Origin: Litorimonas cladophorae
GTDB lineage: Bacteria > Pseudomonadota > Alphaproteobacteria > Caulobacterales > Maricaulaceae
DNA length: 64,000 nucleotides
Direction: 5' to 3'
Assembly: GCF_014652455.1 (NCBI RefSeq)
Contig: NZ_BMYV01000001.1
Span: 620,001-684,000 of the forward strand
Below the pieces are notes generated by a model. That model was given only the letters and a program-made list of their open reading frames with translations, was not told the DNA's origin and did no database searches. Made by a program: the position numbers and the translations under genes. Below are positions 1 to 64,000 of this stretch, in pieces (the stretch's first letter is position 1; the number at the start of each line of letters is the position of its first letter).

Positions 1-233
1 CAACGACGGTAAGCCTCAAGACGCCAGTCTAACAACCACTGCGGCTCATCCTTCTTTTCCGAAATATACCGAACAATGTCTTCGTTCAGGCCTTTGGGCG
101 CGAACTCCTGTTCGATATCGGAATCAAACCCATATTTATATTTGTCAGCTTCGAGTGAACGCACACCTTCAACGGTGCTCTCATCAATACTGTCTTTTAC
201 TTTTACATCTTCGTTCATAGCATCCTCGGTCAT
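1..233 (-). CDS. sufB: SufB, Fe-S cluster assembly scaffold subunit (N-terminal part, runs off the window)
   Basis: Only the first ~77 codons are present; the gene continues beyond position 1. SufB is the core of the SufBCD scaffold that builds Fe-S clusters in the cytoplasm. The visible N-terminus contains the segments VEGVRSLEADKYKYGF, EFAPKGLNEDIVRYIS and EPQWLLDWRLEAYRR, which are characteristic of SufB. The start is ATG at 233 and overlaps the TGA of the upstream cysteine desulfurase in an ATGA (230-233). This implies translational coupling. A second in-frame ATG lies five codons in, at 218. Gene order iscR-cysteine desulfurase-sufB is typical of alphaproteobacterial SUF operons. Confidence 0.93.
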   Translation of the reverse strand, partial: MTEDAMNEDVKVKDSIDESTVEGVRSLEADKYKYGFDSDIEQEFAPKGLNEDIVRYISEKKDEPQWLLDWRLEAYRR

Positions 234-1366
234 GCGGCTTCGCTCTTGGACTTGATACGTCTGATCTTCATCCAGGCGGTGAGGAAATCCTCAACTTCAT
301 TTACATTTGCATTTTCGCCGAAACTGACACGGATCGCCCCTTTGGGCGCCTCCGCAGTTCGGCCCATTGCGCGAATGGCGCGGCTTTCGCCTGTCTTTCC
401 AGATGAGCAAGCTGTACCCGTTGAAACGGATATTCCTTGCAAATCCAATCCCATCATCAACGTCATCGACGACGCATCGGGGACCGCAAAAAATGAGGTA
501 TTGGGCAAGCGCGCTGCCTCTGCCCCAAAGAATACGATGTTGGGCTCGATAGCCGTTAGTTCAGCTTCCAGTCTGTCGCGGCACGATTGCGAATGACCCA
601 AATCCATCAACTTTTCGCAGGCCTTCCCGAACCCGGCTATGCCCGCAACATTATGGGTGCCAGAGCGTCTGCGGCGTTCCTGCCCACCGCCGCTCAGCAA
701 AGGTGCAAATGGCGCATCTGCGGACACATAGAGTGCGCCGACACCTTTAGGGCCGCCAACTTTATGTGCGGATACGGCAAGATAATCAGCCTGAAAGGTC
801 ATCGGGATTTTACCGAAGGCCTGCGTTGCATCGACCAACAACAATCCGCCTGCGGCCTCCACCAAATCAGTGGCCGTTTCGATGTCTTGAATAACGCCAG
901 TCTCGGAATTTGCGGCGACTATGGATACAAATGGACGGCCATCTGCCTGCTCCCAATTTGCGAGGCTATCTTTCAACCAAACCATATCTGTCCGACCTTG
1001 CGCATCGACAGGGATCATCTCCGTGCGCGCACCAAAAATCTCGCAGAAATTCTCAGCTGCATTGATGGTTGCCGGATGATCCATCGGCGAGATCAACAAG
1101 CGCCGGCATCCCGCCTTCAGTCCGGACCAAATCGCCGTGTTGCAGCCTTCCGTGCCGCCGCTCGTGAAAATCAAATCTTGCGAGCAAACGCCCATAGCTA
1201 GACTTACGGTCTCACGCGCGCGGGAAACAATCGCATTGGCTGCCCGACCGTCTGCATGTTGCGCCGACGGATTACCGTCTAAGGCCAACGCCGCCATCAT
1301 TGCCTCAACCACGTCAGGAGAGGTAATCGTTGTCGCATTGTGATCGAGATAAAGGCGCTTCGTCAT
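230..1366 (-). CDS. Cysteine desulfurase (IscS/NifS-type, class V aminotransferase fold)
   Basis: This PLP enzyme of 378 aa takes sulphur from cysteine and supplies it to SUF Fe-S assembly. The start is the ATG at 1366, giving MTKRLYLDHNATT, the usual N-terminus; longer readings add non-conserved residues. The PLP lysine is Lys202 in the segment SAHKVGGPKG, and the catalytic persulfide cysteine is Cys320 in STGTACSSG, with the extended loop of IscS/NifS-type enzymes. The start overlaps the stop of the Rrf2 regulator (ATGA at 1363-1366) and the end overlaps sufB in the same way, so the three genes form a coupled operon. Because it lies in a SUF operon that may also carry a SufS-type enzyme further downstream, I give no symbol. 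Confidence 0.93.
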   Translation of the reverse strand: MTKRLYLDHNATTITSPDVVEAMMAALALDGNPSAQHADGRAANAIVSRARETVSLAMGVCSQDLIFTSGGTEGCNTAIWSGLKAGCRRLLISPMDHPATINAAENFCEIFGARTEMIPVDAQGRTDMVWLKDSLANWEQADGRPFVSIVAANSETGVIQDIETATDLVEAAGGLLLVDATQAFGKIPMTFQADYLAVSAHKVGGPKGVGALYVSADAPFAPLLSGGGQERRRRSGTHNVAGIAGFGKACEKLMDLGHSQSCRDRLEAELTAIEPNIVFFGAEAARLPNTSFFAVPDASSMTLMMGLDLQGISVSTGTACSSGKTGESRAIRAMGRTAEAPKGAIRVSFGENANVNEVEDFLTAWMKIRRIKSKSEAA

Positions 1367-1797
1367 TCGGCTGCCTCCAAAATTGGCAAGCGACCATCGA
1401 CAACATCTTGCACCGAGATCGAAGACAGAAAACCTTCGATATGTGTTTCCAAAGCGCCCCAAAGATCATGGGTCAGACAGCGGTCCGTGCGACCCGTGCA
1501 GGCAATTTTGCTCTCTGGTGTGCAACCATGGGCTTTTGGCGCCGCATCAACGGCGCGGATGACACCATCTAGGGAAATCAAATGTGCTGATCTAGCAAGG
1601 GAATACCCGCCCTGCGCGCCCCGGACCGATTCCACGTAGCCCGCCTTCCGCAATTTGGCGAAAATTTGCTCTAAGAAAGTTACGGAAATGGCTTGCCGCG
1701 CGCCAATCGCAGAGAGCGACTCGCACGCGCCCTCGCCCTGTGCAGCCAAGTCAGCCACAGCCATAACCGCGTATCGTCCTTTAGCCGTTAGTTTCAC
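1363..1797 (-). CDS. iscR: Rrf2-family Fe-S cluster regulator, IscR-like
   Basis: This is a 144-aa Rrf2 winged-helix regulator. The N-terminus MKLTAKGRYAVMAVADLA and the recognition region SVTFLEQIFAKLRKAGYVESVRGAQGGY are classic for the family. Three cysteines, Cys92, Cys100 and Cys107, are followed by His110 (CLTH), matching the [2Fe-2S] ligand set of IscR, although the spacings are longer than in E. coli. The start is GTG at 1797. A GGGAG lies about 13 bases upstream, so the RBS spacing is long. It is the first gene of the SUF operon and has an IscR-type operator upstream at 1912-1928, which points to Fe-S dependent autoregulation. RirA is another Rrf2 possibility, but the cysteine/histidine set and gene order favour IscR. 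Confidence 0.88.
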   Translation of the reverse strand: MKLTAKGRYAVMAVADLAAQGEGACESLSAIGARQAISVTFLEQIFAKLRKAGYVESVRGAQGGYSLARSAHLISLDGVIRAVDAAPKAHGCTPESKIACTGRTDRCLTHDLWGALETHIEGFLSSISVQDVVDGRLPILEAAE

Positions 1798-1911
1798 AGC
1801 GCGACTTTTACTCCCAATTCCCTACATAACGTGCAGGTTTCGTTGGATTTTTGCGCAGGCTCTTGATAGAGCGCGCACGAAATCCAAATCATCAGGCGGG
1901 AGGTAGTTATT

Positions 1912-1928
1912 CCGACTGATTTAGTCAA
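1912..1928 (-). promoter_or_regulatory. IscR type-1 operator in the SUF operon promoter
   Basis: Read on the minus strand the site is TTGACTAAATCAGTCGG. It fits the core of the published IscR type-1 consensus (YYGACT-R-WWW-Y-AGTC-RR) at every position. It lies about 115 bases upstream of the iscR GTG, in the only intergenic gap of the operon, and its TTGACT could also serve as a -35 element. That arrangement would let [2Fe-2S]-IscR block its own promoter. The match is seen directly; the regulatory effect is inferred. Confidence 0.8.
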
Positions 1929-1985
1929 GATTGAAATGCCGCATAAATCTGCGGCAAACTCGACCCAAAGTAAAAGGCTGCAGTT

Positions 1986-2666
1986 ATGCCAGAAGTGATT
2001 TTTAACGGCCCCGAAGGCCGTCTTGAAGGCCGTTATCATCCATCTGATGATCCGCAAGCCCCCTGCGCGCTAATCCTTCCTCCGCATCCTAAAGCCGGTG
2101 GACACATGGATCATCGCATTCCAGTTGCGATGTATGAGCAATATAAGCGCCGTGGGTTCTCAGTCCTACGTTTTAACTTCCGTGGCGTTGGGCGTTCAAT
2201 GGGTGTCTACGACAATGGGCAGGGCGAATTGCAAGATGCAGCCTATGCGTTGGATTACATGCAAAGCTTCAACCAGAACGCCCCGTTCAGCTGGGTATCT
2301 GGCTACAGCTTCGGCGCTTGGATTGGGATGCAGCTTTTAATGCGCCGACCTGAAATCGCTGGCTTTATTTCAATGAGCCTCCCGACAAACACATATGATT
2401 TCGCATTCCTCGCACCCTGCCCAGCTTCTGGTCTGGTAACCTATGGCAGTGAAGATCCAATCGTTCCGGCAGATGATGTTGATCGTGTTGTCTCCAAAAT
2501 TCGCGTTCAAAAGGGTCATGAGATTGACACCGTGCGTATCGAAGGCGCGGATCACTTCTATTCGAACCACCTCGAACTCGCGATGGACGTGATCGAAGAT
2601 TATCTCGATGATACGCTTGACCCACGTTATTCGCCGCCGCGTGAGCAAAAATTACTCGAAGGCTAA
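1986..2666 (+). CDS. Alpha/beta hydrolase (COG2945-like)
   Basis: This cytoplasmic alpha/beta hydrolase of 226 aa has no signal peptide. The nucleophile elbow is GYSFG with Ser108. The likely acid is Asp157 in GSEDPIVP, and the likely base is His190 in GADHFYSN, in the correct order. The segment LPPHPKAGGHMDHR near residues 31-43 and NFRGVGRS (64-71) are typical of the COG2945 group, whose substrate is unknown. It runs divergently from iscR and converges on anmK, with which its stop codon overlaps by two bases. Confidence 0.85.
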   Translation: MPEVIFNGPEGRLEGRYHPSDDPQAPCALILPPHPKAGGHMDHRIPVAMYEQYKRRGFSVLRFNFRGVGRSMGVYDNGQGELQDAAYALDYMQSFNQNAPFSWVSGYSFGAWIGMQLLMRRPEIAGFISMSLPTNTYDFAFLAPCPASGLVTYGSEDPIVPADDVDRVVSKIRVQKGHEIDTVRIEGADHFYSNHLELAMDVIEDYLDDTLDPRYSPPREQKLLEG

Positions 2667-3760
2667 GCCTTCGGATAAATAATTCGCCCGCCCGTCTTTG
2701 GGGCGGGTGCGCCCGTGGTTGACGGGAAACTGATCGGTAGATTTTTAAGTGACCGAACGGCGAGATATGCAAAGGCTTGGGCCTCTAACATATCACCATC
2801 CCATCCAACATCCTCTGCTCGAATAACCTCTGCATCCGTGTGAATATCAAGCATCGTCACAATGGCAGGGTTCCTGCGTCCGCCGCCACAAACGATAACC
2901 CGATCGACGTTTCCAGCTTCAAGAACGGTAGCGATTGATTGAGCGCAGAATGCCGCAAGCGTCGCTGCGCCGTCTTCAAGTGAATATCCTTGCAAATCGT
3001 CTAACACATCAAAATCATATCGGTCTGCGCTACGGGGAATAGGTCGCGCGAAGAAACTCTGCTCAAGCCATTGATTTATCATAGCATGATCAACGACACC
3101 TTCGAACGATAGCAGGCCATCGCGGTCGAATGACCCCGCACTATTCGATACGATCCAACTGTCCAAAGGACCATTCCCTGGTCCGCAATCGGTGGCCCAT
3201 TGCAATTGGCCATCTTCAATTAAGCTGACATTAGAAACCCCACCGATATTAAGAACGGCATTCCTACCGGAAAGCCCTGAATATCGACACAACGCTTCAT
3301 GATAGATGGGCGCGAGCGGTGCACCTTGTCCACCAGCGGATACATCGGCGGTGCGGAAATCATAGACGACAGGCACGCCCAGTTCATCTGCGAGTGTTCT
3401 CCCCCGTCCCAATTGCAAAGTCTGTCCATCTTGGCTGTTTAGGGGTGGGTGGTGGAGGATCGTCTGTCCATGATAGCCAATGATATCGGCAGTAAGCGCG
3501 CCAATCGCATCAACATGAACACGGTCAACGACATCTTCAGCGCGCGCAAAGCTATTTGGCGGCGGACCCGCAAATCCCCAATCAAGTGCGTCTTGGGTCG
3601 CGGCTTGCAATATAGTCTTGTCGTCTTTGGAAAAATTGCTCTCTGCGGTGTCGCCAAAACCGAAAATCTCAAAGCCATCTGTTTCAATAATAGCCACATC
3701 TACGCCGTCGAGCGATGTACCGCTCATCAGGCCAAGTGCGATGTATCTGTCTTTATCCAT
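2663..3760 (-). CDS. anmK: Anhydro-N-acetylmuramic acid kinase
   Basis: AnmK phosphorylates 1,6-anhydro-MurNAc from cell-wall turnover and opens it to MurNAc-6-phosphate, in the cytoplasm. The protein has 365 aa. The N-terminal ATP-binding signature GLMSGTSLDGVD (residues 9-20) is diagnostic. YHGQTILHHPP, the NIGGVSN segment, CGPGNGPLDSW and the C-terminal CGGGRRNPAIV are all present. The start at 3760 gives MDKDRYIALGLMSGTS; an upstream extension is possible but not conserved. It is divergent from tyrS with a 46-base gap, so both promoters must be compact. A tyrS-anmK neighbourhood is common in proteobacteria. Confidence 0.95.
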   Translation of the reverse strand: MDKDRYIALGLMSGTSLDGVDVAIIETDGFEIFGFGDTAESNFSKDDKTILQAATQDALDWGFAGPPPNSFARAEDVVDRVHVDAIGALTADIIGYHGQTILHHPPLNSQDGQTLQLGRGRTLADELGVPVVYDFRTADVSAGGQGAPLAPIYHEALCRYSGLSGRNAVLNIGGVSNVSLIEDGQLQWATDCGPGNGPLDSWIVSNSAGSFDRDGLLSFEGVVDHAMINQWLEQSFFARPIPRSADRYDFDVLDDLQGYSLEDGAATLAAFCAQSIATVLEAGNVDRVIVCGGGRRNPAIVTMLDIHTDAEVIRAEDVGWDGDMLEAQAFAYLAVRSLKNLPISFPSTTGAPAPKTGGRIIYPKA

Positions 3761-3806
3761 AGGATAGGCTTTGACACGACTCTCCCGCTCGTTAGAAGCC
3801 GAAAAT

Positions 3807-5078
3807 ATGACCAATTACGCTTCCAAATTCATGCAAACCCTCGTCGGGCGCGGTTTCCTTTATCAATGTACGGATGAGGCTGGCTTGGACAAGCTGGCTG
3901 CGACGAATAAATTGACGGGATATATCGGCTTCGATTGTACGGCACCCAGCCTGCATGTCGGCTCTCTTGTCCAAATCATGATGCTGCGTCATCTTCAGCA
4001 AAGTGGTGGCACACCCATCGTGTTGCTCGGCGGTGGCACCACAAAAATCGGCGACCCGTCTGGTAAAGACAAGTCCCGCCAGATGCTGACGCAAGAGCAG
4101 ATCGACGCCAACAAAGCTGGCATTCGCCGTGTCTTCGCGCAGTTCCTGTCCTTTGAGGGCGAGAATGCAGCAATCATGGTCGATAATGATGACTGGCTAG
4201 CAAAGCTTGGGTATTTAGAATTTCTGCGCCTCGTCGGAACGGAATTTACGATCAACCGCATGGTCACAATGGAAACTGTCAAACGCCGCTTGGAAAATGA
4301 GCAGCCGATGACCTTCCTCGAATTCAACTACCCACTTCTTCAAAGCTACGACTTTGTTGAGTTATTCCGACGTCATAATTGTCGGCTTCAACTTGGTGGT
4401 TCCGACCAATGGGGCAATATCACGACCGGAGTTGATCTGACGCGTCGTTTAGAAGGCGGCGAGTGTTATGGCTTCACGACGCCCCTCATCACTACGGCGT
4501 CTGGCGGTAAGATGGGCAAAACGGCCGATGGCGCCGTCTGGCTGAACGGCGATCCGTCGCTCGGCGAAAACTTCACGCGTAGCCCTTACGAATACTGGCA
4601 GTTTTGGAGAAACACCGAAGATGCCGATGTCGGAAAGTTCCTGCGCCTCTTCACCGATCTGACAGAGGATGAGGTCTTGAACCTTGAGGCGCTTAAAGGT
4701 GCGGACATCAACAAAGCAAAGATTGCGCTCGCAAATGCTGCGACGGCCCTGCTCCACGGTGAAGCCGCTGCGAAGGCGTCAGAATCTACGGCTCAGCAGA
4801 CTTTTGTGTCAGGTCAAACTGCGGCAGGACTGCCTTCGGTAGATGTCACAAAAGCTGAACTTGAAGCTATGGGAATTCTGACAGCGGCCACGACTGTTGG
4901 GCTAGCGGGTTCCAACGGAGAAGCACGTCGTCATATCAAGCAGGGCGCGTTAAAGCTGAACGATGTGAAAATAGACTCTCACGAATTATCGCTTTCAGCA
5001 TCCGACATCATTGACGGTGTTGTAAAAATTTCCGTCGGCAAAAAGAAACATGCACTTCTGAAGGTAACTGACGCTTAA
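3807..5078 (+). CDS. tyrS: Tyrosyl-tRNA synthetase
   Basis: This class I aminoacyl-tRNA synthetase charges tRNA-Tyr and has 423 aa, the normal length. The HIGH motif appears as HVGSL at residue 50. The KMSKS loop is KMGKT at about 235-239, within GGKMGKTADGAVWL. The tyrosine-binding segment LLQSYDFVELF and QLGGSDQWGNITTG are intact. A C-terminal S4-like domain carries GSNGEARRHIKQGALKLND. The start at 3807 gives MTNYASKFMQTLVGRGF. It converges on the AsmA-like gene with a 13-base gap and no visible terminator. Confidence 0.97.
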   Translation: MTNYASKFMQTLVGRGFLYQCTDEAGLDKLAATNKLTGYIGFDCTAPSLHVGSLVQIMMLRHLQQSGGTPIVLLGGGTTKIGDPSGKDKSRQMLTQEQIDANKAGIRRVFAQFLSFEGENAAIMVDNDDWLAKLGYLEFLRLVGTEFTINRMVTMETVKRRLENEQPMTFLEFNYPLLQSYDFVELFRRHNCRLQLGGSDQWGNITTGVDLTRRLEGGECYGFTTPLITTASGGKMGKTADGAVWLNGDPSLGENFTRSPYEYWQFWRNTEDADVGKFLRLFTDLTEDEVLNLEALKGADINKAKIALANAATALLHGEAAAKASESTAQQTFVSGQTAAGLPSVDVTKAELEAMGILTAATTVGLAGSNGEARRHIKQGALKLNDVKIDSHELSLSASDIIDGVVKISVGKKKHALLKVTDA

Positions 5079-5091
5079 ATACCGTCTGTTT

Positions 5092-8000
5092 CTAAGGATC
5101 AGGCGACGGTTCAGTCTCTGTTTCCGATGGCTTAGGCGCAATATCTTCGATCTTGCGTTTAAGCTCTTCGTCGACATCTGTTCGGTCGCGCTTAAAGATC
5201 TGCCGCAGAAAGCCTGGCGTGAGCGCGGATAGCGGATTTACTGCGATCTGGGTTTGCTCAAATGGCCCGCTCACCGTGTAGGTCAGCGCGAATAATCCAC
5301 CATCCTTCTCTTGCACAAAAATGTCGCCTAAGATCGGAATGTCGCCCAAAATAGAGTTCGCCGTATAGGCTGGCACAATTGTGCCATCGAAATCGAGCAC
5401 CCTTAGTTTTAGATCAATATCGCCGTCCCCTGTCATTCCCAATGCGGGGCCGTAAAGACGGGCGTCTCGGATCGCAATGTCGTCCCCGAGGATAGTGAAG
5501 GGTATTCTGAATTGATCAAACTGCATACTTCCACTCGAAAGCGTGTCGGCCAGGCCTGTGAGTGACGCAAGAGACAGCAACTGCGCGAGTGCGGGAGCTT
5601 CTTTAAGTTTGAAGTCCCGCATCTGGGCCTCGCCGACAAAGGCGCCAACTTCGCCAGCTGGCGGCAGAGTTGCGTTCAATCGGAGCTCCCCACCCGACGT
5701 GTTCGACAGAGCGAGAAACGCGTTGATGGCATTGGAGGCATCAGGAACGCGAGCTTGCAATTCTCGGGTTGTATCTTCCAGCGTTTCAAGACGAACGGAT
5801 AGATCTGCCCCACCAGAGCGACCCGTCAATTGCGCGGCATCAATAACGTCCCCCGTATGAGAAAACAGTAACTCCGCATCCGTGACGGTATACTCAGGAT
5901 CGAGAAAAAGCGTTTCGAACTTCCCCGTCAGAAGCAACGGGACGTCTAACGTCGATTGCCGCTCCTGAAATAGGTCTTGTGTCCAGGGGCTTAAGTCGAG
6001 CCAAGGTCCGCTCATGGACAAATCGAGACGCCCGTTGGAAGTATCGGGTACAAGACCTAATTCCCCTTTGATCAGACCTGCAATTTCGACTTCGCTCAAT
6101 TGCAGAGATCTCAGTCGGAAATCAGGTTCAATTTCAATACGCCCCCCGACTGAAATACCAGTACCAGACAAGCGCGCCTTGTCGACTGTGATGCTGCCGT
6201 CGTCTCGGCGGTTCACAGCGCCATTCAAGTTGGCGGCTTCGCCAGCCGGTTTCATCCAAATGCGTTCTAACGAAAGCGCAGAATTTGTGAGATCAACATT
6301 AAGGGTCGCGTCCGTGACATTTAGGCCTCGCCCCTCTGCTTCGACAGCCACGTCGGCGGTTCCATCAAACCAGCCCCGAGACGCAACACCTAGTCCATCC
6401 AATTCGTCAGACCCAATTCTTCCAGAAAGGCTATATTGGGTGGGTGGACTGTTCTCGCCAAAGGTTTCTCGCCATTGCATGTCTGCGCGCCAAGGACCGA
6501 TATCAACAGGTCCAGATAAGAGCATTCTGTCTCGATTGACATCAAGCTTTATGTCTCCATTTTTGACATCGAAACGACCAAATGAGAATGGCGCGGAGGC
6601 CTCTGTAAAGTCACCATTGACCTGATAAGAAATTCTTTCGGCAGGGAAAAACTCTAATAATGGCCGCGTCACTTGTAACTGAACCTCGCCTCGACCCGTT
6701 AAATTTTTTGGATCAACGCCATATCGGGTCGCAAACCGAAATGGGTCATTATCGGCAATGGCCAACATTTCGGCGACCTCACCGCTACCCTCGACAGTGA
6801 CGATCAGGTCTCCTCCGCGTGGAACCAGCTGCGGAATCTCTACGAGTCCACCCGTGAGTGAGAGTCCGAGCAAGCGGCCGCTATCCATCGTGACTTCCAG
6901 CTGATTTCCGCGAATGGAGCCTTGGCCAATAAGTTGATCCGCTTCGGGCATCGTCTCCATGAATTTTAGGACAACCTCACGTCCGCCAAATTGCACCTGC
7001 AGACGATCGGGCGTGAGAACCGGGTTTTCAAAGAAATCCGCATCGAGGTTCACATCAATATCGAGTTTATCGATTTCAGCCGCCAATATTGAACGTTCTA
7101 GCCATCGTCTCGCCCCGCCAATGGCGTCTATTGGCCAGAGCGTTATGAACTCCTGAGGTGAAATCGCCCCAGACATGTTTGATTTCAAAACGAGACGCCG
7201 AAGTTCATCACCGTCACCGAATGCAAAATCAGCTGTAAACTCATGTTTTGATTGGAAAAACCCAAGTTCGCCCTGATCGATATTTAAAACTCGTCCGTCC
7301 ATGTCCGCTTGTCCGCGCAACTTGACCTGATTTAAGGTCAATGGAGTTGCGAAAGTAGGCGTAATATCCACAGTAAATTTTGGAAATGTCAGATCGAAGA
7401 TCGGCGAGGTATTTGGGTCCCCATCGCTTAGGTTTCCCAATTCGGTCAGGAAGCCTGAGCTTTGAAAAGTAAGTCTTGGCGACGTGAGGGCTAGCTTCTC
7501 AATTTGCATGCGTTCAGCGCCTGGTTCCAGCGTACCCAAGGCACTTAAACCCTGAATTTTATAGGTCGCAGGCGGAGTACTTCTAAGGCCAACGATATCA
7601 CCAGCACCAACGGTCAAATTGACCTTAGCGGATCGTAAGCCTTCACGCCTGGAAAAGTCGATATCTGCTTTTAGGTCCAGCGGCGCAGCGACGCCTTGCA
7701 ATTCCCAAAATCGGCCCTTTTTTGGGGCAATTTCGTCTAAACGCGCCTGAGTGACGGTGACAGCAAGTTTGATCTCGCTCAGATCGGTTTTAGCGATCGT
7801 ATCAATCAAAAATGGCGCGGGGCGGGTCGGTTGATCTATAGCCCCTTTCGCCGATAATATAACGCTTCCATCGCCCGAAAAAGAAGCCGTCAATTGTTCG
7901 ACGTCAGCCTTCAGGTCGACATCTGACACGGCATTTCGCACATACACAGATGCGTCCGATATTTGCACAAACTGAATGAAATCGAGCGGAAGCGGAGAGC

Positions 8001-8586
8001 CTCGCTGCATCGTTTCATCATTTCGGTAGGATGGCCCGACACTCCCCACTGTTTCCGGAGGACCCAAGCCGATGATAACGCCGCCTGCCTCATCCTCGAC
8101 ATAACTGACAACGCCGCCTTTGATCTGGGCGCTGATGAACCTCGGACGCCAAGACATTTGTTCGTTTTGAGCCACTGTGGTCTTGATGAGCTCAAACTTT
8201 TCCAGAATTCGTCCGTCGTCGTCAAAAATCGCCGCGTCCTCTACGGTCACGACCAAATGGTTACCGGCCGGTAGCCAAGCGAGGTCCAAACGCCCAAATT
8301 CAGCGCTTTGTCCGTCAAAAGCATCGGCGAACCAGATCTTAAGATTCGGACGCAACATCGTCAGATCGGTAGACTGTCGATCTAAGACTGACCCTGCGAT
8401 CCAAAGCAACAAGATACCAAGGCCCAATACAACCGCCGTGAACTCTCCACCGAGTCGGAAAATTCGGTAAAATACGGCGCCTATAATTCGGCGAATACGA
8501 GTTCCAGTCTTGGAATACCACACGTCGCGTAATCCCCGCGTAGGGGTTGCCGCTAACTCTTCAGACGTGTTTAATGATGAGCTCAT
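5092..8586 (-). CDS. Large AsmA-like/DUF3971 envelope protein
   Basis: The protein has 1164 aa, with one transmembrane segment near residues 46-68 (FTAVVLGLGILLLWIAGSVL) after a basic cytoplasmic tail. A very long beta-rich region follows and is presumably periplasmic. The C-terminus contains VNPLSALTPGFLRQIF, typical of alphaproteobacterial AsmA-like C-terminal (DUF3971) proteins. The related AsmA/TamB/YhdP proteins are thought to bridge the periplasm and move phospholipids to the outer membrane; that role here is inference. The start at 8586 is preceded by GGAG at 8-base spacing; an upstream in-frame start at 8634 lacks support. The C-terminal tail is acidic and proline-rich. It is divergent from bcp. 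Confidence 0.82.
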   Translation of the reverse strand: MSSSLNTSEELAATPTRGLRDVWYSKTGTRIRRIIGAVFYRIFRLGGEFTAVVLGLGILLLWIAGSVLDRQSTDLTMLRPNLKIWFADAFDGQSAEFGRLDLAWLPAGNHLVVTVEDAAIFDDDGRILEKFELIKTTVAQNEQMSWRPRFISAQIKGGVVSYVEDEAGGVIIGLGPPETVGSVGPSYRNDETMQRGSPLPLDFIQFVQISDASVYVRNAVSDVDLKADVEQLTASFSGDGSVILSAKGAIDQPTRPAPFLIDTIAKTDLSEIKLAVTVTQARLDEIAPKKGRFWELQGVAAPLDLKADIDFSRREGLRSAKVNLTVGAGDIVGLRSTPPATYKIQGLSALGTLEPGAERMQIEKLALTSPRLTFQSSGFLTELGNLSDGDPNTSPIFDLTFPKFTVDITPTFATPLTLNQVKLRGQADMDGRVLNIDQGELGFFQSKHEFTADFAFGDGDELRRLVLKSNMSGAISPQEFITLWPIDAIGGARRWLERSILAAEIDKLDIDVNLDADFFENPVLTPDRLQVQFGGREVVLKFMETMPEADQLIGQGSIRGNQLEVTMDSGRLLGLSLTGGLVEIPQLVPRGGDLIVTVEGSGEVAEMLAIADNDPFRFATRYGVDPKNLTGRGEVQLQVTRPLLEFFPAERISYQVNGDFTEASAPFSFGRFDVKNGDIKLDVNRDRMLLSGPVDIGPWRADMQWRETFGENSPPTQYSLSGRIGSDELDGLGVASRGWFDGTADVAVEAEGRGLNVTDATLNVDLTNSALSLERIWMKPAGEAANLNGAVNRRDDGSITVDKARLSGTGISVGGRIEIEPDFRLRSLQLSEVEIAGLIKGELGLVPDTSNGRLDLSMSGPWLDLSPWTQDLFQERQSTLDVPLLLTGKFETLFLDPEYTVTDAELLFSHTGDVIDAAQLTGRSGGADLSVRLETLEDTTRELQARVPDASNAINAFLALSNTSGGELRLNATLPPAGEVGAFVGEAQMRDFKLKEAPALAQLLSLASLTGLADTLSSGSMQFDQFRIPFTILGDDIAIRDARLYGPALGMTGDGDIDLKLRVLDFDGTIVPAYTANSILGDIPILGDIFVQEKDGGLFALTYTVSGPFEQTQIAVNPLSALTPGFLRQIFKRDRTDVDEELKRKIEDIAPKPSETETEPSPDP

Positions 8587-8664
8587 AATCTGGGCTCCGC
8601 CTATAGGCTCAATGCTTATAAATCCATATAGCACACTGATTAACTTGCAGAGAGATTAAAACCG

Positions 8665-9153
8665 ATGCCAACAAAACTTACAGATTTGAAAGCGGGTCAA
8701 TCCGCCCCGGATTTCTCGATGGATGTCACTGGCATGGATGAGCCTGCGACACTCAGCACATATTCTGGTCGCTATTTGGTTTTATATTTTTACCCAAAAG
8801 ACGACACGCCAGGGTGTACAACAGAAGCCCTTGGTTTCACGGCTCATAAAGCGGTTTTCGCAAGCTTAAATGCAGATATATTGGGCGTATCGCGCGACAC
8901 GATTGAGAAACACAACAAGTTCATTGCAAAGAAAGACCTCGGAATTGCTTTGGGTTCTGACCACACCGGCGATGTGACCGACGCGTATGGTGTTTGGGTT
9001 GAGAAGAGCATGTACGGAAAAACCTATATGGGAATACAGCGGGCGACATTTTTGATCGGCCCTGACGGTACGATTGTAGAAGTCTGGCCGAAAGTTCGGG
9101 TCAAAGGACACGTCGAAGACGTCCTCGCGCGTTTACAAGCCATCTCCGCTTAA
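8665..9153 (+). CDS. bcp: Peroxiredoxin, Bcp/PrxQ type
   Basis: This 162-aa thiol peroxidase reduces hydroperoxides using thioredoxin or similar. The fold is shown by the segment PDFSMDV, by YFYPKDDTPGCT with peroxidatic Cys51, and by the conserved GVSRDTIEKHNKF region. The second cysteine usual in many Bcp proteins, five residues later, is replaced (position 56 is Leu), and no other cysteine occurs, so it should work as a 1-Cys enzyme. The following DUF455 gene starts two bases after its stop. Confidence 0.94.
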   Translation: MPTKLTDLKAGQSAPDFSMDVTGMDEPATLSTYSGRYLVLYFYPKDDTPGCTTEALGFTAHKAVFASLNADILGVSRDTIEKHNKFIAKKDLGIALGSDHTGDVTDAYGVWVEKSMYGKTYMGIQRATFLIGPDGTIVEVWPKVRVKGHVEDVLARLQAISA

Positions 9154-9154
9154 A

Positions 9155-9961
9155 TTGCCCCTTATTTCTGATGCAATAAGGGTTCTCTCAACCGCCGATC
9201 CGCGAGCCAAGGCCGCCCGCGCGCGCGAAATGACGTCTGCGTGGCGGGACACGCAACTGGTCGGAAAGTCACCGACCACCCTTCCCGATCAACCTGCCCG
9301 GCCCGCAAAGCCGGAGCTTGTGTCCCCGATGGATGTGCCCCGTCGTCGGCTTGGGTCATCACAAGGACGCGGCGCGCTCTTGCACGCCGTCGCACATATA
9401 GAGCTAAATGCCATTGACCTGGCAGCTGACATGATTGCCCGTTTCACCCTGCATCCTGCCTTGAGAGAAAGTGACCGGAAGCGGTTTGCCGCTGACTGGA
9501 CGAGCGTCTGCGACGATGAAGCGAGGCACTTCTTAATGCTTGCTGATCGGTTGGAAGCGCTTGGGCTCTCCTATGGCGATTATCCCGCTCATAATGGATT
9601 ATGGGAAGCGGCCCACTCGACGCGGGACAATTTCCCCGCCCGGGTCGCAATCGCGCCTTTGGTCCTCGAAGCGCGCGGCTTGGATGTCACGCCAAACATG
9701 ATTAACCGGCTAAATGGAGCTGGTGATCATAAAAGTGCCCAGATGTTGCAGGTGATCTATGACGAAGAAATCGGCCATGTCGCAACGGGGGCACGGTGGT
9801 TTAAATACCTCGCCGCACAGCAAGCCGATTCCGCCGAATCGTACTTTCACGAACTTGTTCGCACCCACTTTAAGGGCCAAATTAAGTCTCCATTCAATGA
9901 GAAAGCGCGCACGTTAGCAGGCCTTGCGCGCACATATTACGAGCCATTGTCAGTAAACTAA
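9155..9961 (+). CDS. Ferritin-like DUF455 family protein
   Basis: This 268-aa protein has the di-iron ferritin-like pattern: HIELNAIDLAAD in the first helix, then DDEARHF and, further on, DEEIGHV (ExxH motifs). DUF455 proteins are widespread but have no settled function. The start is a TTG at 9155, two bases after the bcp stop. The next in-frame Met lies within conserved sequence (REMTSAW), so the TTG is preferred. Tight linkage to a peroxiredoxin suggests, but does not prove, a role in peroxide or iron stress. Confidence 0.83.
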   Translation: MPLISDAIRVLSTADPRAKAARAREMTSAWRDTQLVGKSPTTLPDQPARPAKPELVSPMDVPRRRLGSSQGRGALLHAVAHIELNAIDLAADMIARFTLHPALRESDRKRFAADWTSVCDDEARHFLMLADRLEALGLSYGDYPAHNGLWEAAHSTRDNFPARVAIAPLVLEARGLDVTPNMINRLNGAGDHKSAQMLQVIYDEEIGHVATGARWFKYLAAQQADSAESYFHELVRTHFKGQIKSPFNEKARTLAGLARTYYEPLSVN

Positions 9962-10096
9962 GCTGTTTTAGGGCCTTAAATTACTTGAGAACTGTAAAAC
10001 TAAGCGAATTTTAACTCTTAACACACCCAATCACACTTGAAACCGTAGGGCGGGTTATGGTCTACGCGTTTAGGGAAAAACGAATTTCGGGGAATT

Positions 10097-11314
10097 ATGA
10101 TTAACGATATGATCGGTGACGTGCGCTCGTATGTCCTCCGCCATTTTCCAGAACGGCAAATTTATCTTCGCTCTGGCGGAGAAGTAAAATATTACGTTCT
10201 GTCGACCCGCCTGCAATTGGCGGTAGTGTCAGGACTGACCGTGATGGCACTCTGGTGCCTTTTCACCATGATTAATTTGGTGGTTGGCCACAATCCGCTT
10301 CGCAGTTCCAGTCAACAAATGAATTTGGACAAAGCAAATTTTGAGCGCATGCTCGCCGACTCAAGAGCTAAAGAAGAAAATACGCGGTTGATGCTGGCGG
10401 AACAGCGTACCAACTTTGAGACGATGGCGCGTCAAATTGAAGAGAAACATCAAACGCTGGCGCAAATGATGGGTAATCAATCCTTCCCCGTCGTGCCTGC
10501 AGGCCCCGATGCAGTGGAATATGCGGACGGACGGGTACTTATGTCTCCAACCGCCCGTGATGCCACCCCCCGCCAGTCTAGACGTAACATTGTGAAGACA
10601 GCATCACTTTCCACTGGTCTCGGTCTAGATTTAGATAATTCCCTAAACACATTAGGTGAAACTCAAGACGCTTACCTGATTTCTGCCGAGCGTGAAACAC
10701 TTGACCGTATTGAGCGAAATCGCGCACTCATCCAGTCCACAGACATGGATGTTGAAACTGTTCTTTCAGAAGCCGGCTTTGGTAAGGGCGGACCCTATAT
10801 CCCAGTTGAAGGATTAATCACTGACACAACGGGCTTCGTCTCTCGCGTATCCGCCATTCAAGCGCGTGCAGCAGAGGCGGAAGCTTTGAATTCTGCTATT
10901 GTATCGCTCCCTCTTGGTCATCCGGTGGGCGCAGAGACCTATCGGACATCTACCTTCGGTTTGCGGCAAGATCCTTTCACAAAACGGCCAACCATGCATC
11001 ACGGCTTAGACTTTGGCGGCCAACGCAACACACCTATCGTGGCGACAGCCGATGGGGTTGTCATTCGTGCAGGGCGAAATGGCGCTTATGGAAAATTCGT
11101 CGAGATCGATCACGGTTACGGATTCAAGACCCGCTATGCCCACATGCATAAGACCTTTGTCAAACGCGGGCAGACCGTAGAAAAGGGGACAAAGATCGGC
11201 GGTATGGGAACGACTGGACGCAGCACCGCGACGCATCTACATTACGAAGTACATTTCCAAGGCCGGGCATATGACCCGAACAAGTTTCTGAAAGCAGGTC
11301 TCTATGTTCAATAA
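10097..11314 (+). CDS. Membrane-anchored M23 peptidoglycan endopeptidase, LmdC-like
   Basis: The protein has 405 aa. A short cytoplasmic N-terminus is followed by a transmembrane helix near residues 40-62 and a coiled-coil-like stretch (about 75-130). The C-terminal LytM/M23 domain carries the zinc motifs HHGLDF (His301-Asp305) and HLHYEV (His380, His382), so it should be active. GGGG at the start, five bases before the ATG, serves as RBS. The last 11 bases overlap the bactofilin gene. The same pairing of a bitopic M23 enzyme with a bactofilin is known in Hyphomonas neptunium (LmdC-BacA) and Helicobacter (Csd1-CcmA), where it sets cell shape. Confidence 0.9.
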   Translation: MINDMIGDVRSYVLRHFPERQIYLRSGGEVKYYVLSTRLQLAVVSGLTVMALWCLFTMINLVVGHNPLRSSSQQMNLDKANFERMLADSRAKEENTRLMLAEQRTNFETMARQIEEKHQTLAQMMGNQSFPVVPAGPDAVEYADGRVLMSPTARDATPRQSRRNIVKTASLSTGLGLDLDNSLNTLGETQDAYLISAERETLDRIERNRALIQSTDMDVETVLSEAGFGKGGPYIPVEGLITDTTGFVSRVSAIQARAAEAEALNSAIVSLPLGHPVGAETYRTSTFGLRQDPFTKRPTMHHGLDFGGQRNTPIVATADGVVIRAGRNGAYGKFVEIDHGYGFKTRYAHMHKTFVKRGQTVEKGTKIGGMGTTGRSTATHLHYEVHFQGRAYDPNKFLKAGLYVQ

Positions 11315-11741
11315 AACAAATAGCCCGTCTGGCACGCCGTCCGCCTCCAAAGCTCAAGCTCCAGCGGCAGCTCCTCGTATGTCCTCTAACAATGCCCCTT
11401 CTATTCTCGGCCGCGACATTGTGATCACAGGCGACATTAAAACGGATGGCGACGTGCAAATTGATGGTCGCCTTGACGGAAACATCACGGCGGGAACTGT
11501 CACGATTGGTGAGCAGGGTGCAGTGAACGGCAAAATCGTCGCTCAGAACGTCCATATTCGCGGCAAGGTTACTGGCAAGGTCGAAAGCCTTGTTGTTGAA
11601 CTTTCTGAAACCGCGAATGTGCAAGCCGACCTTGTTCAAGATCAGCTTATGATCGCAAATGGCGCTTTCTTTGACGGAAAATGCGCCCGTAAGTCGGCCA
11701 GCCCAACCCCAATCAAGGCAGCGGCAAAAAAATCGGCTTAG
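11304..11741 (+). CDS. Bactofilin cytoskeletal protein
   Basis: This 145-aa protein has a disordered Ser/Pro/Ala-rich N-terminus (about 1-35). A central beta-helix domain follows (about 38-120: SILGRDIVITGDI, GDVQIDGRLDGNI, GEQGAVNGKIVAQNVHIRGKVTGKV). The C-terminus is Lys-rich. Bactofilins self-assemble into nucleotide-independent filaments at the inner membrane. The gene starts inside the M23 peptidase gene (11-base overlap), so the two are translated together and probably act together in peptidoglycan remodelling. A strong hairpin terminator follows at 11771-11796. Confidence 0.93.
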   Translation: MFNKTNSPSGTPSASKAQAPAAAPRMSSNNAPSILGRDIVITGDIKTDGDVQIDGRLDGNITAGTVTIGEQGAVNGKIVAQNVHIRGKVTGKVESLVVELSETANVQADLVQDQLMIANGAFFDGKCARKSASPTPIKAAAKKSA

Positions 11742-11770
11742 ATTTTTCTACCAAATTAATTCAAATAGAA

Positions 11771-11796
11771 AAGCCGCCTCTCTGGGCGGCTTTTTT
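11771..11796 (+). terminator. Rho-independent terminator, probably bidirectional
   Basis: The stem AAGCCGCC (11771-11778) pairs with GGCGGCTT (11785-11792) across a 6-base loop and is followed by six T. On the other strand the same hairpin is followed by four T. It lies between the ends of the bactofilin gene (+) and parC (-), so it can serve both. Confidence 0.88.
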
Positions 11797-11830
11797 GTCA
11801 CTTGATGGGGCTCAATAGAAGGCCGCGAAC

Positions 11831-14104
11831 CTAAAGACCTCTAGATGGGTCAAAACTTGATTTCCGAGAGAAGCCACGTGGCGCAAGTCGCCCAGCCTGA
11901 GCGCGTTTTCCAACCAGCAAGCTCCAGTCCGACACTTCATTTCGCCGCGCTGAGGTGTCCAAGAAAGTTAGCCCGTCGTCCGCACTAAATGTAGTGATAT
12001 CAGCTAGGCCACCATCTTTATATTTCTGCAACCGCACACCTTTACCGCGCGCCATTACAGGAAGATCGGCAAGGTCAAAAACCAGAATCTTACGGTTTTC
12101 CCCAATCGTCGCGATACGGTCACCTTTGGCTTCAATAACGCGAATGGCTTCAACATCACCTTTGACGTTGAGCGTTTTACGTCCACCCCGCGTGCTTGCG
12201 ATAATATCGGATTCTGCGACCCGGAACCCATATCCGTCACTACTGGCCACAATGAGTTCTCTTTTCGGGTCATGCACAAACATCCCGATTGGATCATGGT
12301 CATTTTCGAGATCAACCAAAAGCCTGATCGGCTCACCATTGCCTCGACCACCCGGCAACTTGTCAGCCGTCAGCGTGTAAAATTTACCATTAGTGGCGAA
12401 GACAATAATTTTGTCCGTCGTCTCCGCATGCACTGCGAAACTCAACTGATCGCCCTCTTTGAACTTCAATGTCGATAAATCGTCGACCTTGCCTTTTAGG
12501 GTCCTGATCCAACCCTTTTCAGACATAACAACCGTAATCGGCTCTTTCGTGATGAAGGCTGTTGCCAAATCCACATCAATTTCTGGCGCAATATCAAAGG
12601 TTGTACGGCGTTTCCCGAGTTCTGTCTTCGGTCCGTAAATATCGCGAATCTCTCGAACTTGATCAGCAATCGCGTCCCATTGCAGGCTTTCCGTCGAAAC
12701 CAATTCGTTCAGCTTATCCCGCTCGGCGGATAATTTGTCGTGTTCAGTTTTAATCTCGATTTCTTGCAGCTTGTTCAGGGCCCGCAAACGCATGTTCAAA
12801 ATGGCGTCGGCTTGGCGTTCAGTTAAGTTGAACGTGTTAATCAGTTCCTGTTTAGGATGGTCTTCAAATCGGATGATCCGAATGACTTCATCCAAGTTGA
12901 GAAACGCGATCATATAGCCGTCGAGGACTTCCAATCGGTCCGCGATTTTGGCTAAGCGTTGATTAGAGCGACGCAGAAGCACTTCACGGCGATGATCCAA
13001 CCAAGCCTGAAGAACTTCCCGTAAATCCATCACGCGCGGCGTGCGGGTTGCATCCAAGACGTTCATGTTCAAGCTAACGCGACTTTCGAGCTCAGATATC
13101 TTGAACAGACTTTCCATCAGCAGCGCAGCGTCGATGTTTTTGCTGCGAGGCTCGAGAACGATACGAATATCTTCCGCGCTTTCATCGCGCACATCAATGA
13201 GACCCGGAGATTTCTTCAGCTCAATCACTTCAGCCAATTTTTCAATCAGGCGGGACTTCTGAACCTGATATGGAATTTCGGTGACAATGATTTGATATTG
13301 GCCGCGACCTGTATCCTCGACATGCCATCTTGCGCGTACTTTGAAGCCGCCTTTGCCTGTCTTATAGCTTTCCAGCATCGACTCTTGCGGCTCAACGATA
13401 ATGCCGCCCGTCGGCAGGTCAGGCCCCAATACGTAATTCATCAATGTTTCAACCCGAGCATTGGGTGTTTTGATCAAGTGGAGCGCTGCGTTGCAAACCT
13501 CGGCCGCATTATGCGGCGGAATTGAGGTCGCCATACCCACCGCAATGCCTTGGGAGCCATTGGCAAGAAGGTTCGGGAAACCCGCTGGAAGCACTAAGGG
13601 CTCTTCGTCTTCCTCATTATAGGTCGGGATGAAATCGACAGCGTCTTCATCTAAGCCCGCCAAAAGGGCGACACCCGCAGCTGTCATCTTAGCCTCGGTA
13701 TAGCGCATAGCGGCTGGGCTATCCCCGTCGATATTCCCGAAGTTACCCTGCCCGTCGACAAGCGGATATCGCGTTGCGAAGGATTGTGAGAGTTTCACGA
13801 GAGCGTCATAGATCGACGCGTCGCCATGGGGATGATATTGGCCCATCACATCACCCACGATCCGCGCGGATTTTTTGTGAGAGTTTTCTGGGTTTAGCTT
13901 CAACTGGCGCATTGCATAGAGAATACGTCGATGAACAGGTTTCATACCGTCGCGAACATCCGGCAGAGCGCGCTGCGTAATGGTCGACAGCGCATAGGCG
14001 AGATAGCGGCTCGATAACGCCGTATCGAAATGTTCTTCGATAATCGCGTTTGCGGGTACGCCCTTATCGCCGTTCTTAGATTTGGTTTTAGGTGTCTTCG
14101 CCAT
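11831..14104 (-). CDS. parC: DNA topoisomerase IV subunit A
   Basis: ParC cuts and rejoins DNA to decatenate daughter chromosomes. The protein has 757 aa. The catalytic Tyr is in [10 protein letters not shown], and the quinolone-binding helix is [13 protein letters not shown]. In that helix the position equivalent to ParC Ser80/GyrA Ser83 is Ala, as in several other alphaproteobacteria. It is ParC rather than GyrA because the C-terminal part carries a reduced set of blades without a clear GyrA box, and the N-terminus [27 protein letters not shown] fits ParC. It lies 76 bases downstream of recO on the same strand. Confidence 0.9.
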
Positions 14105-14180
14105 GGAAACAGACGCGCCTTTCGAATCAGTTGCTTTACGCTACCAAACCAAGCGACGGACTGTGCACTAAACTTCAGTT

Positions 14181-14921
14181 TTATTGGGGATTAGCGGCAA
14201 AACCTTCAGAGGTTAGGCGCTCAATCATGGTCGCGCGGGCTTCGGGTAAGGTTCGATTGACCTCCCATTGAACCCGTGTTTCCAAAAAATAGCCTGTCAG
14301 CCGCAAACCATCCCAAATATCTTCAGGTGTCGCCTGCCCCTCACCGCGCATAAAACCTGGCAAACGCAACATTTTATCTCCGTAAGGTGCGGCCGCTTCC
14401 GTACAAACCGCCCGCCCTGAGCGCGGGGAAACATGAGTCAGATTTTCCGAACCCCCCGTTGCTGCGCAAGTGGACAGGTCCAAGCCATAGCCAAGAGCCG
14501 CCAAAAGCCCCGCTTCCCAACGCACATAGAGCGCAGGCCAGACGTCAGGATTATCCAATTGCGACACAACAATCGAAAAGACATCATGCAGAGGCGGATA
14601 AGCCTCCCGTTCTGGCAAGAGATCGCGCGTCATGATGCAGAGTGCGTTTAAGCCCGCGAGACTCAGGCGGTCATCCATCAATTCGGCTGAACGACTGTCG
14701 ATGGCTTCCAACGTATAATATCCGAGATGTTCTTCTAGTCGACCGTGCCAGTCTACAGTGACCCGATTCCCGGGTTGCAGGACGGGTCGCATACGCCGAC
14801 CTGTGCCACCTCTGACCAATCCCGGATGACGCCCTTTTTCGCGCGTGAAGACTTCAATAATTGCAGACGTCTCACCGTGTTTGCGGCTGCTCAGAATATA
14901 TCCGTCTGCGGACCAATCCAT
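14181..14921 (-). CDS. recO: DNA repair protein RecO
   Basis: RecO loads RecA onto SSB-coated single strands in the RecFOR pathway. The protein has 246 aa. The N-terminal OB-fold begins MDWSADGYILSSRKHGETSAIIEVFTREKG, and GGTGRRMRPVLQPGN follows, both typical of the family. The C-terminal zinc-like region is degenerate (one Cys in TCAATGGSENL and one in RAVCTEAA). It starts three bases after the era stop and continues the rnc-era-recO string common in alphaproteobacteria. Confidence 0.94.
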   Translation of the reverse strand: MDWSADGYILSSRKHGETSAIIEVFTREKGRHPGLVRGGTGRRMRPVLQPGNRVTVDWHGRLEEHLGYYTLEAIDSRSAELMDDRLSLAGLNALCIMTRDLLPEREAYPPLHDVFSIVVSQLDNPDVWPALYVRWEAGLLAALGYGLDLSTCAATGGSENLTHVSPRSGRAVCTEAAAPYGDKMLRLPGFMRGEGQATPEDIWDGLRLTGYFLETRVQWEVNRTLPEARATMIERLTSEGFAANPQ

Positions 14922-14924
14922 TGA

Positions 14925-15878
14925 TTAGACGTCGAATTCCAATCCCATGCCCGTATAGCGAGCTTGGTCGTCTTTCCACTTGTCGCGAACTTTCACGAAG
15001 AGGAACAGATGCACCTTGCGACCTAACCAATCCTGCATGTCGCGGCGCGCAGCGGCACCAATATCCTTGATGGTCTTGCCACCCTTACCCAGTACAATCG
15101 GCTTTTGTGAGGAACGACGCACATAGATCACTTGCTCAATGCGGACGTCGCCGCCTTTGAGTTCTTTCCAAGCTTCTGTTTCGACCATGCTCATATAGGG
15201 TAGTTCATCATGGAGACGCAGGAAGAGTTTTTCGCGTGTAATCTCTGCCGCCATAAGGCGCGACGGAATATCGGCAGCTTGATCGGTCGGGTAAAGCAGC
15301 GGGCTTTCTGGCATCGCATCCGCAAGAGCGAAGGCAAGATTTTCAACGCCCTCCCCATTACGAGCCGACGTCATAAATATCTGCGAGTAAACCTCCATCG
15401 CGTTGAATTCTTCGATCAACGGTAGGACCTTATCATGAGCAATTTCGTCGATCTTGTTCAACACAAGATAAGCGTTGGCCCGACGTTTTTTCAAACCAGC
15501 CGCCACGTTCTTCGTATCATCGACGGACAAGCGATCCTGCGAACTGCCTGCGTTATCTTGCTGTCTTAGCCAAGCCGGCGCGTCGACGACGTGAACGATG
15601 AGGTTACTATCGTCTGCCCCTGTCCACGCGGCGTGGACCATGGACTTTGCAAGGCGATCGGATTCATTGGGCGAGAAAATTCCTGGCGTATCGACGAGGA
15701 CAACCTGCGCCTCTTGGCCTTCGCGCGTTTCAAGCATCGCAATCGCACGAATTTGGAAACGGGTCGTTTGGACCTTGTGGGTTACAATTGAGACTTTCTC
15801 CCCCACCAAAGCGTTCGTCAGGGTCGACTTCCCCGCATTCGGGGCGCCAACGATTGCTGCGAAACCTGCACGTGTCAT
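14925..15878 (-). CDS. era: GTPase Era
   Basis: Era binds 16S rRNA and helps mature the small ribosomal subunit. The protein has 317 aa. The G1 motif is GAPNAGKST (11-19), DTPG and NKID follow, and the C-terminal KH domain contains VLGKGGKTIKDIG. I chose the ATG at 15878, which overlaps the rnc stop as ATGA and has AGGA at 8-base spacing. The ATG nine bases upstream (15887) has its purine-rich stretch directly adjacent. Coupling to rnc matches their shared role in rRNA processing. Confidence 0.96.
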   Translation of the reverse strand: MTRAGFAAIVGAPNAGKSTLTNALVGEKVSIVTHKVQTTRFQIRAIAMLETREGQEAQVVLVDTPGIFSPNESDRLAKSMVHAAWTGADDSNLIVHVVDAPAWLRQQDNAGSSQDRLSVDDTKNVAAGLKKRRANAYLVLNKIDEIAHDKVLPLIEEFNAMEVYSQIFMTSARNGEGVENLAFALADAMPESPLLYPTDQAADIPSRLMAAEITREKLFLRLHDELPYMSMVETEAWKELKGGDVRIEQVIYVRRSSQKPIVLGKGGKTIKDIGAAARRDMQDWLGRKVHLFLFVKVRDKWKDDQARYTGMGLEFDV

Positions 15879-16576
15879 GATGGCCATCCTTCGAGGAGAT
15901 GTAAGGCGGCGAAACGTTCAGCGTCACGCTTTGATTTTCCAGTCCCTCGAGCATTGCCAATGCCATCAACGGTGACTTCAATAACGAATAGTGGTCGATG
16001 ATCCGGACCGCTTCGTTCAATGATCTCATATTTTGGCAGATTCTGTCCTACGGCCATTGCTCGTTCTTGCAATTCCGTTTTCGGATCCTTGGCGGATTTC
16101 TGGACGACTTCAGCCAATATAGGTTGCCAGAATTTATCAAAGAATTTCTTCGCGTTTTTATAACCACCATCCAGATAGATCGCCGCGATCAGCGCTTCAC
16201 ACGCGTCTCCTAGAATGGAGGTCTTCTCACGGCCGCCTTGGCGGTCTTCTGCTGACGACACCAAAATCGCATCGCCTAAGCTAATTTGTCTGGCCACCTG
16301 AGCACAGGTTTCTTTGCGAACTAAAGCGTTTAACTGACGCGCAAGCGTGCCTTCGGCATCTTTTGAATGATGGAAAAGCGCATCGGCCGTCATAAGCCCC
16401 AAAACACGGTCACCCAAAAACTCTAGGCGCTCATTGTCTGGCGTCACCCGCTGACCATCGCCATAGGAGCTATGGGTCATTGCACGAACAAGTAGACTGA
16501 TGTTCTCGAATGTGTAGCCAATCCGAGACTCCAGACCGCTTAAGCGCGGATACCGACCTTCACCAATCGCGGTCAT
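15875..16576 (-). CDS. rnc: Ribonuclease III
   Basis: This double-strand-specific RNase processes rRNA precursors and some mRNAs. The protein has 233 aa. The signature NERLEFLGDRVLG (48-60) carries the metal ligands, a second acidic cluster is at DACEALIAAIYLDGG, and a C-terminal dsRNA-binding domain starts near residue 160. The start is ATG at 16576, overlapping the lepB stop (ATGA 16573-16576). A longer reading to 16624 would overlap lepB by about 50 bases and is not needed. Confidence 0.96.
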   Translation of the reverse strand: MTAIGEGRYPRLSGLESRIGYTFENISLLVRAMTHSSYGDGQRVTPDNERLEFLGDRVLGLMTADALFHHSKDAEGTLARQLNALVRKETCAQVARQISLGDAILVSSAEDRQGGREKTSILGDACEALIAAIYLDGGYKNAKKFFDKFWQPILAEVVQKSAKDPKTELQERAMAVGQNLPKYEIIERSGPDHRPLFVIEVTVDGIGNARGTGKSKRDAERFAALHLLEGWPS

Positions 16577-17349
16577 TTGATACCCTTGAACCATCGGTCG
16601 CCGCGCATGTTGAACCACGTCCAAGGTTTAAATAGAACAAAGTCCTCATTCACAGACAGCAAAACGATTTCAGCTTTGCCGATAATATTCTCCTTCGGAA
16701 CAATGCCTGCTCCGCCTTGGGCCACCGACACACGACTGTCATAGGAGTGATCCCGATTGTCGCCCATCATGAAATAATATCCGGACGGAACGGTCCGCAG
16801 CTCTGTCCTATCGAGAGGGCTATTCTTTTGAGCATCGAGAATTTCATGGGCGTTCCCGTTAGAAAATGTTTCGATTAAAAGATCGCCTGTTTCCACATTG
16901 CCGAACTGATTTGTATATTCCTGTGTACCCGCAGTCTCAACGGCCACGCGTTCACCATTGATGTATAAAAGACCCTGCTTCATCTGGATTTGGTCGCCGG
17001 GTAATCCAACGACGCGCTTGATGAAATTCTTATCATCGCCTTCGGGCCTGAAAACAATCACGTCGCCGCGGTTCAACTCTCGTTCGAAAAGTCGGCCCTT
17101 TTTAACCGGAAACGGAAATGGCGTCGCCGCATGTTTACCGAAACCAACTGTGAACTTTGAGGTGATGATATAATCACCTTTGACCAAACCTGGTACCATG
17201 GAGCCCGAGGGAATATGGAAAGGTTGGAAAACAAAAGTCCGCAAAACCAAGGCAATCCCCACAGCCCACAGGATCGTCGACAGGGTTTCAACGATGCCAC
17301 CCTTTACGTCGGTTTTGTCATCGTCTGTTGTTTTGGCGGTTTTACTCAT
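16573..17349 (-). CDS. lepB: Signal peptidase I
   Basis: LepB removes signal peptides from exported proteins at the inner membrane. The protein has 258 aa. One transmembrane helix lies near residues 20-42. The catalytic serine is Ser50 in IPSGSMVPGL, and the general-base lysine is Lys111 in KNFIKRVVGLPGDQ. The C-terminal box YFMMGDNRDHSYDSR is complete. It starts in an ATGA overlap with acpS and ends in one with rnc. Confidence 0.97.
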   Translation of the reverse strand: MSKTAKTTDDDKTDVKGGIVETLSTILWAVGIALVLRTFVFQPFHIPSGSMVPGLVKGDYIITSKFTVGFGKHAATPFPFPVKKGRLFERELNRGDVIVFRPEGDDKNFIKRVVGLPGDQIQMKQGLLYINGERVAVETAGTQEYTNQFGNVETGDLLIETFSNGNAHEILDAQKNSPLDRTELRTVPSGYYFMMGDNRDHSYDSRVSVAQGGAGIVPKENIIGKAEIVLLSVNEDFVLFKPWTWFNMRGDRWFKGIK

Positions 17350-17759
17350 GCGCCCTGTCTAACGTCTGGTACGGCTTCGGCAATCGCAAATGCAGTGGCA
17401 TAAGGATAATCATCGGAAAGCGACAGGTGAATGGCCGTGATGTGGTCCTCAGGAGAGAGCGCGTCTGCACGCTTCAAGGCTTCGTTGTGTAAAGTAATTA
17501 TGGGACGCCCCGATAGGTCATTCTCTATTTCGACTGATAACCAGCTTAGGCTCCCTGTCTCAGGCCCCGCAATGGCCTTTGCCACAGCTTCCTTCGCTGC
17601 AAATCGCTTTGCATAACTCATTCCAGGACGTGCTTTGCTTTCACAATAGGCCTGCTCATGCTGGGTGAAGGTCTTATTCAAAAACCGCGCACCAAATCGA
17701 TCAATGGATTGTTCAATCCTACGAATATCGCATATATCCGTGCCGATACCTAAAATCAC
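17346..17759 (-). CDS. acpS: Holo-[acyl-carrier-protein] synthase
   Basis: AcpS transfers phosphopantetheine from CoA to acyl carrier protein. The protein has 137 aa. The metal ligands are Asp8 in GIGTDICDI and Glu57 in KRFAAKEAVAKA, and the C-terminal AIHLSLSDD is typical. The start is GTG at 17759, overlapping the pdxJ stop as GTGA. The pdxJ-acpS-lepB-rnc order is a classic conserved string. Confidence 0.96.
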   Translation of the reverse strand: MILGIGTDICDIRRIEQSIDRFGARFLNKTFTQHEQAYCESKARPGMSYAKRFAAKEAVAKAIAGPETGSLSWLSVEIENDLSGRPIITLHNEALKRADALSPEDHITAIHLSLSDDYPYATAFAIAEAVPDVRQGA

Positions 17760-18511
17760 GACGCACGCGCATCCGTCACAACACGTCGCATTTCAGTGAT
17801 CGCAGCCTCTAATCCCATAAAAACGGCTTCCCCGATAATGAAATGGCCGATGTTGAGCTCCATACATTCAGGGATCACCGCGATGGCCGCCACGTTGTCA
17901 AAGGTGAGACCGTGACCAAAGTGAACTTCTAAGCCGAGTTCGTCCGCCAGTTTAGCGCTCTTTTTGAAGGCTTCGATATATGCATCGGCTTTGGCTTGAT
18001 CTCCGTCATCTAGCGCATGCGCATAAGCCCCAGTGTGAAACTCGACAACTTCAGCCGCAGTGCTGGCAGCGGCGCGTATCTGAACCTCGGTCGCTTCGAT
18101 AAACAGAGAGACCCGAGATCCGTTTTCTTTGAGAGCGCGCGTAATGGGCTCAATCTGATTATGACCTGATGCGACGTCCAGACCGCCTTCGGTCGTGCGC
18201 TCTTCCCGGCGTTCTGGCACGATGCAAATGGCTTTAGGTTTCAGATTCAAGGCAATCGCCAACATGTCAGGTGTGGCGGCCATTTCCATGTTCAATGGGA
18301 TGTTCTGGCTCTCGCACAGCATTTGAAGACGTGTCATATCCTCATCGCGCATATGGCGACGATCTTCACGCAAATGGGCAGTTATACCATCCGCCCCCGC
18401 TTGGATGGCGGCATAAGCCCCCGCGACCGGATCAGGGTGTTCACCACCACGGGCGTTCCGGATCGTCGCGATGTGATCAATGTTGACGCCTAGGCGCGGC
18501 AGAGTTTTCAC
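17756..18511 (-). CDS. pdxJ: Pyridoxine 5'-phosphate synthase
   Basis: PdxJ joins 3-amino-2-oxopropyl phosphate and deoxyxylulose 5-phosphate to make pyridoxine phosphate (vitamin B6). The protein has 251 aa. The N-terminus [22 protein letters not shown] and the segment [16 protein letters not shown] are diagnostic, and the C-terminal [17 protein letters not shown] is intact. The start is GTG at 18511, in a GTGA overlap with the pyrE stop. Confidence 0.97.
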
Positions 18512-19095
18512 GACAGCCCTCGACTGCCAGGTTTCACGGCCGGAAGTTTTGACAGCTCTTCAGGAAGATCATTAGGATCGTAGTCAGGGAACCTTTTGGC
18601 GGCGAGGCTGACGAGTGGAACGCCAATATCAGCTTCGCCATTGGAGCGATCAAAAATACACGCCCCCGCGATAATATCAGCGCCAGTTTCGGCCGTGATG
18701 GCCGCAATACACTCACGCGAAGACAGGCCCGTTGTGACGATATCTTCTACCATCAACACCTTTGCACCTGGCTTAATCGTGAAGCCACGACGCAAAGTGA
18801 ACTTGCCATCGACACGTTCGACAAACAAAGAGTCAATTCCCAAATGGCGGGCGGTCTCATATCCTGGAATAACCCCGCCCATTGCGGGGGCAATGATGAC
18901 ATCAGGTTGCACATCGAGGGTGGCTTGGACTTTCTCCGCAAGGGCTTTGCAGACTTTTTCCGTTAAACGCGGATTTTGAAATATGAGTGCCTTTTGCAAA
19001 AACACAGAACTGCGGCGTCCCGAGGACAAAATGAAATGTCCCTCGAGTAAGGCTCCTGCTTCGCGGAAGACATCAAGTACGTCGTCAGTATTCAT
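18508..19095 (-). CDS. pyrE: Orotate phosphoribosyltransferase
   Basis: PyrE makes orotidine monophosphate from orotate and PRPP in pyrimidine synthesis. The protein has 195 aa. The PRPP-binding motif is [14 protein letters not shown], and [17 protein letters not shown] gives the N-terminal hood. It follows rsh by three bases and overlaps pdxJ by four. Confidence 0.96.
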
Positions 19096-19098
19096 TGG

Positions 19099-21336
19099 TC
19101 AGACTTTCAAATGAGCAGGAAGCGCGCGAGTTCTGTTGACTTTGACAACGAAAGCCGACGCGCGCAACGCGGCGATAATGGACATCAAATGGCGGTTATC
19201 GCGCACTTCGATATCAATAATCATGTCAAAGAAGGTCGGACTGCGCCGCATCGTTTTAATATTGGTCAGGTTGCCTTGAGACTCGCCAATGATTTTGGTG
19301 ACGTCGGCCAAGGCTCCTGGCACATGTTGCACCGTGGCGACGATGCGTCCCATTGAGGCAGCTTGATTGGCCGCGCGACGCCACGCTAGATCGATCCAGC
19401 TTTCAATACGGTCTTCCTTTGCGGCCAACTCGTCGCAGTCGATTGTATGAATATCAATGCCGCGTCCCGCTTCCTGAAGTCCGATAATCCGATCCCCTGG
19501 GAGAGGTGAACAACAAGGCGCAAGATGCAGACCGTGGCCAGGGTTTAAGCCGTCACCTTTGATATAAAGCGCTGCGCTTTCATCATCGATAAGGTCGAGG
19601 TCTTGCACCCCGCCTTCTCGTTTCGCAGTGGACTGTCCCGGGAAGACCGCTTCGATAAAGCGGTTCATCGACAACTCGCCGCGGCCTAGCGTTTCGTAGA
19701 GCGTGGCTTCATCTGTAATTTTAAGACGTTTCAACGCATCCGTAAGAATGGCGACATCCAAAGATTTGCCTTCGCGTTTGAACGCGTGAAGAGCCAATGT
19801 TTCGCCTATGCGTCGGAACTCTTCCGATTCACCTGTTCGCGTCAAACGTCTGAGGGCCTGACGGGCGCGGCCAGTGATTGCGATATTCTCCCAGCCATGT
19901 TGCGGCTCTGGCGCGCCACCCCGGATTACTTTGACAACGTCTCCATTTTCCAGTCGCGTCCGAAGGGGAACCTCGCGGCCATTCACGATGGCCCCAATGC
20001 AAGTGTCTCCCACTTTCGTGTGCACCGCATAGGCAAAGTCGATCGGGGATGCGCCGCGCGGCAAAGCAATTAGGTCGCCCTTGGGTGTGAAAGTGAAAAC
20101 CTGATCGGTAAACATCTCCAGCTTTACATTGTCGAGGAATTCATCCGCGTTACCGCTATGTTCCATCATCTCGACAAGTGGCCGAATGCGTTTTAAAGGA
20201 TCCCCGCCTGAAGCGTTAGCGCGGTCCGGGTCATAGCCGTAGCTTTCGTCCTTATAGGCCCAATGCGCCGCAACGCCGCGCACGGCGACGTCTTCCATGC
20301 GTTCTGTTCGTATTTGGATTTCCACGCGACGGTTTTCAGACGTCTGGATTGTCGTGTGAAGCGATTGATATCCGTTCGGTTTTGGCACTGAGATGAAGTC
20401 TCGGAAACGGGCCGGCATCGCACGGAACGCGCCATGAAGAACACCTAAAACCTGATAGCAGGTCTCCCGACGTTCGACGATGATCCGAAACGCGTAGATA
20501 TCAGCGACGTCATCAAAACTGATGTTTTGACGCTGTAACTTGCGCCATATCGCATAAGCCCGCTTTTCTCGACCATAAACCCGAGCCTCAACGCCGCCTG
20601 CTGCCAGAACGTCCTTGAGGGCGGTGAAAACTTGGCTGATGGCCTCGCCTTGCGTGGATCGCCAGACCTCAAGACGCTTTTCAATACTCTCGTAAGCGGC
20701 CGGGTTGATATGGCAAAAAGACAGATCCTCGAGCTCTGAACAGATTTTGTCGACACCGATACGCCTCGCTAGCGGTGCGAAGATCTCAAGCGTTTCGCGC
20801 GCGATACGTTCCCGAGAGGATTGCTTCGGGTGAAACTCGAGCGTGCGCATATTGTGCAGGCGGTCGCAGAGTTTGACCAGTAGCACTCTAACGTCCTTGG
20901 AAACCGCGAGGATGAACTTTTGAAAATTCTCGGCTTGCGCACTTTCGCGCGATAAGTTGGGCCGTGACATCTCCACTTGACCCAGCTTTGTAACCCCATC
21001 GACTAATTCGGCGATCTCTGGCGTAAATTCTTTTGCGAGTTCCTCAACGGTGACGTCAGTATCTTCCAGAACATCATGCAAGAGCGCGGTACAAATCGTG
21101 GCCACATCCAGATGTAAGGACGCGACGATCCCCGCCACTTCAATCGGATGCGCGTAATACGGATCCCCTGAATGACGCAATTGTTGGCCGTGGGCTTGGA
21201 CCGAATAGACGTAAGCCTTATTCAGCAAAGCCTCATCCGCAGAGGGGTCATATTTTTTGACGAGATCAACCAACTCGTACTGACGCAGAAAACGCTGTGG
21301 CTTATGCGCCTGTGATATTTCGACAAGTGTACTCAC
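19099..21336 (-). CDS. Bifunctional (p)ppGpp synthetase/hydrolase, Rsh
   Basis: Rsh makes and degrades the alarmone (p)ppGpp and mediates the stringent response. The protein has 745 aa. The HD hydrolase domain has HPIEVAG and the HDVLED signature (about 60-95). The synthetase domain covers about 240-350 (RAYAIWRKLQRQ and PNGYQSLHTT). TGS (about 405-465), a zinc-finger-like helical domain and a C-terminal ACT domain (about 670-742) follow. With both active sites kept it is the single long RSH of alphaproteobacteria. The start is GTG at 21336. A terminator at 21376-21399 separates it from rpoZ, so it probably has its own promoter or depends on readthrough. Confidence 0.95.
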   Translation of the reverse strand: MSTLVEISQAHKPQRFLRQYELVDLVKKYDPSADEALLNKAYVYSVQAHGQQLRHSGDPYYAHPIEVAGIVASLHLDVATICTALLHDVLEDTDVTVEELAKEFTPEIAELVDGVTKLGQVEMSRPNLSRESAQAENFQKFILAVSKDVRVLLVKLCDRLHNMRTLEFHPKQSSRERIARETLEIFAPLARRIGVDKICSELEDLSFCHINPAAYESIEKRLEVWRSTQGEAISQVFTALKDVLAAGGVEARVYGREKRAYAIWRKLQRQNISFDDVADIYAFRIIVERRETCYQVLGVLHGAFRAMPARFRDFISVPKPNGYQSLHTTIQTSENRRVEIQIRTERMEDVAVRGVAAHWAYKDESYGYDPDRANASGGDPLKRIRPLVEMMEHSGNADEFLDNVKLEMFTDQVFTFTPKGDLIALPRGASPIDFAYAVHTKVGDTCIGAIVNGREVPLRTRLENGDVVKVIRGGAPEPQHGWENIAITGRARQALRRLTRTGESEEFRRIGETLALHAFKREGKSLDVAILTDALKRLKITDEATLYETLGRGELSMNRFIEAVFPGQSTAKREGGVQDLDLIDDESAALYIKGDGLNPGHGLHLAPCCSPLPGDRIIGLQEAGRGIDIHTIDCDELAAKEDRIESWIDLAWRRAANQAASMGRIVATVQHVPGALADVTKIIGESQGNLTNIKTMRRSPTFFDMIIDIEVRDNRHLMSIIAALRASAFVVKVNRTRALPAHLKV

Positions 21337-21375
21337 GAACCACCGATATAGAGGGAGCGGCCAATAACAGCCAAT

Positions 21376-21399
21376 AAAAAAGCCGCCTCGAAGGGCGGC
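21376..21399 (-). terminator. Rho-independent terminator after rpoZ
   Basis: Read on the minus strand, GCCGCC and GGCGGC form a stem around a 6-base loop and are followed by six T. It lies 25 bases downstream of the rpoZ stop and 40 bases upstream of the rsh start. Confidence 0.87.
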
Positions 21400-21423
21400 A
21401 TTTTCACTATATTTCGTTTTCGC

Positions 21424-21798
21424 TTAAAAACGTGAGGAACTGTCGTTGTCGCGATCACCTTGCAGGGCGCGAAGCACGTCAGCTTCAGACATTTCAGCCT
21501 GTGGCTCTGCGTCGCCATGACCAAGCGCCAAGACAGGTGCATCACTTTCCTCATCTGGCAGATCGTCGTCCTGAATGACGCGTTGGAGACCAACCACTAG
21601 AGATTCGCGCAAATCAGCCAAATCAAGTGTTTCGTCTGCAAGTTCACGCAAAGACACAACAGGGGTCTTGTCGTTGTCACGGTCAATCGTCAGAGGCGAA
21701 CCTGCGGCGATGTTGCGCGAACGATGAGATGCAAGAAGCACAAGGTCAAAACGATTAGGGACTTTTTCGACGCAATCTTCGACAGTAACGCGGGCCAT
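21424..21798 (-). CDS. rpoZ: RNA polymerase omega subunit
   Basis: Omega helps assemble RNA polymerase and forms part of a ppGpp-binding site in some bacteria. The protein has 124 aa. The N-terminus [30 protein letters not shown] is diagnostic. The C-terminal half is acidic and variable. The ATG at 21798 has GGAG five bases upstream; a GTG two codons earlier is less likely. rpoZ next to rsh is a very common order. Confidence 0.95.
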
Positions 21799-21811
21799 GT
21801 TCACTCCAATA

Positions 21812-21836
21812 CAAAAAGGCCGTATCGAAACGGCCT
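21812..21836 (-). terminator. Rho-independent terminator between folK and rpoZ
   Basis: On the minus strand AGGCCGT pairs with ACGGCCT across a 6-base loop and is followed by five T. It ends only about 14 bases before the rpoZ ATG. It can end folK transcripts. It may also act as a leader hairpin if the rpoZ promoter lies upstream of it. Confidence 0.8.
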
Positions 21837-21883
21837 AAGGTCGGAAGCCTTTTAGGCAAAAAAACCCGCCTAATCAACCATAT

Positions 21884-22354
21884 TTACCACTGCTCGACAT
21901 AACGCATCGCACGCACCTCGGCCTCTGGCAATGCGTCGGCATATTGCAGCCAGTTCTCGTCAATTTCCGACGCGGGAATGAGAACAAAACTACGCGTCAG
22001 CATGCGAGGATGCGGCAAGATCAGGTGATCGCTGTTCCGGGTCTCATCCCCGAAGATCAAAAGATCAAGGTCTAGCGTACGCGGAGCATTGGCCACACTT
22101 CTCTCGCGCCCAAGCGCTGCCTCAACGGAGAGCAGTTCCGTCATCAATTCTTCTGGCTCGCCAGAATATCGCCCCGAAACAACGGCATTTAGGTAATCTG
22201 GATAGCCCTTTCCCGCAGGCCAGGCGGGTGATTGCCACAAACCAGATTTCGCCGTGAATTCAAATCCGCGGGTCGACAGCATGGCCAGTGCAATCTGAAA
22301 CGTGACTTTTGGACTGGATAGATTGCCGCCAAATGCAATAAGGCACTCCGTCAT
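21884..22354 (-). CDS. folK: 6-hydroxymethyl-dihydropterin pyrophosphokinase
   Basis: FolK (HPPK) transfers pyrophosphate from ATP to the pterin in folate synthesis. The protein has 156 aa. The segment LIAFGGN at the N-terminus and APRTLDLDLLIFG in the middle are the family signatures, followed by LILPHPRMLTRSFVLIP. An in-frame GTG at 22357 is an alternative start. It is divergent from the NYN gene with about 47 bases between the starts. Confidence 0.94.
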   Translation of the reverse strand: MTECLIAFGGNLSSPKVTFQIALAMLSTRGFEFTAKSGLWQSPAWPAGKGYPDYLNAVVSGRYSGEPEELMTELLSVEAALGRERSVANAPRTLDLDLLIFGDETRNSDHLILPHPRMLTRSFVLIPASEIDENWLQYADALPEAEVRAMRYVEQW

Positions 22355-22401
22355 CACCTATGATATCCCACATAGACTGATATTTGATCGAGAACACATA
22401 T

Positions 22402-22959
22402 ATGGCCTTTTACCCAGATGAGCGCATCGCGCTATTTGTCGACGGAGCAAATTTTCACTCCACCGGAAAATCACTCGATTTTGACATTGATTACAAGAAG
22501 ATGCTTGAACTTTTTAAGACCAAAGGTCGATTAGTTGGTGCAAATTATTACACAGCCCTTCTCGAAAATGACGACTATTCCCCCATACGCCCGCTGATCG
22601 ATTGGCTGGACTATAACGGCTTTAATGTCGTCACAAAGCCCGCAAAAACCCAGATTGATCGCGATGGCCGTAGCCGCATCAAGGGGAATATGGATATCGA
22701 AATGGTGGTCGATATGATTCAACTGGCAGACCACGTTGACCACATTATTCTCTGTACGGGTGACGGTGATTTTCGCGCTGCCGTGCAAGCGGTTCAGCGC
22801 AAGGGCACGCGCGTTTCCGTTGTCTCATCACTGAAGACCCGTCCCCCAATGCTCTCCGACGACCTGCGGCGGCAGGCCAATGCGGTCATAGAAGTAGCGG
22901 ATATGGCTGACCTCATCGGACGCCCGCGCCGCGACTATGCGGATCACGATGATGACTGA
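22402..22959 (+). CDS. NYN-domain (LabA/DUF88) putative ribonuclease
   Basis: This 185-aa protein has a PIN-like NYN nuclease fold. Acidic residues for metal binding are in ALFVDGANF (Asp14, Asn17), GNMDIEMVVDM and CTGDGDF, so it looks active. LabA/DUF88 proteins are presumed RNases with mostly unknown targets. I used the ATG at 22402; an in-frame TTG at 22384 would add six residues. It overlaps the following UDGb gene by eight bases, so the two are coupled. The C-terminus is acidic (DYADHDDD). Confidence 0.88.
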   Translation: MAFYPDERIALFVDGANFHSTGKSLDFDIDYKKMLELFKTKGRLVGANYYTALLENDDYSPIRPLIDWLDYNGFNVVTKPAKTQIDRDGRSRIKGNMDIEMVVDMIQLADHVDHIILCTGDGDFRAAVQAVQRKGTRVSVVSSLKTRPPMLSDDLRRQANAVIEVADMADLIGRPRRDYADHDDD

Positions 22960-23593
22960 TATCAACGCCCCCTATGGCTGTCGCAAATGCCCTCGCCTCG
23001 CGAGGTTCTTAGACGCGCAGCGCATTGCTTTGCCCGGCTATTTCAATGGACCTGTGCCGAACTTTTATTCGCCTGACCCGAAACTCCTCATTGTTGGCCT
23101 CGCGCCTGGCTTGCATGGGGCGAATCAAACGGGGCGTCCGTTCACAGGTGATGCTGCTGGCGACCTGCTCTACGCGGCTCTTGAAAAATATGGGTTTTCG
23201 ACGGGCACTTATGACAAACATAAAAATGATGGGCTTCAGCTCAATTCGGCCATGATCACCAATGTTGTTCGATGTGTTCCACCCCAGAACAAGCCCGTCG
23301 CGGCTGAAATCAACACCTGTCGAGACAATTACCACACCCCGCAATTGCAGGCCCTGCCAAATCTAAAGGTGATGTTGTGCCTCGGAAAGATCAGCCATGA
23401 CAGCACTTTGCGGTCGTTGGGAATGCGGCTTGCAACGCACAAATTCGGACACGGGACAGAGTATGTAGACGATTTGGGGCGAACAATCTTATCCAGCTAT
23501 CATTGCTCTCGCTACAATACGAACACCAACCGCCTAACCGAACCCATGTTCTTTGAGATATTCGCGCGCGCGCGGGAGATTTGTGACGGATAG
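22952..23593 (+). CDS. Family 5 uracil-DNA glycosylase (UDGb), Fe-S type
   Basis: UDGb removes uracil and other deaminated bases from DNA. The protein has 213 aa. Four cysteines, Cys10, Cys13, Cys108 and Cys123, match the [4Fe-4S] ligands of family 4/5 enzymes. Motif 1 is GLAPGLHGANQTGRPFTGD (49-67), with the Ala/Gly pattern of family 5 rather than the GEAPG of family 4. The motif SYHCSRYNTNTNRLT (182-196) corresponds to the second active-site loop, with Cys where Pro is usual. The ATG at 22952 overlaps the NYN stop; ATG codons at 22937 and 22949 are alternatives. Confidence 0.9.
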   Translation: MTDINAPYGCRKCPRLARFLDAQRIALPGYFNGPVPNFYSPDPKLLIVGLAPGLHGANQTGRPFTGDAAGDLLYAALEKYGFSTGTYDKHKNDGLQLNSAMITNVVRCVPPQNKPVAAEINTCRDNYHTPQLQALPNLKVMLCLGKISHDSTLRSLGMRLATHKFGHGTEYVDDLGRTILSSYHCSRYNTNTNRLTEPMFFEIFARAREICDG

Positions 23594-23895
23594 CGAGGTT
23601 ATGCCTTGGTAGTAAAATGCGTCTAATTCTTACCGAAAGCAGGCAACGCTGTGTGTCGCAGAGCTCTCGATAAAGACGGCGCGCCTATTTCTCCCTCAGA
23701 GGCAAAGCGGACGACGAGATATGTTAAAACACTAAATTGCGGCCGGTTAAAAAAGCAAAGTGCGGCCAGTTTAGCTTTCGAGGGATCACCATAAATTTGC
23801 CTAAAACGAAATTCATGTTTTATTTTTATAAAGGCTTAGTTCAATAATTTATTTAAAAGCGTTTTCTTAATAATGGACACTAAAACCAGTACCGC
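23594..23895. other. AT-rich intergenic stretch with no recognised gene
   Basis: The roughly 300 bases between the UDGb gene and the orphan membrane protein carry no credible reading frame. The second half is clearly more AT-rich than its surroundings. It holds a pair of imperfect direct repeats (23738-23773) described separately. No tRNA or attachment site was seen here. Confidence 0.7.
23738..23773. repeat. Imperfect direct repeats, possible insertion-sequence end remnant
   Basis: TGCGGCCGGTTAA (23738-23750) recurs as TGCGGCCAGTTTA (23761-23773), a 23-base period. Short repeated GC-rich boxes of this kind occur at the ends of IS21-family elements. No transposase gene is present, so this would be a remnant at best. 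Confidence 0.4.
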
Positions 23896-24528
23896 ATGAT
23901 AAATCCGGAAGCCATATTCACCTTTGTTTTTGTTGCGGTACTTCTGGCCATTCCATTTGCGATAGGCATGAACTTATCACGAGCCCTTCGTAATAGGAGG
24001 GAAATCAAGTCTCTAATCTCGGAAGCAAAGCATTCCTCGGGGCGCGTCGTTGGATACACAAAGCGCAGATATGATTCCGAAAGCATAGGCCAATACTATC
24101 CGATTTTCGAATACAAAACTGATGATGGGCACCTCCTTTGGGCCGAAGGTCAAAGCTGCGATATTGATGAATACCCGATAAATTCTAGCATAGAGCTGAT
24201 GTTTCATCCGCGCGACAAACGGGATGTTGCATTTGTGGTGACGCAAAATCTCATGCAAATGCGCATGAATTTTGAAAAGAATTTGGGTGTATCATTTAAT
24301 ATTTTTGCCACTATTTTTCTCATCGCTTGCATCGTCTACTACAAAAAATACGAGCCTGTTCATCTAATCGCTTTGACGCTTAGCTACGCAATTGGTTTGA
24401 TATTCGGTGTCATTTTGAGCACCGAAAAGGCCGATGAAAGATTGAGAGTTCAGTCGAGCGAAAATAGAAATAGGCGTTTGGTCGCTGCGCAAAAAAAATA
24501 CGTCATTCCGTGCTATCTTGAGGAGTAA
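23896..24528 (+). CDS. Orphan membrane protein, DUF3592-like layout
   Basis: I do not recognise this 210-aa protein with certainty. It has a transmembrane helix near residues 7-24 and a soluble part (about 45-115) with GRVVGYTKRRYDSES, YYPIFEYKTDDGHLLW and IELMFHPRDKRDVAFV. Two more helices follow, near 131-149 and 155-175, and then a basic tail. The pattern of a beta-rich insert between membrane helices recalls DUF3592 proteins. Codon use is AT-rich, with many Lys, Ile and Asn, unlike its neighbours, and it sits beside an AT-rich gap with repeats. Acquisition by transfer is plausible. Confidence 0.7.
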   Translation: MINPEAIFTFVFVAVLLAIPFAIGMNLSRALRNRREIKSLISEAKHSSGRVVGYTKRRYDSESIGQYYPIFEYKTDDGHLLWAEGQSCDIDEYPINSSIELMFHPRDKRDVAFVVTQNLMQMRMNFEKNLGVSFNIFATIFLIACIVYYKKYEPVHLIALTLSYAIGLIFGVILSTEKADERLRVQSSENRNRRLVAAQKKYVIPCYLEE

Positions 24529-24684
24529 AGACTCATTCAAAACATTCTATAAATTGTATTGCCGATATCTGCCATCAGGGAGATAAACTGGCGACTTCAA
24601 TACTCTAGGATAGACTTTTACCCGCATAGCAGACAGTGACGGGTAGAAGCTCGTAGCACAAACCAGCGCCTAAAACGCTCCGCG

Positions 24685-25179
24685 CTACCCTCTTTCACGC
24701 ATTAGGCGGGATTTTTGCTTTTGCCAATCGCGGTTCTTTTCGGTTTGGCGCTTGTCGTAATTTTGCTTACCTGTCGCTGTCGCGATCAGGAGTTTGGCTT
24801 TGCCCTTTTCATTGAAATACATTTTCAATGCGACAATTGTGCGGCCCTTACGTTGCGTTTCACCCAGCAACTGATTGATTTGTTTGCGCTTTAGTAGAAG
24901 TTTGCGTGGGCGCGTGGGCAGGTGATTAAACTGGCTCGCGGGCGCATAAATTGGAATGTTGGCGTTAATGAGCCAAGCTTCATTGTTCTCTATGGAGATG
25001 TAGCTCTCTGCAATATTGCCTCGGCCTTCGCGCAGAGCTTTGACCTCGGTCCCGACCAACATGATGCCAGCTTCCATCGTGTCTTCGACGGCGTAATCGT
25101 AGCGCGCTTTCCGGTTTTCCGCGAGGACCTGATCGTGGACACCTGCCTTCTTTTTCCTGCCTCCAGCTGCGCTCGACAT
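24685..25179 (-). CDS. smpB: SsrA-binding protein SmpB
   Basis: SmpB brings tmRNA to stalled ribosomes for trans-translation. The protein has 164 aa. The core includes [23 protein letters not shown] and [14 protein letters not shown], followed by the basic C-terminal tail with [16 protein letters not shown]. Its start lies one base after the dapA stop. No ssrA gene is visible in the 156-base gap downstream. Confidence 0.96.
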
Positions 25180-25180
25180 A

Positions 25181-26056
25181 TCAGTAGGTCACACCTGCTT
25201 GGGCCATTGCGGCCTTCACAATATCTTTGGTGCTCTCGCGGCAAAGCGTAATCGGTAGACGGACGTCAGGCTGCATTTTCCCCATCAGGGACAACGCATA
25301 TTTCGCGGGTCCCGGGCTTGGATCGACAAATAGGTCTTTGTGCAGCCGGTCGAGCGTTCCATTCATTGCGCGGGCTGAGATATAATCTCCCGCAAGGAGC
25401 GCATTATGAAACGCCGCGTAAGCCGCAGGTGCAATGTTAGAGCCAACCGAAATGGCCCCGTGGCCGCCATGTGCGCTATGACCTAATGAAGTTGGGTCAT
25501 CCCCAGACAATTGAATAAAGTCTTCACCGCAACGTACGGTCAGACCGGCCACACGGGCAATGTCGCCCGTCGCATCTTTACAGCCGATTACGGTGGGGAG
25601 TTTGGAGAGGCGTTCCATTGTGTCTTGTTCAATATCAACGACACTCCGCCCTGGAATATTATAGACAACGATCGGAATATCGACGGCTTCCGAAATTGCC
25701 TTGAAATGCTGAAAAATACCTTCTTGCGACGGCTTATTGTAATATGGTGTGACAACCAGTGCCGCGTCGGCGCCCATGGCTTTGGCGTGTTGCGCGTATT
25801 TGATTGACACGCGCGTCTCATTCGACCCCGCCCCTGCAATGACTGGAACGCGACCATTTGCGGCCTCAGAGGTGAGACGGATGACGCGTTGATGCTCTTC
25901 GTCCGTCAGCGTGGCGCTCTCTCCCGTCGTCCCACACGGGACAAGACCGTGCGTCCCACTATCGATTTGCCATTCGACAAAATCTTGGAAGGCCTGTTCA
26001 TCGATCCGATCATCTTTGAATGGCGTGACGAGAGCTGTAATCGACCCTTTTATCAT
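25181..26056 (-). CDS. dapA: 4-hydroxy-tetrahydrodipicolinate synthase
   Basis: DapA condenses pyruvate with aspartate semialdehyde in lysine and diaminopimelate synthesis. The protein has 291 aa. The segment [14 protein letters not shown], the catalytic Tyr in YYNKPSQEG and the Schiff-base Lys in [11 protein letters not shown] are present, as is YNIPGRS. It pairs with smpB and is divergent from the lytic transglycosylase. It supplies a cell-wall precursor. Confidence 0.96.
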
Positions 26057-26176
26057 GTTTGTCTTTCGCGATGCGGTTGTGTAGGCCTCAATATATCGCC
26101 GCCTGATAGCGTCGATTTAGACTCGGGTTCAAGAAATGGTTTGACCCAGTTACACTACTCTATTGGAAGAATGTAT

Positions 26177-28249
26177 ATGTGGGCCAGTCGTAAAGTCGCA
26201 ACACGCCAAAAAATTGGCTTAAAGAAGGCGATTTTCGTATTTGTCTGCACAGTTGCCGCATCTTCCGCGAGTTTTGCCGCCGCACCAACGCCTAGATTAA
26301 AGCCGACCCCGCCCGCGATGTCCGCATTTTTAAGCGAACCTGATGCAAAAATATTCAGGGCTGGCCTGAGCGCAGCCAAAGCCAATCGTTGGGCTGAGCT
26401 GGAGCGATCGATTCTGCGAACAAATGATCCAGTTGCGAAGGATACTTTGCGTTGGTTGCGCGCGACGCGAGATCGGAACGCCCCGATTGACACCTTGACC
26501 TATGTTCACAAAAATATGCCTGACTGGCCTCGGCTCACAACCGTAAGAGCGGAAACTGAGCGGCGAATGTTTGATGAGGATTGGACGACGCAAAAGGTTC
26601 TGAATTGGTTTGCGGGGACGGAACCTGTCTCAGGCGAAGGTCGCGCCGCCCTCGCCCGCGCATATTTCGCGACCGGTGATCAAGCCAATGCCGAAAAATA
26701 TCTGCGTTTAGCTTGGACGGAAAGCAAGCTTACGCGCGATCGTCAAAAAAAGATATTTGGACGCTACAGCAAAAGGCTAACGAAAACAGATCATGCCGCG
26801 CGGGCGGATCATCTCATTTGGTCCGGTACGGGTCATTTTGATAAAGCCCGCGCGCTTTTACCCCATATGAGCCGCACCGACCGACGACTGATGAATGCCC
26901 GAATGAAGCTTCGGCAAAATGGGTCTGGCATGGACGCGGCTTTGCGTTTGATCCCAGACGATAAATTGTCTGATCCTGGCCTTCTCTACGAACGCGCGCG
27001 CTGGCGGCGGAAGAGAAAAACGAAAGAATATGCGCTTCCGATCTATATGGCCGCCAGAACAGCGCCGGTGTCCGACATCGGTAAGTCTGCTATGTGGCGT
27101 GAGAAAAAGCTCATGGCCTATTGGGCCATCGCTGAAAACGACATGAAGGAGGCCTATCAGCTGACCCTCCATCATGGATTTGAACGCGGTACGGGATTCG
27201 CGGAAGCGGAGTTTTTGGGTGGCTGGCTCGCGCTCACGCAGATGCGGGAACCAAAGCGAGCATTACGGCATTTCACCCGTTTACGTGACGGCGTTGGCTC
27301 TCCCATTTCGCTTGCGCGCGCCCATTACTGGATCGGCCGCTCGCACGAGACTTTGCGGGACGGACAACAAGACATCCATTACCGCGCCGCCGCACAATAT
27401 CGAAACACCTATTACGGCATGCTCGCTGGACTGGAAGTTGACGGGGCGAGCCACGCGATCGCTCTTCCCCAGGAGTATATTTCGCCAGAAGACACGGCCT
27501 CATTCGCAGCGGATAACCGTGTACGCGCCCTGCACCTTCTTGGCGAAGCTGGCGAGCAGCGATATTTTTCTCAGATCGCTTTTCATCTAGACGACGAAGT
27601 CGACAGCTTGTCGAAACTTTCCCTGCTATCGAAACTCTCCGCTGATTACGGGTTTATGCGTCCGTCACTGCGCGCCGCAAAGCAAGCAGGACGGTTTCAA
27701 TCCATGTTGACTGAAAGCGGTTACCCGACCGTTTCAGCCATCGACTCCCTCTCGAAAACTGAATTTGAACACGCCTTTGTTTACGCAATAGCGCGGCAAG
27801 AAAGTGAATTTGCTACCAATGCCGTAAGTTCGGCGAGAGCTTATGGTATGATGCAAATGATCAATGCGACCGCCAAAGCGACAGCAAGAAAGCACAGGAT
27901 ACCCTACGATGTAAATCGCTTGGCGTCCGACGGCGATTATGCCGCAAAAATGGGCGCTCTCCATCTCAACGACCTGCTAGACCGCTGGGACGGCTCCTAT
28001 ATCCTCGCCGCTGTCAGCTATAACGCGGGACCTCATCGGGCAAAGCAATGGATCGAGAAATATGGCGATCCCCGTACCGGCGAAATTGACGCTATCGACT
28101 GGGTAGAAAAAATTCCATTTTCCGAAACGCGAAATTACGTCATGCGGGTTTTAGAAAATATGCAGGTCTATCGCGCCCGCTTAAACAATAACTATCACCC
28201 AAACCAGATAGAGCGCGACTTGAGAGTTGGTCAGCAGGCTTTTAATTAG
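26177..28249 (+). CDS. Soluble lytic murein transglycosylase (Slt70-like)
   Basis: The protein has 690 aa. A signal peptide (about 1-30, ending ASSASFAAA) targets it to the periplasm. A long helical superhelix domain follows. The C-terminal SLT domain has the catalytic Glu542 in ARQESEF and the conserved SARAYGMMQMI and SYNAGPHRAKQW. The enzyme cleaves glycan strands to make 1,6-anhydro-MurNAc products, which AnmK in this window can recycle. The ATG at 26177 has GGAAG at about 7-base spacing and is preferred over the ATG at 26171. The same frame is open further upstream into the dapA promoter region, which is not coding. Confidence 0.92.
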   Translation: MWASRKVATRQKIGLKKAIFVFVCTVAASSASFAAAPTPRLKPTPPAMSAFLSEPDAKIFRAGLSAAKANRWAELERSILRTNDPVAKDTLRWLRATRDRNAPIDTLTYVHKNMPDWPRLTTVRAETERRMFDEDWTTQKVLNWFAGTEPVSGEGRAALARAYFATGDQANAEKYLRLAWTESKLTRDRQKKIFGRYSKRLTKTDHAARADHLIWSGTGHFDKARALLPHMSRTDRRLMNARMKLRQNGSGMDAALRLIPDDKLSDPGLLYERARWRRKRKTKEYALPIYMAARTAPVSDIGKSAMWREKKLMAYWAIAENDMKEAYQLTLHHGFERGTGFAEAEFLGGWLALTQMREPKRALRHFTRLRDGVGSPISLARAHYWIGRSHETLRDGQQDIHYRAAAQYRNTYYGMLAGLEVDGASHAIALPQEYISPEDTASFAADNRVRALHLLGEAGEQRYFSQIAFHLDDEVDSLSKLSLLSKLSADYGFMRPSLRAAKQAGRFQSMLTESGYPTVSAIDSLSKTEFEHAFVYAIARQESEFATNAVSSARAYGMMQMINATAKATARKHRIPYDVNRLASDGDYAAKMGALHLNDLLDRWDGSYILAAVSYNAGPHRAKQWIEKYGDPRTGEIDAIDWVEKIPFSETRNYVMRVLENMQVYRARLNNNYHPNQIERDLRVGQQAFN

Positions 28250-28309
28250 AGACCCAGCGCACTGAGAATGGTCAAATATCGCACTTGACCTAAGCGCGCG
28301 TTCCGTATT

Positions 28310-28325
28310 TGTTCCACGTGGAACA
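28310..28325. other. parS centromere site (ParB-binding palindrome)
   Basis: TGTTCCACGTGGAACA is a perfect 16-bp palindrome. It agrees with the bacterial parS consensus TGTTNCACGTGNAACA at all fixed positions. It lies in the gap between the slt stop and the FAN1-type nuclease start. ParB nucleates here to organise origin segregation. parS sites cluster near the replication origin in most bacteria, so the window is probably origin-proximal. Confidence 0.85.
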
Positions 28326-28371
28326 GGGAGATCTACGTGCGGTTTAATCAGGCAAGAAAAAGTGCGGCGGC

Positions 28372-30570
28372 ATGTCGACTTTAGCGTCACAGGCTCATAT
28401 CCGCGCTGAGAGGCGACGATTTCGCCGCGCACAGAACGGACAAGCTTGGACCGTGCGTGACCTTCCGCAGTTTTACTACCACCGAAATTTTTCCGAAATC
28501 ATTGATGGAGTGGCTTCAGAGCTGCAGGAATTATTAGCTTCACGCGACACATCTTTCCTCAATGATTTTAAGTCCCTACCCTTCGCATCTCAATGCGCTT
28601 ATGTGCGCCTGGCGGGCCGCAAAGGACGAGTCTTTCACGTCGACAAATTCAAATATGACGAGATTGAAGACCTGCCCGCGCAATATGATCTGCTGACAGA
28701 ATCCGGATTTACCTCGCGTGTGACGCCGGGGGATTTCCGCGACTATCTTTCCAGTCTCTCAAAGCCTGATTTGGTTGGCGTACTTTCAGACCATGCTTGC
28801 CCAACTCTATATAAGAAATCATGGAAGAAAGACGTACTCGTAGAGATCGCCTATGAAGCCATCGCGTTTGATGAGCTATCCATACCAGACACCGTCATTG
28901 TTCAGGGACGGTTAGACGCTTTGAACTACCTACTTTACCTGTTTTCAGGTCGGATTGACGAGAGTCTCCAAAATCTCACGCTTCGCGATCTTGGCTTAGT
29001 CAAAATGCAAAAATCTGAGCAGCATTTTGGTACGCGCTTCGGTTCTTTAAGGGCCGCAAAGACCGCATGGTTCTATGCCAGCGGTTTGCAAAACTTTCGT
29101 CGTGAGGAACACGCAGAGGTTCAACGCCTGATGGCAAGTATCGAAACATGGCCTGAACCATTATGTGCGCAAAGCACAGGAGATCGCGACAAGCTTGTTC
29201 AGAGTATTGGCGGTCTATTGGAGCGCAAAGGCCAACTCGAAGCCGCCTTACGCTGCTATGATCAATCCGATGCACCCCGATGCAACGAGCGCGTTGTACG
29301 TCTAAAGTATAAGTTGGGCGAAAAAGACTGGGTGCAAACCCGTCTGGAGGCCATGATTGAGAATCCAACGTCCGACGACGAACATGCCTTTGCTCGGGAT
29401 TTTTACGCGCGGAAATATAAGAAGAAACGCACGTCGATCATCACGGACATATTGCGGGATTCCGAAGTATTGGAATTGGACGAAGCTTTTCGCAACCAAC
29501 CCGAACGCGCAGCAGCAGAACATTATAGAGCCAAAGGGCTCACATGTTTTCGCGCCGAGAACACGCCTTGGAAAAACCTGTTCGGTCTTTTGTTTTGGGA
29601 CGAGCTTTTCCCAGATACCGTGTCCCGCAGAACGCCAATGGCATTAAAGTCGGGAGACTTTTACGCTGATAATCAAGCCGCGATTGAGGCGAAATTGCGC
29701 GACCTGGACACGCCCCACCTCATACTGATCAAACTTCTCAAAACATTGACCGCCCATTATGGCGAACCGCAATCCATCGTGAAGTGGAGGTCGAAATCCT
29801 TGGATCGTATTCAGGCCCTCGTTGAAAACTCTCCTAAAGGTTCAGCGGCCTATATGCTTCGGCTTATGGCGCAGGAGTGGACAAGAACCAAAGACGGTTT
29901 CCCGGACCTCCTCGTCATACAGGATGGCACATGTCGACTTGTCGAAATCAAAGCCACAGGTGATGTGATACGCCGCAATCAGCTCACCCGCCTGCGCCAA
30001 CTCCGTGCAGCCGGATACCGCGCAGACATACTTCGAGTGGAATGGACCATCGATCCCGATCAAACCTATGTCGTCGTTGACGTCGAAACCACGGGCGGAC
30101 GTCCAGGTCTGCACCGCGTCACAGAAATCGGTGCCGTAAAGGTAAAGGGCGGGAAAGTTATCGATGAATGGTCCTCTTTAATAAACCCACAGCGCTCTAT
30201 CCCACCCAATATTACCCGCATCACAGGCATCACACATGAGATGGTCGCGGATGCCCCCATTTTTGCTGAAGTGGCAGAGAGCTTTGCGAAATTTATGGGC
30301 GACGCCATTTTCGCCGCTCATAATGTGAATTTTGACTACGGGTTTATCAGTGCAGAATTCCAAATGATCGACCAAAAATTCCGACATCCAAAAATCTGCA
30401 CCTGCGCATCCATGCGGAAATTATATCCGGGTTATCCGTCCTATTCCCTGAAAAATTTATGCCGCGAATTTCATATTGATTTGAAGAGCCACCATCGCGC
30501 GCTGTGTGATGCCAAAGCCGCCGCAGAACTTCTGTTTCTCGTGAATGAAAGACGCATTGAAGACGCTTAA
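28372..30570 (+). CDS. FAN1-type VRR-NUC nuclease fused to DnaQ-type 3'-5' exonuclease
   Basis: This 732-aa protein has two nuclease modules. Residues 1-560 look like bacterial FAN1: an N-terminal domain, a TPR-like helical middle, then the VRR-NUC region. That region has AAEHYRAKGLTCFRAENTPW (Glu383), LFGLLFWDELF, and the PD-(D/E)XK core GFPDLLV (Asp512) with LVEIKAT (Glu525, Lys527). FAN1 resolves interstrand crosslinks and 5' flaps. Residues about 565-728 form a DEDDh exonuclease with Asp570 and Glu572 in VVVDVETTGG, Asp655 in HNVNFDYGF, and His708 and Asp713 in HHRALCDAKAA. Both active sites appear complete. No stop or frameshift separates them. It follows parS. Confidence 0.88.
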   Translation: MSTLASQAHIRAERRRFRRAQNGQAWTVRDLPQFYYHRNFSEIIDGVASELQELLASRDTSFLNDFKSLPFASQCAYVRLAGRKGRVFHVDKFKYDEIEDLPAQYDLLTESGFTSRVTPGDFRDYLSSLSKPDLVGVLSDHACPTLYKKSWKKDVLVEIAYEAIAFDELSIPDTVIVQGRLDALNYLLYLFSGRIDESLQNLTLRDLGLVKMQKSEQHFGTRFGSLRAAKTAWFYASGLQNFRREEHAEVQRLMASIETWPEPLCAQSTGDRDKLVQSIGGLLERKGQLEAALRCYDQSDAPRCNERVVRLKYKLGEKDWVQTRLEAMIENPTSDDEHAFARDFYARKYKKKRTSIITDILRDSEVLELDEAFRNQPERAAAEHYRAKGLTCFRAENTPWKNLFGLLFWDELFPDTVSRRTPMALKSGDFYADNQAAIEAKLRDLDTPHLILIKLLKTLTAHYGEPQSIVKWRSKSLDRIQALVENSPKGSAAYMLRLMAQEWTRTKDGFPDLLVIQDGTCRLVEIKATGDVIRRNQLTRLRQLRAAGYRADILRVEWTIDPDQTYVVVDVETTGGRPGLHRVTEIGAVKVKGGKVIDEWSSLINPQRSIPPNITRITGITHEMVADAPIFAEVAESFAKFMGDAIFAAHNVNFDYGFISAEFQMIDQKFRHPKICTCASMRKLYPGYPSYSLKNLCREFHIDLKSHHRALCDAKAAAELLFLVNERRIEDA

Positions 30571-30651
30571 ATGCCTTAGACGCAAGAGGAGGCTTTTACC
30601 GCGCTGTTGCCTGTGCCAAACAGTGTCCGACTCTCAATTTAGGACGATAAT

Positions 30652-31566
30652 TTGGCAATTCCTCTCTCAGTTACGGACACGCCGACGGCCATCCAAACCA
30701 TGCGAGGTTTGATCGAAAACCGTCTGTCGAGCCTTGTGCCGTCTGAAACCACTTGGCCCGCCCGTCTCCACGAAGCCCAACGTCACGCTTTGCTGTCTCC
30801 CGGAAAGCGATTTCGACCGCTGCTCTGCGTTTTTATCGCCCAAGGCGGTGGGATAAGAGCCGGTGCCGAATTGGACGCAGCCATTTCAACGGGGTGCGTG
30901 GCTGAAATGGTGCATGCCGCATCCCTGATTTTGGACGACTTGCCCTGTATGGATGATGCCGATTTGCGTCGGAACCAACCCACGACACATATCGCCTTTG
31001 ACGAAAGCACAGCCATTTTATCGGCCACGGCGCTGCTAAATTGCGCTTTTGGTGTGTTGTCGCGCTTGGACCAAGTCCCCGCGCAACGCCGTATCGAAAT
31101 GATCGATTTGTTGTCCTATGCGGTTGGGTCAAAGGGACTGATTGCGGGACAAATGGCCGATCTCGCCAATGTCGATCAAGGCGCAACCATCGCGGAAATT
31201 GAGCGGCTCAACACGCTCAAAACAGGCGCGCTATTCGATTTCAGTGTTGAAGCTGCGGCGATATTGGCTGGCATGCGAGCCTCCCAACGCGCCGCATTGA
31301 AAGATTTTTCCTACCATTTGGGATTAGCTTTCCAATTACTGGATGATGTCAAAGACGTCGTCATGAGCGATGCTGAAGCCGAAAAATCAGTCAATCGTGA
31401 CATCGGCAAAGCGACGATATTAGCGCTGGCAGGGTCAGAGGCTTCAAAACGGAAGCTACAAGATTATCTTGATCACGCCTCTGCCGCCCTTCAACGGGCA
31501 GAGCTCTCAAATCTCGACATGCTCACCGCCATCATGGATCATCAGTTTGCCTTTCTCCGCACCTGA
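30652..31566 (+). CDS. crtE: Geranylgeranyl diphosphate synthase, CrtE-like
   Basis: This 304-aa polyprenyl synthase has first Asp-rich motif DDLPCMDD (95-102) and second motif DDVKD near 232. The residue five before the first motif is Ala90 (HAASLILDD), as in CrtE of carotenoid clusters, whereas farnesyl synthases usually have an aromatic there. That and its place in an operon with crtW and crtZ favour a C20 product for carotenoids. IspA remains possible. The start is TTG at 30652 with AGGA at 7-base spacing. The next gene begins before its stop. Confidence 0.85.
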   Translation: MAIPLSVTDTPTAIQTMRGLIENRLSSLVPSETTWPARLHEAQRHALLSPGKRFRPLLCVFIAQGGGIRAGAELDAAISTGCVAEMVHAASLILDDLPCMDDADLRRNQPTTHIAFDESTAILSATALLNCAFGVLSRLDQVPAQRRIEMIDLLSYAVGSKGLIAGQMADLANVDQGATIAEIERLNTLKTGALFDFSVEAAAILAGMRASQRAALKDFSYHLGLAFQLLDDVKDVVMSDAEAEKSVNRDIGKATILALAGSEASKRKLQDYLDHASAALQRAELSNLDMLTAIMDHQFAFLRT

Positions 31567-32506
31567 TACAGCCACGCGTGAACTGATATTGAGCGCCACG
31601 GATGTGACCGTGGCCTATGGTCAACACAAAGCGTTGGACGGTTTGAATTTAGAAATTCGAGAAGGTGAACTTGTCGGAATCATTGGGCCAAATGGCGCGG
31701 GTAAAACGAGTTTTATCAGAGCGTTGTGCGGACGAACACGCGTGACGGGTGACCTTAACGTCGCCGGCACAGACCTCCGCCGCAGTACCGATCGTCGGCG
31801 TCATATTGCCCTCGTTCCGCAAGATATAGGTTTATATCCTCACCTCACGGCTCGCGAAAACCTAACCGTCATTGGTCGGCTTTTGGGGTTAAAAGATAGA
31901 GCCGCTATCAACCAAGCCTTAGAGACAGTTGAGATGTCCCAGCATGCCAAGACACGAGTTTCAGAAATGTCAGGCGGCATGAAACGGCGCATTAATGTCG
32001 CCGCGGCCATCATGACAGGGCCAAAACTCGTCATTTTCGATGAACCGACCGCTGGCGTGGATGCCCCTGCCAGAGATACAGTTCACCGCTTAGCTCGCGC
32101 CTTGGCCGATCAGGGAAAAGCGGTCATTTTGATCACCCACGAATTAGAACAAGCCGAGGCCCTTTGTGATAAAATTCTAGTGCTGTGCAAAGGCAAACGA
32201 CTGGCATTCGAACCGCCTGCCCGCCTCCTAGAGCGAAGCTTCGAGAACCAGCGAGAAGTTATGGTGAGATATGCCACACCTCCCGAGCCTGAAGTTTTGA
32301 ATGCCATGCAACCATTCGCTTTTACGCCCGGCGAAATGCCCACGATTTGGGTTGCTATGACCAATGCGAATGAAGTGAGTTTCGTTTCGGCGTTTTTAAC
32401 CGCGCTAAAAGGCGAAAATGATCTTGTGCGTGAAATCAGCGTCCGTCGCCCAGGGCTAACGGCCCTGATGCATAGGGTCGAAAAAACGGGTCAGATCGCA
32501 GCATGA
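31547..32506 (+). CDS. ABC-2 type transporter, ATP-binding subunit
   Basis: The protein has about 319 aa. Walker A is GPNGAGKT, the signature is MSGGMKRR, and Walker B is LVIFDEPTAGVD with an H-loop in LITHELEQAEA, all typical of CcmA/NatA-like exporter ATPases. There is no good ATG. I chose the TTG at 31547, inside the crtE end; a TTG at 31589 or a longer ATG reading from 31469 are alternatives. It overlaps the permease gene by four bases. The substrate is unknown; the location inside a carotenoid operon suggests a pigment or membrane-lipid role. Confidence 0.88.
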   Translation: MPFSAPDTATRELILSATDVTVAYGQHKALDGLNLEIREGELVGIIGPNGAGKTSFIRALCGRTRVTGDLNVAGTDLRRSTDRRRHIALVPQDIGLYPHLTARENLTVIGRLLGLKDRAAINQALETVEMSQHAKTRVSEMSGGMKRRINVAAAIMTGPKLVIFDEPTAGVDAPARDTVHRLARALADQGKAVILITHELEQAEALCDKILVLCKGKRLAFEPPARLLERSFENQREVMVRYATPPEPEVLNAMQPFAFTPGEMPTIWVAMTNANEVSFVSAFLTALKGENDLVREISVRRPGLTALMHRVEKTGQIAA

Positions 32507-33597
32507 TCGGCGCCGTCTTTCGGATTATGTGGCTGCGTCTGTGGCGCGACAAGGGCGCTTTAGTCTTAGCTTTTGTTCTGCCTGGATTTATCTTCGCCGT
32601 TTTCGCGGCCATTTTTTCAAATGCCTCAGGCGGCAGTCTTGATCTTCGTGTTGCGCTGGGAAGTATCTCAGATGCGCCCGCCGCTGTTTCCTTTACGCAG
32701 CAATTGTCGGAAAGCGACGTGATCTCAATGACTTATGATGAAACGTGGAGCGCAGCGGACGTGATAGAGCGTGTCCGACTCGGTCAAGATGATGTAGGCG
32801 TGATTGTCACGGGTGACTTTTCCGATGCCTCTTCCCCCTCCATTCAAATCATTGAGGACCCAAGCCGGACCGTCGCTGCAACAGTTTTAAAGGGCCAAAT
32901 CAGGCAAATGCTGGCCACCACCTCTGGGGTCAAAAGCACGGCATTATTCAATACCAAATCGGCGTTGGGGGCCGACGCGTCCACGACAATGGAAGACCCG
33001 TCGGTCACTTATTATATTGGCGCAACGGCGATTTTGTTTCTGCTGTTCTCGGCTATGCAGGGCGCAGCCATTTCGATTGACGAACGCCGCAACGGAATCA
33101 GTGACCGACTGATGGTCGGCCCGATGGGCGCCATGGGCATACTAACGGGTAAATTCGTCTTTCTGACTTGGATCGGGTTTCTACAAGCCGCGATCATCTG
33201 CGTGGTTGCTCAGGTTTTCTTTGAAGTCCCGATTTTAGAGCATCTCGGCGCAGTTACGCTGGCTTGTTTAGGGACCGCGACGCTGGCGTCCGGGTTTGCG
33301 CTTCTGATTGCGTCTTTCTGCAATACGCAGGCGCAAATGCATACCGTCAGCACCTTTGCCGTGCTGCTCTTATCTGCCGTGGGCGGTTCAATGGTGCCGC
33401 GGTTTATGATGCCCGCTTGGCTGCAACAAATGGGGGTAGCGACGCCAAATTATTGGGCTATCGAAGCCTTCTATGGCGTTTTGGCACGGGGACAGTCTGT
33501 TTTTGACCTGTTAGGGGTTTGGGGAATATTGTTCGGCGGAGGTCTTCTCTGCCTCGCACTCGCTGCGTTGATGTCGCACAAATTAATGAGGGTCTAA
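32503..33597 (+). CDS. ABC-2 type transporter, permease subunit
   Basis: The protein has 364 aa. The first transmembrane helix is near residues 20-40, followed by a large extracytoplasmic loop of about 130 residues and then five or so C-terminal helices (about 165-360). The segment DERRNGISDRLMVGPMG matches the YhgE/ABC-2 permease pattern. It starts within the ATPase stop codon (ATGA) and its own stop is directly followed by the crtW GTG, so all four genes are translated as one unit. Confidence 0.88.
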   Translation: MIGAVFRIMWLRLWRDKGALVLAFVLPGFIFAVFAAIFSNASGGSLDLRVALGSISDAPAAVSFTQQLSESDVISMTYDETWSAADVIERVRLGQDDVGVIVTGDFSDASSPSIQIIEDPSRTVAATVLKGQIRQMLATTSGVKSTALFNTKSALGADASTTMEDPSVTYYIGATAILFLLFSAMQGAAISIDERRNGISDRLMVGPMGAMGILTGKFVFLTWIGFLQAAIICVVAQVFFEVPILEHLGAVTLACLGTATLASGFALLIASFCNTQAQMHTVSTFAVLLLSAVGGSMVPRFMMPAWLQQMGVATPNYWAIEAFYGVLARGQSVFDLLGVWGILFGGGLLCLALAALMSHKLMRV

Positions 33598-34323
33598 GTG
33601 CAAACCGCCGTATCTCAGCAGACGAAACAGAACAGGGGCTTAATCTACGCCGCCCTGATCGTCGGCGGGTGGGCGATTGTTCATACCTACAGCGTGTTTT
33701 TCCACGCTTTATCCGCGCCCCTTTGGCAAACTCTCGGCCTGATCGCTCTGCAATGCTGGCTGTATACAGGCATGTTTATCGTCGCCCATGACACGATGCA
33801 TGGTTCACTCATGCCGGGTCGCGAGAAATTGAATGCGGCCATCGGCACCGCTATCTTATTTGTTTATGCTGGTTTCGACTGGAAAGCGATGCGCACAGCC
33901 CATCATGCGCATCATCAATTTTCTGGGACGGAGAAAGACCCAGATTTCAATGCCACTAATCCGAACGCATTTTGGCCGTGGTACACCAAGTTCTTTCTGA
34001 CCTATTTTGGATGGCGACAGCTTCTTATCCTCGTCGGATTTACAGTGGCTTATATTTTGATCGGGGCAAGTTATGCGAACACCATTATCATGTGGGCCGT
34101 CCCTGCGATCCTGTCATCTGTGCAGCTATTCTATTTCGGGACCTATTTAACGCATCGACAGTCCGACGCCTTCCCGGACCATCACAACGCCCGCACGAAC
34201 AATTTCACTCGTCTGGCCTCGCTTATAAGTTGCTTCCATTTTGGCTATCATCACGAACATCATTTGTTCCCACATGAGCCTTGGTGGCGATTACCTGCGC
34301 GAAAACAAGAAGCTGGCGGATGA
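33598..34323 (+). CDS. crtW: Beta-carotene ketolase CrtW
   Basis: CrtW adds 4-keto groups to beta-ionone rings. The 241-aa membrane protein has all the di-iron histidine boxes: HDTMH (64-68), HHAHH (102-106) and HHEHH (218-222), the last in FHFGYHHEHHLFPHEPWWRLP. DPDFNATNP is also typical. The start is GTG at 33598, directly after the permease stop, with GAGGG at 5-base spacing. With crtZ it should give astaxanthin-type products from beta-carotene. Confidence 0.95.
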   Translation: MQTAVSQQTKQNRGLIYAALIVGGWAIVHTYSVFFHALSAPLWQTLGLIALQCWLYTGMFIVAHDTMHGSLMPGREKLNAAIGTAILFVYAGFDWKAMRTAHHAHHQFSGTEKDPDFNATNPNAFWPWYTKFFLTYFGWRQLLILVGFTVAYILIGASYANTIIMWAVPAILSSVQLFYFGTYLTHRQSDAFPDHHNARTNNFTRLASLISCFHFGYHHEHHLFPHEPWWRLPARKQEAGG

Positions 34324-34823
34324 GTATCTTGTTGAATTTGGGGATCGTTCTGGCGGCCGTAATCGGCATGGAAATCTTCGCATGGGCTATCCACAAATAT
34401 GTCATGCATGGAATAGGATGGGGCTGGCATGAAAGCCACCACACGGAAACGGACGGCCTGTTTGAAAAGAATGATCTCTATGCTGTCGTGTTCAGCTGCA
34501 TCGCAGCGGCTTGTTTTATCATCGGGTCGATGGGGCATAGCTGGCTTTGGTATGTTGGACTTGGCCTGACACTTTACGGCGTTCTTTATGCTGTGGTGCA
34601 TGATGGCTTAGTCCATCGGCGCCTGCCATTTCCGCGCAAAGCCAGAGGTCGCTACATGAAACGCCTCGTGCAAGCTCACCGTCTCCACCATGCCGCCCAC
34701 ACAAAAGACGGTTGCGTCAGCTTTGGTTTCATCTGGGCGCAGGATGTGCGGAAGCTAAAAGCGGAATTGAAACAGAATCTGTCGCGCCAAGGCCGATCCC
34801 ATCAAACTGATATCGCGGAGTAA
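34320..34823 (+). CDS. crtZ: Beta-carotene 3-hydroxylase CrtZ
   Basis: CrtZ hydroxylates the C3 positions of beta-ionone rings. The 167-aa membrane protein has the four histidine motifs HKYVMH (25-30), HESHH (37-41), HDGLVH and HRLHHAAH. The ATG at 34320 overlaps the crtW stop (ATGA). The genes crtB, crtI and crtY, which would supply beta-carotene, are not in the window. Confidence 0.95.
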   Translation: MSILLNLGIVLAAVIGMEIFAWAIHKYVMHGIGWGWHESHHTETDGLFEKNDLYAVVFSCIAAACFIIGSMGHSWLWYVGLGLTLYGVLYAVVHDGLVHRRLPFPRKARGRYMKRLVQAHRLHHAAHTKDGCVSFGFIWAQDVRKLKAELKQNLSRQGRSHQTDIAE

Positions 34824-34828
34824 TTCAC

Positions 34829-35416
34829 GTGGCACAGGGGTTTGGACCTGATGATCTGATCGACTGTTATCGGCGCGGTGTTTTCCCTATGTCAGATAAT
34901 CGTGAAGACGATTTCTTCTATCTTGTTGAACCGAAACTCCGCGGGGTTTTGCCTCTGGACGCCTTTCACGTCTCACGCTCGATGCAGAAGTTCCTGCGCA
35001 AGACGCCTTTGAAAGTGACCGTCAACACGGACTTTCAATCGGTCATCCAAGCCTGCGCGCTCGAGCGGGACAATACGTGGATCAGTCTGGGCATCGAGGG
35101 CCTCTACACATTGTTACATTGGCGGGGCGAAGCACATAGTGTGGAGGTTTGGGAAGACGACGTCCTAGTGGGCGGCCTATATGGCGTGACCCAAGGCGGG
35201 GCCTTTTTCGGCGAGAGCATGTTTTCACGCCGAAGCAATGCGTCTAAACTTGCCCTCATTCATTTAGTTGAGCGGCTGAAAGAAAGGGGGTTCGTTCTGC
35301 TCGACACCCAATTTCTCACCGCGCATTTAGCCTCGCTTGGCGCCATTGAAATTTCTCAAGCCGAATATCTCGAAAAATTAAAGCTCGCGCTCGAAATTGA
35401 GGCCTGTTTCGATTGA
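34829..35416 (+). CDS. aat: Leucyl/phenylalanyl-tRNA-protein transferase
   Basis: Aat adds Leu or Phe to the N-terminus of proteins beginning with Arg or Lys, marking them for ClpS/ClpAP. The 195-aa protein has RRGVFPMSD, VEPKLRGVLPLDAFHVSRSM and GGLYGVTQGGAFFGESMFSRRSNASK, all diagnostic. Length is at the short end, as usual for alphaproteobacteria. The start is GTG, five bases after crtZ, so it is probably co-transcribed with the carotenoid genes without an obvious functional link. Confidence 0.95.
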   Translation: MAQGFGPDDLIDCYRRGVFPMSDNREDDFFYLVEPKLRGVLPLDAFHVSRSMQKFLRKTPLKVTVNTDFQSVIQACALERDNTWISLGIEGLYTLLHWRGEAHSVEVWEDDVLVGGLYGVTQGGAFFGESMFSRRSNASKLALIHLVERLKERGFVLLDTQFLTAHLASLGAIEISQAEYLEKLKLALEIEACFD

Positions 35417-35447
35417 CGTCTGCAGCGGGATTGCACAATACAGTCCC

Positions 35448-36803
35448 ATGAAGACATTTCTCCCCCTTATTCTCCCCCTCTCTGTTCTAGCGGCCTGTCA
35501 GGCGCAGGACACGCCACAAACGACCTCGGATGAAGCCACGGTCGCCTTCCCCAGTACTTACACGCCACAGCCTTCAGCAGATGTCGTGTTGCGGAATGCC
35601 AAAATTATTGACGGAGTCAGTAATGAAATCCGCGAAGGTGATGTTCTGATCTCGGGTGGAAAAATTGGGTTTGTAGGCGCGGGAGACGTCCCCGCGGGTA
35701 CTGACGAAATTGATGTTGAGGGGCGTTTCGTAACACCCGGGATCATCGACATTCACTCGCATTTAGGAAACTATCCCTCGCCTGGCGTAACCGCACATGG
35801 TGACGGGAATGAGGTCACCAGCCCGATCACATCGGAAGTTTCGGCTGAACACGGTGTCTGGCCACAAGACCCAGGTTTTGACGAAGCCCTACAGGGTGGT
35901 GTCACAACACTTCACATCTTACCGGGCTCGGCCAACCTTTTTGGTGGACGCGGCGTCACCTTACGCAACATGCCATCACGGACGGTTCAGGGCATGAAAT
36001 TTCCCGATGCGCCTTACACTTTGAAAATGGCCTGTGGTGAAAACCCAAAGCGGGTTTACGGCAGCAAAGGTGGCCCCGGCTCCCGCATGGGCAATGTCTC
36101 GGGCTACCGAAAGAATTGGATAAAAGCGACGCAATATAAAGCAAAGCGCGACAAGGGCGGTGATTATGACCGCGACTTGCAACTCGAAACATTGGCTGAT
36201 GTTTTGGACGGCAAAATTCTTATTCAAATGCATTGCTACCGCGCGGATGAGATGATCCAAATCCTCGATATTGCCAAGGAATTCGATTATAAAGTCACGA
36301 CCTTTCACCACGCCGTCGAAGCCTATAAAATCGCGCCTGAGCTTGCGGCCAGTGATACGTGTGCGGCCATGTGGGCCGACTGGGGCGCGTTTAAGATGGA
36401 GAGCTTTGACTATATTAATGAGAATGTGCCCTTCGTTCACGCCGCTGGCGCCTGCGCAATGATTCATTCCGATGATCAAAACAATATTCAGCGCTTAAAC
36501 CAGGAAGTTGCAAAAACTTGGGCTGACGGAAACCGAGCGGGTCTGAATATCACTAAGGCTGAAGCTTGGAAGTGGCTCTCCACAAATCCAGCCAAGGCCC
36601 TCGGTATCCTAGACGAAACAGGTACCTTGGAAGCTGGCAAACGTGCGGATATCGTTATCTGGGAAGGCGACCCCTTCTCCACTTATGGACGTCCCAGCAA
36701 AGTTATGTTGGACGGCGCAGTTCTATTTGACCGTGAAACCGGTCTTAAACCGAAAAGCGATTTCCGTCTCGGATATGCTGATTTTACGGAGGCATCGAAA
36801 TGA
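35448..36803 (+). CDS. Amidohydrolase-family lipoprotein (metal site intact)
   Basis: The 451-aa protein starts with a lipoprotein signal peptide, VLAAC, with Cys17 as the lipidated residue. A composite beta-sandwich part is followed by a TIM-barrel of the imidazolonepropionase-like amidohydrolases. The metal motif IDIHSHLG and later His residues (MHCYRADE, TFHHAVEAY, MIHSDDQN) are present. The C-terminal AGKRADIVIWEGDPF is typical. The substrate is unknown. It overlaps the next gene by four bases, and that gene encodes a relative without the metal motif, so the two are probably made and exported together. Confidence 0.88.
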   Translation: MKTFLPLILPLSVLAACQAQDTPQTTSDEATVAFPSTYTPQPSADVVLRNAKIIDGVSNEIREGDVLISGGKIGFVGAGDVPAGTDEIDVEGRFVTPGIIDIHSHLGNYPSPGVTAHGDGNEVTSPITSEVSAEHGVWPQDPGFDEALQGGVTTLHILPGSANLFGGRGVTLRNMPSRTVQGMKFPDAPYTLKMACGENPKRVYGSKGGPGSRMGNVSGYRKNWIKATQYKAKRDKGGDYDRDLQLETLADVLDGKILIQMHCYRADEMIQILDIAKEFDYKVTTFHHAVEAYKIAPELAASDTCAAMWADWGAFKMESFDYINENVPFVHAAGACAMIHSDDQNNIQRLNQEVAKTWADGNRAGLNITKAEAWKWLSTNPAKALGILDETGTLEAGKRADIVIWEGDPFSTYGRPSKVMLDGAVLFDRETGLKPKSDFRLGYADFTEASK

Positions 36804-38032
36804 GAACGCTCCTTCTGACCTCAGTCTTAGCTTTCGCCGCGACGCCAGTATTTGCGCAAACGTTATTTCTTGATGATGCAACCGTTGTGGACGCCAAAGG
36901 CGAAAAATCCACCGCGGACCTCATCGTCACTGACGGCGTGATCATCCAGCAAGCCGCAACGTTGAACGCCCCTGGTGGTGCCAGCTCCGTCGAAGGCGCT
37001 TGGGTCACATCTGGGCTCTTCGCGCCCATGTCATCGCTTGGCTTAACTGATATCGGATCTGGTGGTCCCGGGAATGATGCCGCCTCTGAAGATTCTTTGA
37101 CAAATGTATCCGAACGCGTCGCCGATAGTTTCAATCCGCGGTCAATTCACATTGATAACGTGCGTCAAAGCGGCATTACCCATGCACTCGTCGCGCCGCG
37201 CAGTGGAAGCGGCAGCATCTTTGCCGGTACGGGCGCGATTGTTTCACTGACAGGCAAATTTGATTCGGTTTTGATCTCAGACGCTTTCGTGATGGTTGAA
37301 TTGGGCGAAACGGGTACGCGCAGAGCGGGCGGCTCACGCGCGGCCGCGATGGCCCAATTGCGGGCAGCGATCGACGATGCGGATGGTTTTTTCAAACGTT
37401 ATGCGGACTCGCCCGATGGCGGTGACATTCTTTCGCGCCAAGATGCTTTGGCCTTCAACCGAGCCACGCGCGGGGACATCCCTTTGGTCGTTCGGGTTGA
37501 TCGCGCCGCTGATATTATGCGCGTGATCGACATAAAGAAAGACAACCGATCTTTAGATATCATTATCGTCGGCGCGGCTGAGGCTTGGGAAGTCGCTGAC
37601 GAAATCGCCGCGAATAATGTCCGCGTTATCCTCGACCCCTTGCATAACCTACCTGAAACATTTGAATCCGTCGGCGCCCGTCTTGATAATGTTATGTTCC
37701 TGAAAAACGCTGGCGTGGATTTCGCGTTTTCCAACCTCGGTGCGCTAGGCGTGACGAAACCCGCAACACTGGCCCAACATGCCGGCGGCGCTGTTGTCGA
37801 AGGTTTGAGTTGGGCCGACGCGTTTGCCTCCATAAGCGCCATCCCAGCTTCTTGGTTTGGTGTGGAAGACGAGACGACGGTTGTTTGGGACGGTGATCCG
37901 CTTGAGGTCACATCCGCGCCGATTTCTATGTCTATAAATGGAGCGCCTCAGTCCATGACATCTCGGCAGAAAGCTCTCCGTGACCGTTACAATCCGACCA
38001 ATACAGATAAACGCCCACACAAATATAGGTAG
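36800..38032 (+). CDS. Exported amidohydrolase-like protein lacking the metal motif
   Basis: The 410-aa protein has a signal peptide (1-19, cleaved after FAQ or FA). The beta-sandwich and barrel strands resemble the preceding gene, but where the HxH metal motif should be it reads WVTSGLFAPMSSLG. The catalytic aspartate region is also changed. The C-terminal WDGDPLEVTSAP resembles the amidohydrolase end. It is probably a pseudoenzyme or a differently used partner of its neighbour. The ATG overlaps the upstream stop (ATGA). Confidence 0.82.
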   Translation: MRTLLLTSVLAFAATPVFAQTLFLDDATVVDAKGEKSTADLIVTDGVIIQQAATLNAPGGASSVEGAWVTSGLFAPMSSLGLTDIGSGGPGNDAASEDSLTNVSERVADSFNPRSIHIDNVRQSGITHALVAPRSGSGSIFAGTGAIVSLTGKFDSVLISDAFVMVELGETGTRRAGGSRAAAMAQLRAAIDDADGFFKRYADSPDGGDILSRQDALAFNRATRGDIPLVVRVDRAADIMRVIDIKKDNRSLDIIIVGAAEAWEVADEIAANNVRVILDPLHNLPETFESVGARLDNVMFLKNAGVDFAFSNLGALGVTKPATLAQHAGGAVVEGLSWADAFASISAIPASWFGVEDETTVVWDGDPLEVTSAPISMSINGAPQSMTSRQKALRDRYNPTNTDKRPHKYR

Positions 38033-38135
38033 CGCGTACTGTGCTTGACCTCGGAGCACTTCTGCCTATGTTGCGACAAATTCACAAAAGGCCCGCGGAC
38101 CGTCCGCGCGCCACCGACCGAAAAGCCGATATAGC

Positions 38136-40022
38136 TTGACCGACACCAATACGCCTGAAGAAATTGATGCAGATGCCGAGGTAAACGTGACGTTCACGGA
38201 TCTCGGACTCGACCCTAAAATCCTTAAAGCGCTCGGCGATTTGGGATACGTCAAACCGACGCCAATCCAAGCCAAAGCTATTCCTGCCGCATTGCAACAG
38301 CGTGATGTGCTGGGCATTGCACAAACAGGTACCGGGAAAACGGGTGCCTTCACTCTCCCCACGATGCATAAGCTGGCCAAAGGGCGCGCCCGTGCACGCA
38401 TGCCACGTTGTGTCATCGTCTGCCCGACGCGCGAACTCGCCGCACAGGTCGCAAAAGATGTTGAGGCTTATGGTAAATATCTGAAGCTGGAGATGGCGCT
38501 TCTAATCGGTGGGGTTAGCTTTGCCGAACAGGACCGTAAATTGATGAAGGGTGTCGACATTTTAATTGCGACGCCAGGTCGTCTAATCGACCAATTCGAA
38601 CGCGGCAAAATTCTGATGACGGGTGTTCAAACCCTTATCGTTGATGAAGCTGACCGTATGTTAGATATGGGGTTTATCCCCGACATTGAGAAGATTTTCG
38701 ATATGACGCCCTTTACGCGTCAGGTTCTTTTCTTCTCCGCAACCATGCCGTCTGAAATCAAGCGTCTGGTTGACCAGTTCCTACATCAGCCTGTTAGCAT
38801 TCAAATCGCGCGGAAGAATATGACAGCAAAAACTGTCACCCAACGCATCGTGCGCATGCCCTCCTCCGATCCAAAACAAAAACGGACTGCGTTGCGTTGG
38901 ATTATCGAGAAGGAAAATGTCGATAATGGTATCATCTTCTGCAATCGGAAACGGGATGTCGATATCGTCGCAAAGTCGATGAATGTTCATGGGCATGACG
39001 CCGCGCCGATCCATGGGGACCTAGCCCAGAGCCTTCGTACGGAAACATTGAACCGGTTCAGGAATGGCGAAATAAAATATCTCGTGGCCTCCGACGTGGC
39101 CGCTCGCGGTTTGGACGTTCCAACGGTCAGCCATGTTTTCAATTATGATGTTCCAAACCATTCCGAAGACTATGTGCATAGGATTGGCCGCACGGGTCGT
39201 GCAGGACGAAAAGGCGATGCAATCATGTTGGTCGCGCGTCTAGACCAGAAAAATTACGAGGAAATTCTCGACCTTATAAATATGGACTCAATTGAAGAGA
39301 TTGAAATTCCTGGAATTGAAGACTTTCCCAAAGATGGTGGCAAAGCCAGAAAAGGCCGCAATGGTGGTCGGGACTCCGGTCGGGGTAGAGGGCGCAAAGA
39401 TGACAGTCGCGGCGGACGCAATCGCGGTCAACGCGCCGATGGCTCTTATCACGAGAATAGTGTCTCCACCGAGAAGGTATCGAAACCCTCACGGCCAAAG
39501 GCGCCTAAAAAAGAGACTCCATCAGAGGCGGTAACCGAAGCCCCTGTCAAAGAGGCCCGTAAGCCTGCCGAAAAACGCCGTCCAGCGCCCCGCCGAAGAG
39601 CGGCTCCGGGTCGCGATAAACCAAAACCCGAAGCTATTTCGGAAGTTGAAGTCACAGAAGAGCGCGCGGCACCAAAGCGGCCACGAAATTCCTCACGCCG
39701 CCGCGCTGCTCCTAAAAAGCCTGGGGCAGAAAAACCCGAAGCCAAAACAGAGCGTGTCGAAAAATCCGCTCAATCAGAAGCCGTGGCCGCTTTCCCTAAG
39801 TCTGATGAGACGGATAAGAAACCACGTCGGTCTCGTGGCGGACGCGGACGTAATTCTGGTGACAGCACAACGTCTAAGCCGTCCAGTCGCCAGTCGACGG
39901 ATAAGTCCGAGGCACCTCGTTCAGAAAAACGAGCCCGGGAAAAGAAACCGGATTCTAAACGGGAAAAGCCCAAAGGGAAAACGCCCTTCGGCGACGACAT
40001 TCCCGATTTCTTGAAGTTTTAG
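38136..40022 (+). CDS. rhlE: DEAD-box RNA helicase, RhlE-like, with long basic tail
   Basis: The 628-aa protein has the Q motif (KPTPIQ), Walker A AQTGTGKT, DEAD motif VDEADRMLDMGF, SAT, and HRIGRTGRAGRKG in the second RecA domain. The region from about residue 400 onward is a low-complexity Arg/Lys/Pro/Ala tail with RGG-like stretches. It likely binds RNA and ends in the conserved-looking GDDIPDFLKF. Likely roles are ribosome assembly or cold-linked RNA remodelling. The start is TTG at 38136, with a weak RBS; no nearby ATG fits. Confidence 0.92.
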   Translation: MTDTNTPEEIDADAEVNVTFTDLGLDPKILKALGDLGYVKPTPIQAKAIPAALQQRDVLGIAQTGTGKTGAFTLPTMHKLAKGRARARMPRCVIVCPTRELAAQVAKDVEAYGKYLKLEMALLIGGVSFAEQDRKLMKGVDILIATPGRLIDQFERGKILMTGVQTLIVDEADRMLDMGFIPDIEKIFDMTPFTRQVLFFSATMPSEIKRLVDQFLHQPVSIQIARKNMTAKTVTQRIVRMPSSDPKQKRTALRWIIEKENVDNGIIFCNRKRDVDIVAKSMNVHGHDAAPIHGDLAQSLRTETLNRFRNGEIKYLVASDVAARGLDVPTVSHVFNYDVPNHSEDYVHRIGRTGRAGRKGDAIMLVARLDQKNYEEILDLINMDSIEEIEIPGIEDFPKDGGKARKGRNGGRDSGRGRGRKDDSRGGRNRGQRADGSYHENSVSTEKVSKPSRPKAPKKETPSEAVTEAPVKEARKPAEKRRPAPRRRAAPGRDKPKPEAISEVEVTEERAAPKRPRNSSRRRAAPKKPGAEKPEAKTERVEKSAQSEAVAAFPKSDETDKKPRRSRGGRGRNSGDSTTSKPSSRQSTDKSEAPRSEKRAREKKPDSKREKPKGKTPFGDDIPDFLKF

Positions 40023-40027
40023 TTTGC

Positions 40028-41113
40028 TTACCTTTTGGCGGGCGTTTTCACGACGCGCGCCAACAAATCATCTAAGGATTGATAGATTGCGGCCAAAACC
40101 GGATCTGTTTCTTGCATGAGGCAGTGACCTGAGTTGGGTGGCGTAAATCCGACACAATTTGACATCCGATTGTCGCAGACATCTTTATTGATGTCTGTCA
40201 CCACGAAGTTATCCAACTCAGCATGGATCATCGTGACAGGTAATTTGATGGATTCAGGATAACCGTCCTGCAACACAAATTCACTGCTCCGGTAAAATTC
40301 GCGTCCCCAATTGATCGTAACGCCCCCGACCCGCTGTTCTGGCTTGCGCGTGAAAATCGCGTCACGCATCGGCAGTCGGATCGGCGACGAGGCGCAATAT
40401 TCTATCCCCGCACGCAGTAGATTCCCTTCGCTTGCAGGCCGCCAGTCTGTCGCGCCGGGAAGATAATTTACGTCTTTCCCAAGCGCATCCCCTAGCTTCA
40501 GCATACGGTGAGCCTCCGCAAATGTGCGTTCCCCGCTATCAGGCCGCAAGGCTGGGGCAAGCAGAAGCAGACCATCCACGAGGTCAGCGTGTTCTCCGCC
40601 TATTCGAAACGCAACATGTCCGCCGAACGACATGCCCATCAGTATGACAGGTCGGCCTTCCGGAACGTCCATCGCCTCCAAAAACAGAGCTAAGTCGTTG
40701 GAATAGCGTTTAAAATTATCGATCAAAAGCTTTTCGGGTTGGTTCGGACGTAAACGCTCTGATCCACCTTGACCGCGTAGATCAAAACCGACGACGTGGT
40801 AGCCCCGCGCTGCGATAACGCCGACCTGCTCACCATACATATCCATTGTGGCGGTGTAGCCTGGGATAATCACTACGGTCGCTTTGGCTGCAGCGGCGTT
40901 ACCCGTTTGCCCGTACCGCATCTTCACGCCGTCATCGCTAGCAAACATATCCCATGTCCAATCGTCAGGCATGTCTGGAATATTAAACGCAGCAACTTGT
41001 GCCGCATATCCTGGGCTTACCTGATAGGGCTCATAGGCGCGTTCTGGCCAAGCGAAAAAGGCGATCACGCTCAGTAATAGAAGCCCAAGGAAGACGAAGA
41101 GAATCTGTTTCAT
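40028..41113 (-). CDS. Membrane-anchored alpha/beta hydrolase, lysophospholipase/monoacylglycerol lipase-like
   Basis: The 361-aa protein has an N-terminal hydrophobic helix (about 3-21) that is a signal anchor or uncleaved signal. The Hydrolase_4-type domain has the nucleophile elbow GMSFGG, the acid in HAELDNFV and the base in NSGHCLMQ. A segment DLRGQGGSERLR is typical of PldB-like lipases. Its start overlaps the stop of the GST gene (ATGA). The substrate is not known. It converges on the helicase gene with five bases between stops. Confidence 0.85.
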   Translation of the reverse strand: MKQILFVFLGLLLLSVIAFFAWPERAYEPYQVSPGYAAQVAAFNIPDMPDDWTWDMFASDDGVKMRYGQTGNAAAAKATVVIIPGYTATMDMYGEQVGVIAARGYHVVGFDLRGQGGSERLRPNQPEKLLIDNFKRYSNDLALFLEAMDVPEGRPVILMGMSFGGHVAFRIGGEHADLVDGLLLLAPALRPDSGERTFAEAHRMLKLGDALGKDVNYLPGATDWRPASEGNLLRAGIEYCASSPIRLPMRDAIFTRKPEQRVGGVTINWGREFYRSSEFVLQDGYPESIKLPVTMIHAELDNFVVTDINKDVCDNRMSNCVGFTPPNSGHCLMQETDPVLAAIYQSLDDLLARVVKTPAKR

Positions 41114-41715
41114 CCGCTGGTCATCCCATAGGCATAGGTTTCGCGCCAGATAGGATCATCAGTCAAAGCGGCATGCCACGCGGCTAAATCTGGGTGAGCC
41201 TGCTGCCAATTAAAATGAGACGCACGATAGCTTGCATAGTCGAGGCCGCAGATAATCGCGATATTTCCAAAGGTCCAACTCGCCCCCAGCCATGGACTGA
41301 TTTTTTCAAGTGTCGCAATCGCGTTGCGGATCGCCCGATCGTGCCGCTCGATCATTTCATCCCAGTGGAGTTCCGCCGGCCGCACGGTTTCATAACGATA
41401 ATTATAAACGGCGTCGGATAATCCGTCGCCAAGCGCATGCTGCCACAACTGAATAAACCGGGCGTGACCCTTTTCAGGTAAAAGCGGTTCTTCTCTGAGA
41501 CTATCTAGATATTGGCAAATCACAGGACTATCGAAAAGAAATTGTCCGGGCTGCCATTCTAGAGCTGGGATTTTGCCTAAAGGGTTATCGCCTGCCAAAT
41601 ATCCGTTGGCCCCCGCTTTCTGAGGCTCTACCTCCTCCAATTCGACATGGGATAGGCGGGCCAATATCATGACCTTGCGCGCATATGGAGAGATAGGAGA
41701 GCAAATTAGTTTCAT
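41110..41715 (-). CDS. Glutathione S-transferase family protein
   Basis: The 201-aa protein has an N-terminal thioredoxin-like domain beginning MKLICSPISPYARKVMILARL, with Ser/Cys candidates near residues 5-9 for glutathione. The cis-Pro segment is NPLGKIPALEW, and DSPVICQYLD follows. The C-terminal all-helical domain ends near residue 195. It is the first gene of a two-gene unit with the lipase-like hydrolase. The physiological substrate cannot be read from sequence. Confidence 0.9.
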   Translation of the reverse strand: MKLICSPISPYARKVMILARLSHVELEEVEPQKAGANGYLAGDNPLGKIPALEWQPGQFLFDSPVICQYLDSLREEPLLPEKGHARFIQLWQHALGDGLSDAVYNYRYETVRPAELHWDEMIERHDRAIRNAIATLEKISPWLGASWTFGNIAIICGLDYASYRASHFNWQQAHPDLAAWHAALTDDPIWRETYAYGMTSG

Positions 41716-41743
41716 GCCGAGAGTGTAGCCTCCGACAACGAAT

Positions 41744-41781
41744 AAAAAAAGACGGGCCGCCGGGATTTCCGACGACCCGCC
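41744..41781 (-). terminator. Strong Rho-independent terminator after the barrel protein gene
   Basis: On the minus strand a 13-base-pair stem (41769-41781 with 41751-41763, a few G-T pairs, 5-base loop) is followed by seven T. It lies directly after the stop of the large outer-membrane gene. Confidence 0.9.
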
Positions 41782-41784
41782 AAG

Positions 41785-44700
41785 TTATGGTGGGGCGGCT
41801 CCGGACACGACGTCCGGAGGCGAACCACTGGTAAAAGGTTTCAAGCGAGGAATTGGCGCAAAGGGCGCCGTTGTTGAAGGCAACGTTTCGGCCGAAGCTT
41901 CCAGTCCAGACGGTGTCTCATGATCCACGATCGTCACCGTACCCGTGCGATATTTCAGTGGTGCTGTTTCATCCACGTTCGGCACAGTCACTTCGACATC
42001 CACAAATTTGGGCGCATCACCACGGGTAATGACTAAATTTTGACGCGCCATGAGGTCCGCCTCGGCATCCAATTCAACGGTATAAAACTGACCGCCCGCA
42101 ATATCTGCGCCTTTTAGGGGCAAAACTTCGACTGTGTATTTACCCTGCGGCAGATCATCAAACGCATATTGACCGAAGCTGGTCGTCATCATTTCGACGT
42201 CAACATCCGTTTCGTCCGATGTGAGACGAAGTTTGGCGCCTTCGACACGTGTTTCGCCACGATCATATTCACCGTTCCCATTATCATCCTCAAAAGCGAA
42301 GCCGCGGATCTGGCCTCGCTGAACGATGGCTAATGGGATATCCGTGATTTGACCTTCGGCAACCGTCACCCGTGTCTTTATCTCGGCAGACAGATCATAC
42401 CCAATCGGGAGGCTACGCGCATCAATTTGCACTTCATAAAGCCCTTCAAGCACATTCTGAATTGTGAAAAAGCCATCCGCACCGGCACGCAGAACCATTG
42501 GCGTTCCTTTAACGCGGACAATAACGCGTGGAATTCCTGGTTCGGCTGCTTGGCGAACACCGTCCCGGTTCTTATCAAGGAACACCTGTCCCTTCAAAAT
42601 ACCACGCCCATCCTTGGCCTTTTTGATTCCGCGCTTCGCATTGAAATTGAAGTGACCGTCAAGCTGAAGCCCCAAGCGTTGGTTCCCCCGCAAGTCGTTG
42701 CGATAGGCAAGACCTAAGGACATATTCTTTCCGACGTTCAAACGGCGCGCTGCTGAAAGGGTCAGAAAACGGTCGCTCTGTGCCGGTCCACGTGTCGACA
42801 GACTTTGCAGAATACCCAAATTCGCGGTTACTACGTTTTTCTTGCCGAAGACCTCACCTGAATTGAAACCGGCGTTGATGCCGCCTCGGGCACGCCACTC
42901 ATCACCATTCCACACGCCACTTATGCTTGGGCCGACAGTGAGGCTGGATTCTTTTGGCAGGCTGAAGCCAAACGCAGAGCGACTGACTGTCACAGATGCC
43001 GACTCGCGTGTGTCGGCGTCAGATCGTGTCGCGCGGCCATATTGGCCCCGCACAGTCAGCGTGTTAAACTGCTTGAAAACTTGAACTGATGTGTTTGTTC
43101 CCGTTATATTTTCTTCTTCAATACCCACATTTTTGGTCTGAATTTCGAAAGCGGATAGCGAGCCTGAGACATTGATGCCAGTCTCGCCAATTCCAGCCGT
43201 TAGAGACGTAGATAGTGATGTTTGCTCGGATCGTTGCTCACCCGACTTGAGGAACCCGACCTTGCGGTAAGTTGAAGACACCGAAGCCGCAGGATTGTTC
43301 AAAAAGCCAAAATCCCCCTTGGGGAAATATGACAAGCTGGCGCGCGCGTCCAATTCATCCGATCCCTTCCGACGGATGTCGGGGGGTGATTCTAGATCTT
43401 CGAAGTCCGCATTGGGGTCTATAACGCGGGCGATTTCTTCCGCCTGCTCTTCAGCAACCAAATTTGACCGTAGGAATTCTGCGCCAATGTACCCGCCGCT
43501 CATGTTGAGGCGCAATTCATCACTTAACTGACGCCGCACATCAGCGTTTAGACGAAAGTCAACGGCGCTCTCTCGGGATGGCCCTTTGAACACGCCCGCG
43601 CCCGCATTGGCATTCCATTGCCACTTCTTTTGCTCGTCGCGACCTAACCGTCCCGAGATAACCTCGAGTACGGCACGTTGATCATCGGTGAGCGTGTCAT
43701 TGGCAACCGCGAGGCCTGCTTCCCAGCCGTCAATATTGGCGTAGCGTAGGCCTGCGACAAACCCATTGTACTCATTACGGGTTTGGTCCTCAGATATGGT
43801 CGATGCGCCAGTAACGGGTGAACCCGCCGCAAATGCCCAACGCCCTGTTTCGGTTTGATGCTGTGCCGACACGCCCATAATCCGACGCGTATTCACTGGG
43901 TCTAGTTCACGCAAATTTGCTGAATAGTCGCCAATTGACCCTGTTGCACCGCTCGTATGGGCTAGATCAACAGACAGCCAATTCGGACGCAATTCTTTCT
44001 CATTTGATGGAAGGTCAGCAAGTTCATACCGCAAACGTCCATTGACGCGCCCCATATGCGCATCAAACTGAACACTTGCGCCTGTATCAGGCGAAAGACG
44101 GAAGCTCAGGGATTCTGGCGTGAACGGCGCGTCCTTCACAAGATCATCAATTGACTGCCGTGGCGCGATAGAGCCCGCCAAACGATCGTCCAAACGCACG
44201 TTAATGCGGTCCGTGCCGCCCTCGACGTCAATGTTCGTTCCAGTCAAAGCTTCAACGGCGGAAACTGGCAGAAGCAAGTTGGTTTGATCAATATAGGCAA
44301 TATCTTTGGATAGGCCGACCGGCTTACCATTGGTGCTCACCAAACCCGTCGCCAAATTCAAAGACATCGTTACGCTGTCTTGTACGCGTCGAATTTCAAC
44401 AACGGAGCCATCACCTGATATTTGGACGCTATTTCCAAGTGCTTCCGCGATCGGGCGCAAAGGCAAAAGTAGAACCGGACCGACCGACTTAGGCTCTGGC
44501 TCCACGGCACCAAGGGGAATATCGTCAACGAAGATATCGAAACCTGTTGCCACACGCAGGCGTGGATCAAGCTTAAACTTGAACTCATTACTATCGGGAT
44601 CGAACCGGCCGGATGTACCCGCTAAGACGGCGATGGCGTTGGGCGTTAGAATGAAATGTTCTGGTTCGACCTCACCAAAATGCTCTAGCTTGCCGAGTGT

Positions 44701-45144
44701 CTTACCGTCCGCCTTCACGATGCCCGTATCGGTATAAAGCTCCATGACGACATTGTCTTGGCTGCGGCGGACGATCAGCGCTTTGGAAACATCGTCATAT
44801 TCAACGTCATTTCCTAAATGCTGGAAAATCGGCATGGCATTGACGTAAAGATTGCCATCGGCAGTGCGGTGAACTTCCGTGCTCTTTAAGGTCTCGCCAT
44901 CAAGTTTGACGATGATTGTGCTGTCGATCTCTGCGATGACTTTGGTGTTCACGGTTTGAATTTTATCAGGTGTCTCGGCTTTCGCAGGACTTTCCTCGGT
45001 CGGAATTGCGACAGCCGCCGTTTTAGTGACCTCCGTCGGCGAATCGACATCAGCCGCAAAGGCGGAACCTGAGATAAACATCAAGACAATAGCCATTAGC
45101 CATTGTTTTAGAGCGCTTTTATGTTTTGAAGACCGCCCTAACAC
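41785..45144 (-). CDS. Large outer-membrane barrel protein with copper-amine-oxidase-like and SdrD-B-like domains
   Basis: I do not recognise a named family. The protein has 1119 aa. A signal peptide (about 1-30, LMAIVLMFISGSAFA) is followed by two related blocks of roughly 110 residues (about 75-195 and 205-320). These resemble copper amine oxidase N-terminal-like domains and end in KLDPRL and VRLDDRL. A long region (about 345-840) has alternating beta strands, as in outer-membrane barrels or ushers. Two C-terminal SdrD-B-like domains (about 848-940 and 944-1035) carry EF-hand-like loops DKNRDGVRQAAE and DDNGNGEYDRGE, then a Pro-rich tail. The GTG at 45144 has GGAG at 8-base spacing and overlaps the upstream stop; an ATG reading from 45189 would overlap more. 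Confidence 0.75.
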   Translation of the reverse strand: MLGRSSKHKSALKQWLMAIVLMFISGSAFAADVDSPTEVTKTAAVAIPTEESPAKAETPDKIQTVNTKVIAEIDSTIIVKLDGETLKSTEVHRTADGNLYVNAMPIFQHLGNDVEYDDVSKALIVRRSQDNVVMELYTDTGIVKADGKTLGKLEHFGEVEPEHFILTPNAIAVLAGTSGRFDPDSNEFKFKLDPRLRVATGFDIFVDDIPLGAVEPEPKSVGPVLLLPLRPIAEALGNSVQISGDGSVVEIRRVQDSVTMSLNLATGLVSTNGKPVGLSKDIAYIDQTNLLLPVSAVEALTGTNIDVEGGTDRINVRLDDRLAGSIAPRQSIDDLVKDAPFTPESLSFRLSPDTGASVQFDAHMGRVNGRLRYELADLPSNEKELRPNWLSVDLAHTSGATGSIGDYSANLRELDPVNTRRIMGVSAQHQTETGRWAFAAGSPVTGASTISEDQTRNEYNGFVAGLRYANIDGWEAGLAVANDTLTDDQRAVLEVISGRLGRDEQKKWQWNANAGAGVFKGPSRESAVDFRLNADVRRQLSDELRLNMSGGYIGAEFLRSNLVAEEQAEEIARVIDPNADFEDLESPPDIRRKGSDELDARASLSYFPKGDFGFLNNPAASVSSTYRKVGFLKSGEQRSEQTSLSTSLTAGIGETGINVSGSLSAFEIQTKNVGIEEENITGTNTSVQVFKQFNTLTVRGQYGRATRSDADTRESASVTVSRSAFGFSLPKESSLTVGPSISGVWNGDEWRARGGINAGFNSGEVFGKKNVVTANLGILQSLSTRGPAQSDRFLTLSAARRLNVGKNMSLGLAYRNDLRGNQRLGLQLDGHFNFNAKRGIKKAKDGRGILKGQVFLDKNRDGVRQAAEPGIPRVIVRVKGTPMVLRAGADGFFTIQNVLEGLYEVQIDARSLPIGYDLSAEIKTRVTVAEGQITDIPLAIVQRGQIRGFAFEDDNGNGEYDRGETRVEGAKLRLTSDETDVDVEMMTTSFGQYAFDDLPQGKYTVEVLPLKGADIAGGQFYTVELDAEADLMARQNLVITRGDAPKFVDVEVTVPNVDETAPLKYRTGTVTIVDHETPSGLEASAETLPSTTAPFAPIPRLKPFTSGSPPDVVSGAAPP

Positions 45145-45569
45145 TCCGGCAGCTCCATTCGGGCGCGGCAGTCGGACTGTGTTTGGCAAGCGTCATTACG
45201 CTTAACTAAGACAGGCGACCATCCACTCCGAACGGAGCTGAAGACGGAAACAGTAGGAGGGGTAGACGCCAAGTCAAAGCGGAACTGCTGACGCAGTCGG
45301 ATTTGGCGTGAACCGAGTTCAACGTCCTCGACGATTGGTCGGGACATCAAGGTTTGAGACGTAGATTCAGCGGTTATAGGGATATTTCGGCGACATTCGC
45401 CAACTACCCACCATGCCCGCTTTGTACGCGCCTCGACCAGGAAGGCAGTATCGCCATCCAGGATTTCAAGCATAACTGCGCCAGACGCCCCGTTTTTCGG
45501 GGTCGCTGCGTCTGCTCCGCTTAGGCCGAGACCTAAGACGAGCAGTGATATGAGTACAATAACTCTCAT
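45138..45569 (-). CDS. Small exported protein with four cysteines
   Basis: I do not recognise this 143-aa protein. It has a signal peptide (about 1-21, ending SGADA). The mature part is beta-rich, with exactly four cysteines (59, 128, 134 and the C-terminal 143), an even number that could form two disulfides in the periplasm. The last codons overlap the start of the barrel protein gene by seven bases, so the two proteins are translationally coupled and probably act together. A TTG one codon upstream is an alternative start. Confidence 0.75.
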   Translation of the reverse strand: MRVIVLISLLVLGLGLSGADAATPKNGASGAVMLEILDGDTAFLVEARTKRAWWVVGECRRNIPITAESTSQTLMSRPIVEDVELGSRQIRLRQQFRFDLASTPPTVSVFSSVRSGWSPVLVKRNDACQTQSDCRARMELPEC

Positions 45570-45594
45570 CAATCAGTCGTTTTTTACCATTCAC

Positions 45595-45624
45595 ACCATA
45601 ATCGCGGTCTTTGCCGCTTATGGT
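45595..45624 (-). other. Leader hairpin upstream of the small exported protein gene
   Basis: ACCATAA pairs with TTATGGT, and CCGC with GCGG, across a 6-base loop and a two-base bulge. It lies about 25 bases before the ATG at 45569. No T-run follows, so a terminator is unlikely. It could be a structured leader or a protein-binding dyad. Confidence 0.45.
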
Positions 45625-45699
45625 GAGAACCTACCGAATGATGGTTTAGATCGCGTATATGCGGGATTCAGCGAAAGCGTCATAAATGGCGGTATTATT

Positions 45700-45716
45700 G
45701 GGTTAAAAGTTAACCC
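45700..45716. repeat. Inverted repeat GGGTTAA-3-TTAACCC
   Basis: The 17-base dyad GGGTTAAAAGTTAACCC lies in the 159-base gap between the guaA-linked membrane protein gene and the small exported protein gene. It is a candidate operator. It does not fit the TTAA-N7-TTAA pattern of CtrA. Confidence 0.45.
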
Positions 45717-45728
45717 GCTGCGGTAGAA

Positions 45729-46136
45729 TTACTCGAAAACATCCACTTGCGGCGCTGACCGGATAATATCCAGCTGGTCACACGCCACAATAGATCGCCA
45801 AGTCAGCGCGACCAAAAACGAGGTAAACAGCCCCAAACCTATCGTTATCGACCCGCCCGAAAACAAAAACATGGCGGCGATATAGCATATGAAAACGGCG
45901 CAAGCGCTCGACATTGCCCATCTGTGCGATGCCGCTATGAAACCGATCAGCGGAAGCAAAATAATCATATAAATCTGGCGGATAATGTACTCTTCGTCAT
46001 ACATAGGCTTGCTGTAGAGCAGTAACGCGCTCCACAGAACCATTGCCAGATAAAGGACAACTAAGAGGTTTTTTGGCCAAGCCAGCAATCTTGGGTCAAT
46101 CGGTCCGGAAATCTCTTCCTCAGACCCTATTCCCAT
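45729..46136 (-). CDS. Small integral membrane protein of unknown function
   Basis: I do not recognise this 135-aa protein. It has an N-terminal acidic stretch and probably four transmembrane helices (about 23-41, 52-69, 74-92, 97-113), then a short cytoplasmic tail. The ATG at 46136 overlaps the end of guaA by ten bases, so it is translated with guaA. That suggests co-expression, not a function. Confidence 0.72.
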
Positions 46137-47698
46137 TCGATTGTTCCGGGAGGTTTTGACGTCACGTCATAAACAACGCGGTTTACACCCCGGACTTCGT
46201 TGATGATCCGTGTCGCCGTTTCGCCAAGGAATTCGTGGCTGTAAGGATAATAATCTGCTGTCATACCGTCCGTTGACGTCACTGCACGAAGCGCCAAAAC
46301 AAAATCATATGTCCGCTGATCGCCCATAACGCCGACAGTTTGCACAGGCAAAAGCACTGCAAAAGCTTGCCATATATCATTGTAAAGACCGTGTTTTTTG
46401 ATTTGATCTAGATAGACCGCATCAGCCTCTCGCAGAATGTCCAAGCGTGACTTCGTAATCTCACCAGGGCAGCGAATGGCGAGGCCAGGACCCGGGAATG
46501 GATGACGTTCGACAAAATCACTATGTAGACCTAGCTCTCGACCCAAGGCTCTCACCTCGTCCTTGAACAACTCACGCAGCGGTTCAACCAGTTCGAGGTC
46601 CATACGCTCTGGCAAGCCACCCACGTTGTGATGGGATTTGATTGTCACAGACGGGCCGCCGTCAAAGGAAACAGATTCAATTACGTCAGGATAGAGTGTT
46701 CCTTGAGCCAAGAATTTTGCGCCGCCAATCTTCTTGGCTTCCGCCTCAAAAATATCGATGAACGTTCCGCCAATAATTTTACGTTTCTTTTCAGGGTCTT
46801 TGACACCTTTAAGTAATGTAAGGAATTGGTCGCCGGCATCCACATGTATGAGATTAATATCGTAATGATCGCGGAAAAGCGCGGTGACTTGATCGCTCTC
46901 GCCTTTGCGCATCATGCCCGTGTCCACATAGACACAGGTCAATTGGTCACCGATCGCTTCATGGATGAGAACGGCCGCGACGGAGCTATCAACGCCACCA
47001 GAGAGACCACAGATAACTTGGCCATCACCGACTTGGTCTTTGATGGCTTGTATCATCTCGCCCTTGAACGAGGCCATTGTCCAATCACCTTGGAAGCCCG
47101 CAATCTTATGCGTGAAGTTACGGAGCATGGCTGCACCGCTCGGCGTGTGGACGACTTCAGGATGGAACTGAACGCCATAGTAAGCACGCGCCTCATCGGC
47201 GATTGCCGCGAATGGCGCATTTGGTGAAACACCAATAACTTCAAAGCCTTCTGGTAACTTGCTTACGCGATCCCCATGGCTCATCCAAACCTCTTCGCGG
47301 TCGGATAAACCCTCAAAGAGCGGGCTGTCACCCGATGTGTCAACGAAAGCTCTGCCAAATTCTTGCTCTTCAGAACTTTCAACCGCACCGCCCAATTGCG
47401 CGCACATAGTCTGTTGACCATAGCAAATGCCCAGAACGGGTACGCCGTAAGTCCAAACAGCATCATCAGCACGCGGCGTTCCTGTCCCTGTGACAGAGCT
47501 TGGCCCACCTGAGAGAATGATCGCCTTCGGCGCAAATTCCGAGATGAAGCTCGCGTCGACTTTGTTGAAAGGATGGACTTCTGAATACACACCACTTTCG
47601 CGGACACGTCGCGCAATAAGTTTTGTAACCTGTGATCCAAAATCAATGATCAGCAGTTTTTCATGTGCTTTTACAATATCTTGGTTCGAGGTATTCAC
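46127..47698 (-). CDS. guaA: GMP synthase (glutamine-hydrolysing)
   Basis: GuaA converts XMP to GMP. The 523-aa protein has an N-terminal class I glutamine amidotransferase (catalytic Cys in [10 protein letters not shown], His/Glu in QFHPEVVHT), a PP-loop ATP pyrophosphatase domain ([12 protein letters not shown]) and a dimerisation domain ending [10 protein letters not shown]. The start is GTG at 47698, overlapping the rsmB stop as GTGA, with GGAG about nine bases upstream. Longer readings run into rsmB. It follows guaB in the same operon, so both steps from IMP to GMP are together. Confidence 0.96.
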
Positions 47699-48978
47699 GC
47701 AGATTTCTCCATCACGGCAAAGAAGAAGCCATCCGTATCGGTTGATGCGGGGCTGAGTGTCAGTGTGCAGCCATCGGCAGACCAAGGCTTGTTCACTTCT
47801 GTTCCGAAGCGATCTTCCCAAACCTCACCAGCAGAAAGCAGGGTGAAATCGGATGTTCGCTCGAGAAACGCATAGACTTGCGCTTCATTTTCAGCGGCCA
47901 ACATTGAGCAGGTCACGTAAAACAGAAAGCCACCAGGCTTCACGAAGTTCTTGGCTTCATCCAGAACTTTGACTTGTTCTTGCATGCGCCGACCCAAGGC
48001 ATCCTCGGTCAAACGCCATTTCGCATCAGGTTTCCGACGCCAAGTCCCCACACCTGTACATGGCGCATCGACAAGAACGCGGTCCACCTTGCCACGCAGA
48101 TGGTTCAAACTCTTGGCGGGCGGTTGGGTCACTTTGATGATTGTTGCACCTGCGCGCATCGCACGTTCATAGGTTGGCGCCAGACGACGTTTATCAATAT
48201 CGAAGGCGTGCACCGCGCCTTCATTATTCATATCAGCAGCGATGGCGAGTGACTTGCCGCCCCCACCCGCGCAATAATCTAAAATCGTTTCGCCGGGTTT
48301 CGCTGCTACCAAAAGACTGACAATCTGCGAGCCCTCGTCCTGAATATCGAACTTTCCAGTCATGAAATCGGGATCCGATTGAATATTCGGATGACGAGCT
48401 GCGCCTTCGACAGGCGCAAAACGCATACCAACGGGCGAGATAGTCGTAGGGATCGCATTGGGAAGGTCTAATTGTTCACGGGTCGCTTTGATCGCATTTG
48501 CGCGGATATCTAGCGGCGGACGATGCGTTAGGGCTTCGCCTTCAATGACAGCCTCTTCGTCAAAGTTGGTTTCAAACGCTGGCCATAACCAATCTGGTAC
48601 GTCGGCCCTTATCCATTCAGGTGCTGTCTCTAAATTGATCTGTCCGCGCAGCTTCGCAATTTGGGACTCTGTTAGAGGCGTCCCGAAATGGGCGTCGCCT
48701 TCGGTTTGCTCAAGGATGTCTTCGACCGTAATCCCGCCAGAAAAAACCGCAGCGCCTATAGCAAGAGCGCGAGGACTGAGATCGTCCATACGGAAACCAA
48801 TTGACGATTTACGGCGGAGGGCATCCAAGACGATGTTTCCAATCGCTGATCTGTCCTTGGACCCGGCGAAACGGTGGGCCTTACCCCAATCGCGCAACGC
48901 CATCGTGACAGGCGTCCGTCGCTCGATGACGTCTTCTAAAACTTCAGCCGCAGCCTGTATTCTTCCACCAAGTCTCAT
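47695..48978 (-). CDS. rsmB: RsmB-like 16S rRNA (cytosine-5) methyltransferase
   Basis: The 427-aa protein has an N-terminal NusB-like helical domain and a C-terminal SAM-dependent methyltransferase domain. The SAM loop is [12 protein letters not shown], the general catalytic cysteine pair is in [16 protein letters not shown] and FYVTCSML, which mark m5C RNA methyltransferases. RsmB modifies C967 of 16S rRNA in E. coli; the exact base here is inferred. It sits between guaB and guaA, an order seen in several alphaproteobacteria. Confidence 0.88.
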
Positions 48979-48999
48979 CGAGACATTCCAATCAAGTTA

Positions 49000-49028
49000 G
49001 TCAGAGCCGATTTGCGAATGGCTCTGAC
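49000..49028. other. Intercistronic hairpin between guaB and rsmB
   Basis: GTCAGAGCC (49000-49008) pairs perfectly with GGCTCTGAC (49020-49028) across an 11-base loop. No T-run follows on the minus strand, so it is more likely an mRNA-stability or processing element than a terminator. Confidence 0.5.
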
Positions 49029-49058
49029 GAAAAATTAGTCGAGGGTCAGCGCTTTGGC

Positions 49059-50546
<1,488 letters not shown>

Positions 50547-50616
50547 TTATCAGTAATATCTCATGGGCGCAAAGAAATTCCGCGCTCCTACCTGCCACTT
50601 AACACAGGTGGCCCGC

Positions 50617-51381
50617 CTAGTCTTCGCGACCCTGCAAATTCATGGCGACTAAGTAGATTTCCGGGCTCCCTTTCCGAGAACTCTCTGGTTTAGCATGTTG
50701 CACTTTTTGGAAATTCTTTTTCAGACGCTCCAGCAAGACTTTTTCTGCGCCGCCTTGAAATACTTTCGTGACAAAATGCCCGCCGGGACGGAGCGTTTTC
50801 AACGCAAAATCAGCCGCGGCCTCAACAAGGGCGACTGTTTTCAAATGATCCGTCTGGCGATGCCCCGTGGTATTCGCAGCAAGATCAGATACGACGATAT
50901 CCGGTGCCGCTCCCAACAACTTGTTGATCCGCGCAGGCGCCGTTTCGTCCATAAAGTCGAATTCAATCAAATCCGCGCCAGCGATTGGATCAACGGGCAG
51001 CAGATCAATGCCGACAACCCGGTCCGCACCGCGCTTCATGGCGATCTGCACCCAACCACCAGGTGCGCATCCCAAATCAACGACCAAGGAGCCATGCTTC
51101 AACAAACCGAATTTATCGTCCAGTTCTTCCAATTTAAACGCAGCGCGAGAGCGATAGCCTTTTTCTTTGGCCTTGCGGACATAGGGATCATTGATTTGGC
51201 GCTCGATCCAAAGTTTAGAAGATATTTTACGACCGCTCGCGGTTTTAACTTTACGATGAAGCATGCGCGTCGCGTCATCTTGTTCGGGTTTAGCCGTGAC
51301 ACGAGAACGCTTATCGCCTTCGGTTTTCGACCCAGACATTTTGCGTGTTGAGCGGCGATGTGTTGGGGGTTTACGCGCCAT
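50617..51381 (-). CDS. rlmE: 23S rRNA 2'-O-ribose methyltransferase RlmE
   Basis: RlmE (RrmJ/FtsJ) methylates U2552 of 23S rRNA. The 254-aa protein has a basic N-terminal extension (about 1-50), then the core with SRAAFKLEELDDKF, the SAM loop VDLGCAPGGWVQ, VSDLAANTTGHRQTDH and FVTKVFQGG, giving the K-D-K-E catalytic set with Glu in SPEIYLVA. The start at 51381 overlaps the ppx/gppA stop by 11 bases, an order (ppx-rlmE) conserved in alphaproteobacteria. Confidence 0.95.
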   Translation of the reverse strand: MARKPPTHRRSTRKMSGSKTEGDKRSRVTAKPEQDDATRMLHRKVKTASGRKISSKLWIERQINDPYVRKAKEKGYRSRAAFKLEELDDKFGLLKHGSLVVDLGCAPGGWVQIAMKRGADRVVGIDLLPVDPIAGADLIEFDFMDETAPARINKLLGAAPDIVVSDLAANTTGHRQTDHLKTVALVEAAADFALKTLRPGGHFVTKVFQGGAEKVLLERLKKNFQKVQHAKPESSRKGSPEIYLVAMNLQGRED

Positions 51382-52549
51382 TTGGTGGCTCCGATTCTTC
51401 AGGCAATTTAGGGGCGACTGACTTAATTTGCGCTGTTTCGAGTTTTTGGGGTGTTTGGCCTTTTTGCATAAGCCCAATCAGCATCCCTTCGCGCAAACCG
51501 CGATCCGCAACACGGATCATTTTCGATGGCCACATCTCGCACAGAACATCGGTGATCGCGCATCCGGCCACAAGAAGATTTGCACGGTCTTTTCCGATAC
51601 AAGGCTCCTTCGCGCGTTCAGCGAAAGTTCGAGATCCCATGTCACGCGCGACCGCGACAGCGTCTGCTGAACGCAACCACAGACCATCAACCTTTGCGCG
51701 CTGATAATACGGTAACTTCAGATGGATGCCCGCCAATGAAGTGATGGTCCCAGATGTCCCAATCAGATGCCCTCGGCCTTGCTGAAATACATTGGTGAAC
51801 CGCGTTTCACAGCCCTGCTCGACGATTGTGTCGCGAACCACCGTTTTCAACGACTCATACCAAGTGGCTTTGTCATCAATTTCAGGAACACGTTCGGACA
51901 AAGTCACGACACCAATGGGAAGCGAGGCCCAGGCGCTAATAGGCGGACGATGTAGCCTATGTTCTGATTGCGCATCGCGAAGCTTTCTTACATCGACCCA
52001 AGATAACTCTGTCGACCCACCGCCAATATCGATAACCAGCGCGACATCTTTGGTCGGGTCCACAAGATTGACGCAGCCCATGACCGCTAGGCGGCTCTCG
52101 ACACGCGGACTAATCACCTCAAGCGTAATACCTGTTTCAGTTTTAACCCGGTTTAGAAATTCTTCCCCATTACTGGCACGGCGGCAAGCTTCTGTCGCGA
52201 CGCACCGCCAACGTTTGACACGTTTCGCTTTCATCTTGGCCGCGCAGACGGCCATGGCTTCAACGGCCGCATCCATACTTTCGTCGCTAAGACGACCTGT
52301 CGCCGCCAAGCCCTGCCCCAAGCGGACCACACGGCTATAGCTATCGACAATACGGAAACTTTCGCCCGCGTCGCGCGCGATCAAGAGGCGACAATTATTG
52401 GTTCCGAGGTCAATCGCAGCAAAATTAGGAGACTGCCGCCCGTTTGCACGATTACCGCCTCCGCTTCCGCGTTTATGTCTTGGCCGTCTCCGAGAACTCC
52501 GCCCCGTGGGCGCAGGTTGATCGGAGCCGGAATGATGCGCATCCGGCAT
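51371..52549 (-). CDS. Exopolyphosphatase/guanosine pentaphosphatase family protein
   Basis: The 392-aa Ppx/GppA protein has the ASKHA nucleotide-binding signatures FAAIDLGTNNCRLL and VIDIGGGSTELSW. A basic, low-complexity N-terminus (about 1-40) precedes the fold. It should hydrolyse polyphosphate or pppGpp; the two activities cannot be told apart from sequence. The shorter length fits the Ppx1-like alphaproteobacterial form without an HD domain. The presence of Rsh in the same window makes an alarmone role possible. Confidence 0.9.
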   Translation of the reverse strand: MPDAHHSGSDQPAPTGRSSRRRPRHKRGSGGGNRANGRQSPNFAAIDLGTNNCRLLIARDAGESFRIVDSYSRVVRLGQGLAATGRLSDESMDAAVEAMAVCAAKMKAKRVKRWRCVATEACRRASNGEEFLNRVKTETGITLEVISPRVESRLAVMGCVNLVDPTKDVALVIDIGGGSTELSWVDVRKLRDAQSEHRLHRPPISAWASLPIGVVTLSERVPEIDDKATWYESLKTVVRDTIVEQGCETRFTNVFQQGRGHLIGTSGTITSLAGIHLKLPYYQRAKVDGLWLRSADAVAVARDMGSRTFAERAKEPCIGKDRANLLVAGCAITDVLCEMWPSKMIRVADRGLREGMLIGLMQKGQTPQKLETAQIKSVAPKLPEESEPPNGA

Positions 52550-52661
52550 TATAGGTCTCTCTTTTGGCCAAGGGTCGCGAAAATCGCGCGCGCACAGGGC
52601 TTCGTCTCGACACTGCTAGGGCAAAAAGACCATAGCCGTAAAGCTCTTATTCAGGTCGGCT

Positions 52662-54407
52662 CTAATGGATATCAATGTGGTCAGAAAATTGCGCCCAGTC
52701 TGGCTCTGGCTGCAAGGCTGTCATCGCATCATGCTGTGACAGAAAAACCCGACCATTTAGCTTGTCCAAAAAGTCGGAGCGATACATGCGTTCACGTACG
52801 GCCGATTGCATATCTGAGAGGTGAAGCTTGATTTCCAAGCCCTTTAGACGCCGATTGATTTCTTCCAGACTGGATAGCGCACTCGCATCAATATGGTTTA
52901 CGCCGGAACACATCAAAACCAGATCGGTCATATCTGAGTTTTCAGACACAACCTCGGCAACGCGGTCCTCTAGGAAACGTGCGTTCGCATAATAAAGACC
53001 CTCGTCTATCCTCAAGGTTTTAACTGTTTCATCCGTTTCCACATTGAACCGATCCGCATCTCGGTAATGTTCGGTTCCAGGAAAGCGTCCGACGAGTGGC
53101 ATATGTGGCGTCAGACTAACCCGAATATGAAGAACCATCGCCAGCACAACGCCCGCCAAAACACCCCACTGCACACCAAGAATGATCACGGAAAAGAATG
53201 TCGCAAGCGCTGTAATCCCGTCGGCACGGGAATAGGTCCAAGTGCGCCAGATGCTTCGGAAATCGAGCAAGTTCAAACAGGCCACAATGATAAGCGCCGA
53301 TAGGACGGATAATGGCAGATTTTTCAACGCGGGCGTCAAAAATAAAGCCGTTAGCGCCATAAATCCAGCCACCATCAAACCCACCAATGGGGTCTTGCCA
53401 CCAGCGGTAAAATTGACAGCAGAGCGCGACATGGACCCGTTTATCGGATACCCCCCCGTCATCCCCGCGACAGCATTCGCAGCGCCTAATCCAAGAAGCT
53501 CGCGGTTCGGATCAACCCGACCCCGTTTCCGCGCGGCGAGCTCTTGCGCGGTCGAGGTGCTATCTACAAAAGCGACAATGGCAATCACCACGGCAGGGAT
53601 AAGAAGCTCTTCATACCCAACCAAAGTCAGACCTGGAAAAGAAACCGGCGGCAAACCTGCGGGCACAGAACCGACAATGGACAGGCCATACGTCTCACCA
53701 AATTTCAACAAGGTGCTTAATCCGACGAAAGCGGCGATAATCAATATGGGCGCCATGCGTGCCAAAAGCTTTGCCGTTTTGGCGCGAAAGCCAGATTTGA
53801 CCAGTAAAAACGGAAGCATGCGACGAACTAACACAAACAGCATTATTGCGATGAAACCCGTCAAAACCGCCAGTGGTTTAGATTGAGGCACCTGTCGGAT
53901 GAGTTCAGCGACCATGCCGAACGCTGTCCGCGAGTCCACTTGCAGACCGAGTATGTGTTTGGCTTGACTAAATATGATGAGCAGCGCAGCGCCAGTTATA
54001 TAGGCCGATACCACGGGTCGCGAGACGAAGTTCATAACGAACCCTGCCTTCAAAACGCCCGCGATCATAAGCAGACCGCCCGTCAGTAACGCCAAGGCAC
54101 CGGCACTCACGACCCGTGTTTCTGCAGGCAGTGTCGCAATACACGCTGCGGTCATCAGAGAAATGACGGCAGTCGGCCCGACGTTTAAATAGTTAGAAGA
54201 CCCAAAGAGCACATATGCGACGAGCGGGAAAATAGACGCGTAGATTCCCAACTGTGGAGGAAGTCCCGCCAAAAAGGCGTAAGCGAGACACTGCGGGACC
54301 AGTAAGATACTTACCACAGTTGCAGCCAGAAGATCATCCGCAAAAATCGACGTTTTATAGCCTTCGAGCCAGCTATATTGTGATCTTATGGCGCGCTTCA
54401 GGCCCAT
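52662..54407 (-). CDS. SulP-family anion transporter with STAS domain
   Basis: The 581-aa protein has 12-14 membrane helices (about 25-430) including VSILLVPQCLAYAFLAGLPPQ and the SulP signature SSNYLNVGPTAVISL, then a C-terminal STAS domain (about 445-560, with HIDASALSSLEEI). SulP transporters carry sulfate, bicarbonate or dicarboxylates; the sequence does not decide which. It lies downstream of tkt and the phosphatase gene, close to cysK/metC, so sulfate is one possibility. Confidence 0.93.
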   Translation of the reverse strand: MGLKRAIRSQYSWLEGYKTSIFADDLLAATVVSILLVPQCLAYAFLAGLPPQLGIYASIFPLVAYVLFGSSNYLNVGPTAVISLMTAACIATLPAETRVVSAGALALLTGGLLMIAGVLKAGFVMNFVSRPVVSAYITGAALLIIFSQAKHILGLQVDSRTAFGMVAELIRQVPQSKPLAVLTGFIAIMLFVLVRRMLPFLLVKSGFRAKTAKLLARMAPILIIAAFVGLSTLLKFGETYGLSIVGSVPAGLPPVSFPGLTLVGYEELLIPAVVIAIVAFVDSTSTAQELAARKRGRVDPNRELLGLGAANAVAGMTGGYPINGSMSRSAVNFTAGGKTPLVGLMVAGFMALTALFLTPALKNLPLSVLSALIIVACLNLLDFRSIWRTWTYSRADGITALATFFSVIILGVQWGVLAGVVLAMVLHIRVSLTPHMPLVGRFPGTEHYRDADRFNVETDETVKTLRIDEGLYYANARFLEDRVAEVVSENSDMTDLVLMCSGVNHIDASALSSLEEINRRLKGLEIKLHLSDMQSAVRERMYRSDFLDKLNGRVFLSQHDAMTALQPEPDWAQFSDHIDIH

Positions 54408-54453
54408 AGATATGCCTTGCGACCGACTGCCCTACGATATGGGGGGCAGTGGC

Positions 54454-54882
54454 TCATCCAGTATTTTTTTGTTCGGCAAATTCAGTCAAAGGCGTCCGAA
54501 GCTGTTCGAGATTTATGCCGATAGCTGATATGGCATCTAGGACGCCATCGACGCCCATCTTCTCAACATGTGCAAAAGCCCAAAGGGCCGCAGACCGCAT
54601 TCCTGACGCGCAAAATGCAACGATTGGCCGAGGCATCGTCTCGTAAGCCGTCACCGACGCGTCGATGAGCCCAGGTGTCAGTCCGCCCGACATTGGAATG
54701 TGATGATAGTCCACGCCGATAGTGTGAGCCGCCGCTTCCATTTCCTGCGATAGAGGTTGCAGCGGAGCTTCCATGTCAGGACGGTTATTGATGAACCCCA
54801 TCACACCCTGCTCTGCCAAGGCCTGCATTTGAGCTGACAATAATTGCCCTGTTATAAAAACATCACCGGGTAGTTCTTTCAT
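54454..54882 (-). CDS. TIGR01244/BLH-type phosphatase-like protein
   Basis: The 142-aa protein has a dual-specificity phosphatase-like fold with catalytic loop FCASGMRSA (C-x5-R). The N-terminus KELPGDVFITGQLLSAQMQALAEQGV and the DYHHIPM segment match the TIGR01244 family, whose members are called sulfur transferases or phosphatases and often sit beside sulfide or transporter genes. The ATG at 54882 follows the tkt stop by four bases. The biochemical role is not settled. Confidence 0.82.
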   Translation of the reverse strand: MKELPGDVFITGQLLSAQMQALAEQGVMGFINNRPDMEAPLQPLSQEMEAAAHTIGVDYHHIPMSGGLTPGLIDASVTAYETMPRPIVAFCASGMRSAALWAFAHVEKMGVDGVLDAISAIGINLEQLRTPLTEFAEQKNTG

Positions 54883-54886
54883 ATCG

Positions 54887-56878
54887 CTACCCAAGTTTCG
54901 TTTTCGCAAGTTCGACAATGGCATCAGCTGTAATACCGAAGTGTTTGAACAACTCAGCGCCAGGCGCGGAAGCCCCAAACCCATTCATGCCGACGAACCC
55001 GCCTTCACGACCGATCAAACCATCCCAACCTTGGCGAATACCGGCCTCGACCGCAATCTTTGGAAGGTCCTTTCCGATGACGGAGCGGATATAGCTTTCG
55101 TCTTGCTCGAGGAATAAATCCATACAAGGGATTGAAACAACGCGCGCAGAAATGTCTTCTTTTTCGAGGCGATCGGCCGCTTCTACGGCGATATGGACCT
55201 CAGACCCAGTCGCTAAGAACACGATATCATCGGCGCCTTTACCGGGACGCAAAACATAACCGCCGCGTTCTGACATATTCCGAGAGGCGTCATCACGCAA
55301 AGCCGGCAAACCCTGACGGGTGAGCGCCATAACCGCTGGCGCAGTCTTATTTTGCAACGCGATTTCATAACATTCAGCAACTTCAAGCGCGTCAGCGGGG
55401 CGATAGGTATAGCAATTGGGAATGGCGCGCAGGCTGGCAAGATGTTCGACAGGTTGATGGGTTGGGCCATCTTCACCGACGCCAATGGAATCATGCGTGG
55501 CAACGTAAATTGTGCGGATGCCCATGAGCGCAGCCAATCGAACCGATGGACGACAATAATCCATGAATACCATGAATAAGCCGGAGTATGGGATAACGCC
55601 GCCATGCAGTGCCATACCATTCATGGCAGCGGCCATGCCGTGTTCTCGGATGCCCCAGTTGACGTACCGACCCCCGTAATTTCCAGCTTGGATCTCAACC
55701 GAAGTCACAGGCGTCTTTGTTTTATTGGATCCTTCCAAATCGGCAGAACCTGAAATCATATCGGTGAGCAACTCGGTCAGCGGTGCAAGCGCTTTACCCG
55801 AAGACGCGCGCGTAGCCATTGCTGGCATATCAGTAGCAACGCTGTCTTTATAACTCTGGAAAGCCTCGAGCCAGCCCGCATTCAGCTCGCCCGACATGGC
55901 GCGTGTGAAATCAGCAGAATTTGCGTCAGTGGCAAGGCGTTTTGCCCATTTGGAATGTTCTTCGGCGCCAGCTTTTCCAGGTTTAGCCCATTCCGCATAG
56001 ACATGGTCTGGAATTTCGAACGGCGCATGCGACCATCCGCGTGCAGCACGGGTGCCAGCAATTTCTTCATCACCGAGTGGCGAACCATGTGCCTTATTCA
56101 GTCCTGCCTTCGTGGGCGCACCCTTCCCGATTGTCGTTTTGCAAGCAATCAAGGTTGGCTTGTCTGACGATTTTGCTTGGCGGAGGGCGTCAGCCACGGC
56201 GTCGCGGTCATGTCCGTCGACCGCAATCGTCTTCCAATTCGCAGCCTTAAATCGCGCAATTTGGTCTGTTGAACTTGACAGAGAAACGGGCCCATCAATG
56301 GTAATATTATTGTCGTCCCAAAGAACGGTCAGGCGGTTCAATCCTAAATGCCCAGCCAAGCCGATGGCTTCCTGACTGACCCCTTCCATCAAACATCCGT
56401 CGCCCGCGATCACATATGTATGGTGATTTACCAAATCATCGCCATAACGCGCGTTCAAATGGCGCTCGGCCAAGGCGAAACCAACAGCGTTAGAAATCCC
56501 TTGTCCCAACGGACCCGTTGTCGTCTCAACACCCGGCACATGACCGTACTCGGGATGTCCTGCTGTGATTGAACCGAGCTGACGAAAGTTCTTTATCTGA
56601 TCCATTGTGACGGCTTCGTACCCTGTCAGGTGCAAAAGGCTGTAAATCAGCATCGATCCGTGACCCGCCGACAAAATAAAGCGATCGCGGTCTGCCCAAT
56701 TTGGCGCTTTTGGATCGAACTTCAAAAACTGCGAAAACAAAACGGTTGCCGCATCGGCCATACCCATAGGCATACCCGGATGACCCGAGTTGGCGCGCTG
56801 AACCGCATCCATTGACAATGCGGCAATAGCATTGGCCATGTCACGGTGTTGTTCCGCAGTGAAAGTCAGGTTGGTCAT
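54887..56878 (-). CDS. tkt: Transketolase
   Basis: Transketolase moves two-carbon units in the pentose phosphate and related pathways. The 663-aa protein has RANSGHPGMPMGMADA, the thiamine-diphosphate motif GDGCLMEGVSQEA, GPTHQPVEHLASLRAIPN in the pyrimidine domain, and a C-terminal domain with VSIPCMDLF. The start at 56878 gives MTNLTFTAEQHRDMANAIA; longer readings into the promoter region are not conserved. It is divergent from cysK, with the 261-base gap holding both promoters. Confidence 0.96.
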   Translation of the reverse strand: MTNLTFTAEQHRDMANAIAALSMDAVQRANSGHPGMPMGMADAATVLFSQFLKFDPKAPNWADRDRFILSAGHGSMLIYSLLHLTGYEAVTMDQIKNFRQLGSITAGHPEYGHVPGVETTTGPLGQGISNAVGFALAERHLNARYGDDLVNHHTYVIAGDGCLMEGVSQEAIGLAGHLGLNRLTVLWDDNNITIDGPVSLSSSTDQIARFKAANWKTIAVDGHDRDAVADALRQAKSSDKPTLIACKTTIGKGAPTKAGLNKAHGSPLGDEEIAGTRAARGWSHAPFEIPDHVYAEWAKPGKAGAEEHSKWAKRLATDANSADFTRAMSGELNAGWLEAFQSYKDSVATDMPAMATRASSGKALAPLTELLTDMISGSADLEGSNKTKTPVTSVEIQAGNYGGRYVNWGIREHGMAAAMNGMALHGGVIPYSGLFMVFMDYCRPSVRLAALMGIRTIYVATHDSIGVGEDGPTHQPVEHLASLRAIPNCYTYRPADALEVAECYEIALQNKTAPAVMALTRQGLPALRDDASRNMSERGGYVLRPGKGADDIVFLATGSEVHIAVEAADRLEKEDISARVVSIPCMDLFLEQDESYIRSVIGKDLPKIAVEAGIRQGWDGLIGREGGFVGMNGFGASAPGAELFKHFGITADAIVELAKTKLG

Positions 56879-56986
56879 ACTGTGTCCAGCGTGTTGGGGC
56901 GACGACTCGCGAGGTGGTTTAAGACCTGTCACTGCCACAAAGCGGGAGGCGGCTCTACCCAGCCGAATCAGCTTTCTAATAAAACT

Positions 56987-57079
56987 ATGGAAAAATCGCC
57001 GAAATTTGAGCCTAAATTCGTCGCCGATGAAAAAATCTGCGCGGAGACTCAGTGCACACACCTAAGATGTGGCGAATAG
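56987..57079 (+). CDS. Possible 30-residue cysteine-containing small protein
   Basis: An ATG at 56987 opens a 30-codon frame ending in TAG. It includes KFEPKFVADEKICAETQC and then THLRCGE, giving three Cys at four-residue spacings (CAETQCTHLRC). It lies in the tkt-cysK gap, transcribed towards cysK. No Shine-Dalgarno is visible, and the frame could be chance. The regular cysteines near sulphur-metabolism genes are the only reason to list it. Confidence 0.3.
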   Translation: MEKSPKFEPKFVADEKICAETQCTHLRCGE

Positions 57080-57139
57080 CGGTAGATTTTGCGGATTGGC
57101 TGCGGCAAACCTATCGCAATATTTGATGCGAGAAAGACT

Positions 57140-58141
57140 ATGATAAAAGCCAGGAACGTCCTCGATTTGATCGGCAATACGCCTTTGCTGTACTTGCAAG
57201 ACGCGTCGAAGATGACGGGCTGTGATATTTACGGAAAAGCAGAGTTTTTAAACCCTGGGCAATCGGTAAAAGATCGCGCCGCTCTTTCGATCATTCGCGC
57301 TGCCGAAAAATCTGGGGCTCTCAAACCCGGCGGCATCGTTGTTGAAGGTACCGCAGGTAATACGGGTATTGGCCTCGCGATGGTCTGTTCAGCTTTAGGC
57401 TATCGTTGTAAAATCGTAATGCCCCGTACGCAGAGTCAGGAAAAGAAGGATTCTGTCAAACTGCTTGGCGCGGAATTGATCGAAGTTGACGCAAAGCCCT
57501 ATTCCGATCCGGGGAATTATATTCATGTGTCTGAGCGATTGGCGAAAGACCTGAACGACAAAGATCCAAATTCGGCAATTTGGGCCAATCAGTTTGACAA
57601 TACAGCCAATCGTGACGCCCATATCCAAACCACAGGTCCAGAAATCTGGGAACAGACTGAAGGTAAAGTAGATGGCTTCATCTGCGCCGTGGGTTCCGGT
57701 GGAACAATTGGTGGGGTTTCGATGTATCTAAAGTCCCAAAATCCAGAGGTCCAAATCGGCCTAGCCGACCCCTATGGATCCAAAATGTTCGCCTATTATG
57801 AGCGCGGGGAATTGGAAAGCGAAGGCAACTCCATCACCGAGGGTATTGGGCAAGGCCGTATCACGGCAAACCTGAAGGACGTCCAGATTGACCGCCAATA
57901 TCAGATTTCCGACACAGAGGCCCTGCAAATCATTTTTGAACTCAACCAACTCGAAGGTATCTGCCTTGGTGGGTCGTCAGGCATCAACGTGGCTGGCGCG
58001 ATACATATGGCTCGCGAAATGGGCCCAGGGCATACGATTGTCACGATTCTTTGCGACTATGGGCAACGCTATCAGTCGAAAATATATAATCCTGAATTCC
58101 TGCGTGAGCGCGGCCTGCCCGTCCCAAATTGGATTTGTTAG
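57140..58141 (+). CDS. cysK: Cysteine synthase A (O-acetylserine sulfhydrylase)
   Basis: CysK makes cysteine from O-acetylserine and sulfide. The 333-aa PLP enzyme has the Schiff-base lysine in NPGQSVKDRAA, the substrate loop EGTAGNTGIGLA and the phosphate-binding GSGGTIGG. The start at 57140 gives MIKARNVLDLIGNTPLL. A longer reading upstream is unsupported. It is followed by the cystathionine lyase gene after three bases, linking cysteine and methionine synthesis. Confidence 0.93.
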   Translation: MIKARNVLDLIGNTPLLYLQDASKMTGCDIYGKAEFLNPGQSVKDRAALSIIRAAEKSGALKPGGIVVEGTAGNTGIGLAMVCSALGYRCKIVMPRTQSQEKKDSVKLLGAELIEVDAKPYSDPGNYIHVSERLAKDLNDKDPNSAIWANQFDNTANRDAHIQTTGPEIWEQTEGKVDGFICAVGSGGTIGGVSMYLKSQNPEVQIGLADPYGSKMFAYYERGELESEGNSITEGIGQGRITANLKDVQIDRQYQISDTEALQIIFELNQLEGICLGGSSGINVAGAIHMAREMGPGHTIVTILCDYGQRYQSKIYNPEFLRERGLPVPNWIC

Positions 58142-58144
58142 CCC

Positions 58145-59299
58145 ATGAAAAACGATCTTGAGCGGGATACCAAGTTTACGCATATGGGAAGGCCCCCAGC
58201 AGGTCTTGGCACATCTGTCAGCCATCCTGTTACCCGTGCGTCCACGCTCTTGTTCGACAAAGCCAAAGACCTCTATCGCAATGATGTTAGAGGTTATGGA
58301 CGACACGGCGCGGCCGTTCACGATGCCCTTGCGGACCTGTTCACCGAATTAGAAGGTGGCATTGGCACCCTGCTCTATTCTTCTGGTTTAGCGGCGCTCA
58401 CGGGCCCGATTTTATCGATCGTCAAGCCTGGCGACCACGTCCTATTGACTGATTCAACCTACGGGCCGACACGTCACTTTTGTCTTACATTTCTCGCGCG
58501 CATGGGCATCGAAACAACATTCTATGACCCACGGATTGGGGCTGGAATAGACGCGTTGATCCGAGACAATACGGCATTGATACTACTGGAAAGTCCGGGA
58601 TCTCTGACTTTCGAAATCCAAGATGTTCCTGCGATTGCGAAAGTTGCAAAGGCCAAGGGCGTGACCACGCTCATCGATAACACTTGGTCGGCAGGCCTGA
58701 CGCTTTCTCCTCTTTCGATGGGCGTAGATATTAGCATCCACGCCGCTACCAAGTATTTTGGCGGCCATAGCGATGTCCTGTATGGCGCAGCAATTTTTGC
58801 AGATGCCGCAAAGTTCAAACGCGCTCAAATGACGGCAAAACAATTAGGCAATGCGAGTTCACCTGATGACGCCTATCAGATTTTGCGTGGCTTTCGCACT
58901 GTTCTCCCGCGTTTCCGTCAACAAGAAGCGACCTCTCTCGCTTTAGCTCAATGGTTGATGACGCGAAACGAAGTTCAACAGGTTCTTCACCCCGCCGTCA
59001 CAGACCACCCTGACCATGAAATATGGAAACGTGACTTTACGGGAGGTGGCTGCATATTCTCTGTCATTTTCAAGCCACTTTCGGAAGCCGAGGTTCTGCG
59101 TTTTATTGATGGCTTAAATCTGTTTGGAATCGGATACTCATATGGCGGGTTCGAAAGCCTCGCGATACATTGCGATCCGCAACTCAAGCGGAATTGCGCA
59201 AAGCCCCTTGAAGGTCCGCTGATACGCTTTGCCTGCGGATTAGAGGCCATGACCGACCTAAAAGATGATATAGAACAGGCTCTTGCAAAAGTTTTCTAA
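58145..59299 (+). CDS. metC: Cystathionine beta-lyase
   Basis: This PLP enzyme of 384 aa cleaves cystathionine towards homocysteine. The cofactor lysine is in SIHAATKYFGGHSDV, the PLP-phosphate loop is in LYSSGLAALTGP, and DNTWSAGL and GYGRHG fit MetC-type proteins. The exact reaction (beta- or gamma-lyase) is inferred from family resemblance. It forms a two-gene operon with cysK. The next gene starts inside its last 17 bases. Confidence 0.9.
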   Translation: MKNDLERDTKFTHMGRPPAGLGTSVSHPVTRASTLLFDKAKDLYRNDVRGYGRHGAAVHDALADLFTELEGGIGTLLYSSGLAALTGPILSIVKPGDHVLLTDSTYGPTRHFCLTFLARMGIETTFYDPRIGAGIDALIRDNTALILLESPGSLTFEIQDVPAIAKVAKAKGVTTLIDNTWSAGLTLSPLSMGVDISIHAATKYFGGHSDVLYGAAIFADAAKFKRAQMTAKQLGNASSPDDAYQILRGFRTVLPRFRQQEATSLALAQWLMTRNEVQQVLHPAVTDHPDHEIWKRDFTGGGCIFSVIFKPLSEAEVLRFIDGLNLFGIGYSYGGFESLAIHCDPQLKRNCAKPLEGPLIRFACGLEAMTDLKDDIEQALAKVF

Positions 59300-60476
59300 C
59301 ATCGTTCGGTTTCTTGCTTTTGCAGTTCTGCTCTGGCTTGTCATCGCTATGGGATCATGCGCACCAGCACGTACAATTTTACAGCAAGCTGATCTGTCCC
59401 CTAATCGAACTGCGTCTGCGCGGCTCGATAACCCGCCAGAGAGTTTCAAACAGCTTGAAACGGCCTTGTACGGACCATTCACACAGCCAACAGTTTTCGA
59501 TCTTTCGAGTTCCAACATCCTCGCTACGGATTGGCTAAATGGAAAAGCAACGGTTGAGCAACGTATTTATGATGTGTCTCACGGACAGACGCCACAAGCG
59601 TTCGAAGTTATCGTCGTAACCCCCAATGCTTCGCCCGACGCGCCAGTCATCATCTCTCAGAATTTTTCCCCTAACCGATCCGTTATCGCGGCTGACGAGC
59701 AATCACCTCTCCCAGGCGAAAACGAAAACATGGGTTTGCTGGAGCCGGTGTTCAAATTCTTCTTCGGCCGACACATTGTAGAGCCACCCTTGGAAAATAT
59801 CATAGACCGCGGCTACAGTTTCGTGGCGATGCATCCGCCTGACTATATCGCCGACAGAAGCAAAAAAGGGACAGAAGAGCTCAATCTGATTTTTGGGGAA
59901 AGGTCTGATCGTCCCGGTGCATTGACAATATGGGCGACTCTTTCAACTGCACTTGCGACAGAGCTTAAACAACAGAACCCAGATCGCCCTGTGATCGCTT
60001 ACGGGCACTCCAGATATGGTAAGACAGCGCTCCTAGCGGCGGCATATGGCCAATCCATTGACGCTGCCGTATCCCATCAATCGGGGACGGCAGGCGCGTC
60101 GCTGATGCGGGACAAGACGGGTGAGAGCATCAAAGATGTCGTTCGCGGTTACCCGCACTGGCTTAGTCCTGCGGCAGCCGAATATGCTGACACACCCCGA
60201 AGCCTGCCGACCGACGCGCATGCCTTGCTCGCCGCGATCAGTCCTAAACCCATCCTGTTGGGGAATGCGCGGCGTGATGTTTGGTCAGATCCTGAGGGGG
60301 CGTTTCGTGCGGCGCAATGGGCCGCCGCAAATACGGACCAGACATTTACGTCCCAACGTTTAGATGACTTTCAACCCACAGATGACATTGCGTTTTGGAC
60401 GCGGACCGGCACCCATGGCGTTGTGAAGGAAGACTGGGCGACCTTCCTCGATTTCCTCGATGCGCATTTTAAATAG
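59283..60476 (+). CDS. Exported CE15-like alpha/beta hydrolase (glucuronoyl esterase-like)
   Basis: The 397-aa protein has an N-terminal hydrophobic segment (about 8-23) ending near GSCAP, a possible lipidation site (Cys26) with an imperfect lipobox. The nucleophile elbow is GHSRYGKTAL with Ser243, followed by SHQSGTAGASL. A likely histidine is His378 in GTHGVVKEDW. This combination (G-x-S-R-x-G-K) matches carbohydrate esterase family 15, which cleaves glucuronoyl esters of plant or algal polysaccharides. The start is a TTG at 59283; the only in-frame ATG is within the hydrophobic segment. Confidence 0.75.
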   Translation: MQKFSNIVRFLAFAVLLWLVIAMGSCAPARTILQQADLSPNRTASARLDNPPESFKQLETALYGPFTQPTVFDLSSSNILATDWLNGKATVEQRIYDVSHGQTPQAFEVIVVTPNASPDAPVIISQNFSPNRSVIAADEQSPLPGENENMGLLEPVFKFFFGRHIVEPPLENIIDRGYSFVAMHPPDYIADRSKKGTEELNLIFGERSDRPGALTIWATLSTALATELKQQNPDRPVIAYGHSRYGKTALLAAAYGQSIDAAVSHQSGTAGASLMRDKTGESIKDVVRGYPHWLSPAAAEYADTPRSLPTDAHALLAAISPKPILLGNARRDVWSDPEGAFRAAQWAAANTDQTFTSQRLDDFQPTDDIAFWTRTGTHGVVKEDWATFLDFLDAHFK

Positions 60477-60480
60477 AAAA

Positions 60481-60557
60481 TGGCAGACCCAGTAGGACTC
60501 GAACCTACAACCTGCCGCTTAGAAGGCGGCTGCTCTATCCAGTTGAGCTATAGGTCC
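60481..60557 (-). tRNA. tRNA-Arg (UCU)
   Basis: The cloverleaf reads on the minus strand with acceptor GGACCTA pairing TGGGTCT, D-arm with AGCTCAACTGGATAGAGC, anticodon loop CTTCTAA (anticodon UCU), TTCGAGTCC in the T-arm, and an encoded CCA. Confidence 0.96.
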
Positions 60558-60570
60558 TGATATTTTGACG

Positions 60571-60876
60571 CTAATGCGTCCAGGGTAACTTCCGATCATA
60601 ATCGAAATTTTCCGAATAGGACCGCGGAATGCGTTTGCTTTTTGGGCGATCAACGATCCGATGAGGAATACCGTTTGCCTTTGCATAGGCGACAGCATCC
60701 TCAAGAGAATCGAATCTCAACTCGAGTTGCTCTCGTGTATCTACATTCCGCGCATTGCCCGTCAACGGATCGATAATGCTGGGCTGAGCGGATTGGTATT
60801 CGAGACACCACATATCCAGATTGGCTCGACCAGATGTCATTGCTGACGCTTCGGGTTTATAGATTTTAGCAAACAT
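60571..60876 (-). CDS. ETC complex I subunit, NDUFS4-like
   Basis: This 101-aa accessory subunit of NADH:ubiquinone oxidoreductase is found in alphaproteobacteria and mitochondria. The segments MFAKIYKPEASAMTSGRA, WCLEYQ, IDPLTGN, DTREQLELRFDSLEDAVAYA and SYSENFDYDRKLPWTH are all characteristic of the family. It is commonly a stand-alone gene near a tRNA or herA-like gene in alphaproteobacteria. Confidence 0.94.
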   Translation of the reverse strand: MFAKIYKPEASAMTSGRANLDMWCLEYQSAQPSIIDPLTGNARNVDTREQLELRFDSLEDAVAYAKANGIPHRIVDRPKSKRIPRSYSENFDYDRKLPWTH

Positions 60877-60923
60877 AAAGACGCGATAGCGCTGGACCGA
60901 CCAAGGGTCAATCCAGCGAATGA

Positions 60924-62867
60924 TTAGATGTTCTTATGAAAAGCAGAATTTAGCATCGATTTAACGTCGGATAACGATTGTGGCCGCGTTTGAGCCGCTG
61001 CCGATTTGGCCTGCAGGCGTTCCCGCACTTGCGCGGCTAAGGCACTGGTTTGCGTGGCGGCGGTCTGCATGTGTTGTGGTTGGGCCGCCTGCGGCATACG
61101 TTTGCGCAAGGCCGCGCGCGTATCCTGCACCGTGGGCGTTCTCGGCCCCGACTGGTTTCCTTGTCCACCAGGGGTCAAACTCCGTGCCCGCCACCGCTCA
61201 AAGACCTGCGTCATGAGTTCTGGCGTCGCTACGTCGCGCTTCCACAGATCGGTAAATTGGGCGCTTGAACTATGCGGACGATATTCAGCAGGCAACGTAT
61301 TGAGGATCACGCGCATAGGCAAATTCACTGATTCGCCGAACACCATCGTCTCCGCAGTCCCAAGCGAGGGCAGAAATGAGAGCAACTCTGCTGCACCATC
61401 TGGAACGGCAGCACGAACAAAATTTTGATCCAACTCGTTAGACAGACGCATAGAAAAAATTGTCGAACATTGTGAAAGCGTGGAAGGTTCCAGTTCGGAT
61501 GGGCGTTGGGAGACAATCGCGAGAGACACCCCATATTTACGGCCTTCTTTCGCAATTCTGGAAATAATCCGGCGCGTCGAGTTAAACCCAAGTCCCCGAT
61601 CACGCGGGATGTAGCGATGCGCTTCTTCGCAGACCAATAAAATAGGAAGTTGCCGCTCTGACCATGTCGCGAGTTCAAATGCGAGACGGCTCACCACAGA
61701 AACCACGATATTCAGCGCTTCAGATGGAATGCCGGAGAAATCCAAACATGAAATCGGCTTGCCATTCACTGGTAAGCGAAAAATCCGCCCTACGATATCC
61801 TCGATCGGGCGCGGTGAGGCTTGGTTCTTAAATACAAACTGATAGCGAGGATCAGCAATTAATGTGGCGATGCGGCGTCTTAGCCGCTTATAAGGTGCCA
61901 AATTATTGGAGTTTTCCAACTTCCCCATTTCATGATCGATAAGCTTAGCGACATCGCGGATGCGGTAAGGCACTGGACTATCCAACGAAATATGGGTCGC
62001 GCGTTGAAGCTCCGATTCAACGTCATCCAACTTCACTTGGCTACTGACGTCGCCATTTTGAACAGATCGATCATAGAGACGCTTTGCCTTCAGCAAAACA
62101 TCATGAAGTATCTCGGTTTCTTCGCGGGCTTGGTCTTCAATTTCTGAACACAACAATTCGCACGTTTCAACAAAATCAAAGATCCACAGAGGTAGGTCGA
62201 GGGAATCCTGATCAATGACCTCCGCCCGATTACCAAAACTCTTTGAATACTCATTGTGCGGATCAAACAGAACAACATGTCCCATCGGGTTTTCCTTCAG
62301 GATCGCCTGAAGAACGAGCGCAACCGTACAGGATTTCCCTGACCCCGTGGAGCCGATGATCGCAAAATGCTTTGAGAGTAGATCATCAACGCGGACCTTC
62401 GCGACAATTGAGCTGTCCTGCTGAAGGCGTCCAACCTCAATACAGGCCTCGCCTTCTCGATTAAAAATTAAAGTAAGCTCAGCCGGAGACATATTATAGA
62501 CGGCCTCGCCTAAGACCGGGAAAGACCGAACTCCGCGGAAGAACTTCGTCTCACGTGTTGTCTCATTGGTTGTGATTTCGCCCATGATGTTCAATTGCGC
62601 GAGACAGCCATCCGACATGCCTTCATCGTCAGCGGCGCCAATCTTGAGCGACCCTACCATAGCGACAACAATGGATTTGCTCGTCACAATTTTTAGGATT
62701 GTGCCAATTTGGGCGAGTTGGAGCTGATTGTTCCGAATTATGGACTTGTTTATTGAGATTGTCGCAACAGATGAGCCGACGTTACGAATGCGGCCGATTT
62801 CGACTTGTTTGAACGCTTTTGCACGTTCGAGCGGTACGACGCGCTTTGACTGATCTGAAATGCTCAT
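60924..62867 (-). CDS. HerA-like ATPase (DUF87)
   Basis: The 647-aa protein has an N-terminal HAS-barrel-like region (about 20-125), Walker A GSTGSGKS (172-179), Walker B LLVCEEAH, and [12 protein letters not shown], giving a HerA/FtsK-type hexameric DNA translocase. The C-terminal ~100 residues are Gln/Ala-rich and probably flexible. In archaea HerA works with the NurA nuclease; no NurA-like gene is adjacent here. It is of the conserved chromosomal alphaproteobacterial type rather than a clear defence gene. Confidence 0.88.
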
Positions 62868-62955
62868 AGATGTTTTCCCAACGACAGGGACACATCTAAC
62901 GCAAATGGCTTATCAAAGCCTTACGTTGCTCAATCAAAATATATGGGAAAAACCG

Positions 62956-63032
62956 TGGTCGGGGCGGCAAGATTCGAACTTGCGACCCCCTGTTCCCAAA
63001 ACAGGTGCGCTACCAGGCTGCGCTACGCCCCG
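62956..63032 (-). tRNA. tRNA-Pro (UGG)
   Basis: Acceptor stem CGGGGCG, D-arm AGCGCAGCCTGGTAGCGC, anticodon loop TTTGGGA (UGG), T-loop TTCGAAT and an encoded CCA are all present on the minus strand. Confidence 0.96.
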
Positions 63033-63115
63033 ATCACGGTGGAGCGCTAAGTAGCGCGACCGCCGTAAAAGGCAAGTAAAGAGTTCAAGGAAATTCAGTT
63101 CTTTGTGTATTTATC

Positions 63116-63586
63116 TCAGTTACCAAAAAACGGGTGTTTGATTGTATCGCCAGGGCGGATGCCGCGAGCCTTCGCTTCGCCGCCCTTCAATTCGACAACC
63201 GCCGCAACAACGGCCTCCGAGGACGCGCTCCGCAGAGTGTAGGGCGTGTGAGAATGTTCTATTTTCAGAATTTTGCCATTTGATCGGACGAATAAGATAT
63301 CCAAGGGAATGGATGTATTTTTCATCCAAATGGTTGCGATCTTCGGCTCATCGAACTCAAATATCATTCCTGTATCTGGATCCATAGAATCACGGAACAT
63401 CATGCCGCGCGCTTGTTGCGCCAGAGTTTTCGCCTCATCTACCATGAACGCGTGGTCACCCTGCTCCGTTACAATCGTCAGGGGTTTAGGAGCGCCAAAA
63501 TCGACAACATCATTTCGGGACGTCTGTGCAAACACAGGTGCCGCCAATAGCGCGAACGTAATGGATAGTGAGATAAGACGTTTCAT
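63116..63586 (-). CDS. Exported DUF192 family protein
   Basis: The 156-aa protein has a signal peptide (1-20, ending PVFAQ). The DUF192 core includes LAQQARGMMFRDSMDPDTGMIFEF, IWMKNTSIPLDILFV and ELKGGEAKARGIRPGD. DUF192 proteins are small periplasmic beta proteins of unknown function. I chose the ATG at 63586, which gives a normal signal peptide. It stands alone between tRNA-Pro and tRNA-Glu. Confidence 0.93.
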   Translation of the reverse strand: MKRLISLSITFALLAAPVFAQTSRNDVVDFGAPKPLTIVTEQGDHAFMVDEAKTLAQQARGMMFRDSMDPDTGMIFEFDEPKIATIWMKNTSIPLDILFVRSNGKILKIEHSHTPYTLRSASSEAVVAAVVELKGGEAKARGIRPGDTIKHPFFGN

Positions 63587-63678
63587 GGCGCAGACATACA
63601 GTCCGACTGGCATGGATGTAAATTACAAATGCAAAGGATATACAGCGCCGAAAGCGCACCACGCGCTTGTTTACTGAA

Positions 63679-63753
63679 TGGCAGTCCCTAGGGGAATCGA
63701 ACCCCTCTTTCCAGGTTGAAAACCTGGCGTCCTAACCGATAGACGAAGGGACC
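63679..63753 (-). tRNA. tRNA-Glu (UUC)
   Basis: Acceptor GGTCCCT pairs AGGGACT, the D-arm is TCGTCTATCGGTTAGGACG, the anticodon loop TTTTCAA gives UUC, the T-arm has GGTTCGATTCC, and CCA is encoded. The size is 75 bases. Confidence 0.96.
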
Positions 63754-63820
63754 GCATCAGTCAGTGGAGCGCGATATATAGACGGATTTCCAACCTTGCA
63801 AGTGGCTTTTATATGAAAAA

Positions 63821-64000
63821 TCAGTCTTCTACTGCAGCCAGATCAGACAAATGAAAATCAATACGGGTCCGACCCTGCCAAACGTTGGGTTTTAGGAGGC
63901 CCAAAGCGTGAAAACGGGTATTTCCAGCCGTCAGAAGGACTTCATCCAGTCTTGATTCGCCAGCCCTGAAACAAATGCCTGATATAGTTGCTCCCCCAGA
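63821..64000 (-). CDS. recJ: RecJ single-strand DNA 5'-3' exonuclease (C-terminal end only)
   Basis: Only the last 59 codons are inside the window. They read as a RecJ OB-fold C-terminus: ICFRAGESRLDEVLLT, then FHALGLLKPNVWQGRTRIDF and HLSDLAAVED before TGA. The gene enters from the right edge and ends about 68 bases before tRNA-Glu. Confidence 0.8.
   Translation of the reverse strand, partial: SGGATISGICFRAGESRLDEVLLTAGNTRFHALGLLKPNVWQGRTRIDFHLSDLAAVED

Follow-up and report, generated by a model that had tools for sequence, protein, structure and literature searches.

The window, a stretch of 64,000 nucleotides from the alphaproteobacterium Litorimonas cladophorae, contains a gene in which a FAN1-type nuclease and a DEDDh exonuclease lie on one chain. 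The gene and its upstream region comprise the following features.

28285..28289, + strand: TTGAC, resembling a -35 element, with 10 bp between it and the LexA box
28300..28314, + strand: LexA (SOS) box GTTCCGTATTTGTTC, an exact alphaproteobacterial motif
28372..30570, + strand: FAN1-DEDDh fusion gene, 732 aa, a single open frame without internal stop
28471..28710, + strand: FAN1_HTH domain, residues 34-113 (Pfam 66.1 bits, cut-off 27)
29725..30045, + strand: VRR-NUC nuclease domain, residues 452-558 (Pfam VRR_NUC 50.6 bits, cut-off 23.8), with D512, E525 and K527
30046..30069, + strand: junction, residues 559-566 (TIDPDQTY), of equal length in 38/38 fused copies, with D561 and P562 invariant
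30070..30534, + strand: DEDDh 3'-5' exonuclease domain, residues 567-721 (Pfam RNase_T 132.5 bits, cut-off 24), with D570, E572, D655, H708 and D713

In the genus and family of the window, 17 other copies are known, and in 11 of them a polyprenyl synthase gene directly follows FAN1. In the window, the region downstream of FAN1 (30652-34823) contains, beyond the polyprenyl synthase gene, a hydroxylase-family gene and a CrtW-like ketolase gene that scores below the model cut-off, which suggests a ketocarotenoid cluster.

Domains, active sites and structural relatives

FAN1_HTH, VRR_NUC and RNase_T all score well above their Pfam cut-offs, and the claim in the sequence-only reading of this DNA that a full VRR-NUC site and a full DnaQ-type site share one 732-residue frame proves correct for every residue named. 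Alignment to solved structures identifies D512, E525 and K527 with the D/ExK residues of PaFAN1. E396, located N-terminal to the VRR-NUC domain and not listed in that reading, is presumably a further active-site acid of the FAN1 type. In an alignment of 38 fused copies, a sample that extends down to 34% identity, E396, D512, E525, K527, D570, D655, H708 and D713 are kept in all 38, and E572 in 37, with Gly in the remaining copy (L031). At sequence level, the conservation of the DEDDh set in 37-38 of the 38 copies contradicts the earlier worry that the exonuclease half might be dead; both halves look functional, with intact active sites.

Conservation is strongest in the exonuclease half, which has a mean column conservation of 0.74 versus 0.51-0.58 in the FAN1 regions and 49 near-invariant positions among the 38 copies. 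Between the window protein and L004, the exonuclease half is 90% identical, compared to 66% for the FAN1 half. Since a loose tether should differ in length between copies, the constant length of the junction and the invariant D561-P562 pair suggest a fixed geometry between the two halves. A structure model built from two sequences only (the window protein and L002) reaches a mean pLDDT of 39 and a pTM of 0.27, values too low for conclusions on fold or geometry.

Residues 33-561 of the window protein align with residues 19-558 of PaFAN1 in 4r89 (E 3.5e-23), and residues 32-561 with residues 38-579 in 5y7g (E 3.7e-23). The likeness to this biochemically studied solo enzyme from Pseudomonas (PDB 4r89, 5y7g) comprises the HTH and VRR-NUC domains, is colinear across the entire FAN1 half and includes identical catalytic D/E/K residues, but the solved PaFAN1 chain stops at this point, whereas the window protein passes into the exonuclease after about five more residues. 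Human FAN1 (PDB 4ri8 and others) aligns over the VRR-NUC domain and the adjacent part (query 378-556), and its aligned chains are devoid of an exonuclease domain. Human FAN1 additionally carries a UBZ domain at its N-terminus. On the exonuclease side, residues 563-722 align with the PolC exonuclease domain (E 1.2e-29); DinG and the epsilon subunit match over comparable stretches. An origin of this half as a recent copy of the genome's own epsilon subunit was considered and dropped, epsilon being only 35% identical; it is the sole other match to the exonuclease half in this genome at E 1e-3.

Fusions of a DEDDh module to another DNA enzyme also occur in DEDDh-DinG helicases and Cas2-DEDDh proteins, which match the exonuclease half of the window protein, but there the module is joined to a helicase or to a Cas protein instead of FAN1. 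The exonuclease-Cho fusions (PRK07883; 'Fusion Cho-polIII') likewise combine a DnaQ-like exonuclease with a structure-specific repair endonuclease, and the window protein follows the same principle but differs in its endonuclease and in the order of its domains: the Cho fusions begin with the exonuclease and have an endonuclease of the GIY-YIG (UvrC-like) type, whereas VRR-NUC comes first here. 'Cho-polIII' fusions have been published, and a coordinated action of endonuclease and exonuclease was proposed (Van Houten 2002, cited in PMC1839093). Pfam finds no GIY-YIG domain in the window protein, and PRK07883 models match its residues 563-727 only, far below cut-off.

Among the loci from 299 proteobacterial genomes, the 20 that rank next after the FAN1-linked ones in similarity to the exonuclease half include 10 in which a Cho part is detectable; the top eight of the 20 all belong to these 10. 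In these 10 proteins, which have frames of 403-530 residues, the DEDDh domain precedes a Cho/UvrC-like GIY-YIG domain; the architecture is confirmed by Pfam on three other such proteins. No sister group of the FAN1-linked exonucleases emerges from a tree of the exonuclease module (deep supports 81/70), nor does this tree show the FAN1-linked and the Cho-linked sets as sisters; a viral Cho-linked exonuclease is placed among long-branched FAN1 copies. In one scan of viral contigs (IMG/VR) with the alignment, one relative, L083 (1-1356), and no FAN1 was found. This protein, an exonuclease-Cho fusion at a contig end, has an exonuclease 45% identical to that of the window protein.

Distribution and descent of the fusion

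Pseudomonadota genomes were searched with the FAN1 half alone, taken from the fused protein (E <= 1e-6), the window's own genome being counted in the order, class and phylum samples alike. A FAN1 match is present in 23/398 genomes of the order, 4/385 of the class and 55/398 of the phylum, and its absence from most genomes of the order and class marks the fusion gene as dispensable. A scan of genome contigs yielded one relative, and a control genome of Caulobacter vibrioides has no VRR_NUC match. The full-length copies examined from the window's class (Alphaproteobacteria) number 31, and every one is fused; they comprise 29 copies in 28 genomes, including the window, and two on Bradyrhizobium plasmids. 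The sole exception in the class is genome G333, which contains only fragments of a fused FAN1. Seven further fused copies come from another class, six from genomes of family f191 and one from a Pseudoalteromonas plasmid. They are taken as gammaproteobacterial, because the f191 copies, L036 apart, group with the Pseudoalteromonas plasmid copy. In L038 (genome G789), a 613-residue frame is accompanied by an N-terminal piece detached from the fused FAN1.

The other 19 proteobacterial copies examined are solo, with frames of 539-605 residues and no exonuclease within approx. 1.5 kb on either side. For 25 of the 44 genomes of the phylum search outside the window's class and f191, the assignment was judged by frame length only (548-687 aa). 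In the five of 12 plasmid matches that were examined, an exonuclease adjoins the FAN1 match by coordinates. NCBI labels three fused plasmid-borne proteins as 'exonuclease domain-containing protein', a name that hides the FAN1 half. The counts leave out repeats of the window or L002 (L001, L003, L062, L067 and, presumably as the record of L002, L005), the pieces of the broken G333 copy (L025, L026) and repeats of counted loci (L087-L095); L086 is also fused but stands outside the 38.

In a tree of the FAN1 half, a single branch with 100/100 support separates the 38 fused from the 19 solo copies. As all fused copies fall on one side of this branch, the fusion most simply arose only once. The long-branched L036 stands beside the same-class set in this tree. 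A tree of the exonuclease half, for which a very distant epsilon served as the root, places the seven other-class copies (94/90) within the same-class set. The same-class copies are not kept together in it, unlike in the FAN1-half tree when this is read in the simplest way. Because the query came from a fused protein, distant solo copies are sampled too thinly; the phylum search did reach solo copies at 22-29% identity, and such copies in the class should have been met by the search.

The presence of a FAN1-type nuclease and a DEDDh exonuclease on one chain, as first read from the window, is thus backed by sequence, conservation and phylogeny. Of the refuting condition named there, that the architecture prove common and already characterised, one half applies: the architecture is the rule within its clade, and no characterisation was found in the literature searched. 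Among the listed publications on VRR-NUC and FAN1, from a literature set with few subscription journals, none is described as dealing with the fusion or its SOS control. The architecture itself is expected to be present in domain databases.

LexA boxes upstream of fused and solo genes

New here is the exact alphaproteobacterial LexA box at the FAN1-DEDDh fusion gene. Upstream regions were scanned for GTTCN7GTTC or its complement, GTTCN7GTTC being the published Caulobacter LexA motif (PMC12700426). The exact box precedes 26 of the 30 other same-class copies, with 0.30 expected from shuffles, and occurs in 3/547 control windows from the same loci. Four of the 31 same-class copies are devoid of the exact form: L009 and L018 show a one-mismatch form, and L015 and L016 none. 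In L027 and L032, the box is located 157-181 bp from the aligned start. A TTGAC element is found at most 30 bp upstream of the box in 18/27 same-class copies with an exact box, versus 118/4630 control 30-bp windows, and its position would place the LexA box near the presumed -10 element in many copies.

In this genome, boxes of this type are also found upstream of lexA, of recA, of an ImuA-like gene that scores below the model cut-off and of a YifB/ComM-type gene, and a further one overlaps rmuC at its first start codon. Genome-wide, the tight pattern GTTCNNNNTTTGTTC matches eight times, versus two for the reversed control. Three of the eight are without an evident SOS gene, among them one before a cytosine methyltransferase gene and one inside a long frame.

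The alphaproteobacterial box is present in 0/7 other-class fused copies and 0/19 solo copies. A gamma-type LexA box, which we take to be CTGTN8ACAG, occurs in exact form in three of the seven other-class fused copies (0.02 expected, for the exact form only) and with one mismatch in three more. This gamma-type box is also found, in exact form, upstream of 4/19 solo FAN1 genes (L050, L053, L054, L057; 0.09 expected). Damage control of bacterial FAN1 may therefore extend beyond the fusion, and solo FAN1 proteins may also be SOS-controlled. The box upstream of the fused gene backs a putative role of its product in DNA-damage repair; an SOS box is a mark of damage control, not of crosslink specificity.

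A parS-like palindrome, GTTCCACGTGGAAC, at 28311..28324 (no strand assigned) overlaps the LexA box by one half-site. With the parS consensus assumed here, the genome contains five such sites, two of them less than 4 kb from a parB-family gene on another contig, and L006 shows a one-mismatch form, GTTCCGCGTGAAAC, at the same place.

A candidate damage-response nuclease

The fusion protein is probably an SOS-induced nuclease for the repair of crosslinks or flaps, in which the FAN1 half would cut and the DEDDh half would trim 3' ends. LexA binding, both activities, their polarity, their coupling and the crosslinked substrate are features that we infer from the sequence data. FAN1 unhooks crosslinks in a stepwise manner. 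In an undamaged cell, LexA would occupy the box overlapping the presumed -10 element and keep expression low, until DNA damage leads to its removal. At a crosslink or a stalled fork, the FAN1 half would then bind branched DNA that carries a 5' flap, cut past the branch and step 5' to 3', thereby unhooking the lesion. Each FAN1 cut would leave a 3'-OH, from which the DEDDh half, directly joined to the end of the VRR-NUC domain, could digest 3' to 5', so that a single nick could be widened by the two halves into a gap on both of its sides. Alternatively, the crosslinked remnant could be shortened, allowing passage by SOS translesion polymerases. The occurrence of one box type at the fusion gene, recA and the ImuA-like translesion gene agrees with a damage-response step that precedes gap filling. 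The activity proposed for the FAN1 half is consistent with that of pFAN1, which cuts 5' flaps and shows some 5'-3' exonuclease activity (PMC4103454).

A damage-induced fusion could also be devoted to general clean-up of 3' ends at flaps, stalled forks or recombination ends, with crosslinks not being its main substrate. This reading, which we consider rather unlikely, accommodates the lesion-neutral nature of SOS regulation and the location of an SRAP gene, from a family that acts on abasic sites, next to the copy on a Bradyrhizobium plasmid. It is also in line with the DnaQ-like RNase T, reported to act in repair by trimming structured DNA at its 3' ends (PMC3942315), but FAN1 is known as a nuclease in interstrand-crosslink repair (PMC4103454).

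It is very unlikely that the DEDDh half acts on RNA or serves as a DNA-binding or scaffold module, which would leave the protein without a coupled DNA nuclease. Weak, sub-threshold Pfam matches to an Rv2179c-like exoribonuclease in L023 and L060 point in this direction, but they are opposed by the intact active site and the high conservation of this half, and by the fact that its best matches are DNA enzymes, i.e., the exonuclease domains of PRK07883, DinG, PolC and epsilon. A mobile anti-phage defence nuclease instead of a repair enzyme is scarcely credible: the patchy distribution, the copies on two conjugative plasmids and the matches of PADLOC models (candidate PDC-S48, CRISPR-associated DEDDh, 'Effector' exonuclease) to the exonuclease half would agree with it, but these matches are confined to the generic DEDDh domain, a search of 50,697 phage records with the FAN1 half gives no match at E 1e-5, the LexA box is conserved, and the polyprenyl synthase gene directly downstream in most copies of the genus and family indicates a steady chromosomal place there.

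The SOS-induced repair nuclease remains the preferred reading. A more far-reaching version of it, in which the protein is a LexA-controlled, self-contained 'unhook and trim' enzyme that generates either a bidirectional gap or a minimal remnant for translesion synthesis, is possible and put forward tentatively. If true, it would be, together with exonuclease-Cho, the second case of damage-induced incision nucleases recruiting a DEDDh exonuclease. To our knowledge, the finishing of FAN1 cuts is little understood, and the natural fusion would tell which activity was selected for this step in one bacterial lineage, namely a 3'-5' exonuclease that directly adjoins VRR-NUC. The SOS box provides independent evidence for this bacterial FAN1 as a damage-response gene. 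Human FAN1 acts in crosslink repair and guards against CAG-repeat expansion in Huntington's disease (PMC8424649, PMC13086964).

The SRAP (HMCES/YedK-like) gene adjoins the fused FAN1 gene not only on the Bradyrhizobium plasmid but also beside both copies in genome G754. The SRAP loci are L059 (3158-3907), L028 and L030, with a partial match in L061, and the G754 copies group with the Bradyrhizobium plasmid copy in the FAN1-half tree.
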